Assembly: GCA_003151415.1 (NCBI GenBank) | Contig: PLXK01000205.1 | Span: forward strand, 1-38,391 | Origin: Bacteroidota bacterium | Lineage (GTDB): Bacteria > Bacteroidota > Bacteroidia > Palsa-965 | DNA: 38,391 bases | Reading direction: 5' to 3' | Part shown: positions 1-38,391 of the stretch, piece by piece | How the letters are laid out: the number at the start of each line of letters is the position of its first letter | Numbering within the stretch: position 1 is the stretch's first letter | Notes under the pieces: generated by a model | What the model was told of the DNA's origin: nothing | The model's database searches: none | Seen by the model: the letters and a program-made list of their open reading frames with translations, nothing else | Made by a program: the position numbers and the translations under genes

Positions 1-380
1 TAAATGGAACCCTTGCCCTGTTGAATGACGCCGGAGGCATCAATCCTGTCAGAGACTTCACTCATTAAATGAACCTATTGTCCTGCCGAATGATGCCAGA
101 GGCTTCACGCATTAGATGAGCCTATTGTTCTGTTAATTGACGCCAGAGGCTTCACCCGATAAATGGAACCCTTGCCCTGTTGAATGACGCCGGAGGCATC
201 AATCCTGTCAGAGACTTCACTCATTAAATGAACCTATTGTCCTGCTGAATGATGCCAGAGGCTTCAATCTTGTCTGAGGCTTCACTCATTAAATGCGCCT
301 GCTTGTCTGTTAAATGATGCCAGAGGCATCACACATTTGTAAAAATTGCCCAGCCCCATTTTTCGACTCCGGAGGAGTCG
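1..380. repeat. Array of seven short palindromic repeats
   Basis: Seven cores of the form GAYGCC-RGA-GGCWTC start at about 27, 92, 139, 186, 251, 316 and 365. The cores at 316 (GATGCC/GGCATC) and 365 (GACTCC/GGAGTC) are perfect palindromes. Core-to-core distances are 65, 47, 47, 65, 65 and 49 bases, so two unit lengths occur; the longer form carries an extra 18 bases containing a degenerate half core. Positions 1-107 and 160-266 are almost identical (one mismatch seen), so a three-unit block of 159 bases was itself duplicated. The array lies downstream of aroB and contains no plausible gene. It continues beyond the window's left edge. It resembles dispersed palindromic intergenic repeats that I recall from Bacteroidota genomes; function unknown. 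Confidence 0.85.
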
Positions 381-446
381 CACATTTGTCATGATTGAAA
401 TGTAGAACGTAAACCATCAGATCAATTGAGGGAGGGCAAAAAATAT

Positions 447-1538
447 TCAGGAATGAAGCAGCGCTTCGCGGTAATATTTCAATGCTTCCTTGACAAGCGA
501 CAGATCCGCTGTCTTATTCACTTCGCAACTGCCAATGCCGGTAAGTAATGTAAAATTCAATTCCCCCTTGCTGTTCTTTTTATCGTGACTCATCAGTTCA
601 AGCAGACGGTGATCGGCAAATGATTCTATTTCGATATGACCAAAGCGGTTCAGGATAAAAATCCGGATGCGATCCAGATCTTCCTTCGTGATTTTGTTTT
701 TTGAAAAAGAAATAAAGGCTTCGGCAATCATGCCTATGGCTACCGCTTCACCATGCAAAAGGCTCTTGCCCGAACTTTCCAGAAAATAACTTTCGATGGC
801 ATGGCCGATGGTGTGTCCGAAATTCAGCGATTTGCGCAAATCTTTTTCTTTGGGGTCGGCCATCACCACTTCGTTTTTAATCCGCACCGATTTTTCAATC
901 AATATTTCCCAGACAGAATCATCGCCCACATTGGCTCCCTGAATGAATTCCCAATAGGCTGCCTCGGCAATCAATGCATGTTTGACAACCTCTGCAAAAC
1001 CGCTCATCATCTCGCGGCGCGAAAGGGTTTTCAGAAAATCGGGGTATATAAAGACCGCTTCGGGCGCGCTGAACATGCCCACTTCATTCTTCAGATGATC
1101 CAGATCCACACCCACCTTTCCTCCTACCGATGCATCGACCTGTGCCAGTAAGGTTGTTGGCATATTGACATAGGCAATTCCGCGTTTGTATGTGGAAGCG
1201 ACAAAACCACCCAGATCGCCGATGACACCTCCACCCAAATTCAGCAGAACGGAATGCCGGTCGGCACCGAGTTCACCCAGGGCACGCCACAAACGTGTGC
1301 ACACCTCGATATTTTTGCTGGCTTCACCGCTTTCAATTTCAAGAATGGATGCATCGGCTATTTTGCCGACCTTTTGGGAAAGTACCGGAAGACAGTGCTT
1401 CAGGCTGTTTTCGTCCACCAATACAAAAAGCTTTGCATTTTTACAGGCCGGCTTATTGAAAAACAGATTGAGTTCTTCAATAACCTTGGCTCCAATAAAG
1501 ATGTCGTAGCCGGAAGACGAAATGATTGTGCTGCTCAT
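447..1538 (-). CDS. aroB: 3-dehydroquinate synthase
   Basis: AroB converts DAHP to 3-dehydroquinate, the second step of the shikimate pathway, in the cytoplasm, using NAD and a divalent metal. The 363-residue product has the family's usual length. It shows the NAD-binding segment GGGVIGDLGG (about 102-111), the DASVGGK segment (135-141), and likely metal ligands Glu183 (GFAEVVKH), His246 (GHTIGHAIE) and His262 (LLHGEAVAIGM). The frame stays open upstream to 1604, but those residues are not family-like and the ATG at 1538 gives the natural N-terminus (MSST...). It stands alone on the minus strand between two repeat regions, with no other aro gene nearby. Its shortest gap to a neighbour is the roughly 220-base stretch before the proline dehydrogenase gene. 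Confidence 0.96.
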   Translation of the reverse strand: MSSTIISSSGYDIFIGAKVIEELNLFFNKPACKNAKLFVLVDENSLKHCLPVLSQKVGKIADASILEIESGEASKNIEVCTRLWRALGELGADRHSVLLNLGGGVIGDLGGFVASTYKRGIAYVNMPTTLLAQVDASVGGKVGVDLDHLKNEVGMFSAPEAVFIYPDFLKTLSRREMMSGFAEVVKHALIAEAAYWEFIQGANVGDDSVWEILIEKSVRIKNEVVMADPKEKDLRKSLNFGHTIGHAIESYFLESSGKSLLHGEAVAIGMIAEAFISFSKNKITKEDLDRIRIFILNRFGHIEIESFADHRLLELMSHDKKNSKGELNFTLLTGIGSCEVNKTADLSLVKEALKYYREALLHS

Positions 1539-1602
1539 TACTAACAAAGAAACAAAAATTTGCGGGGCTGGCAAATCTGTTGCGTGCAAAGGGATATAAC
1601 AC

Positions 1603-1703
1603 AAAGGGCTGAAACCTTAAGATTCCAGGAGCTATTGATTCTTCTCCCCGGCCTGAAGGCCGGGGGCAAATGACTCTCAATAAAACCAGGGCTTCAGCCC
1701 TTT
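1603..1703. repeat. 101-bp palindromic intergenic element
   Basis: A perfect 11-base inverted repeat (AAAGGGCTGAA at 1603-1613, TTCAGCCCTTT at 1693-1703) bounds this element. Its centre holds a strong hairpin, CCCCGGCC-TGAA-GGCCGGGG (1646-1665). The right arm is itself part of a small palindrome, AGGGCT-TC-AGCCCT (1688-1701). The design resembles paired REP-like elements or a tiny non-autonomous element. It lies between the divergent genes aroB and the proline dehydrogenase gene and ends 24 bases before the latter's -7 promoter motif. Confidence 0.75.
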
Positions 1704-1726
1704 ACAGTCAAATCATGTTCTTTCGG

Positions 1727-1734
1727 TATATTTG
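1727..1734 (+). promoter_or_regulatory. Bacteroidota -7 promoter motif for proline dehydrogenase
   Basis: TATATTTG matches the Bacteroidota -7 consensus TAnnTTTG exactly and lies 24 bases before the ATG at 1759. No clear -33 TTG is present. Its position argues against any start upstream of 1759. Confidence 0.5.
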
Positions 1735-1758
1735 CCCTTCTTAATACTTTCAGGCAGT

Positions 1759-2925
1759 ATGATTTCATTTGACAACACAGAAATAGCCTTTGCAGGCAAA
1801 ACAGACAAAGACTTACGCCGCTCGTACTGGCTTTTCAAAATGGTGAGCAGTCCTTCCTTTGTCAATTTCGGCAAGAGCATGACCGATTTCGCACTTCGCA
1901 CGCATTTGCCCATTACGGGTATGATCAAGGCGACAATATTCAAACAATTTGTAGGAGGAGAAGATATTGCCGAATGCTCAAAAACCATTGCCGAACTTGG
2001 CAAATATAACATCGGCACCATTTTAGACTATTCCGTTGAAGGGGCCGAAAAAGAAAGCGCCTTTGATGCCTGCACCAAAGAAACCATCGAAACCATCCAT
2101 CTCGCCGAAAAAGACAAGAACATCCCTTTTTGTGTTTTTAAAGTGACAGGTCTTGCCCGTTTTGCATTGCTTGAAAAAGTAAGTGCTGCCGGCGTCCTGA
2201 CAGAAGCGGAAAAAACCGAATACGAAAGGGTAAAACAGCGGGTATTCACCATTTGCAAAAGAGCCCATTACGCAGGCATACCGATTCTCATTGACGCAGA
2301 AGAAAGCTGGATTCAGGAAGCCGTGGATGAAATGGCCAATACCATGATGAGCCAGTTCAACAAAGAACGACCCATTGTATACAACACCTTTCAGCTTTAC
2401 CGCAAAGACCGTCTGGCCTATCTGAAACAGTCTCTGGCTTTGGCTGAAACCGGCTCTTACTTTTTGGGCGCAAAACTCGTTCGCGGAGCATATATGGAAA
2501 AAGAACGGGAACGTGCAAAAGAAAAAGGATATCCGGATCCGATGCAGGCAACAAAAGAAGACACCGATACGGACTACAATGCCGCCTTAAAATTCTGTGT
2601 CGAACACATCGACCGCATCGGCCTGTGTGCGGGCACCCACAACGAACAAAGCTCCATGTATCTTTTGGAATTGATCAAAGGCAAAAATATTCCCGAAAAC
2701 CACAAACACATTTTCTTTTCCCAACTGCTGGGCATGAGCGATCACATCAGCTTTAACCTGGCCAAAGCAGGATTCAATGTGGCCAAATATGTGCCCTATG
2801 GTCCGGTTAAAGAGGTGCTTCCTTACCTTATCCGAAGGGCTCAGGAAAACACATCTGTCAAAGGACAAACAGGCCGCGAACTATCTTTAATTATCAAAGA
2901 AAAAAAGAGAAGAGCGGGACATTAG
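1759..2925 (+). CDS. Proline dehydrogenase (monofunctional, FAD-dependent)
   Basis: This enzyme oxidises proline to pyrroline-5-carboxylate with FAD, the first step of proline catabolism, passing electrons to the membrane quinone pool. The 388-residue product has the PRODH barrel motifs in order: KLVRGAYMEKER (239-250), THNEQS (293-298), QLLGMSDH (322-329), YVPYGPV (344-350) and YLIRRAQEN (356-364). The last includes the paired arginines that bind the substrate carboxylate. There is no fused P5C dehydrogenase domain, so it is not a full PutA. The ATG at 1759 is chosen because an upstream in-frame ATG at 1732 overlaps the promoter motif. The gene is monocistronic as far as the sequence shows. 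Confidence 0.94.
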   Translation: MISFDNTEIAFAGKTDKDLRRSYWLFKMVSSPSFVNFGKSMTDFALRTHLPITGMIKATIFKQFVGGEDIAECSKTIAELGKYNIGTILDYSVEGAEKESAFDACTKETIETIHLAEKDKNIPFCVFKVTGLARFALLEKVSAAGVLTEAEKTEYERVKQRVFTICKRAHYAGIPILIDAEESWIQEAVDEMANTMMSQFNKERPIVYNTFQLYRKDRLAYLKQSLALAETGSYFLGAKLVRGAYMEKERERAKEKGYPDPMQATKEDTDTDYNAALKFCVEHIDRIGLCAGTHNEQSSMYLLELIKGKNIPENHKHIFFSQLLGMSDHISFNLAKAGFNVAKYVPYGPVKEVLPYLIRRAQENTSVKGQTGRELSLIIKEKKRRAGH

Positions 2926-3252
2926 AAAAATTAAAAGAAAACAGAATTCCGGATTTTTCCATTTAGCACAAATACCCATCAGATATCCCTATGAATTTTA
3001 TCTCTGCTTTTTTCAGATGGGATTCGATCTGACCGGATTTTTCCCAAACACCAATAATCCTTATTGGGCTATCTAAAAAGGCTGCTCAACGACTTCCCGT
3101 TTCATCTGATTGACCTCTACCTACCTTTGAGATCAGGAATTGATTGTGTTTTGCCTGTTTCAGAATGCACCAAATCAAGAAATTTTCTGGTTAGAAAGAA
3201 CAAATTGATATGCAAATGTTTTCCATAGTGTTCAGTACAAATCTATCTTAAA
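2926..3252. other. Intergenic region without recognisable gene
   Basis: This 327-base AT-rich gap separates the proline dehydrogenase gene from the DUF6629-like gene, both on the plus strand. I see no ORF with coding character, no strong terminator hairpin, no RNA gene and no clear promoter motif. Confidence 0.5.
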
Positions 3253-3939
3253 ATGTGTTTTTCAGCCAGTGCCAGTTTCGGAGCAGGAATCGTACTTACG
3301 GCAATTGGCATTGCTTCCATTAAAAAGACGCAACATCCTTCACAAATTCCTTTTGCTGCCATTCCTCTGGTTTTTGCAGTCCAGCAATTGGCTGAAGGTT
3401 GTTTGTGGCTGACCCTGCCCAATGCCAATCTTGCTGCAGCTCAACATGCATTTACCTATATCTTTTTGGTGTTTGCACAAATCATCTGGCCTGCCTGGGT
3501 TCCTGTTGCTTTTCTGATTCTTGAAAAGGAAATCACCCGAACTAAAAAACAAAAAATTCTGGTCGGGGCCGGCCTGTTGGTCTCGGCTTATCTGGGGTAT
3601 TGTCTGATCTCTTTCCCGGTTCATGCCCAAATCATGCATTATCACATCACCTACGACCAGTCCTATCCGGCAAAACTGGCCACCCCCATTGCATTACTCT
3701 ATCTCATTGCAACCATAGCGCCTCCTTTCTTTTCGCACATCAATAAGATGTGGTTGCTCGGCACAGCTATTTTGATTTCGTATTTAATCACAGCCATCTT
3801 TTATGATGATTATCTGGTTTCTGTCTGGTGCTTTTTTGCATCGGTCATCAGCATTTCTGTTTACGTAATCATGTTGGAAATAAAAAAGATTTCACAAAAA
3901 GTAGTTTTTCCAGAGCCTTCTTCTGGCATTCATTTGTAA
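3253..3939 (+). CDS. Multi-pass membrane protein, DUF6629-like
   Basis: The 228-residue product is strongly hydrophobic, with about seven predicted membrane segments separated by short loops. The N-terminus (MCFSASASFGAGIVL) and the following QQLAEG segment match what I remember of the DUF6629 family, which has no known function. The ATG at 3253 starts directly at the family-typical MCFSASASF. A short charged tail ends the protein. It is followed after 19 bases by a gene for a highly acidic protein, so the two may be co-transcribed. Membrane location is well supported; the family name is from memory and the function is unknown. Confidence 0.75.
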   Translation: MCFSASASFGAGIVLTAIGIASIKKTQHPSQIPFAAIPLVFAVQQLAEGCLWLTLPNANLAAAQHAFTYIFLVFAQIIWPAWVPVAFLILEKEITRTKKQKILVGAGLLVSAYLGYCLISFPVHAQIMHYHITYDQSYPAKLATPIALLYLIATIAPPFFSHINKMWLLGTAILISYLITAIFYDDYLVSVWCFFASVISISVYVIMLEIKKISQKVVFPEPSSGIHL

Positions 3940-3958
3940 AGTTTAAATTCATCAAGCC

Positions 3959-4318
3959 ATGAAAAACAAAGCAAACAGTCCAAAACCTGCTTCGGTAAAA
4001 GAAGAGGAAAAAAAGAAAGACGATCCCAAAGGGTATCCTTTGTATCCTGAAAGTGAAGACATTTACTCCAGATCAAAAGAAGAAAAGGACCTCGACCCGG
4101 AAAACCTGAGCAAAACAAAACCGGTCAATGATTCTGAGAAGCGTGGAAAAAACAATGAAAAGGATTTTTCAGAAGATCAGACCGGAGAAGACCTGGACAT
4201 TCCCGGATCGGAAGATGATGAGCAGGAAGAAAACAGCGGAAGCGAAGACGAAGAGAATAATTTTTACAGTCTCGGTGGTGATGATCACAACGATTTGGAT
4301 GAAGATAAAGGAAGCTGA
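3959..4318 (+). CDS. Small highly acidic hydrophilic protein, unknown function
   Basis: The 119-residue product is almost entirely charged or polar. An N-terminal Lys/Glu-rich part is followed by a strongly acidic C-terminal half rich in Glu, Asp, Ser and Asn. It has no signal peptide, no membrane segment and no Cys, and is probably intrinsically disordered. I do not recognise a family. The ATG at 3959 lies 19 bases after the previous stop and the next gene begins 46 bases downstream, consistent with a small plus-strand transcription unit. A low-complexity ORF can arise by chance, but the spacing and uninterrupted charged composition favour a real gene. Confidence 0.6.
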   Translation: MKNKANSPKPASVKEEEKKKDDPKGYPLYPESEDIYSRSKEEKDLDPENLSKTKPVNDSEKRGKNNEKDFSEDQTGEDLDIPGSEDDEQEENSGSEDEENNFYSLGGDDHNDLDEDKGS

Positions 4319-4364
4319 ATCCGGCCTTTTTCAGAGTGGAAATTGCTGAGAACACAAATGAACT

Positions 4365-4880
4365 ATGGACGACTTTAAGGCGCTGGAATTCCTTGCTGTA
4401 AACTCAAAGGAAATCGTTGAAAAACAGGTGGATTCGTATCGCCAGCAGCATTCGTATGCCGGTACGATCATCGGCTTTACAGCCTTGTATATTCCATTTT
4501 TTCTGGGCAACCTGGATGGCACCAGACAGATTGTGCAATTTATTTCCATTCTCCCCACCGCCCTCTTTATCTTGTCCTTGTTATTGATGCTTAGTCTTTT
4601 CAGAACAAAGCCGTTGGATCAGGCTTTCAATGTCATCAAGTACAAAGAGCTTCTGGAAAAAACGTACAAAGACATCCTGCTTTTTGAAATTGCGGCCAAT
4701 TCGCACTCGTACAGCCTCAACAGCATCATCACAAGAAAAGGCAACAAAAGGTATTCAATGGGTGTGGGGCTGACCACCGTTGCCCTGCTGATTTCAATCG
4801 TATTGATCTTGTCAAATAAATTTATAGAAATAAAACAAGCTCCAACCAAGGTTCGGATTGTCAACAGTATAAATCCTTAA
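4365..4880 (+). CDS. Small membrane protein, unknown function
   Basis: The 171-residue product has a soluble N-terminal helix (about 1-28) and two closely spaced hydrophobic segments (about 30-50 and 57-80). A charged middle region (about 84-125) is followed by a third hydrophobic segment near 132-150. This suggests an integral inner-membrane protein with a cytoplasmic middle domain. I do not recognise a family. It follows the acidic-protein gene by 46 bases on the same strand and converges on the DUF4258-like gene, with a possible bidirectional terminator between them. Confidence 0.65.
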   Translation: MDDFKALEFLAVNSKEIVEKQVDSYRQQHSYAGTIIGFTALYIPFFLGNLDGTRQIVQFISILPTALFILSLLLMLSLFRTKPLDQAFNVIKYKELLEKTYKDILLFEIAANSHSYSLNSIITRKGNKRYSMGVGLTTVALLISIVLILSNKFIEIKQAPTKVRIVNSINP

Positions 4881-4913
4881 AGGATGGCAATTGATTGAAT
4901 GGTACATTTTTCG

Positions 4914-4952
4914 GAGTCAAAGTCTTTGTCGGTCGACAAAAAGAAAGGACTC
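4914..4952. terminator. Possible bidirectional terminator between convergent genes
   Basis: A nested inverted repeat fills the 84-base gap between convergent genes. The outer arms are GAGTC (4914-4918) and GACTC (4948-4952). The inner stem is TTTGTCG (4925-4931) and CGACAAA (4934-4940) with a two-base centre. Flanking T and A tracts are short, so strength is uncertain. Confidence 0.4.
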
Positions 4953-4964
4953 GAAACAGTTGAT

Positions 4965-5381
4965 TTATTTGCAGGAGTTGCAGGTGTCTGTTTTCTGGGC
5001 CAGGTCAAAAGTATTTAGAATACGTGTTTCAGCAGCGCAGGCACCACAGATGATGCGTAATTTATGTCCGCCTTTTGTGCTTCCTTCCACAGCGTATTTC
5101 TGACACGGCGTGGCATGGACTTCACTCATGCTGAAATTGACATCGCCGTGCTTTATCACTTCCTTGAGTTCTGCAGGCGTTATTCCCTGACAATGCATCC
5201 GGCATTCGGCCAGTTTTGTGACTACCATGACATTGGTATCGAGCTGCATGATGATCCGGTTCTTGGGAAGCCAGGAGGTAAGAGGATCTCCCGGGCGGTC
5301 TTTCAAAACACCAAACCAGACGATGAGTCCCCCCAGAAAAAAACCAAATAAATAAAGCTGTATTCTTCTTCCGAATTTCAA
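4965..5381 (-). CDS. Membrane-anchored Cys-rich protein, DUF4258-like
   Basis: The 138-residue product has one N-terminal membrane segment (about 8-28) followed by a soluble domain. That domain contains an R-H-x-x-GI-like segment (ECRMHCQGI), a middle region ending in a Gly-His-Leu-Arg strand, and RIICGACAAETRILNTFDL. This order resembles DUF4258, a small domain distantly related to toxin-like folds. Seven cysteines, including CGAC and a C-terminal CNSCK, suggest disulfides or metal binding, which is unusual for that domain. The only sensible start is a TTG at 5381, because an in-frame stop lies a few codons upstream. The family assignment is from memory and the function is unknown. Confidence 0.6.
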   Translation of the reverse strand: MKFGRRIQLYLFGFFLGGLIVWFGVLKDRPGDPLTSWLPKNRIIMQLDTNVMVVTKLAECRMHCQGITPAELKEVIKHGDVNFSMSEVHATPCQKYAVEGSTKGGHKLRIICGACAAETRILNTFDLAQKTDTCNSCK

Positions 5382-5424
5382 GGCAATAGCAATTTAGGAA
5401 TGATGTTTTTAATTTAAAGCAGGA

Positions 5425-6642
5425 TCAAATGGCCGCCATGAGCAAATCAATATCTGTATAGGGCAATTTGAAACAATCGGCGAGGTATTTGTTGGTGAGA
5501 GAACCATTGTACATATAGACTCCAAACCGCACGCCCATATCGCTCTTCAGCATCTTGTCCACTCCGCCTTCTTCACCGATATTCAACAGGATTGGAGCAA
5601 AAATCGTACTGAAAGCATAGCTGGCTGTCCGGGCCACCCGGGAAGCAATATTGGGAACGCAATAATGAATAACTCCGTGTTTCCGGAAAACCGGCTTGGT
5701 GTGGTTGGTCACTTCAGAGGTTTCAAAACATCCGCCCTGATCGATGCTGACATCGACTATGACAGAACCCACTTTCATTTCACTTACCATTTCTTCTGAA
5801 ACCACACAAGGGGTACGTCCCTGAGGAACACGAATGGCACCGATAACAACATCGGCTGTTTTCAAATGTTTGGCCAGAACCCGAGGCTGAATGATTGAAG
5901 TGAACACCCGTGTTCCGATGGCGCTTTGCATGCGGCGAAGGCGATAGACAGAATTGTCGAATACCTTGACAGAAGCGCCCAGACCCAAAGCCGCACGGGT
6001 GGCAAATTCGCCAACTGTACCGGCACCGAGAATCACCACTTCCGTGGGAGAGATTCCTGAAATTCCGCCCAGAATGGAGCCTTGTCCGTTATTGGCGTTA
6101 CTCAGGTATTCTGCGGCAATGAGTATGGAAGTACCTCCGGCAATTTCGCCCATGGAACGGATGACAGGGAAAATGCCGTCTTCGTCTTTGATCCAGTCGA
6201 ATGCGATGGCCGTTATTCTTTTCGCCATGAGCTCCTTCACAAAATTTTCGGGCTGTACGGTCAGTTGAAGAGCGGAAAGCAATGTCTGACGCGGCTGCAT
6301 CATTTCGATTTCCTGCAAGGAAGGCGGAGCCACTTTGAGAATGAGATCGGCTTTGTATACTTCATTGGGAGTATTGACAATTTGTGCTCCGGCCTCGCTG
6401 TAATCGTGATCCTGAAAGTTTGCACTTTTGCCTGCATTGGTTTCCACAACCACTTCATGTCCATCGTTGACAAGCAGGGCCACGGCATCCGGCACCAGCG
6501 CCACCCGGTTTTCCTGAAAGGATATTTCTTTGGGAATACCAATATACAGTTTCCCTTTTTTTCTACGTACTTCAAGCATTTCTTCCTGAGGAAGGTATGC
6601 GCCTTTGGCGAGTGTTGCGAGGAGACTTTTGGATGTACTCAT
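5425..6642 (-). CDS. ald: Alanine dehydrogenase (NAD-dependent)
   Basis: The enzyme reversibly converts L-alanine to pyruvate, ammonia and NADH in the cytoplasm. The 405-residue product has the N-terminal signature of the AlaDH/PntA family: GIPKE at about 35-39, ENRVALVP at about 44-51, and the Lys/His-bearing substrate domain. A Rossmann domain follows with GAGTVGEFA at about 206-214. It is longer than the classical 370-residue Ald because of an N-terminal extension of about 30 residues and a slightly longer C-terminus, as I recall for Bacteroidota versions. The start at 6642 (MSTSKS) is preferred over an in-frame ATG 18 bases upstream. It follows tsaE on the same strand after 249 bases, so it may have its own promoter. 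The proton-pumping transhydrogenase subunit PntA is the main alternative, but no pntB is nearby. Confidence 0.88.
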   Translation of the reverse strand: MSTSKSLLATLAKGAYLPQEEMLEVRRKKGKLYIGIPKEISFQENRVALVPDAVALLVNDGHEVVVETNAGKSANFQDHDYSEAGAQIVNTPNEVYKADLILKVAPPSLQEIEMMQPRQTLLSALQLTVQPENFVKELMAKRITAIAFDWIKDEDGIFPVIRSMGEIAGGTSILIAAEYLSNANNGQGSILGGISGISPTEVVILGAGTVGEFATRAALGLGASVKVFDNSVYRLRRMQSAIGTRVFTSIIQPRVLAKHLKTADVVIGAIRVPQGRTPCVVSEEMVSEMKVGSVIVDVSIDQGGCFETSEVTNHTKPVFRKHGVIHYCVPNIASRVARTASYAFSTIFAPILLNIGEEGGVDKMLKSDMGVRFGVYMYNGSLTNKYLADCFKLPYTDIDLLMAAI

Positions 6643-6891
6643 GATTGTGATGCAGAACACGGTGATGTTGGTTTTTCATCTCCCGGTTCTCGTGCAAATA
6701 TCGGAAATTTAGGCTTAGAAGCTATTTAAAATTCACAAGTTATACCGCCCCAACTCTCTTTGCGGATTTTTTCAACTTTCAAGTGCATTAAGAGGGGGTA
6801 TAGGCCCGGGAATCTGATCCTCATTCTTTGGTCCTTCGGCAGATGACCCTGATCGTCTTTTCGTTAATGGCAAAGGATTTTAAGCCGTTTG

Positions 6892-7308
6892 CTAGGGATT
6901 AAAAGAAATCCGTCTTTCTGTTCCCAGTTCTTCAATGGTCACTTTCCTGAAATCAGCAGGGAGCAGCGAAATCACCCGCTCGGGCCATTCGATAAAACAC
7001 CAGGCCCCTGAATCCACATATTCTTCAAAACCCAGATCAGAAGCTTCCGACTCGCCCTTTATCCGGTAAAAGTCAAAATGAAAGATCCTGAAACCTTCTT
7101 TTGTGCGGTATTCGTTCACAAGCGAGTAAGTGGGGCTGCTGGTATTATCGAGCACACCCAGTTCGCTGCAAATGGCCTTGATAAATGTCGTTTTGCCGGC
7201 ACCCATACGGCCATAAAAAGCAAAAACGCGGTCGCCCCCGGCTTGCCCGATGAACAGCCGCGCTGCATGATTCAGTTCCGACAGCCCTTTGATGATTACT
7301 TCGCCCAT
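6892..7308 (-). CDS. tsaE: tRNA threonylcarbamoyladenosine biosynthesis ATPase TsaE
   Basis: TsaE is the small ATPase that works with TsaB, TsaC and TsaD to install t6A at position 37 of ANN-decoding tRNAs. The 138-residue product has the typical length. It shows Walker A GRMGAGKTT (33-41), the switch-like SSPTYSLVNEY segment (57-67), HFDFYR (77-82) and FIEWPE (105-110). The start is an ATG at 7308, only 15 bases after the porX stop, so the two are very probably translated from one message. I recall porX-tsaE-ald as a gene order seen in other Bacteroidota, which supports all three assignments. Confidence 0.95.
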   Translation of the reverse strand: MGEVIIKGLSELNHAARLFIGQAGGDRVFAFYGRMGAGKTTFIKAICSELGVLDNTSSPTYSLVNEYRTKEGFRIFHFDFYRIKGESEASDLGFEEYVDSGAWCFIEWPERVISLLPADFRKVTIEELGTERRISFNP

Positions 7309-7323
7309 GAACAGCCCTTGCGT

Positions 7324-8877
7324 TTATTTGGGATTGAGTACAATGTAAGGAATAATCATTTCCTCGAGCGAGATACCTCCGTGCTGGAAGGTATTGCGGT
7401 AATAACTCACATAATAATTGTAATTGTTCGGATAGGCAAAAAACTTGTCTTCCTTGGCAAAAATGAAGGCCTGGCTGACATGTTGTTTGGGAAGAAAAGC
7501 TTCTTCGGGTTTGCGCACTTCGAACACGTCTCTTTTTATATAATCCAGGCTTTTGCCCTGCTTGTATCTCAGATTCGTATTCACGTTCTTGTCCCCCACC
7601 ACCTTGGAAGGTTCAGTCACCTTGATCGTTCCATGATCGGTGGTAATGATCAGTTTGGCTTTCTTTTCTGCCACCTGCCGGATAATGTCGTGAAGAGGAG
7701 AATGCTCAAACCAGGAAACAGTGATGGACCGGTAAGCCGCCTCATCATCGGCCAGCTCGCGGATCACTTCCATCTCGGTGCGGGCATGCGATAACATATC
7801 CACAAAATTGTAGACGATCACATTCAATTTATTGCCCATGAGATTGTTCAGATTCTCAGAAAGTTTTTTACCGGCAGCATGGTTGGTGATTTTATTGTAT
7901 GAGTGCTTGATGTCTTTTCCCAAACGTTTGAGATTGGCCGCCAGAAACACATCTTCACTTTGATTTTTCCCGCCTTCCTCTTCATCGTTCAGCCATTCTT
8001 TCGGGAATTTTTTTTCTATTTCCGAAGGAAGCAAACCTGCAAAAATGGCATTGCGGGCGTACTGCGTTGCCGTTGGCAGAATGCTGTAAAACAACTCTTC
8101 GCTTTCTGTTTTGAAATAGGCATGAAACAAAGGCTGCAACATTTTCCATTGATCGTATCGCAGGTTATCGATAAGAATCAGAAAAACCGGCCCTTCCTGA
8201 TCAAGCAAGGGAACGACTTTGTTCTTGATCAGTGTATGCGATTGTGTCGGAGGACTTTTTTCTTTTCCATTGAGCCAGCTGATGTAATTGTTTTCGATGA
8301 ATTTGCCGAACTGCGCATTGGCCTCGTGTTTCTGCATTTGCAAGATCTCGAACATGCTCTGATCCGAAGACTTTTGAAGTTCCAGTTCCCAGTAAACAAG
8401 TTTTTTGTACACCTCCACCCATTCGGTATGCGTGAGCCTGTCGCTCAGCGTCATACCGATGCTGCGGAACTCCTGTTGGTATCCGGAAGTGGTCTTTTCG
8501 CTGACCAGGCGACGGTTGTCCAGAATCTTTTTAAGTGAAGAGAGTATCTGATTCGGATTTACGGGTTTGATCAGGTAATCCGAGATTTTGGAACCGATGG
8601 CATCCTCCATAATCCTTTCCTCTTCGCTCTTGGTGATCATGACAACGGGCAGGTCGCTTTTCAAATTCTTGATCCTGGCAAGTGTTTCAAGACCAGACAA
8701 ACCAGGCATGTTTTCGTCGAGAAAAACAATATCGAAGTTTGTTTTTTTGATCAGGTCCAGTGCTCCATCACCACTGATAGCGGTTTGTACATCGTAGCCC
8801 TTTTCTTTCAGAAACAGCACATGCGGCTTAAGCATTTCAATCTCATCGTCGGCCCAGAGGATTTGTATTTTGTCCAT
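7324..8877 (-). CDS. porX: PorX-type response regulator with PglZ/alkaline-phosphatase domain
   Basis: PorX is a two-component response regulator that in relatives controls type IX secretion genes. The N-terminal receiver domain (about 1-124) has Asp10/Asp11, phosphoacceptor Asp54 (VFLDENMPG) and Lys104. A helical linker leads to a PglZ/alkaline-phosphatase-like domain from about 228. That domain has metal-site residues in LIDNLRYD (235-242), TATQYARN, NFVDMLSHAR and TTDHGT. The 517-residue length fits PorX. The ATG at 8877 (MDKIQ) is preferred to an in-frame ATG at 8886. No histidine kinase (PorY) is in the window. It heads a minus-strand unit with tsaE. A T9SS cargo gene at 25522 fits the presence of the system. 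Confidence 0.92.
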   Translation of the reverse strand: MDKIQILWADDEIEMLKPHVLFLKEKGYDVQTAISGDGALDLIKKTNFDIVFLDENMPGLSGLETLARIKNLKSDLPVVMITKSEEERIMEDAIGSKISDYLIKPVNPNQILSSLKKILDNRRLVSEKTTSGYQQEFRSIGMTLSDRLTHTEWVEVYKKLVYWELELQKSSDQSMFEILQMQKHEANAQFGKFIENNYISWLNGKEKSPPTQSHTLIKNKVVPLLDQEGPVFLILIDNLRYDQWKMLQPLFHAYFKTESEELFYSILPTATQYARNAIFAGLLPSEIEKKFPKEWLNDEEEGGKNQSEDVFLAANLKRLGKDIKHSYNKITNHAAGKKLSENLNNLMGNKLNVIVYNFVDMLSHARTEMEVIRELADDEAAYRSITVSWFEHSPLHDIIRQVAEKKAKLIITTDHGTIKVTEPSKVVGDKNVNTNLRYKQGKSLDYIKRDVFEVRKPEEAFLPKQHVSQAFIFAKEDKFFAYPNNYNYYVSYYRNTFQHGGISLEEMIIPYIVLNPK

Positions 8878-9097
8878 AATTTTCATTCAGCGGATAAGGA
8901 ATTTTATAATTGCAAAGAATTGTTCTCAAAGAAAAAGAATCACCGTTCAGCACCCCAAAATTGGGTGTCTAAAGATACGTTTAATAAACTGGTTAATATT
9001 CATGTTCACAGGTTCAAATGGAGACAGAAATCCCACAGTTTGATAACGCCGGGAAAGCGTCTTTATTGCCCTGAAAATCGAAATCCGCACGGTTTCT

Positions 9098-9105
9098 TAC
9101 ATTTG
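9098..9105 (+). promoter_or_regulatory. -7 motif just before the small ORF at 9109
   Basis: TACATTTG matches TAnnTTTG exactly, but it ends only three bases before the ATG at 9109. If functional, transcription would begin at or after that ATG, implying a leaderless message or a later start codon. Confidence 0.35.
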
Positions 9106-9108
9106 CGC

Positions 9109-9294
9109 ATGAAACCTGATATTTTAAAACAAAGAATTGAAAGCCTCCTGAGCCAGGTCGAAAGCATGGAGTTTCTCGAAAACATCAAAGTGCTGCTCAG
9201 GGAACAGCTGGATCTGGAACAGCGCGAATCCATTCATCGGGAGAGCATGAAGAACATGAACAAAAGACGGGCGGCAAATTCTAAAAAGGCGTAG
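9109..9294 (+). CDS. Small charged, probably helical protein, unknown function
   Basis: The predicted 61-residue product has a heptad-like pattern in its first 40 residues (Leu/Ile/Met alternating with Lys, Glu, Gln), followed by a basic Lys/Arg/Asn-rich tail. A short coiled coil is plausible. It has no signal peptide, membrane segment or Cys. It lies between divergently transcribed porX and the plus-strand HD gene. The frame is open further upstream, but that part is antisense to porX or intergenic. A perfect -7 motif ends three bases before the ATG, so the start may lie at a later methionine (residue 20). I do not recognise a family. Confidence 0.45.
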   Translation: MKPDILKQRIESLLSQVESMEFLENIKVLLREQLDLEQRESIHRESMKNMNKRRAANSKKA

Positions 9295-9299
9295 ATTTG
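9292..9299 (+). promoter_or_regulatory. -7 motif upstream of the HD-domain gene
   Basis: TAGATTTG matches TAnnTTTG exactly and overlaps the stop codon of the small upstream ORF. It would give a leader of about 100 bases before the ATG at 9409. No clear -33 TTG is visible. Confidence 0.4.
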
Positions 9300-9408
9300 C
9301 TCCGTTCGGAGAAATCCGGCACGAGAGCCCTGTTTTATATTCAATGCTGCGGTAAAGAGCACTTCAGACGCCACCTGAAACTGATAAATCATTCCACGGA
9401 AAACTGAC

Positions 9409-10662
9409 ATGAATCCCTCTATTCTCAAACGAAAAATTTTCAATGACCCTATTTACGGTTTTATTACCGTACCCGATGAGCTTACTTTCGCACTGATCGA
9501 TCACCCCTGGTTTCAACGGCTCAGACGCATCAAACAGCTTGGACTGACAAACCTGGTCTATCCCGGAGCTCTCCACACCCGTTTTCACCATGCACTGGGA
9601 GCCATGCACCTGATGACCGAAGCCATCGAAGTGCTCAGGATGAAAGGCCATGAAATCAGTGAAGAGGAAGCACAAGGCGCTACGGTGGCCATTCTGCTTC
9701 ACGATATCGGACACGGACCTTTTTCGCATGCCCTGGAGCACAGCATTGTCAGTCATATTTCGCACGAAAAGATCTCGGAACTGTTCATGACTCAACTGAA
9801 TGTGGAATTCGACGGAAAGCTCAGCCTGGCCATCAAAATATTCAGAAACCAATACAAAAAAAAATTCCTTTATCAACTCGTCAGCAGCCAGCTGGATGTC
9901 GACCGGCTGGACTACCTGAAAAGAGACAGTTTTTTTACCGGTGTTTCAGAAGGCATCGTCAGTTCTGACCGGATCATTAAAATGCTGAATGTGGTCAAAG
10001 GGCAACTCGTGGTGGAAGTAAAAGGCATTTATTCGGTCGAAAAATTCATCATCGCCCGGCGTCTTATGTACTGGCAGGTTTATCTGCACAAAACGGTACT
10101 GAGCGCCGAAAACCTGCTTGTCAATATTCTCAGCCGCGCCAAAGAACTGGCATTAAAACAAACCGATTTGTTCTGCACCCCGGCCCTGCATACTTTTTTG
10201 TATGGCCGCTTCAGTGAAAAACAATTTTCGGAAAACAGTGCATTGCTGCAGGCTTTTTCTGAGCTGGATGACAACGACATCATGGCTTCCATTAAAGTAT
10301 GGACCAAGCATCCTGACAAAATACTTTCTCTTCTTTGCAGAAATCTGGTTGACCGGCATCTTTACCGCATCGAATTGCAAAAAAAACCATTTCAGCCAGA
10401 CCTTATCGCCGATCTCAAACGAGTAGCCCGGCGCAAATACAAACTCAAAGGCTCGGAAGTAAACTATTTTGTGTTTTCCGCCAATGTCACAAACGATACC
10501 TACCGGCCCGACAAAATCAGCATCAATATTCTTTTGAAAGACGGCTCGGTACTGGATTTTTCCAATGCATCCGATCATTTGGGAATCGATGTTATTTCGC
10601 GGACGGTGAAGAAATTTTTTCTCTGCTGCCCCAAAGATTTGAAGGCCCCGGATGCTGAATAA
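9409..10662 (+). CDS. HD-domain phosphohydrolase (dGTPase/SAMHD1-like)
   Basis: The 417-residue product belongs to the HD superfamily of metal-dependent phosphohydrolases. The N-terminal IYGFITVP segment, the first His in HTRFHHALGAMHL (about 56-68), and the HD pair His98-Asp99 in LLHDIGHGPFSHALE are clearly visible. The later Asp is probably in LDVDRLDYLKRDS. Proteins of this group are often annotated as deoxyguanosinetriphosphate triphosphohydrolase-like, but the true substrate of this subfamily is not something the sequence shows. In other Bacteroidota a close homologue sits next to lpxD and lpxC-fabZ. Here it precedes lpxC-fabZ by 259 bases with no lpxD between. Confidence 0.9.
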   Translation: MNPSILKRKIFNDPIYGFITVPDELTFALIDHPWFQRLRRIKQLGLTNLVYPGALHTRFHHALGAMHLMTEAIEVLRMKGHEISEEEAQGATVAILLHDIGHGPFSHALEHSIVSHISHEKISELFMTQLNVEFDGKLSLAIKIFRNQYKKKFLYQLVSSQLDVDRLDYLKRDSFFTGVSEGIVSSDRIIKMLNVVKGQLVVEVKGIYSVEKFIIARRLMYWQVYLHKTVLSAENLLVNILSRAKELALKQTDLFCTPALHTFLYGRFSEKQFSENSALLQAFSELDDNDIMASIKVWTKHPDKILSLLCRNLVDRHLYRIELQKKPFQPDLIADLKRVARRKYKLKGSEVNYFVFSANVTNDTYRPDKISINILLKDGSVLDFSNASDHLGIDVISRTVKKFFLCCPKDLKAPDAE

Positions 10663-10811
10663 AAAAGGTCAATGCCTCCAAAGAGCATGAACCCGGGCAG
10701 GCGGAAATGCATCCGCATCAGGCACCTCACTTGTCTTTTTTGCCAGATGAACCGGCCAAATTGCAGGCCCAAATTTTCCCTTGCCGCGCAAGATCAGATC
10801 AATTATTTCCT

Positions 10812-10819
10812 TAATTTTG
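10812..10819 (+). promoter_or_regulatory. -7 motif upstream of lpxC-fabZ
   Basis: TAATTTTG matches TAnnTTTG exactly, about 100 bases before the ATG at 10922. It lies in the otherwise featureless gap after the HD gene and would allow lpxC-fabZ and lpxA to be expressed separately from it. No clear -33 element is present. Confidence 0.4.
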
Positions 10820-10921
10820 GTTCCACGATTCTTTAGAAGGATTGAAGACTTTCACTTTTCCGAAACTCCATTCAATCCAATGACATCCAGTTAATTATCC
10901 TACAAATACGTTTTCTGTTAA

Positions 10922-12343
10922 ATGGACAAGCAACGCACACTTAAATCAGCAGTCACCGTTTCCGGAGTTGGATTGCATACCGGCAAATTCACCACTTTAA
11001 CTTTCAGACCGGCCCCTGATAACCATGGATTCAAATTCCAGCGCATCGATCTGGAGGGCAAACCGGTTATCGATGCTGATGTGGATAATGTGGTGGACAC
11101 AGCCCGCGGCACGAGCCTCGAACAAAACGGAGCCCGGGTGAGTACCACCGAACATGCCCTTGGAGCTCTTGTGGGCATGGAACTCGACAACATCCTCATT
11201 GAACTGGACGGACCGGAAGTGCCCATTATGGATGGCAGTTCCTGGCCCTTTATCCAGGCTCTTGAAAAAGCGGGAACAGTTGAACAGGAATCCGCACGCG
11301 AATATTATGTGCTTAAAGAAAACCTGACCTATGAAGATCCCATAAAAAAAGTGGAAATGCTTGCCGTGCCCCAGGATGCCTACAGGGTGACTGTGATGGT
11401 GGATTACAATTCCGATCTTTTGGGAACACAGCATGCCAGCATGTACAACATTCATGAATTCAGGGATCAGATTTCAAAATGCAGAACCTTTGTTTTCCTG
11501 CATGAACTGGAAGCTCTTCTCAAACACAATTTAATAAAAGGGGGCGACCTGAACAATGCCATTGTCATGGTCGACAAACCGATTCCCGATGAAGACCTTG
11601 CCCATCTTCGCAAGGTTTTTAATAACGATACTGTTGAAGTAAAAGGCCGGGGCGTACTGAACAACACCCAACTTCATTTTTACAATGAACCGGCACGCCA
11701 CAAACTTCTGGACATTGTCGGAGATCTCGCACTCATCGGCGTCCCTTTAAAAGCTCACATCCTGGCCGCAAGACCCGGACATGCCGGCAATGTATCGTTT
11801 GCAAAAAAGATCAAGGAGCTCATCAAAAAAGAGCGTTCGAAAAAAGCGGGATTCTTCTATGACCTCAACAAAGAACCTCTTTTTGGCATTCATGAGATCA
11901 TGAAAAAGCTGCCTCACCGCCAGCCGTTTCTGCTGATCGACAAAATCATGGAACTCACTCCAGATTCTGTTGTAGGCGTAAAAAACGTGACAATGAATGA
12001 AGAGTTTTTCCGGGGGCATTTTCCAGGCAACCCGGTTATGCCCGGAGTATTGCTCATTGAAGCCATGGCGCAAACCGGAGGCATACTTGTCCTTTCCACT
12101 GTTCCCGATCCGGAAAATTACATCACCCTGTTTATGAAAATAGACAACGTGAAATTCAAACAAAAAGTTGTTCCCGGCGATACGGTTGTTTTCAATCTGA
12201 AACTGCTCACCCCCATCCGCCGCGGCATTTGCCACATGGGCGGAGTAGCCTATGTAAACGGGAAAGCCGTTATGGAGGCCGAAATGATGGCCCAGATCGT
12301 CAAGGTAAAAAATATCAACAAACCGATAGCCGTTACAGCATGA
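10922..12343 (+). CDS. lpxC-fabZ: Bifunctional UDP-3-O-acyl-GlcNAc deacetylase / 3-hydroxyacyl-ACP dehydratase
   Basis: This is the LpxC-FabZ fusion typical of Bacteroidota. The LpxC part (about 1-310) commits UDP-acyl-GlcNAc to lipid A. It has zinc ligands His78 (TTEHALGAL), His260 and Asp264 (RHKLLDIVGD), and the catalytic-loop His287 (RPGHAGN). The FabZ part (about 318-473) dehydrates 3-hydroxyacyl-ACP. It has His332 (LPHRQPF) and the FRGHFPGNPVMPG segment (363-375) followed by Glu380. The fusion couples competing uses of the same 3-hydroxyacyl-ACP pool. Its stop overlaps the lpxA start (ATGA at 12340-12343), so the two are translationally coupled. Confidence 0.97.
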   Translation: MDKQRTLKSAVTVSGVGLHTGKFTTLTFRPAPDNHGFKFQRIDLEGKPVIDADVDNVVDTARGTSLEQNGARVSTTEHALGALVGMELDNILIELDGPEVPIMDGSSWPFIQALEKAGTVEQESAREYYVLKENLTYEDPIKKVEMLAVPQDAYRVTVMVDYNSDLLGTQHASMYNIHEFRDQISKCRTFVFLHELEALLKHNLIKGGDLNNAIVMVDKPIPDEDLAHLRKVFNNDTVEVKGRGVLNNTQLHFYNEPARHKLLDIVGDLALIGVPLKAHILAARPGHAGNVSFAKKIKELIKKERSKKAGFFYDLNKEPLFGIHEIMKKLPHRQPFLLIDKIMELTPDSVVGVKNVTMNEEFFRGHFPGNPVMPGVLLIEAMAQTGGILVLSTVPDPENYITLFMKIDNVKFKQKVVPGDTVVFNLKLLTPIRRGICHMGGVAYVNGKAVMEAEMMAQIVKVKNINKPIAVTA

Positions 12344-13125
12344 TGACATTGACAAACTCCTTAGCTTCTGTACATCCCGATGCAAAGATCGGCGCAAATG
12401 TGATCATAGAGCCTTTCGCTTACATTGCAAAAGATGTCGTCATCGGCGACAATTGCTGGATCGGCCCGCACAGCACAATATTTGATGGTGCACGGATAGG
12501 AAGCAATTGCAAAATTTTTCCGGGAGCCGTCATTTCGGGTATTCCTCAGGATCTGAAATTCGGCGGTGAACATACCGTCACAGAAATCGGCAACAATACC
12601 ATTATCCGTGAATGTGTCACGGTTAACCGGGGCACAAAAGACCGTCTCAAAACATCTGTGGGCAGCGATTGTCTGCTCATGGCCTATGTGCATGTAGCTC
12701 ACGACTGCATCCTTGGAAATAACGTTGTGCTGGCCAACAGTGTGAACCTGGCCGGACATGTTAGTATTGAGGATTATGCGATTCTGGAAGGCTATGTGGG
12801 TGTTTCCCAATTTGTCAGTATCGGCGCTCATTCGTTTGTTTCCGGACAAACCGGGGTCAGAAAAAACATTCCTCCCTTCACCAAATCTGCACGCGAACCA
12901 CTGCAATATGTGGGTGTCAATTCGGTCGGTCTCCGAAGAAGAGGGTTCAGCAACGAATCGATCCAGCAAATCGAAGATATTTACCGCACCCTGTATGTCA
13001 AAGGCCTTAATGTTACCAACGCCATTGCCGTCATTGAACAAGAAGCCCCATCCTCGAAAGAGAAAGAACAAATTCTGAAATTTATCCGCGAGTCCACCAA
13101 CGGAATCATGAGAGGTATTTCCTGA
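12340..13125 (+). CDS. lpxA: UDP-N-acetylglucosamine O-acyltransferase
   Basis: LpxA transfers a 3-hydroxyacyl chain from ACP to UDP-GlcNAc, the first step of lipid A synthesis. The 261-residue product matches the family length. It consists of left-handed beta-helix hexapeptide repeats (about 10-190) and a C-terminal helical domain. The catalytic His is in VHVAHDC (His121), and the HVSIEDYAILEGYVGVSQF segment is typical. The frame is open upstream, but the ATG at 12340, overlapping the lpxC-fabZ stop, gives a sensible N-terminus. A second ATG follows immediately at 12343. The ABC ATPase gene starts 41 bases downstream, probably in the same operon. Confidence 0.96.
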   Translation: MMTLTNSLASVHPDAKIGANVIIEPFAYIAKDVVIGDNCWIGPHSTIFDGARIGSNCKIFPGAVISGIPQDLKFGGEHTVTEIGNNTIIRECVTVNRGTKDRLKTSVGSDCLLMAYVHVAHDCILGNNVVLANSVNLAGHVSIEDYAILEGYVGVSQFVSIGAHSFVSGQTGVRKNIPPFTKSAREPLQYVGVNSVGLRRRGFSNESIQQIEDIYRTLYVKGLNVTNAIAVIEQEAPSSKEKEQILKFIRESTNGIMRGIS

Positions 13126-13166
13126 TTCGACAGGATTGTTTTTGAACCGGTACCCAAACGCGCAGC

Positions 13167-13808
13167 ATGAAGATAACATTGAACAACATTGGCAAACGCT
13201 TTAACCGTGACCGGATTTTTGGCGGATTGACACACACCTTCAATGAACCCATGCACACAGTCATTGTCGGGGCTAACGGTTCGGGCAAATCAACACTGCT
13301 GCAGATCATTGCAGGGAGCACCACTGCAAGCGAAGGAGAACTGAGCTATTCACACAATGGCAAAGATATCCCCGCAGAAGATCTTTTCCGCAGCATCAGC
13401 TTCGCTTCTCCCTACATGGAACTTCTGGAAGAACTTTCCCTTGAAGAACACGTTCGTTTTCATGCCGGATTAAAACCTTTCCGAAAAGGCCTGGCTCTGG
13501 AAGAAATCGCCGAACTGGCTGAACTGGCGCATGCCAAACACAAACAGATCCGGTATTATTCTTCCGGAATGAAACAGCGGCTGAAACTGACACTGGCCAT
13601 TCTCAGCGACACCCCCCTGCTGCTGCTTGACGAACCCTGCAGTAACCTGGATCGCAAGGCAATACAGTGGTATCAGAACCTCATCACGGCACACGCCTCC
13701 GACAGGCTGATCCTTGTCTGCTCGAACCAGCAGGAGTTCGAATTTTCTTTTTGCAGCGCCAAAATAGAGATGGAAACCTATAAGCAACACCGCCCGGTAA
13801 AGGCCTGA
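13167..13808 (+). CDS. ABC-type ATP-binding protein without membrane partner
   Basis: The 213-residue product is a single nucleotide-binding domain. It shows Walker A GANGSGKST (35-43), a degenerate signature SSGMKQR (132-138) in place of LSGGQ, and Walker B LLLLDEP (151-157) followed by a D-loop-like SNLD. The switch-region His is replaced: the expected TH reads SN in LVCSNQQ (183-189). The usual Q-loop Gln is also hard to find (SFASPYMELL). No permease gene is adjacent. It sits between lpxA and efp, a position I recall for homologues in related genomes. The substrate is unknown and a non-transport role is possible. Confidence 0.85.
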   Translation: MKITLNNIGKRFNRDRIFGGLTHTFNEPMHTVIVGANGSGKSTLLQIIAGSTTASEGELSYSHNGKDIPAEDLFRSISFASPYMELLEELSLEEHVRFHAGLKPFRKGLALEEIAELAELAHAKHKQIRYYSSGMKQRLKLTLAILSDTPLLLLDEPCSNLDRKAIQWYQNLITAHASDRLILVCSNQQEFEFSFCSAKIEMETYKQHRPVKA

Positions 13809-13837
13809 TTTTCCTTTATTTCCCCAAAAAATATTCG

Positions 13838-13845
13838 TACCTTTG
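13838..13845 (+). promoter_or_regulatory. -7 motif upstream of efp
   Basis: TACCTTTG matches TAnnTTTG exactly and is followed by CA. It lies 63 bases before the efp ATG, in the 99-base gap after the ABC ATPase gene. Together with the terminator after efp it suggests a monocistronic efp message. No clear -33 TTG is seen. Confidence 0.55.
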
Positions 13846-13907
13846 CAATCCGCAAACCGCGGGCCCGGAGAACTGAAATCCGGAAAAAAATTTTAAACCT
13901 TTAAGAA

Positions 13908-14468
13908 ATGGCAGACACAGGAGATATCAATATCGGCACAGTGATCCGGTACAACGGCGACCTTTGTAAGATTGAAGAATACCAACACCGTACTCCCGGA
14001 AATCTTCGGGCTTTTTACCAGGCCAAAATGCGCAATCTCATATCCGGGAAACTGGTTGAAAACCGCTTCCGTTCAGGCGAACTTGTTGAAATCGTCCGGG
14101 TGGATTATAAAGTGCTTCAATACATTTTTCAGGAAGGCGATTTTATTGTTTGCATGGACAACGAGACTTTTGAACAAATCTATATTTCCGCCGCCATGCT
14201 GGGCAACAGCATGAGTTTTCTTAAAGAAGGCATGGAAGTAAAGGTTTCTTTCGAAGGCGAAACCCCGATCCTGGCTGAAGCACCCGTATTTGTCGAACTT
14301 GAAATCACCTACTGCGAACCCGGCATGAAGGGGGATACCGCCACCAATACACTCAAACCGGCAACCCTCGAAACAGGGGCCGTGGTAAACATACCGCTGT
14401 TTGTCAATCAGGGTGAAAAAATCAAGGTGGATACCCGAACCAACACTTACGTGGAAAGAGTCAAATAA
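13908..14468 (+). CDS. efp: Translation elongation factor P
   Basis: EF-P binds the ribosome between P and E sites and relieves stalling at polyproline stretches. The 186-residue product has the full three-domain length, with typical C-terminal segments (IPLFVNQGEKIKVDTRT). The domain I loop that carries the modified Lys34 or Arg32 in well-studied bacteria reads PGNLRAF (30-36) here. Asn32 therefore stands at the usual modified position. I recall this sequence as normal for some Bacteroidota outside Flavobacteriia, so it is probably not a loss of function. No modification gene (EpmA/EpmB, EarP) is in the window. It has its own promoter motif and terminator. Confidence 0.96.
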   Translation: MADTGDINIGTVIRYNGDLCKIEEYQHRTPGNLRAFYQAKMRNLISGKLVENRFRSGELVEIVRVDYKVLQYIFQEGDFIVCMDNETFEQIYISAAMLGNSMSFLKEGMEVKVSFEGETPILAEAPVFVELEITYCEPGMKGDTATNTLKPATLETGAVVNIPLFVNQGEKIKVDTRTNTYVERVK

Positions 14469-14488
14469 GCTTTTTCTGCTGCATAAAG

Positions 14489-14520
14489 AAAAAGCCGTTT
14501 CTTCTGATCCGGCTTTTTTT
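14489..14520 (+). terminator. Rho-independent terminator after efp
   Basis: An A-rich arm ending in AAGCCG (to 14497) pairs with CGGCTTTTTTT (14510-14520) across a loop of about 12 bases. The T run follows directly. It begins 20 bases after the efp stop. Confidence 0.75.
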
Positions 14521-14561
14521 ATTTTTTAAAAACTACTCACAAAGGACAATCCCCTGATGCT

Positions 14562-15491
14562 ATGAAAATTCCTCCGCATAAGCTGGAAACACTCTCCGCT
14601 CTGGTTGATGCAAAATTCATTGGCAACCCTGCTCACCTCATTACGGGTCTCAATGAAATCCATGTCGTTGAAAAGGGTGACCTGGTCTTTGTCGATCATC
14701 CCAAATATTACGAAAAGGCGCTCCGCTCCAGCGCTACAACTATTTTTATCAATACCGAGGTGGATTGCCCGGAAGGTAAAGCACTGATCATCAGCAAAGA
14801 CCCATTCCGGGATTACAACAGGCTCGTGGCTCATTTCCAGAACCTTTCTCTACAGAAGCATTCAGAAGCTGACAAGGCCATTACCGGAACCGGAACAGTG
14901 GTTATGCCGGGTGTTCATCTGGGCAAAAATGTACGGATCGGAAACAACTGCACGCTGTTTCCAAACGTGGTCATTTATGACAATTGTACCATTGGCAACA
15001 ATGTGATTATTCATGCCAACACCACCATTGGATGCGATGCCTTTTATTACAAAAAACGAACCGACAGCCTCGACAAACTGATTTCCTGCGGAAGGGTTAT
15101 CATCCATGACCATGTTGAAATAGGCGCCTGCTGTACAATTGACAGGGGCGTTTCGGGAGACACGATCGTTGGAGAAGGAACGAAAATTGACAATCAGGTG
15201 CAAATCGGCCATGATACGGTTATCGGAAAAAGATGCCTGCTTGCTTCGGGCGTGGGTGTGGCAGGAGTTTGTGTGATTGAAGATGATGTCACACTCTGGG
15301 GCCAGGTTGGAGTGAAAAGCGATGTGCGCCTGGGTAAAGGCTGCATCGTACTGGCGCAATCGGGCGTTGGCGATGACATCCCTCCCGGCAAAACCTGGTT
15401 CGGTAGTCCAGCCGGAGAAGCTTCCGAAAAAATGAAAGAACTCTTCCTCGTCAGACGGATTCCGGATATCCTGGAAAAACTGAACAAATGA
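14562..15491 (+). CDS. lpxD: LpxD-like UDP-3-O-acylglucosamine N-acyltransferase
   Basis: LpxD adds the second hydroxyacyl chain to UDP-acyl-GlcN in lipid A synthesis. The 309-residue product has an N-terminal alpha/beta domain (about 1-100) and a long hexapeptide-repeat beta-helix (about 105-275). A short C-terminal helix follows. The catalytic His is likely the one in QIGHDTVIG. Many Bacteroidota carry one lpxD beside lpxC-fabZ and a second LpxD-like gene after efp; this gene is in the second position. Whether it performs the lipid A reaction or acylates another sugar nucleotide cannot be decided from sequence alone. It begins after the efp terminator, so it is transcribed separately. Confidence 0.82.
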   Translation: MKIPPHKLETLSALVDAKFIGNPAHLITGLNEIHVVEKGDLVFVDHPKYYEKALRSSATTIFINTEVDCPEGKALIISKDPFRDYNRLVAHFQNLSLQKHSEADKAITGTGTVVMPGVHLGKNVRIGNNCTLFPNVVIYDNCTIGNNVIIHANTTIGCDAFYYKKRTDSLDKLISCGRVIIHDHVEIGACCTIDRGVSGDTIVGEGTKIDNQVQIGHDTVIGKRCLLASGVGVAGVCVIEDDVTLWGQVGVKSDVRLGKGCIVLAQSGVGDDIPPGKTWFGSPAGEASEKMKELFLVRRIPDILEKLNK

Positions 15492-15533
15492 ATACAGAAG
15501 GGTTGTCATTATGACTTGCCTGTTCAGCGGGCT

Positions 15534-15563
15534 TTGATTTTTTAAGGGAAATTCTTAACTTTG
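15534..15563 (+). promoter_or_regulatory. Full Bacteroidota-type promoter upstream of the SpoIIE-type phosphatase gene
   Basis: TTG at 15534-15536 and TAACTTTG at 15556-15563 are separated by 19 bases. This matches the -33/-7 arrangement described for the Bacteroidota primary sigma factor. Transcription would begin near 15570. It is the most complete promoter match I found in the window. Confidence 0.65.
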
Positions 15564-15605
15564 AAAGAACAGATTATCTGCAGACCTCTATTTCCAAAAG
15601 CCTGA

Positions 15606-16916
15606 TTGCTTTCCTTTTTGAAGAAGAAGAATAGTCTGTTTAAAATTGCAAACGGCACGAACAAACAAGAACAAATCCCCGCAATGGCCGACGATATACG
15701 AAGTAAGCAGGAGGTGTCAAGACCGAAGATAAAGGACATTAAATTGAGTTCCATTCTGGAAGTCACCAAAGCCATTAACAGCAATTTCTCAACCGAAAAA
15801 CTGCTCGAAATCTTCGAAAGCATGCTCAAGAACCAGCTCAATATCGGGAAGCTGGTGCTTTTCAGTTTCGATGCGGGCTGGAAATGTGTTCTCAAATATG
15901 GGGTTGAAGAAGAAATGGCAAACATTGATGTCACCAGAGAGTTTGGTCACATCAAGGAAATAAGCACCATCGATTACACTTCATCCGCTTCCAACCACAC
16001 CTTCGAAATCGTCATCCCCGTTTACCATAAATCCAGTCCGCTGGCCTACGTCCTTATCGGCGATCTGAATGAAGATAAACTCGAGGTGAGTGCGGCCATC
16101 AAGCATCTGCCTTTTGTACAGACCCTGGCCAACATCATTGTGGTGGCCATTGAAAACAAGAAACTGGCAAAAGAAAATATCCGGCAGGCAGCCATGAGCA
16201 AGGAGCTTGAACTGGCTTCCGAAATGCAGAATATGCTTTTCCCCAGCAAATTGCCTGACAATCATCTTTTGCAGATCAGCGCCTATTATCTGCCGCACCA
16301 GCAGGTAGGCGGCGACTACTATGATTTTATTCAGATTGACGAAAACGAAATTGCCTTTTGTATGGCTGACGTATCCGGAAAAGGTGTTCCTGCCGCCCTG
16401 CTCATGTCAAACTTCCAGGCCAATCTGCGGATATTGTTGAATCACATGTCTTCCCTGACCGATCTGGTCAAAGAACTCAACAGCAAGGTTATGCAGAATG
16501 CCAAGGGTGAAAAATTCATCACGCTCTTCATCGCCAAATACAACATTGTCACCAAAATGCTGACTTATATCAATGCAGGTCATAACCCTCCGCTTCTGGC
16601 TACGAAAAACAGCATGTCCATGCTTCGGGTTGGTTGTACCGGCCTGGGCATGTTTGATGACCTGAACAAAGTGAAAGAAGGAGTTATCAGCATCGATCCC
16701 GGTTCTGTCATCGTATGTTATACCGATGGTGTTGTGGAGATCGAAAACGAGCAGGAAGAGGAATTCGGTGTCAAATTGCTGAAAGAAACCGTCCGGGCCG
16801 AATTCGATTCAAGCATGGAAACGCTCAATCAAAAAATCATTTCAGACGTGATCAGTCACAAAGGCAACATGCCCTACATTGACGATATCGCATTATTCAG
16901 TTGCAGGATGTTCTGA
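15606..16916 (+). CDS. GAF-like sensor with SpoIIE-type PP2C serine phosphatase domain
   Basis: The product (up to 436 residues) has a Lys-rich N-terminus, a GAF-like sensory region (about 45-190), a linker helix (ELASEMQNMLFP) and a C-terminal PP2C/SpoIIE phosphatase domain (about 210-435). The phosphatase motifs GGDYYDF, MADVSGKGVPAALLMS, NAGHNPPLL, CYTDGVVE and YIDDIALF contain the metal-binding Asp residues. Such proteins often dephosphorylate anti-sigma-factor antagonists, but no partner gene is nearby. The start is uncertain: a TTG at 15606 gives a plausible N-terminus (MLSFLKKK), while the first ATG is at 15684. The promoter at 15534-15563 allows either. The 3' end overlaps the convergent ligase gene by 24 bases. 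Confidence 0.88.
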   Translation: MLSFLKKKNSLFKIANGTNKQEQIPAMADDIRSKQEVSRPKIKDIKLSSILEVTKAINSNFSTEKLLEIFESMLKNQLNIGKLVLFSFDAGWKCVLKYGVEEEMANIDVTREFGHIKEISTIDYTSSASNHTFEIVIPVYHKSSPLAYVLIGDLNEDKLEVSAAIKHLPFVQTLANIIVVAIENKKLAKENIRQAAMSKELELASEMQNMLFPSKLPDNHLLQISAYYLPHQQVGGDYYDFIQIDENEIAFCMADVSGKGVPAALLMSNFQANLRILLNHMSSLTDLVKELNSKVMQNAKGEKFITLFIAKYNIVTKMLTYINAGHNPPLLATKNSMSMLRVGCTGLGMFDDLNKVKEGVISIDPGSVIVCYTDGVVEIENEQEEEFGVKLLKETVRAEFDSSMETLNQKIISDVISHKGNMPYIDDIALFSCRMF

Positions 16917-18377
16917 TTGCAGAGGCAGCAGGGTATCGCTGCCTTTGTCTTTGTGGTAAATATCTGCCGCCACCAAAATGGCGATAAAGCCCCAGAATGG
17001 TACAGAAGCCTTGTCTGTATCCAGAAAATTGTTCAATCCGCCATGTACCATGTAGGTGACAAGTCCAAGCAGAACAGCAAGTGTTGTTGTCCGCAAATCG
17101 CCGCGTGGCAATGAATGAAACAAACGGGATCCCGTCCAGAGCACGCAAACAAGAATGGCTATAAAAGACAGAGCCCCCGGAATTCCGGATTCACACAAAG
17201 GGCCTATGTATTCGCTGTGCGCATTGCCCTTATCCCCTGCATTGGTACTGATTGTTGTCCGTTCGCTTGACAATTGAAAAGGAGCGTATAAAAAACTGTA
17301 AGTTCCCGGGCCCCAGCCCAGAAAGGGACGCTGGTTAAACATGCGCAGGGCGGAATGCCACCGGTTCAGCCTTTCGAGGTTCGAGGCATCTGTCGATATA
17401 TTGGAAATCGATTGCACGTGTTCGGTAAGGTTTGAAGAGGAATCCTGGCGGTTTTTTTCAAGTTTCATCACCAGGTCGCTCCACATCATGGTCAGAATAA
17501 TGGACACGGCTGCAAGTGAAATGACAAAGGTCTTGAATCCGATTTTCATCATGTAAATGACCAGCAGCGCCAGGGCCACGATGAGGCTCACCCAGGCAGC
17601 ACGGGTATACGAGAAGATCAGGGCAACCGTAAAAACAGCAAACAGCATCACCGAAAAGATCCGGCTTCCGGCAGAAAGAGAGCGGTTAAAAACAAAGGAA
17701 ACGACAAGCGGGAAGAACATGGCCAGCAGGGCGCCATAAGCCGTGTGGTCATTGAAAAAAGGCGACATGACCCAATGCGCCGCATCCTCTTTGAAACCCA
17801 GCTGGGCATGGTTGTACAAAGTATACAAAATGATCATGACAAATGGAATGATGTACAGCCAGGCAAACTTCCGGATGTTCTTGATGTTGGAAAACATCTG
17901 AACACCGATAAAATAAAAGCAGACAACAAACCACAACCTTGCCAGCAGGAATTTGAACGAAATAACGGGCAATTCGCTGGTTATGCAGGTAATGAATATC
18001 CAGATCAGATTGACAAGAACGTCAATGGTTACCGGATGATGCAGGATGCGCCTGTCGTAATTTCCTTCATACAGAATCCGGAAGAAATAAAGAAGCATAA
18101 CCCCGATCATCAGCGGTTCGGTTGGAATACTAAGTCCCAGCCGGATATCCTGATCGGTGAGATTGATCGACAGGGGCGTAAAGAAAACGATAATCAGAAG
18201 CAGGGTGTCTACCGAAACAAAAGCGAGATAAACAACGATGATGATAACCGGCAACAGATTGAGCCAGTAGAACTCATAAAAGCAGCAGAGTGCATTGACA
18301 ACCACAAAGGCTGCGCTCAAACTGTAGATCCAGCGTGTTTTTAACTGGTCAGTCAATTGATCCGGATTTCCTGTCAA
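16893..18377 (-). CDS. O-antigen ligase/polymerase family membrane protein
   Basis: The 494-residue product has about a dozen hydrophobic segments and a large periplasmic loop late in the protein (about 300-400). That loop contains WGPGTYSFLYAPF and KGNAHSEYIGPLCESG. The H-S-E-x-x-G-x-x-x-E-x-G pattern is typical of the Wzy/WaaL family, which polymerises or ligates surface glycans in the periplasm. Sequence cannot separate ligase from polymerase. The only reasonable start is a TTG at 18377, since no ATG precedes an upstream stop in this frame. It is the last gene of a minus-strand polysaccharide block, 107 bases after the second Wzz-like gene, and its 3' end overlaps the convergent phosphatase gene. 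Confidence 0.88.
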   Translation of the reverse strand: MTGNPDQLTDQLKTRWIYSLSAAFVVVNALCCFYEFYWLNLLPVIIIVVYLAFVSVDTLLLIIVFFTPLSINLTDQDIRLGLSIPTEPLMIGVMLLYFFRILYEGNYDRRILHHPVTIDVLVNLIWIFITCITSELPVISFKFLLARLWFVVCFYFIGVQMFSNIKNIRKFAWLYIIPFVMIILYTLYNHAQLGFKEDAAHWVMSPFFNDHTAYGALLAMFFPLVVSFVFNRSLSAGSRIFSVMLFAVFTVALIFSYTRAAWVSLIVALALLVIYMMKIGFKTFVISLAAVSIILTMMWSDLVMKLEKNRQDSSSNLTEHVQSISNISTDASNLERLNRWHSALRMFNQRPFLGWGPGTYSFLYAPFQLSSERTTISTNAGDKGNAHSEYIGPLCESGIPGALSFIAILVCVLWTGSRLFHSLPRGDLRTTTLAVLLGLVTYMVHGGLNNFLDTDKASVPFWGFIAILVAADIYHKDKGSDTLLPLQSEHPATE

Positions 18378-18484
18378 TGCACGAATAGCTTTAAAATTTT
18401 GTCATTGTTTGCATTTCAAGAAACAAACAGTCGATGTCCGAAACTCGGTCTTTTATCCGCCTATGGCCACGCAAAACAATCGGC

Positions 18485-19441
18485 TTATTTGAACTTGGTA
18501 AAAACCTCTTTGTTTTCCACGGCAACGATGACCAGCAGAGAAAAGACAAAAGCCGACACAGCGAAAATACAAATGATCACCCATCTGACGGGAGAAGATT
18601 TTTTATCGGCGGGATAAGGCTTCGCAACCAGGTTGGCATATGTCAGCACCTTGCGGCTGTCGCTGATGGCATAATCGTACTTGATGCGGGTTTCTGCATA
18701 AGTCTCGAATGCTTTCTGGTGCATTTGTTTCAGAGAAACCGACTCGGCACCTTTCTCCTCCAGATTTCGCATCACCGCATCCAGCTCCTTCAGGCTTTCT
18801 TTCGATCCGCTGGAAGTGATGAGCTTATAATACCGTTTCAGTGCTTCTTTACTTTGAATATAGTAATCCAGCAATCCGTATTTTTCGCGCAGCACGCGCA
18901 GCGCCGTTTCGAGAGAATCAATCTGTACGCGTTTGAATTCAAGCTGATCCTTCAGCAAGCGGACCACCTCCATGGTTTTGATCCGCTGAATGGTCCGGGC
19001 TTTCTGATTCATCAGATTGATGAGCGTATCCACCATGTTGCACGCCAGCTGGGGATCCGTATCCATGATGTCTATCCGAACCGATTCAAATTCTGTCCGG
19101 CGGATATCCACATTTTCATTGTAGGTATCATACAGGCTGGACATGGCTCCTTTTTTAGTCAGATCCACCTGATAACGCTCGGCGAGGTTAAAACGGTCGC
19201 ATATGGATTTTCGGATATCGGCAGACTGGAACAACTGCAGCATTTGTTCGGTAGCGGTTTCATTGCCATAGGGAGTCAGATTGGCCGGGTACAGAATGGC
19301 AGTAGATTTAAACTTGGGTTTGATGAACCATTCGCAGGACAAGAAGGCACCCAGACAGGCGGCAATGATGACAATGATCCCCAGCTGGAGTTTCCATTTG
19401 TACAACGTCCGGAGAAAAGAGAAATTGTTTAATTCACTCAC
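18485..19441 (-). CDS. Wzz-like chain-length determinant, second of a tandem pair
   Basis: The 318-residue product has an N-terminal membrane segment (about 14-36), a long periplasmic region with coiled-coil character, and a C-terminal membrane segment (about 283-306) preceded by SSPVRW. This is the topology of Wzz/polysaccharide co-polymerases, which set glycan chain length in the inner membrane. There is no cytoplasmic tyrosine-kinase domain. It is a paralogue of the gene immediately upstream, sharing the segments EQMLQ, CDRFNL and RTEF. Its GTG start overlaps the upstream stop by four bases (19438-19441), so the pair is translationally coupled. Confidence 0.85.
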   Translation of the reverse strand: MSELNNFSFLRTLYKWKLQLGIIVIIAACLGAFLSCEWFIKPKFKSTAILYPANLTPYGNETATEQMLQLFQSADIRKSICDRFNLAERYQVDLTKKGAMSSLYDTYNENVDIRRTEFESVRIDIMDTDPQLACNMVDTLINLMNQKARTIQRIKTMEVVRLLKDQLEFKRVQIDSLETALRVLREKYGLLDYYIQSKEALKRYYKLITSSGSKESLKELDAVMRNLEEKGAESVSLKQMHQKAFETYAETRIKYDYAISDSRKVLTYANLVAKPYPADKKSSPVRWVIICIFAVSAFVFSLLVIVAVENKEVFTKFK

Positions 19442-20463
19442 AGTTTTTCTGTTTTACGGAAGCGATTGATGCTATCCAGAATGATTATGCAAATTATGGC
19501 AATAAGCAGCGCAGAAGAAGTGGAACCGGCCACGACAACCCATCTGACGGGATATGATTTTTTTTCGGCAGGGAAAGCATTGTTGACAATAAACTTGTGC
19601 GGGATCTCCTGTTCGGCATCCACCTTGGCTTCCTCATATTTATTCTTCAGCATATTGAGCTGTTTGGTCTGCAATGTAAGGTTATCCCTCACTGCCAGAT
19701 AAGAACTGCCATAACGCGCAATGATTTTCAGTTTTTCTTCCAGCGATTTGATGGCCCTTGCATCTCCCTTGGAAATGGCAATGGCATATTGCTCGCTGGT
19801 AACCGACGACTGCGACTCGTAATCATACATTCCTTTTTCGTTGAGCTTGCTCATCGAGTCGGCAATCATGGCCACATCGGCCTTTTTCATTTGATATTCA
19901 TTCTCCACAATGCGGAATGCCTTGGAAGCACGTTCGCGCTGCATGCGTGTGGTGGTCGAGTCTAAAAGTTCCGCAATGCCATTGGCAATCTTCGAGGCCA
20001 GTGCAGGATCAACATCCAGCACTTCGATCTTCACCGACATAAACTCGGTTCGTTTAAAGGTGATGTTGTTCTGAAACTCATCGTACAATAAAGTGCGCTT
20101 GTACTTGTTGTTGGGGTCGATGTTGTAATGTTTTTCGAGGTTGAAGCGGTCGCACACCTTGGTTCTGATCTCGTCAGAATTCAGGATCTGAAGCATTTGT
20201 TCGGCCTCTTCCTCCGCCCCAAAAACCATCACGTCCTGCTTGGCACTGGGGTTTTCTGAAAGAAGCGCTTTGGAAAGAGAGCTTGTTGTGGCCGGAAACA
20301 TAACCACGGTAGATTTATACCGGTCTGGAATAACATAAGAAACAATTCCGGATACCAGGGCAGCTATAAAAGCCACCAGCAGCAAAGGTTTACGCTTCTG
20401 TAAGAAGAAATAAATCAGGTTGGTCGAATCGAAATCGTTCGACTTTCCGGTATCATTCGTCAT
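19438..20463 (-). CDS. Wzz-like chain-length determinant, first of a tandem pair
   Basis: The 341-residue product has two membrane segments (about 28-50 and 308-332) flanking a periplasmic coiled-coil region, with SYPVRW just before the second segment. These are hallmarks of Wzz/PCP proteins. The family controls the length of O-antigen or capsule-like glycans together with a Wzy polymerase. It lacks a kinase domain. The ATG at 20463 is preceded by a perfect minus-strand -7 motif at 20497-20504. It is co-transcribed with the second Wzz-like gene and probably the ligase. A 188-base gap separates it from the flippase gene upstream. Confidence 0.87.
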   Translation of the reverse strand: MTNDTGKSNDFDSTNLIYFFLQKRKPLLLVAFIAALVSGIVSYVIPDRYKSTVVMFPATTSSLSKALLSENPSAKQDVMVFGAEEEAEQMLQILNSDEIRTKVCDRFNLEKHYNIDPNNKYKRTLLYDEFQNNITFKRTEFMSVKIEVLDVDPALASKIANGIAELLDSTTTRMQRERASKAFRIVENEYQMKKADVAMIADSMSKLNEKGMYDYESQSSVTSEQYAIAISKGDARAIKSLEEKLKIIARYGSSYLAVRDNLTLQTKQLNMLKNKYEEAKVDAEQEIPHKFIVNNAFPAEKKSYPVRWVVVAGSTSSALLIAIICIIILDSINRFRKTEKL

Positions 20464-20496
20464 GTGTCAAATTTTGTGTTGCTTCAATAAGGAAGG

Positions 20497-20504
20497 CAAA
20501 AATA
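20497..20504 (-). promoter_or_regulatory. -7 motif upstream of the tandem Wzz genes
   Basis: On the minus strand this reads TATTTTTG, an exact match to TAnnTTTG, 33 bases before the ATG at 20463. No clear -33 element is seen. It would let the wzz-wzz-ligase unit be transcribed independently of the flippase. Confidence 0.5.
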
Positions 20505-20651
20505 GGAAAATTTATCTAATACGGTAATTTGAAGCGTTTTAGAGCCAAAATCACGATAACCCAACGAAGAAAATGAGGGATTGGACGGGGATATCATAAA
20601 AATGGTCTCCAACGGGCGAAGGGTCGTTGAACTGTTGAGCCCCCAAAACAC

Positions 20652-22340
20652 CTAGCCATACTTCAGCATTCTGAACATCGACTTGATGCTGATTTGCCTG
20701 ATGAGGAAAGCCCAGCAGACGCAGGCAGCTGACATAAGAACAAAATTGGCCAGCCAGCGGTGGTGATCTTCATGATAGGCAAACATTTTGGAAAGAATAT
20801 TGATACCGATAACCCCGACAATGAATACGGCCAGGGTGATGAGCAAACGGTAATTGACCCTGAACCGGAAGATGCGTTGGGCAATGAGAATCTGGGCCAG
20901 AGCCATGATCACCTGGGTAACCAGACTCACATAAGCCGACCCGACGGCATGAAAATAAGGTATCAGGAACATGTTCAGGCTGATATTGATAACCATGCAA
21001 CATCCTGCAAGTGCGTTCAGATGAAGCAGATTTCCATTGGCCGTGAGCAGGGTTCCGAAAATATAATTGGCCGAAATCGCCACAAAACAGCACATCAGAG
21101 GAGCAAAAACAACCGCCGCCTGATCCAGATGATCTTTGTAAATAAGTCCCATGATCTCCCGGCTGTAAAACAGACAGCCCACCGCTATCACAATGGCCGG
21201 AGTGATAATCAGATTAAAAGAAAGCTTCACGAGCGATTCGACCGACTCCTTGTATTTCAGCATCCGCGAAAAGGTGGGGAGCAAAATCACCGAAAAGAGA
21301 TAGGCAATCATATTCGTGGCATCGAGTAAACGAAAAGCTTTTGCGTAAATCCCTGCCTGATCCGCTCCGTTTTCCATGGCTTTCTCATCAAGCCGGTCGA
21401 TGGTGGCGCGAAGAATCGCTTCGGCTTTGCGGGCCTCGAATGTTTTCAGTTTTTCAATCTTCAAAGCCAGTTCAGCGTTGTAGCGGGGCATTATCCGCTC
21501 GAGCATCATGCCATCGATCCGGTTGTAAAATGTCATGAGTTCGGTTTTATCGGCCTCTATTGTTCTCAGTTTTTCAATCTTCAGTGCCAGATCAGCATCG
21601 TAACGCGGCAGTATCCTTTCCAGCATAACCCCGTCAATGCGGTTGTAAAAAGTCATGAGCAACACAAGAATGGCAAAGGGGAAACTTTTTTTCAGAATCA
21701 TCAGGGCAAAAGGATAACTCCATTTCAGTTTCAACGTTTCTGTTTTTCCGGCAACAATGACAAAAGCAATGAGCGCGGTGACGAAATAAGCTCCTGTTTG
21801 AATATAGGCAAAGAGCATGATGTCCATTTTGATGCTGAACATATGCCCCCAGAGAATGACCGCACACACCGAAATCATGATCAGCCTGTCGAGCACAGAC
21901 ACTAGGCTGTCTACTTTGAACAAATGCAATCCCTGCAAATTTGAACGCAGGTATAGCACCATGGAAATCAGAAACTGATTGAATCCCAGAAGAAGCAACA
22001 ATTTGGTGAGACGGGTATCGTAACCGATAGCCAGACCCACCACCACTGATCCTAAAATATAAATCAGGGCAAGGATGAGCTTCAAAACAAACAATGCCGA
22101 AAAATGTTTATCCAGCAGGTGATTGTTCTGTGCAATGTTCTTGTTGTTGAAATTGGTGATCCCAAAATCAAGAACGATATTGAGAAGGAAAGAAAAATTG
22201 AGCAGGGCAAAGAACTCGCCGAAATTCTGATTACCAACCTGTTCCTGAACGGCAGGCTCGATGCCAAGCATCCAGAAGGGCTTTACCAGCAGGTTAAAAA
22301 ACAGAAGAATACCAAGGTTGGTAAGAAATTTCTTTTGCAT
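20652..22340 (-). CDS. Wzx-like polysaccharide flippase with internal tandem duplication
   Basis: The 562-residue product is a multi-pass protein of the polysaccharide-transporter/MATE-like group that flips lipid-linked glycan units across the inner membrane. Hydrophobic segments fill residues 1-230 and 335-560. Between them lies an unusual hydrophilic insertion. It contains a 40-residue tandem duplication starting at MTFYNRIDG (229 and again 269), with 31 of 40 positions identical, followed by a charged helical stretch (about 305-325). In relatives I remember, the YNRID...MLER motif occurs once and runs on directly to QAGIYA, so the insertion looks lineage-specific. The frame is intact. It is 90 bases downstream of the FkbM gene. 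Confidence 0.86.
   Translation of the reverse strand: MQKKFLTNLGILLFFNLLVKPFWMLGIEPAVQEQVGNQNFGEFFALLNFSFLLNIVLDFGITNFNNKNIAQNNHLLDKHFSALFVLKLILALIYILGSVVVGLAIGYDTRLTKLLLLLGFNQFLISMVLYLRSNLQGLHLFKVDSLVSVLDRLIMISVCAVILWGHMFSIKMDIMLFAYIQTGAYFVTALIAFVIVAGKTETLKLKWSYPFALMILKKSFPFAILVLLMTFYNRIDGVMLERILPRYDADLALKIEKLRTIEADKTELMTFYNRIDGMMLERIMPRYNAELALKIEKLKTFEARKAEAILRATIDRLDEKAMENGADQAGIYAKAFRLLDATNMIAYLFSVILLPTFSRMLKYKESVESLVKLSFNLIITPAIVIAVGCLFYSREIMGLIYKDHLDQAAVVFAPLMCCFVAISANYIFGTLLTANGNLLHLNALAGCCMVINISLNMFLIPYFHAVGSAYVSLVTQVIMALAQILIAQRIFRFRVNYRLLITLAVFIVGVIGINILSKMFAYHEDHHRWLANFVLMSAACVCWAFLIRQISIKSMFRMLKYG
21417..21656 (-). repeat. 120-bp in-frame tandem duplication within the flippase gene
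   Basis: Copy 1 (21537-21656) and copy 2 (21417-21536) have an exact 120-base period. Each begins with an ATG (Met229 and Met269) and encodes 40 residues. The copies have diverged (9 amino-acid differences), so the duplication is not recent and not an assembly artefact. Confidence 0.9.
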
Positions 22341-22430
22341 TGTATGGTTAAAGACTGCGAATTTACTCTTTTATCTTGTGTTGGAGTCCTGAAAGGCGGA
22401 TGCGGGGGTTCGCGCCCTGCCCATAACAAA

Positions 22431-23174
22431 TCATACCGTCCCTGCTTTGTCCCCGGGCAGAAAAATAAAATTCTGTTTGTTCTGTTTATCAAATTTCACC
22501 AGGGCCGAATTTTCAACCACATGGATGGAATAACCAAGATCTGTAAGAAGTTTAAAACAACGCGTACGGTTCTCATTCTCCCAGAGTTCGATGTATAAAA
22601 CCGGCCGGTGTTTGGTCAGCATTTTCTGCCCGCCTTGCAGGACAAAGAATTCGAAGTTCTCCACATCCATCTTCACACCAGTAATGACAATATTTCCCTG
22701 AAGTTCGGCAAGTCCGTCGAGGGTACGGAGTGCTGTCTTTATTTTTTCACCCTGGTTCTTATCGGGAATAGAATCATGAACAACATGACTGAGTCCCTGC
22801 ATGCGTGCCCCGCCTTCGACCGGCATCACCATCTCTACGGTTCCCTCCTCACTGCCCAATGCACAACTCATCACCAACACATTGCTGAGTTGATAATGTT
22901 TCACGATGCGTTTTAAAGCTTCAATATTCTGCGGCATGGGTTCAAAGGCGATAACATTGCGCCTGGGCTCTCGGGCCAGATGCACCGTCATGATTCCGAT
23001 GTTGGCGCCAATATCAAGGACGGTTCCTTCGCCGGGGATCAAATTCAGAAAATAAAAAAAATCACCTTCTTTCTTATCGCTATGAAGAGTGGAGATTTTA
23101 TATCGGGAAAAGAGATAGAGGTAGTTCCGAAAACCGAACAGAACCTGGAGTATGTATTTTGCGGCGGTCTTCAT
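22431..23174 (-). CDS. FkbM-family SAM-dependent methyltransferase
   Basis: The 247-residue product has a class I methyltransferase fold. Motif I is in VLDIGANIGIMTVHLA (about 55-70), followed by an acidic strand end (AFEPMPQNIEALK) and the later VKMDVENFEFFVLQGG segment characteristic of the FkbM family. Members in polysaccharide loci often methylate sugar hydroxyls, and the flippase, Wzz and ligase neighbours support that role; the substrate is unknown. It is the first gene of the minus-strand polysaccharide block and is divergent from the glycosyltransferase. A perfect minus-strand -7 motif at 23183-23190 lies only 8 bases before the ATG, so the message may be nearly leaderless. Confidence 0.86.
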   Translation of the reverse strand: MKTAAKYILQVLFGFRNYLYLFSRYKISTLHSDKKEGDFFYFLNLIPGEGTVLDIGANIGIMTVHLAREPRRNVIAFEPMPQNIEALKRIVKHYQLSNVLVMSCALGSEEGTVEMVMPVEGGARMQGLSHVVHDSIPDKNQGEKIKTALRTLDGLAELQGNIVITGVKMDVENFEFFVLQGGQKMLTKHRPVLYIELWENENRTRCFKLLTDLGYSIHVVENSALVKFDKQNKQNFIFLPGDKAGTV

Positions 23175-23182
23175 GAGGTTTG

Positions 23183-23190
23183 CAAAAATA
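23183..23190 (-). promoter_or_regulatory. -7 motif close to the FkbM gene start
   Basis: On the minus strand this reads TATTTTTG, matching TAnnTTTG. It ends 8 bases before the ATG at 23174, leaving almost no leader. Confidence 0.35.
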
Positions 23191-23207
23191 TCATAAAAAC
23201 CGGAAGG

Positions 23208-24392
23208 ATGCCATTGATTTCCCTTAATTTCGTTTCCTCACTTTTGCACCTAAGAAGCCAGGATTTGGAAATTGTTGTCAATACACGTCTGCTCATCAAA
23301 GATAAACTCGACGGCATGGGCTGGTTCAGTTTCGAAACCCTGAAACGGATCACCAAAAACCATCCCGAACACCACTTCATTTTTCTCTTCGACCGCGATC
23401 CGGACCCATCGATGATTTTCTCTGACAACATCACCCCTTTAGTTCTTTCACCACAGGCCAGGCATCCTTTCCTTTTCTGGATTTGGTTTGAACTTTCTGT
23501 TGGCGGATTGCTCCGTGATGCCGGGGCCGATCTCTTTCTGTCTCCCGATGGCTATCTTCCGCTTTTCGGAAAAACACGAAAGCTGGCCGTCATACACGAT
23601 CTGAATTTTGCGCATTACCCCAAGGATGTCCCCTGGCTGGTGCGCAAATACTACAATTACTTCTTCCCGAAATTTGCTGCTGTGGCCAGCCGGATTGCCA
23701 CCGTTTCCCAATTTTCAAAACAGGATATTGAAACAACATACGGCATTGATGCCGATAAAATCGATGTGGTTGGCAACGGGGCCGACACCGCTTATGTTCC
23801 ACTGAAGGATGAAATCAAAAAAAAGGTGAGAAAAAAATACGCCCTTGATTGCCCCTACTTTCTGTTTGTAGGCTCCCTTCATCCGCGCAAGAACATCAAA
23901 CGGCTTCTCCAGGCATTCGATTCATTCAGGGAAACGCAGAACTCGGATATCAAATTACTGATCGTGGGTCATCGTTACTGGTGGACTGCCGAACTGGAAA
24001 CCGCTTATACACAGATGAAGCACCGCGGGGAGGTGGTATTTACGGGTCGTCTGCCACAGGAAGAATTGTATATGGTCATGGGTGCGGCATTCGCACTGAC
24101 CTATGTGCCTTATTTTGAAGGATTCGGAATCCCCCTGCTCGAAGCCATGCACTGCGATGTTCCAGTCATCACTTCCAATACATCCTCCTTACCCGAAGTG
24201 GCAGGAGACGCTGCACTTTATGCCGACCCTTTCTCAGTTGAATCCATTTGCCAAACCCTGATCGAACTGGTGAATGATGAGGCCCTTCAAAAAAGGCTGA
24301 TTGAAGCTGGCAGGCAAAGACGAAGTCATTTTTCATGGGATATCACAGCTAAACTGCTGTGGGATTGCATCGAAAAAACGGTTCAGCGATGA
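23208..24392 (+). CDS. GT4-type glycosyltransferase (group 1 family)
   Basis: The product (up to 394 residues) is a GT-B glycosyltransferase. The N-terminal domain begins at EIVVNTRLL. The C-terminal domain shows FVGSLHPRKNIKRLLQAF, the donor-binding EGFGIPLLEAMHCDVPVI segment with the E-x7-E-like pattern, and SSLPEVAGDAALYADP. It probably adds a sugar to a lipid-linked glycan at the inner face of the membrane, in keeping with the adjacent polysaccharide genes. The start is uncertain: the ATG at 23208 adds a 19-residue stretch not typical of the family, while a TTG at 23265 begins exactly at the conserved N-terminus. A possible promoter (TTG 23214-23216, CACTTTTG 23239-23246) would favour the TTG. 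Confidence 0.9.
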   Translation: MPLISLNFVSSLLHLRSQDLEIVVNTRLLIKDKLDGMGWFSFETLKRITKNHPEHHFIFLFDRDPDPSMIFSDNITPLVLSPQARHPFLFWIWFELSVGGLLRDAGADLFLSPDGYLPLFGKTRKLAVIHDLNFAHYPKDVPWLVRKYYNYFFPKFAAVASRIATVSQFSKQDIETTYGIDADKIDVVGNGADTAYVPLKDEIKKKVRKKYALDCPYFLFVGSLHPRKNIKRLLQAFDSFRETQNSDIKLLIVGHRYWWTAELETAYTQMKHRGEVVFTGRLPQEELYMVMGAAFALTYVPYFEGFGIPLLEAMHCDVPVITSNTSSLPEVAGDAALYADPFSVESICQTLIELVNDEALQKRLIEAGRQRRSHFSWDITAKLLWDCIEKTVQR

Positions 24393-24393
24393 G

Positions 24394-24572
24394 CAGTTGG
24401 CAGTTGACAGTTGGCAGTTGGCAGTTGGCAGTTGGCAGTTGGCAGTTGGCAAAGAAAAAAAACAATGCAGAATAGGTGGATGTCTTTGCAGTTTATTAAA
24501 CAACAAAAGTTCGCTTTTTCAAATTTATTTTTACCTTCTTTTTTGCAAACGGGCAACTGCAAATTGCCAACC
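24394..24572. repeat. Heptanucleotide tandem repeat with an inverted partner
   Basis: Eight copies of the 7-mer CAGTTGG (one varies as CAGTTGA) run from 24394 to 24449, starting one base after the glycosyltransferase stop. About 100 bases later, 24553-24572 carries the opposite-strand version (GGCAACTGCAAATTGCCAAC), degenerate but recognisable. The pair could fold into a long imperfect stem. The region otherwise holds no gene and fills the gap before rnhB. Confidence 0.75.
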
Positions 24573-24619
24573 AACCTCGGGCGGGGAAAAAGGAGCATCA
24601 AACCGGCAAACCCAATGAA

Positions 24620-25219
24620 ATGCTGAAAGGATATTTCCATAAAACCGGAATCGAGGCCGGCTGCGATGAGGCCGGAAGAGGCTGTCTGGCAGGACCTGTA
24701 TTTGCCGCGGCTGTTATTCTCCCTAAAAAATTCCGCAACACCCTGCTCAACGACTCCAAAAAACTCAGCGATAAACAAAGAAAAATACTTCGTCCCATCA
24801 TCGAAGAACAGGCCCTCGCCTGGAGTGTTGCCACAGTTGAAGCGGCGGAAATTGATCAGATCAATATTCTCAATGCCTCTTTCCTTGCCATGCACAAGGC
24901 CGTTACCACACTTTCATCCGTACCCGAACTTTTGCTCATTGATGGCAACCGGTTTAAGAAATACAAAAACATTCCGCATCAGTGCATCATCGAGGGCGAC
25001 GGCAAATACCTCAGCATTGCGGCAGCGTCCGTTCTTGCCAAAACATACCGCGATGACTACATGGATCAGCTCCACGATGAATTTCCGATGTATCACTGGA
25101 TAAACAACAAAGGATATGGAACCCTGAAACACCGCGATGCCATTCGGCAATATGGGTTCTGCAGGCATCACCGCATGAGCTTCCGCCTCCTGCCCGACCA
25201 ACTTGCCTTCGAATTTTAG
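24620..25219 (+). CDS. rnhB: Ribonuclease HII
   Basis: RNase HII cleaves the RNA strand of RNA-DNA hybrids and removes single misincorporated ribonucleotides from DNA. The 199-residue product has the family's length. It has the N-terminal active-site motif [13 protein letters not shown] (about 14-26) with the DE pair, the second Asp in LLIDGN, and the [14 protein letters not shown] segment containing the basic and acidic active-site residues. The ATG at 24620 gives the expected short N-terminus. It is downstream of the heptamer repeat and is not clearly part of an operon. Confidence 0.95.
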
Positions 25220-25521
25220 TTCCTTCTCCCAAACCACGCCGAACGGCCCGGTTTTCCGGAATGGTTTCCCCCTGCTAACCAAAATTGAAGTTTTCCGGTG
25301 AAATTCAATTAACAGATCGATGCCAGTCTTACTAAATTCTAACATCTGCTTGATTTAAAGACGAATGCGAGCTTTTTAGGCACAAATGACGGATAATTTG
25401 AGATGAAATTCCATATGCTTTTATAAAATGATTTTGACGCAATTGTCGGAGTAGGAAAACAGGAATCTGTATGTTAACTTTGAATATCCACAATGTAAAA
25501 TCATTTGTAATTGAATATGCT
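25220..25521. promoter_or_regulatory. Intergenic region with stem-loop and -7 motif before the T9SS cargo gene
   Basis: A stem-loop follows rnhB: AAACCA (25231-25236) pairs with TGGTTT (25262-25267) around an inner CCGG-TTTT-CCGG (25248-25259). It lacks a T run, so termination is uncertain. At 25475-25482, TAACTTTG is an exact -7 match, placing the start of transcription near 25489 and supporting the ATG at 25522 over an in-frame ATG at 25471. I see nothing else here. Confidence 0.5.
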
Positions 25522-26787
25522 ATGAAACATAAACTATTTCTGTTGGCTGCATTCTCATTCACCGTCTGCACAAGCCGGGCGCAGGTGGTCAAAATTCTTT
25601 TTGACGGTTCTCATGCCGAAACCTGCAGCAATTCTGACTGGATTCCGGATTCGGATTTGCATGACATCAGTTTCAGCGGCGGCCCGGCAACGTGCTGCAG
25701 CGGAAACAAATCCGAAGCCCAGCGTTTTCCGACTCCTGCTCAATCTGGAATAACAGCCTCAACTCCCGAAACGTATTGGGAGGGAGGATTGTCTTATTGG
25801 GCCGTGGATTGTGCCAAACACAATTACCAGGTGGAATCTTTGCCCTGGAACGGAAAAATCACGTTCAATGATGTTACCAATGTACAGGATCTCAGCAATT
25901 ACACCATTTTTGTTGTCGACGAACCCAACATTGTTTTCTCTGCCGCTGAAAAGACGGCCATGATGACCTGGATTAAGGAGGGCGGCAGATTGTTCATGAT
26001 TTCTGATCATACCGGATCGGACCGAAACGGTGACGGCTGGGACTCGCCTGCGATCTGGAACGATTTTCTGACCAACAATACTGTCAATTCAAGCAATCCT
26101 TTTGGCATCGCCTTCGACCTGGCCAATTTTTCAGAAACGACCACCAATGTGGCCACATTGCCCGGAGACTCCTGTCTGCACGGACCCATGGGCAATGTAA
26201 CGGAAGCCATGTGGAGCAACGGAACCTCAATGACCATCAATCCCGCTGTCAACCCTGCCGTAACAGGCGTGGTTTACATGACCGCCGCCACCAAAGGAGG
26301 AAATACGGGAGTCATGTTTGCCCACAGCCGGTTTGGGAAAGGCAAAATTGCCGCCATGGGAGACAGCTCGCCACCGGATGATGGCACCGGAAACCCCAGC
26401 TGCACCTTATATACCGGATACTCGGTAGATGCCGCCGGAAACCACCGTCTGCTGATCATGAATGCAACCATCTGGCTGGCGGAAAACGACGGTGTGGCCA
26501 CGGTCATCAATTACGATCAGTCGAAAGTGAAAGATGTCTCTTTCTTTCCAAACCCGGTAGGCGAAACAGCCAATCTGCGTTTCCGTCTGGAGGACAATGA
26601 GCGCCTGAAGGTGAGCATTTGTGATTTATTGGGAAGGGAACTGATGAATGTAAGTGACGAATCGCGCATGGCCGGTGAAAATGGTCTCAGCTTCAGTACG
26701 GCAAACCTGCCTGCAGGCGTTTATTTTTATAAAATTGCAAGTGATTTTGGCGCTGACGTCGGGAAATTCATTGTCGGGCAGCACTAG
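25522..26787 (+). CDS. Exported protein with T9SS type A sorting domain
   Basis: The 421-residue product begins with a signal peptide (about 1-21, ending SRAQ). It ends with a type IX secretion C-terminal domain (about 345-421) that shows FFPNPVGETANLRF, LLGRELM, and LPAGVYFYKI followed by KFIVG. It should therefore be carried to the cell surface or secreted. The central domain has alternating strands and helices with YTIFVVDEPN, GGRLFMISDHTGSD and FGKGKIAAMGDSS. This suggests a class I glutamine-amidotransferase-like or DUF4350-like flavodoxin fold, but I see no clear catalytic triad. Several Cys near the N-terminus (including CC) could form disulfides. Function unknown. A strong terminator follows. 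Confidence 0.88.
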   Translation: MKHKLFLLAAFSFTVCTSRAQVVKILFDGSHAETCSNSDWIPDSDLHDISFSGGPATCCSGNKSEAQRFPTPAQSGITASTPETYWEGGLSYWAVDCAKHNYQVESLPWNGKITFNDVTNVQDLSNYTIFVVDEPNIVFSAAEKTAMMTWIKEGGRLFMISDHTGSDRNGDGWDSPAIWNDFLTNNTVNSSNPFGIAFDLANFSETTTNVATLPGDSCLHGPMGNVTEAMWSNGTSMTINPAVNPAVTGVVYMTAATKGGNTGVMFAHSRFGKGKIAAMGDSSPPDDGTGNPSCTLYTGYSVDAAGNHRLLIMNATIWLAENDGVATVINYDQSKVKDVSFFPNPVGETANLRFRLEDNERLKVSICDLLGRELMNVSDESRMAGENGLSFSTANLPAGVYFYKIASDFGADVGKFIVGQH

Positions 26788-26854
26788 TGCCTTGGCAGGG
26801 CTGATGCTCTCAAAAAGCAATAGAATAATATAAACAAAGCATTCTTGAAAAGTT

Positions 26855-26881
26855 AAAAGGCCCCGCATTCCGGGGCCTTTT
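26855..26881 (+). terminator. Strong rho-independent terminator after the T9SS cargo gene
   Basis: An 11-base perfect stem, AAAAGGCCCCG (26855-26865) and CGGGGCCTTTT (26871-26881), has a 5-base loop. The A and T arms make it potentially bidirectional. Confidence 0.9.
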
Positions 26882-26920
26882 CTTATTGTGTACTTTTCCT
26901 TCCGGTTGCATGGATGCATT

Positions 26921-29626
26921 ATGTTCAGAAAAATATCAATCGCCTTTATTGCCTTGCTCCTGGTCGCTTCCTGCACCTGGTTCTATTTTCATCTGCGCCG
27001 GGCAAAAGAACCGGTGAACAATGCGCTTTCAGCTATTCCGCAAGACGCCTCTTTCATACTGGAAACACGCCAGGTTCAAAATCTTTTTCACCGGGTCAAT
27101 GAATCCAATATCATCTGGCAGGACCTGATGACTGTCGGGTCGTTTGCCTCCCTGCAAAGCAATCTTCATTTTTTGGATTCGCTGATTTCTAACAATGCCG
27201 ACATGTCGGCTCTGCTTGAAGGACATTCCCTGTATATCTCTTCCCATCCGGCCGAACAAGGCTCCAACTACCTGTTGGCCTTTGCGCTTCCAGATAAAGC
27301 ATTGAAAGAGAAGATTGAAGAATTTATCCGCAGCCGGTTTAGCGTACGGCAACAGCAATCCGACATTGCCGTATTGAGCACAGCCAGCCGGCGCGAAGTT
27401 TGTTTTTACGCATTCAGCCAAGGCATCCTGCTTCTTTCTCCGAGCGAAAGCCTGGTTCTGAAAGCTGTCGGACAGAGCAAAGCCATGCATTCTTTGCTGG
27501 ATAACAAGCGCTTTGCTTCCGCAGCCAGCACCTCCAAATCTTCGGGTTCCGACTTCAGGTTCTATTGCAACTATTCTCAAAAAAGTTTGTTCCTGAATAC
27601 TTTTCTGGAGCCCTCGTTTGCCGAAAAACTCAAACAACAAGGCAACTTCTCGGGCTGGACCGCCCTTGACGGATCTGTCCGTGCCAAATCTCTTGTCCTT
27701 AACGGTTTCACTGAAGCAAAACGCGATTCAGACTTTCTGGATTTGTTTCGCGGCCAGGATCCCCAGGTTCCCGAGGCCCTTTCCATGATGCCTTCAAACA
27801 CGGCCAGCTTCCTTTATTTCGGCTACAGCGACTTTCATTCTTTTTATCAGAATTACTCCAGACTGCGCAGCTCTTCCGCGACCGGGTTTCTGGATTCCAT
27901 AAACAAAAGGTACGATTCCGATCTGGCAACAGACTTTGCCTCCTGGACTGAAAATGAAACGGCCGTTGTCACCACAGAACCCTCAACCGAATCCACCGAT
28001 TTCTCCGCCTGCAATTTTGTACTGCTACGCTCCAACAACATGGACCGGGCTCAAAAAGCCCTCGCCGAATTATGCAAACTGGTTTGCAAAACAGACTCGG
28101 TAAAAACAGATACTTTTTCTTTTGGAAAACATCAGATCGGGCAATTGAAAATTCAGGGGATCTTGCCGGCTTTGTTTGGAACAGAGTATGCTGTCAGGGA
28201 AAACTATTATGCGGTTTGCGGCAACTATTTCCTTTTCGGCAACAGTCTTGCGGCCCTGAAAAGTTACCTGAACGCGATAGACGCCGACCGCACACTCAAC
28301 CAGGACAGTCACTACAATGAATTTTCGGCGAACCTGTCCAGCAAATGCAATGTCTATTTCTACAGCAATATTGCCAGATCCCGACTGATTTATGCGCGGA
28401 ATGCTTCAACCAGCTATGCATCGTCCATCACCCAAAATACCGATCTGCTTATCCGCTTCGAAGCCCTTGGCGTTCAGTTTTCATCCCAGGGGGCTCTCTT
28501 TTACAACGACATCTACCTGGAAGAAAACCCGATTTACAAAAAAGAAACAGCCTCGCTCTGGGAAACGAAACTTGACACCACCTTTTCCGGAAGACCGGCC
28601 TTGCTGCTGAATCACATGACCAACACCCTCGACATTTTTGTACAGGACGAAGCCAACAAAATCTACCTCATCAGCAATACAGGTAAAATTCTCTGGTCAC
28701 GACAGCTTCCTGAAAAAATCCTCAGCGATATTCACCAGGTGGATGCGTTCAAAAACAAAAAACTTCAACTGATTTTCAACACCCGATCCCGTATCTACCT
28801 GATGGACCGAAACGGGAAAGATCTGGGGGGTTACCCGATTCAACTTCCTTTTCCGGCAACCAATGCGCTCGCCGTGCTTGATTACGACAAAAGTTTCGAT
28901 TACCGAATCCTGATTGCCTGCGCAGACAAACGCATCCGCAATTATTCAATAAAAGGAAAACCTGTGGATGGCTGGAAGCCGACACAAACCAGCGACAGCA
29001 TAACGGCCCTCATTCAGTACTGTTCTGCCGAAGGAAAAGATTACATCCTCACGGCAGACATCCAGGGACAGATTTATGCACTCGATCGTCACGGAGAAAT
29101 CCGCTTCAGCCTGAAAGACCGGTTACCAGCTCCACTGAATGTCTTTAACCTGGAAAAAGGAAAGGATCCGGCCCATATAAAGATTCTCGCTTCCGATTCC
29201 CTTGGAAACATTACCCGCATAAGTCTTGCAGGGAAAACAGAACACATCACATTCAAACCTTTTGGAAAACATTCCCATTTTTTATACCACGATTTGAATG
29301 CCGATAAAAGCCCCGAATTTATTTTTTTGGATGAAAACGAACTGTCTGTTTTCACCGAAGACAAATCCCTTTTGTTCAGTTATACTTTCAATGATACCAT
29401 TAACCAGGCACCCTTCATTCTATCTTATCCTGATCACCACAACCGCATTGGTCTTGTTTCAGACAAAAACGACGAGCTGTATCTGATCAATGAAGCCGGT
29501 CTTCTTCCCTCCGGCTTTCCGGTACGCGGCCGCACGGCATTTGATATCGGCACCATAAACAATGACGATGCACATATTCTGATATGTGGCGAAGGGAAAA
29601 ATATATACGCATATTCTGTCCCTTAG
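26921..29626 (+). CDS. Large membrane-anchored protein with C-terminal beta-propeller-like region
   Basis: The 901-residue product has an N-terminal hydrophobic anchor (about 5-27). The LVASC segment could be a lipobox, but the aromatic continuation WFYFHLRR fits an uncleaved anchor better. The middle (about 40-550) resembles the DUF3352-type periplasmic proteins I recall from Bacteroidota, opening with AIPQDASFILE. From about 565 there are repeated short blades of the kind NKIYLISNTGKILW, RIYLMDRNGKDLGGYP and GQIYALDRHGEIRF, typical of a PQQ/WD-like propeller. The ATG at 26921 is preferred to one 33 bases earlier. It is followed after 42 bases by the DUF5723 gene, suggesting a shared envelope role. 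No enzymatic motif is visible. Confidence 0.8.
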   Translation: MFRKISIAFIALLLVASCTWFYFHLRRAKEPVNNALSAIPQDASFILETRQVQNLFHRVNESNIIWQDLMTVGSFASLQSNLHFLDSLISNNADMSALLEGHSLYISSHPAEQGSNYLLAFALPDKALKEKIEEFIRSRFSVRQQQSDIAVLSTASRREVCFYAFSQGILLLSPSESLVLKAVGQSKAMHSLLDNKRFASAASTSKSSGSDFRFYCNYSQKSLFLNTFLEPSFAEKLKQQGNFSGWTALDGSVRAKSLVLNGFTEAKRDSDFLDLFRGQDPQVPEALSMMPSNTASFLYFGYSDFHSFYQNYSRLRSSSATGFLDSINKRYDSDLATDFASWTENETAVVTTEPSTESTDFSACNFVLLRSNNMDRAQKALAELCKLVCKTDSVKTDTFSFGKHQIGQLKIQGILPALFGTEYAVRENYYAVCGNYFLFGNSLAALKSYLNAIDADRTLNQDSHYNEFSANLSSKCNVYFYSNIARSRLIYARNASTSYASSITQNTDLLIRFEALGVQFSSQGALFYNDIYLEENPIYKKETASLWETKLDTTFSGRPALLLNHMTNTLDIFVQDEANKIYLISNTGKILWSRQLPEKILSDIHQVDAFKNKKLQLIFNTRSRIYLMDRNGKDLGGYPIQLPFPATNALAVLDYDKSFDYRILIACADKRIRNYSIKGKPVDGWKPTQTSDSITALIQYCSAEGKDYILTADIQGQIYALDRHGEIRFSLKDRLPAPLNVFNLEKGKDPAHIKILASDSLGNITRISLAGKTEHITFKPFGKHSHFLYHDLNADKSPEFIFLDENELSVFTEDKSLLFSYTFNDTINQAPFILSYPDHHNRIGLVSDKNDELYLINEAGLLPSGFPVRGRTAFDIGTINNDDAHILICGEGKNIYAYSVP

Positions 29627-29668
29627 ACGATATTTTTTCTGATATTTGCTTACTCGTAAACCATCTGA

Positions 29669-30883
29669 ATGAAGACAATTACTACGCGACTCTGTATTCT
29701 TTTTCTTTTCCTATCCCTTACCTCTTCCGCACAGGACTTCATGGGATTTTCCATGAGCAATTTTTCTGGTATTACAGGAGCCTATCTCAACCCGGCCTCA
29801 ACAGCCGACAGCCGCGCCATTGTCGATATAGAACTGGGCGGGGTGGACTTCAACCTGTCCAACAATTATCTCAACCTGAACAAGGAACCCTTGCGTCATC
29901 CCTTAAATTTTCTGGATTCGAATTTCCAGAAACAATTTCTCCGGGAACCGATCAACGGAAACACCAAAAACATGTTTCTTGGAGTAAGTGTTCACGGACC
30001 TTCATTCATGATCCGCTTAAATCCAAAAAACTCCATCGGATTTACCAGTCGTGTAAGAACATACGTCAATATGGATGGACTGGAACCGGCTCTTGCGCGA
30101 CAGCTATACAAAGGATTAAAAGATACGGCAGATGCTTTTCAGGTACTGGATAACAAAAAACTGAATATTGAAGCCATGTCCTGGGCGGAATACGGAATTA
30201 CCTATTCCCATGTGTTCATGGACAAAGGGAAACACTTCCTGAAGGCAGGAGCCACCGTGAAACTGCTGCAGGGGCTCGGTGCCACGTATCTGACCATTTC
30301 CGATCTCCATTACCATGTTACGGGAAAAGATACAAATGCCTATGTGAGTGCAAAAGCAAGTCTTGGCGCATCCTCCAACATGTCGCTCTTCCCTTTCAAA
30401 TATACTTATCCAGGCATGTCCATTCTCGGACTGGGTGGTGATATCGGAGCGATTTATGAATACCGCCCCGACTATGAAAAATTCAAATACGATATGGACG
30501 GGCAAACCAATCTGGATATGCGCTGGATGAATAAATACAAATTCAAGGTCGGCCTGTCTGTTCTCGATATCGGACGCATCAAGTACAACAGCTCCACCGA
30601 CAGCAGATCCTACGCCGGAGACATCAACATCTGGACGGTTGCCAAAGCCCAACCTAAAAATGTCGCGGCTCTTGACTCGATGATGACTGCTAAAACCGCC
30701 GCCCTCCGGACTCCGGTTAGCAACACCTTTTCGATGAGTCTTCCGACAACCATCAGCCTTCAGGCCGATTACCAGATTTACAGAATTTGTTATGTCGGAC
30801 TTATTGCCAATTACGCCTTTCAATTTAAGGGAGCCACAAATGCCATTCATGAATTGTCCAGGGTGGCTATTGTTCCCCGATAG
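29669..30883 (+). CDS. DUF5723-like outer-membrane protein, N-terminal part before in-frame TAG
   Basis: The 404-residue product starts with a signal peptide (about 1-21, ending SSAQ). It continues with alternating aromatic and polar residues and Gly-rich strands typical of an outer-membrane beta-barrel. The YLNPASTADSR segment near the mature N-terminus is characteristic of DUF5723-type proteins. Translation ends at TAG 30881-30883 (IVPR-stop). The same frame continues without another stop through 32125 and immediately resumes barrel-like sequence (DHDWYGLYLPVSYD). This is therefore the first part of a longer gene. As it stands the product lacks its last barrel strands and the OmpA domain. 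Confidence 0.85.
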   Translation: MKTITTRLCILFLFLSLTSSAQDFMGFSMSNFSGITGAYLNPASTADSRAIVDIELGGVDFNLSNNYLNLNKEPLRHPLNFLDSNFQKQFLREPINGNTKNMFLGVSVHGPSFMIRLNPKNSIGFTSRVRTYVNMDGLEPALARQLYKGLKDTADAFQVLDNKKLNIEAMSWAEYGITYSHVFMDKGKHFLKAGATVKLLQGLGATYLTISDLHYHVTGKDTNAYVSAKASLGASSNMSLFPFKYTYPGMSILGLGGDIGAIYEYRPDYEKFKYDMDGQTNLDMRWMNKYKFKVGLSVLDIGRIKYNSSTDSRSYAGDINIWTVAKAQPKNVAALDSMMTAKTAALRTPVSNTFSMSLPTTISLQADYQIYRICYVGLIANYAFQFKGATNAIHELSRVAIVPR

Positions 30884-31039
30884 GACCACGACTGGTACGG
30901 GCTTTATCTGCCTGTTTCCTACGATCAGAACAACAACTTCAACTACGGTGCGAATATTCGAATTGGCGGAGTCATTTTCGGAACCAATTCGCTGAACAGC
31001 TGGTTCGGACCCAACGACGCGAACCGGATCGAATTTCAC

Positions 31040-32125
31040 ATGCTCGTGAAAATTCCGATTCTTTACAAACGGGTCAGAGACCGCGACAAAGACAAAGTAT
31101 CTGATAAGAAAGACGAATGTCCGGATGTACCCGGCACCTGGGAATTCAAAGGATGCCCCGATCGGGATGGAGATCATGTTCCTGACAACGAAGACGAATG
31201 CCCGGATCAGCCTGGTTTAAAGGAATTCAAAGGATGCCCTGACCGAGATGGAGACGGAATTATTGACAAGCTGGATTCCTGCCCGGATGTCAAAGGCCCT
31301 AAAGAATTACACGGGTGCCCCGATCGCGACGGAGATGGTGTCATTGACAAATACGATGACTGCCCCGATGAAGCCGGCTTGCCCAAAAACCATGGCTGTC
31401 CAGACCGCGATGGCGATGGGGTGATTGACAAACTCGATCTGTGTCCGGACAAACCAGGGCCTGCAGATAACGAAGGATGCCCTGTTGTTAAACTGATGGT
31501 TCTGGATGCCGAACACAATGTGGTTCGAAGCGCCAAACAACGGCACGACGGCACCTTTAATTTCGAAAACCTGAACAGTGATCAGAATACCTTATACAGT
31601 ATAGAAGGAGAGGATACGGACTCCATGAAGGTCCTTCACCTGGTCATCGACGGCAAACCAAAAACCGTTTACAGGTCGCCAGCTACAGGCAAGGAATTCA
31701 AACTTCTTGCGAATGACCCAAGTAAAATGAGCACGATGGAAGAAGTGGATGTTCCAATCAAGCTTACCAAAGTGGAAGAACAAATACTGAAGAAGGCATT
31801 CAGCAATCTGGAGTTTGAATCAGGCAAAGACATCATCTTACCGGCCTCTTTCACATCGCTGGATGAACTGGAAAAAATGATGAAGAAAAAACCGGAATGG
31901 AAACTGAAGTTGAGCGGTTATACCGATAACTCAGGAAGCAAGGAGGCGAATCTGAAGCTCTCAGAAAAACGCGCCCGGGCTGTTGCCAATTACATGATCG
32001 GCAAAGGAATTGAAGAGAACCGATTCAAAATACTCTGGTTCGGGCCCGAGAATCCGATAGCACCAAACACCACCCCGGCCGGAAGACAAAAGAACCGCCG
32101 CGTGGAAATGCTCATTATCGACTAA
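31040..32125 (+). CDS. OmpA-family protein with TSP3-like repeats, C-terminal part after in-frame TAG
   Basis: The 361-residue frame from the first ATG after the amber codon has no signal peptide of its own, which shows it is a detached C-terminal part. It contains five calcium-binding-type repeats of about 27 residues (DRDGDGxIDKxDxCPD, residues 13-148) and a linker with a carboxypeptidase-like strand region. An OmpA C-terminal domain follows (about 250-361) with NLEFESGKD, LSGYTDNSGS and GRQKNRRVEM. That domain would bind peptidoglycan in the periplasm if exported. If translated alone from 31040 it would stay in the cytoplasm. The open frame extends back to 30884. Confidence 0.82.
   Translation: MLVKIPILYKRVRDRDKDKVSDKKDECPDVPGTWEFKGCPDRDGDHVPDNEDECPDQPGLKEFKGCPDRDGDGIIDKLDSCPDVKGPKELHGCPDRDGDGVIDKYDDCPDEAGLPKNHGCPDRDGDGVIDKLDLCPDKPGPADNEGCPVVKLMVLDAEHNVVRSAKQRHDGTFNFENLNSDQNTLYSIEGEDTDSMKVLHLVIDGKPKTVYRSPATGKEFKLLANDPSKMSTMEEVDVPIKLTKVEEQILKKAFSNLEFESGKDIILPASFTSLDELEKMMKKKPEWKLKLSGYTDNSGSKEANLKLSEKRARAVANYMIGKGIEENRFKILWFGPENPIAPNTTPAGRQKNRRVEMLIID
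31076..31483 (+). repeat. Five TSP3-like coding repeats
   Basis: Five units of 27-28 codons each begin DRDxD and end in CPD plus a Gly-Cys-Pro junction. Spacing is 28, 27, 27 and 27 residues. The Asp/Asn positions fit calcium-binding type 3 repeats, often found as a stiff rod between a barrel and a surface or peptidoglycan domain. Confidence 0.85.
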
Positions 32126-32138
32126 GCATTTGGATATT

Positions 32139-32236
32139 GAGGTGTTGGAGTCTTGATGTTAAAAACAACAACCCAACACCTCAGCACTCCTCAATACAAA
32201 GGCGTCCATCAACTTTTCAATACTTCAATACATCAA
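32139..32236. repeat. Degenerate inverted and short tandem repeat region
   Basis: GAGGTGTTGG (32139-32148) and CCAACACCTC (32173-32182) form a perfect 10-base inverted repeat with a 24-base spacer. It is followed by degenerate short units (CAATACTTCAATACATCAAC, near 32217-32236). The repeats run directly into the frame of the next gene. Confidence 0.6.
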
Positions 32237-32279
32237 CACGCAGATCCACATCGTTGATTTCGGGAGCCGCAAAGTTCCT

Positions 32280-32795
32280 TTGATTGCTGAGATGATTGAA
32301 TCTCTCGGTTGTACCACACGCATCCATCCCTGGCAGAGCATTGATCATGATTCCCTGAAAGAAGCAAAGGGAATTGTTTTAAGCGGATCTCCAGCCTATC
32401 TGACAGAAATTGATCATGCACCTTTTCATAAACAATGTGGTTTTCTGAAAGAAACGGTTGTGCCCGTTCTTGGGATTTGTTTCGGTCATCAGGTCCTTGG
32501 GATTCTGCATGGAGCGCAAATTTACCGGGGAGCAGAAGTGCGCGGGCCCAATTCCATAAAAATCGTGGAAGCCGATCCTCTTTTTAAAGGGCTTGGAAAA
32601 GAAACCCTGATGACCGAAGATCACACCGAGGGCATTAACCTGCCTGAAGGGTTTACACATCTGGCTTTATCGGCATCTTATCTTAATGAAGGCATGAAAC
32701 ACAAAACAAAACCGATTTGGAGCATTCAGTTTCATCCGGAAGTCAGTGCGGAAAATGGCTTGCTTGTGTTTCGGAATTTCTGTACTCTCCTCTAG
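32280..32795 (+). CDS. Class I glutamine amidotransferase-like protein
   Basis: The product resembles the glutaminase domain of GMP synthase. Residues are numbered from a TTG at 32280. The nucleophile Cys67 lies in GICFGHQVLG, with His152 and Glu154 in FHPEVS, so the catalytic triad is complete. There is no synthetase domain, and at 171 residues it is a stand-alone amidotransferase-like protein of unknown acceptor. The conserved N-terminal strand (IHIVDFGSRKVPLI) is encoded in frame upstream from about 32244 but has no ATG, GTG or TTG before it. The frame is open back to 32163 through a repeat region. The true start may therefore be non-standard, or the gene may have lost its original start. 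Confidence 0.75.
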   Translation: MIAEMIESLGCTTRIHPWQSIDHDSLKEAKGIVLSGSPAYLTEIDHAPFHKQCGFLKETVVPVLGICFGHQVLGILHGAQIYRGAEVRGPNSIKIVEADPLFKGLGKETLMTEDHTEGINLPEGFTHLALSASYLNEGMKHKTKPIWSIQFHPEVSAENGLLVFRNFCTLL

Positions 32796-32884
32796 GGAAA
32801 AACGCCGACGCACTGAAAACAATTTTACCACAGAGGCTGTTTGCCATACTAAGTCATGAGGCTTCTCGTTAATTTATTTTTTTT

Positions 32885-32926
32885 ATTGCCCATTGCAAAC
32901 TGCCTATTGCAAACTATGTTATGCCT
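32885..32926. repeat. Short degenerate heptamer repeat
   Basis: Units of seven (ATTGCCC, ATTGCAA, ACTGCCT, ATTGCAA and two degenerate units) run through the gap before the SpmA/SpmB-like gene. They resemble the opposite strand of the CAGTTGG array at 24394. Confidence 0.5.
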
Positions 32927-32973
32927 ATATTCGTCCGAATTAGTTACCTGCTGATTTTAAAACACGCTGCTCA

Positions 32974-34209
32974 ATGGCATTGAATTATATCTGGATCGCT
33001 TTCTTCCTCATTGCATTCGTCGTTGCCCTGGTGAAACTTATTTTCTTCGGCGACACATACGTTTTCCAGAAACTGATGGATGGCACATTCGCTTCTTCTA
33101 AAACAGCCTTTGAAATTTCCATCGGACTCACCGGCCTGATGACTTTCTGGCTGGGAATTATGAATGTCGCTGAAAAAGCAGGAGCCATTCGCATTCTTGC
33201 CCGCATTGTCAATCCATTCTTCAGCCGCATTTTTCCGCAGATCCCCAAAGATCATCCCGCCATGGGACAAATCGTCATGAATTTTACGGCCAATATGCTG
33301 GGCCTGGGAAATGCCGCAACCCCTCTGGGCTTAAAAGCCATGCAGAGCATGCAGGATCTGAATACTGAGAAAGATACCGCTTCCAATTCGCAGATTATGT
33401 TTCTTGTCTTAAACACGGCAGGATTTACATTGCTCCCGGTGACCATCATGATGTACCGTCTTCAATTCGGAGCGAAAGATTCCTGTGATGTTTTCATTCC
33501 CATTCTCCTGACAACCTTCTTCTCCACTTTTGTCGGAATTCTCGCCGTTTCCATCCGACAGAAAATAAAACTTTTTGATCCTGTTCTCCTTGCCTGGGGA
33601 TTGGGAATAAGCGCCTTTGTAGGCGGTACAATCTGGCTTTTTTCTAGAATGGATTCCGCCCAAATCACTGTCGTTTCCCGCGTGGTAAGCAACCTGATTC
33701 TTTTCAGCATAATCGCTGCATTTATTGGCTATGCGCTTTTCAAAAAAGTAAATATCTATGAGGCGTTTATTGAAGGGGCGAAAAACGGTTTTACCACTGC
33801 CATTAAAATCATTCCATACCTGGTTGCCATGATGGTAGGCATCGCGGTATTCCGCACTTCGGGAGCGATGGATTTTCTTATTCAATGTGTCAGCCATGCC
33901 TGCACGGCTATTGGAATGAATACAGATTTCGTCCCTTCACTGCCGACAGCATTGATGAAACCGCTCAGCGGAAACGGAGCGAATGTCATGACACTCGACG
34001 CCATGAAAACGTACGGTGTTGACTCATTTGCAGGAAGGCTCTCAAGCATTGTACAGGGCTCTTCCGACACCACCTTTTATATCATTGCCCTCTATTTTGG
34101 TTCTGTGAACATAACAAAAACACGTTACTCCGTTACATACGGACTCCTCACCGATTTCGCAGGATTTCTGGCCGCCGTGTTTATGGCGTATCTGTTCTTT
34201 GGGAAGTAA
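32974..34209 (+). CDS. Nucleoside-recognition (Gate) domain membrane protein, SpmA-SpmB fusion
   Basis: The 411-residue product is a multi-pass inner-membrane protein with two Gate-type (nucleoside recognition) modules. The first (about 45-150) resembles SpmA, with NFTANMLGLGNAATPLGLKA. The second (about 270-400) resembles SpmB, with PLSGNGA and VQGSSDTTFYIIALYFG. In Bacillus the two are separate spore-maturation proteins; in many non-sporulating bacteria they are fused, and the substrate is not established. The start is an ATG at 32974. It stands 178 bases after the amidotransferase gene, behind a short repeat, and converges on the glucosaminidase-LysM gene. Confidence 0.87.
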   Translation: MALNYIWIAFFLIAFVVALVKLIFFGDTYVFQKLMDGTFASSKTAFEISIGLTGLMTFWLGIMNVAEKAGAIRILARIVNPFFSRIFPQIPKDHPAMGQIVMNFTANMLGLGNAATPLGLKAMQSMQDLNTEKDTASNSQIMFLVLNTAGFTLLPVTIMMYRLQFGAKDSCDVFIPILLTTFFSTFVGILAVSIRQKIKLFDPVLLAWGLGISAFVGGTIWLFSRMDSAQITVVSRVVSNLILFSIIAAFIGYALFKKVNIYEAFIEGAKNGFTTAIKIIPYLVAMMVGIAVFRTSGAMDFLIQCVSHACTAIGMNTDFVPSLPTALMKPLSGNGANVMTLDAMKTYGVDSFAGRLSSIVQGSSDTTFYIIALYFGSVNITKTRYSVTYGLLTDFAGFLAAVFMAYLFFGK

Positions 34210-34253
34210 ATGGATTTTTTCGTTGACCTTTCTTACATCAACACCCCGCCACA

Positions 34254-35207
34254 CTATTTTTTCTTCTTGGAATGCCTGAGGAAAAGAACGTCACCCGGTT
34301 TGGGCTGAGCGTCTGGCTTGAGATTGTTCTTTTTACAGAGAAACTTGAGCTTGATGCAATATTGCTGGGAAATGGAATACAGGGTGTCGCCCGCTTTAAC
34401 CACATGGTAATCGGCAGATCCGTTTCTTCTTTTCGGATTCAGATAAATCCTTTGTCCGATAGCAAGCCTCGTGTTTTTATCCAGTTCATTGTATTTGGGC
34501 AACTCCCACCCGCCTTTGGCAAACTCCTTTGCAAGACTTTCGAATGAATCACCCGCTTTTGCAAGCACCCAGTTGCGTTCGCTCGTCTGCTGAATGGCAT
34601 GTGCGGTATTGTCCCTGGATTTATCCGTCAGATGAAGCTCTGGATTTGAAGGCTTCTGAAGGGGCGGCATAGTAAGATCCTTGTCGTAAAGATAAAGCTC
34701 GTTCTTTTCAATGATTTCCAGCAACCTCTCCTTGTATCTTGGCTCTGTTGCATAACCCGATTCTTTAAGTCCTTTTGCCCAGCCCCGATAATCCGTGGTA
34801 CGCAAATCGAAAAGAAAAGCATACCGCGGCCTGGATTTCAAAAACTGAGAATGGTCGCTGTAAGATTCGAGGACTGTTCTGTATTTCCGAAAACATTCAT
34901 CTTTCGCATCATCATCTTTGACATAGGTTGGACCGCTCCAGTCGGTATGGCATTTGATTCCGAAGTGATTGTTTGCATAAACGGCCAGATCGCTGTTCCC
35001 GTTATCACTCTCCAGCATACCCTGTGCAAGTGTTATGCTCGCCGGAACCCCAAACATTTGCATTTCCTTTACCGCATCATCCTTGTAAATCTCCACATAC
35101 TCCTGCGGACTCAGTTTCCTTTCAGATGGTTGAGCAATCAAGGTGCCACCCGACAGCAGGATCAGGAGCGGTAAAACAAACAGTTGTTTAATAGCGGGTA
35201 TCGTCAT
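34254..35207 (-). CDS. Exported glucosaminidase (GH73-like) with two LysM domains
   Basis: The 317-residue product begins with a signal peptide (about 1-25, ending IAQ). A glucosaminidase domain (about 38-180) follows, with the likely catalytic Glu in ITLAQGMLESDNGNSDLA and the FGIKCH and FRKYRTVLESYSDHSQFL segments typical of the family. It cleaves N-acetylglucosaminyl bonds in peptidoglycan. Two LysM-type peptidoglycan-binding modules occupy about 210-260 (WVLAKAGDSFESLA) and 268-312 (YHVVKAGDTLYSIS). The C-terminus is Lys-rich. It probably acts in the periplasm or outside the cell in wall remodelling. It converges on the SpmA/SpmB-like gene with a 44-base gap. Confidence 0.92.
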   Translation of the reverse strand: MTIPAIKQLFVLPLLILLSGGTLIAQPSERKLSPQEYVEIYKDDAVKEMQMFGVPASITLAQGMLESDNGNSDLAVYANNHFGIKCHTDWSGPTYVKDDDAKDECFRKYRTVLESYSDHSQFLKSRPRYAFLFDLRTTDYRGWAKGLKESGYATEPRYKERLLEIIEKNELYLYDKDLTMPPLQKPSNPELHLTDKSRDNTAHAIQQTSERNWVLAKAGDSFESLAKEFAKGGWELPKYNELDKNTRLAIGQRIYLNPKRRNGSADYHVVKAGDTLYSISQQYCIKLKFLCKKNNLKPDAQPKPGDVLFLRHSKKKK

Positions 35208-35330
35208 TTACTTAACGGGATGAACCAAATACAAAGCTATAAGGAATGCCATATACCTGCAATTGCTGAAAAGGGCTTTTTTGAACAGCCTGATGTTGAT
35301 ATGAATATGGGCGCATTTACGCCATGCTCA

Positions 35331-36218
35331 TCAAAGGCCGGGCTCCGGCGCCACCGGGTTCCCCTGGACTCCCCCACTGTGAATGGCCAGGATCTTCGAA
35401 CCTGTCTTGAAAAACCCTTTCCCGGCAAGATCATAAATGCCGAACATCATTTTTCCGGTGTAGACATGATCCAGTTGAATACCATGCTGTTTCTTGAACC
35501 GGTTTACAAATTCAGGCAACTCAGGCTTTGATTTACCATACCCTCCGAAATGGTAGTCGGTCATTATTCGTGTCTGGCTGGCTATCTCCTCACCGGCAAA
35601 ATCCGCAACCGCTTTCTGCAAAAAAGAGCCTCCCTTCAAAGCCGAAAAACCAATCGACTTTCCTCTTCCTTTATCTGAAGAAGCGATACCAGCCAGGGTT
35701 GCTCCCGTACCACAGGCACAGCAAACATAGTCCGCCGATGAATTCAGAGAATCCAGGATTTCCCGGCATCCTTTGACACCCAATGCATTTGAACCGCCTT
35801 CAGGCAACACATACAGATCCTTGCCAAATTTTTCATTCACCCAATCCATAAGTGCATCCTTGTCCGAATACAAGTGACGGTCCACATACTGTAAGATCAT
35901 ACCCTGATTTTGAGCAAGCAGCAGGGTATTGTTGAGAGGCAAGTGCTCCTCGCCCCGGATAATGCCGATGGTAACGAATCCAAGTTCGTTTCCTGCGGCG
36001 GCAACGGCACTGATGTGGTTGGAATAGGCGCCTCCAAAAGTCAGCATGCCCTTTTTCTTCTGTAAACTGAACTCTTCCAGATTGTATTTCAGCTTAAACC
36101 ATTTGTTCCCGCCCCATAAAGGATGAATCAGGTCCAGGCGAAGCAGATTGAGCTCCAGCCCGAGACTGCTGAAGAAGGCATCATGAATTTCATTTACCGG
36201 TGGCATTCCAACACTCAT
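35331..36218 (-). CDS. PLP-dependent ACC deaminase / D-cysteine desulfhydrase family enzyme
   Basis: The 295-residue product is a fold-type II PLP enzyme. The PLP Lys lies in GGNKWFKLKYN, the GGAYSNH segment binds substrate, ACGTGATLAG binds the phosphate, and IHSGG closes the C-terminus. The family includes 1-aminocyclopropane-1-carboxylate deaminases and D-cysteine desulfhydrases; sequence alone does not settle the substrate. At about 295 residues it is somewhat shorter than classical ACC deaminase (about 335). ATG 36218 is chosen over an adjacent in-frame GTG at 36221. A perfect minus-strand -7 motif (36242-36249) lies 24 bases upstream. It is divergent from the DUF5522-hutU genes. Confidence 0.86.
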   Translation of the reverse strand: MSVGMPPVNEIHDAFFSSLGLELNLLRLDLIHPLWGGNKWFKLKYNLEEFSLQKKKGMLTFGGAYSNHISAVAAAGNELGFVTIGIIRGEEHLPLNNTLLLAQNQGMILQYVDRHLYSDKDALMDWVNEKFGKDLYVLPEGGSNALGVKGCREILDSLNSSADYVCCACGTGATLAGIASSDKGRGKSIGFSALKGGSFLQKAVADFAGEEIASQTRIMTDYHFGGYGKSKPELPEFVNRFKKQHGIQLDHVYTGKMMFGIYDLAGKGFFKTGSKILAIHSGGVQGNPVAPEPGL

Positions 36219-36227
36219 CACATTTTA

Positions 36228-36249
36228 TACCTTTGCTTTGACAAAGATA
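36228..36249. promoter_or_regulatory. Overlapping divergent -7 motifs
   Basis: TACCTTTG on the plus strand (36228-36235) and TATCTTTG on the minus strand (36242-36249) are both exact TAnnTTTG matches, separated by six bases. Each start site would fall near or inside the other motif, so the two promoters may exclude each other. They point at DUF5522-hutU and at the PLP-enzyme gene. Confidence 0.5.
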
Positions 36250-36425
36250 ATCTTTCAAATCGCCTGAAGATGCAGACTTTTTTAAAGTACGAAAAAAGCT
36301 TCTGACTTCAAGTTGACAGGGTCGGATTGAAATTCACCGAAAATGACCGAAGCAGAAATGAAAGCGGAATCAAGGGTAAAAAGCCAAGAGAAAAGATTCG
36401 GACTCAATCACCCGAAAAAAACCTG

Positions 36426-36605
36426 ATGGACAATTACGAAAGCCCAAACAAACTGGATCCCGAAGACTTCTATTACAGTCCGGAAGGATATATTATTTTT
36501 ACGGCCAAATATCTTTTAAAGAGAGGCTTTTGCTGCAAAAACGGCTGCAAGCATTGTCCCTATGGCTTTAATAAAAAAACAGGCGGTTTTGAAAAAAAAA
36601 CCTGA
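36426..36605 (+). CDS. Small Cys-rich protein, DUF5522-like
   Basis: The 59-residue product contains a conserved core, FYYSPEGYIIFTAKYLLKRG, then FCCKNGCKHCPYGF. Its four closely spaced Cys residues plus His could bind zinc or iron. I recall this as the DUF5522 family, of unknown function. The frame extends upstream to a TTG at 36327, giving 92 residues, but the extra part is low-complexity and basic; the ATG at 36426 gives the compact family-like form. It precedes hutU by 33 bases on the same strand, so the two are probably co-transcribed. Confidence 0.7.
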   Translation: MDNYESPNKLDPEDFYYSPEGYIIFTAKYLLKRGFCCKNGCKHCPYGFNKKTGGFEKKT

Positions 36606-36638
36606 ACAGAAAGCACTTTTATCCTTCATAACGAGAAT

Positions 36639-38391
36639 ATGACAACGACAGAATTCCGCAACCTGATCAAACAGGGCATTCCCGATAAACTTCCAAAAGC
36701 AAAAACATTTGATGATTCATTGAATCATGCTCCGAAAAGGAAAGATATTTTAAGTGCAGAAGAAAAGATTCTTGCCATACGAAATGCCTTGCGCTATTTC
36801 GACAAAAAACACCACGTTGTTTTGTCAAAAGAATTTGCCCTGGAGTTAAAAACATACGGACGTATTTACATGTACCGTTTCCGTCCCGAATATAAAATCC
36901 AGGCCAGGCCTATCAGCGAATATCCGGCCAAATGCAAACAAGCTGCAGCCATCATGCATATGCTCAGCAACAATCTGGATTACGCCGTTGCACAGCATCC
37001 GCATGAACTCATTACCTATGGGGGTAACGGAGCCGTTTTTCAGAATTGGGCACAGTACCTCCTGACCATGAAATACCTTTCTGAAATGAGCGATGAACAA
37101 ACCCTCGCTCTTTATTCGGGTCATCCGCTTGGCCTGTTCCCTTCTCACAAAGACGCCCCTCGGGTTGTCGTAACAAACGGCATGATGGTTCCGAACTACA
37201 GCAAGCCGGATGATCTGGAACGTTTCAATGCACTGGGTGTTACGCAATACGGACAAATGACTGCCGGTTCATTCATGTATATCGGTCCGCAGGGAATTGT
37301 CCACGGAACAACGCTTACCATTTTGAATGCAGGAAGAAAATTCTCGAAGTCGGCATCGGAAGGTTTGCCGGGGCAGGTATTTGTTTCATCCGGACTCGGA
37401 GGCATGAGCGGGGCACAGCCCAAAGCAGCCCGGATAAGCGGTGCAATCGGTGTGATCGCCGAAATAAATCCGAAAGCAACACATACACGTCACAGCCAGG
37501 GATGGGTGGACGAGGTATATGATGATCTGGACAAGCTGATTGGCAGGGTTGAACGCGCACGAAAATCGAAAGAAGCTGTTTCGCTGGCCTACCAGGGCAA
37601 TATCGTGGATCTGTGGGAAAAATTTGCAGAAAAGAAAGTAAAGGTTGAACTCGGTTCCGATCAGACCTCGCTCCACAACCCCTGGGCAGGGGGATATTAT
37701 CCGGCGGGATTCAGTTATGAGGAATCCAACAGGATGATGGCAGAAGAACCGGAACGCTTCCGGAAAGAGGTCCGTAAATCCCTCATCAGACAGGTTGCTG
37801 CCATCAATAAAATGTCGGATCAGGGCATGTACTTTTTCGATTACGGCAATGCTTTTTTGCTCGAGGCCAGCCGTGCAGGTGCGGATGTCCTGCTGAAAAA
37901 CGGAAAGTTCAAATATGCTTCTTACGTACAGGATATATTGGGACCGATGTGTTTCGATTATGGATTCGGGCCTTTCCGTTGGGTTTGCACATCGGCTGAT
38001 CCGAAAGATCTGGAAAAGACAGATCGTCTTGCATTGGCTGTTCTGGAAAAAATATACAAAACAGCTCCTAAAGAAATCAAACAGCAACTGGCAGATAACA
38101 TCCTCTGGATCCGGGAAGCTCAAAAAAACAAACTGGTTGTCGGCTCTCAGGCCCGCATCCTTTATGCAGATGCAGAAGGACGGATAAAAATTGCGGATGC
38201 GTTCAACAAAGCGATCCGGGCAAAAAAGATTTCGGCACCCGTTGTGCTGGGACGCGATCATCACGATGTATCCGGAACAGATTCTCCTTATCGGGAAACT
38301 TCAAATATTTACGATGGCTCACAATTCACTGCTGACATGGCTGTGCAGAATTTTGTAGGTGATGCCTTTCGCGGCGCTACCTGGGTCTCTT
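36639..38391 (+). CDS. hutU: Urocanate hydratase, 3' end beyond the window
   Basis: HutU converts urocanate to imidazolone propionate in histidine degradation, using tightly bound NAD. The 584 codons present start at an ATG at 36639 and stay open to the window's end. Recognisable segments include YGGNGAVFQNWAQY (signature, about 127-140), LYSGHPLGLFPSHKDAPRVV, SSGLGGMSGAQPKAA (NAD-binding) and LGRDHHDVSGTDSPYRET. The N-terminal extension (KQGIPDKLPKAKTFD...) matches the long form of about 660-680 residues found in Bacteroidota and animals rather than the 555-residue proteobacterial form. About 80-90 residues should lie beyond the window. No other hut gene is visible. Confidence 0.95.
   Translation, partial: MTTTEFRNLIKQGIPDKLPKAKTFDDSLNHAPKRKDILSAEEKILAIRNALRYFDKKHHVVLSKEFALELKTYGRIYMYRFRPEYKIQARPISEYPAKCKQAAAIMHMLSNNLDYAVAQHPHELITYGGNGAVFQNWAQYLLTMKYLSEMSDEQTLALYSGHPLGLFPSHKDAPRVVVTNGMMVPNYSKPDDLERFNALGVTQYGQMTAGSFMYIGPQGIVHGTTLTILNAGRKFSKSASEGLPGQVFVSSGLGGMSGAQPKAARISGAIGVIAEINPKATHTRHSQGWVDEVYDDLDKLIGRVERARKSKEAVSLAYQGNIVDLWEKFAEKKVKVELGSDQTSLHNPWAGGYYPAGFSYEESNRMMAEEPERFRKEVRKSLIRQVAAINKMSDQGMYFFDYGNAFLLEASRAGADVLLKNGKFKYASYVQDILGPMCFDYGFGPFRWVCTSADPKDLEKTDRLALAVLEKIYKTAPKEIKQQLADNILWIREAQKNKLVVGSQARILYADAEGRIKIADAFNKAIRAKKISAPVVLGRDHHDVSGTDSPYRETSNIYDGSQFTADMAVQNFVGDAFRGATWVS

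Follow-up and report, generated by a model that had tools for sequence, protein, structure and literature searches.

An in-frame tandem duplication spanning half of TM7 and part of the TM7-TM8 loop in a Wzx-like flippase of a Bacteroidota bacterium

The flippase gene and its cassette

The window, a 38,391-nucleotide stretch of contig PLXK01000205.1 (GCA_003151415.1), encodes a Wzx-like flippase of the MOP superfamily, followed by genes for two Wzz-like proteins and a Wzy/O-antigen ligase-like protein (Table 1). The flippase matches PF01943 (E=9.9e-12; 45.3 bits, above the Pfam cut-off of 28.2) and, by simple hydropathy only, has 14 segments with a mean KD above 1.5, which fits the 12 or 14 helices of MOP flippases. 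Against the WzxE (lipid III flippase) equivalog it reaches 39.5 bits, below the NCBIfam cut-off of 325. The WzxE structures (9g95 and related) are matched by a profile of 20 homologues (E=3.8e-7) and are the only solved relatives found. The linkage to Wzz and Wzy genes that serves as a criterion for Wzx was found in both the window and its relatives, in the order flippase-Wzz-Wzz-Wzy_C, and the protein is a putative Wzx of the Wzx/Wzy-dependent pathway, in which it is predicted to flip undecaprenyl-linked glycan units. A scan of genome contigs with the single flippase sequence returned one relative only (L031), and no relatives were found in the viral contigs searched.

Table 1. Coordinates of the flippase, its repeat and the neighbouring cassette genes
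Feature	Position	Strand	Basis
Wzx-like MOP-superfamily flippase, 562 aa, 14 hydrophobic segments	20652..22340	-	PF01943, WzxE profile match, hydropathy
Copy 1 of the 40-residue unit, aa 228-267: periplasmic half of TM7 (L228-P245) and first half of the family-specific loop	21540..21659	-	
Copy 2, aa 268-307: second TM7-half motif LMTFYNRIDGMMLERIMP in a polar context, not membrane-spanning, and loop	21420..21539	-	
Remainder of the family-specific TM7-TM8 loop, aa 308-325, common to congeners	21366..21419	-	Alignment
Wzz-like protein 1, downstream of the flippase in the cassette	19438..20463	-	PF02706 E=2e-5, just under the cut-off; synteny
Wzz-like protein 2	18485..19441	-	Syntenic homologue in L031 matches PF02706 weakly
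Wzy/O-antigen ligase-like protein	16893..18377	-	PF04932 E=4.9e-23

A 120-base repeat in the flippase reading frame

The flippase reading frame contains a tandem repeat with a period of exactly 120 bases, free of insertions and deletions (TRF score 309), and no stop or frameshift occurs within the repeat region. The exact period and the 31/40 identical residues claimed in the first-pass annotation were reproduced in its register (21417-21656; aa 229-268 and 269-308; 92/120 bases identical), and a shift of one codon improves the match to 95/120 bases and 32/40 residues (21420-21659, minus strand; aa 228-267 and 268-307). The longest exact run common to both copies is 18 bases, and no further copy of the repeat was found elsewhere in the same genome.

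The whole repeat had been described as an insertion, a description that fails for the first half of copy 1, which is TM7 itself: the motif LMTFYNRIDGVMLERILP forms the second half of TM7 and is nearly invariant in the family in an alignment with 19 homologues. The charged stretch reported after copy 2 is present, but it is the rest of the loop common to family members and not a third copy.

Membrane placement of the two copies

The hydrophobic start of TM7 (FPFAILVLL) stands before copy 1 only, and copy 2 follows IEADKTE. The hydropathy of copy 2 lies far under that of any TM, with an approximate insertion dG of +7.2 where every TM gives a negative value, and the earlier claim of an extramembrane insertion holds for this polar, non-spanning copy. 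The family consensus residues V238 (74 of 84 homologues) and L244 (76 of 84) are kept in copy 1, and copy 2 has M278 and M284, positions at which Met occurs in 1/84 and 2/84 homologues. Given the polarity of copy 2, which bars it from spanning the membrane, and the hydrophobic TM7 start ahead of copy 1 alone, copy 1 is taken to be the working TM7. AlphaFold2 models built from two-sequence alignments reached a pLDDT of 37 for the window protein and 40 for a single-copy orthologue and were set aside as uninformative.

WzxE of E. coli (PDB 9g95 and related) carries loop 7-8 on its periplasmic face, its TM7 turns by ~23 degrees between the inward and outward states, and R44, R239 and D262 form its periplasmic triad (PMC11706664). 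Its TM7-TM8 region is alignable with that of the window flippase; in the profile alignment, in which chain numbering is one above that of the paper, D262 falls on the invariant D340 and R239/K240 fall on E241/R242, with a second pair, E281/R282, present in copy 2 and equivalent to the WzxE R239 region. Homology to WzxE and the counting of helices suggest that the loop and copy 2 are periplasmic. Pseudomonas Wzx has been modelled by homology, with portals towards the outer leaflet at TM1-TM8 and TM2-TM7 (PMC3412221); taken together with the WzxE homology, this indicates that the loop next to such portals has received a copy of the moving helix's periplasmic half.

The window flippase also departs from these known systems. 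With its 79-residue loop and 14 hydrophobic segments it differs from WzxE, which has a short TM7-TM8 loop and 12 TMs. MurJ and TacF, which share with it the MOP superfamily and a count of 14 (14 helices against 14 segments by hydropathy), give no sequence match between their solved chains and the window flippase at E up to 1, and no duplication of a TM7 half was found described for these 14-helix flippases (PMC13385700). A literature search for comparable internal duplications returned nothing relevant.

Loop length and copy number in relatives

The comparison covered 12 genomes of the same family in three genera (11 besides the window genome) and 57 genomes of other families. The TM7-TM8 loop, from P245 to G325, measures 79 residues in the window flippase, 36-40 in the other 11 family genomes and 0-10 in the 57 genomes of other families. 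Measured between the Met of TM7 and the Tyr of TM8 in 84 homologues, the spacing gives the same order, with 25-35 residues in other families, 62 (65 in one) within the family and 103 in the window flippase. The family-wide loop is thus ~37 residues above that of most other families of the class (e.g. L002 739-2301, L007 1501-3072), and its extension varies in sequence among genera but hardly in length.

The first-pass annotation had proposed an alignment with related flippases, and in this alignment the relatives carry one copy: the second copy is present in 0/11 other family members, with a single copy at the homologous place in three congeners and eight further members, so that the same insertion in the same number of copies is not common in the family. 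The single-copy orthologues (e.g. L002/L031, L003, L004) resemble the window flippase in sequence (84% identity for the nearest), in their cassette and in the same ~37-residue loop extension, but encode the 40-residue unit once where the window flippase encodes it twice. The proposal of ~80-90 inserted residues absent from relatives therefore stands for the duplication and falls for the ~37 extra residues found family-wide. As the extension is family-wide and the second copy occurs in one species only, the extension came first and the duplication, private to that species among the compared genomes, was added to it afterwards.

The flippase-Wzz-Wzz-Wzy cassette is the same throughout the family and recurs in several short-loop families (L055, L059, L060, L063, L064), and Wzz length showed no difference between long- and short-loop families. 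A tie between loop length and the presence of Wzz was considered and rejected, since the Wzz cassette also occurs with short loops; partnership with Wzz thus needs neither the long loop nor the duplication.

Age of the duplication and selection on the copies

The copies share 80% nucleotide identity with each other against 60-64% with two congeners, and derived residues (ALKIEKL..) common to both copies are absent from the congeners. The dS between the copies is 1.08, and to the congeners it is ~2 or saturated. Because the copies are closer to each other than to the congeners tested, the duplication would most simply postdate the split from the congeners sampled. The earlier view that both copies have been kept over a long divergence agrees with the dS of ~1.1 and with both copies being open and largely conserved.

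The dN/dS between the copies, also proposed in the first-pass annotation, is ~0.13 over 40 codons (bootstrap 0-0.30). The TM7-derived half (18 codons) carries 9 synonymous-only and 2 replacement differences; when copy 2 was simulated as neutral, at least 16 identical residues were retained in 0.1% of runs, and in 0.7% at an omega of 0.5. Both replacements in the TM7 half of copy 2 are to Met at positions that are rarely Met. The loop half of the unit is relaxed, with an omega of 0.3-1 fitting the data. Two readings fit this pattern: genuine constraint on copy 2, or divergence that preceded the joining of the copies. With counts this small, the pattern is no proof of function.

Explanations for the second copy

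The most probable explanation, to which a probability of about 0.7 is assigned, is a lineage-specific in-frame 120-base tandem duplication that is tolerated in the flippase, with copy 1 as the working copy. The duplicated unit would span from mid-TM7 into a periplasmic TM7-TM8 loop that was already ~37 residues longer in the family; copy 1, continuing the hydrophobic start of TM7, would be the working gating helix, and copy 2, unable to span the membrane, would sit in the periplasm and bring the TM7-TM8 connection to ~79 residues. Copy 2 probably forms a helical segment that rests on the surface of the membrane or folds into a hairpin close to where the lobes open outward, and is most likely tolerated under mild structural constraint, with the transport mechanism presumably unchanged. 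Against mere tolerance, its TM7 half is more conserved than a tolerated extra would be.

This conservation would need no selection on copy 2 if the same 40 codons of two related lineages had been brought together, by unequal recombination or a faulty assembly join, as the differences would then have arisen while each allele was single-copy. Such an origin is unlikely, although it explains the synonymous-rich TM7 half and the source is one draft genome of 268 contigs and 84.5% completeness. It sits poorly with the exact frame and period, and with the shortness of the exact matches between the copies, which extend to 18 bases at most and to only ~8 at the join, probably too little for the usual assemblers to make a k-mer mis-join, though other assembly errors are possible. 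The Met residues at the 1/84 and 2/84 positions would be unexpected in an intact single-copy allele. The N and C parts of the flippase relate alike to the congeners, although two sister lineages would still fit, and the GC content of its N-part is somewhat lower (0.42 vs 0.48), yet the genes on both flanks are alike (0.458 and 0.458).

Alternatively, purifying selection could be preserving the copied periplasmic half of TM7 as an additional element in the periplasm that helps in gating or in releasing the product, acting as a second gate that docks, for example, at the outward-open cleft or at the released glycan pyrophosphate. Strong protein-level constraint on this half would favour such a role, provided that the divergence came after the duplication, as would its conserved N-R-I-D and E-R residues, including the E281/R282 pair. 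The role is nevertheless doubtful, for a single genome has the second copy, two positions that rank among the most conserved are altered in it, and all other family members work with a single copy.

The first-pass annotation had pictured the insertion as a coiled-coil platform serving the Wzz proteins or a glycosyltransferase. Contact with Wzz would be possible in principle, as Wzz has a domain in the periplasm and two genes for Wzz-like proteins follow immediately downstream; glycosyltransferases are on the cytoplasmic side. The amphipathic helical moment of the loop was not above that of shuffled sequences, which lends a coiled coil no support, and the occurrence of the cassette with short loops and the lack of a difference in Wzz length speak against service to Wzz. 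Because loop 7-8 is periplasmic by homology to WzxE (PMC11706664), a cytoplasmic glycosyltransferase is ruled out as a partner. The platform is accordingly highly improbable.

In MOP flippases the TM7-TM8 connection adjoins the periplasmic opening, and in WzxE it is TM7 that moves. A family with long loops and one species in which half of TM7 has been copied into the loop offer a natural insertion experiment on the tolerance of this hinge; should the copy be no more than tolerated, it would count as an ordinary internal duplication.

Other features of the window

An eight-copy array of the heptamer GCAGTTG (24393-24451) lies directly past the stop of a glycosyltransferase gene (22980-24392), and two congeners (L046, L048) showed no tandem array in the equivalent regions. 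The left end of the window (50-331) holds overlapping tandem arrays with periods of 47 and 65, and the protein encoded at 25471-26787 ends in a C-terminal sorting domain of type IX secretion (PF18962).
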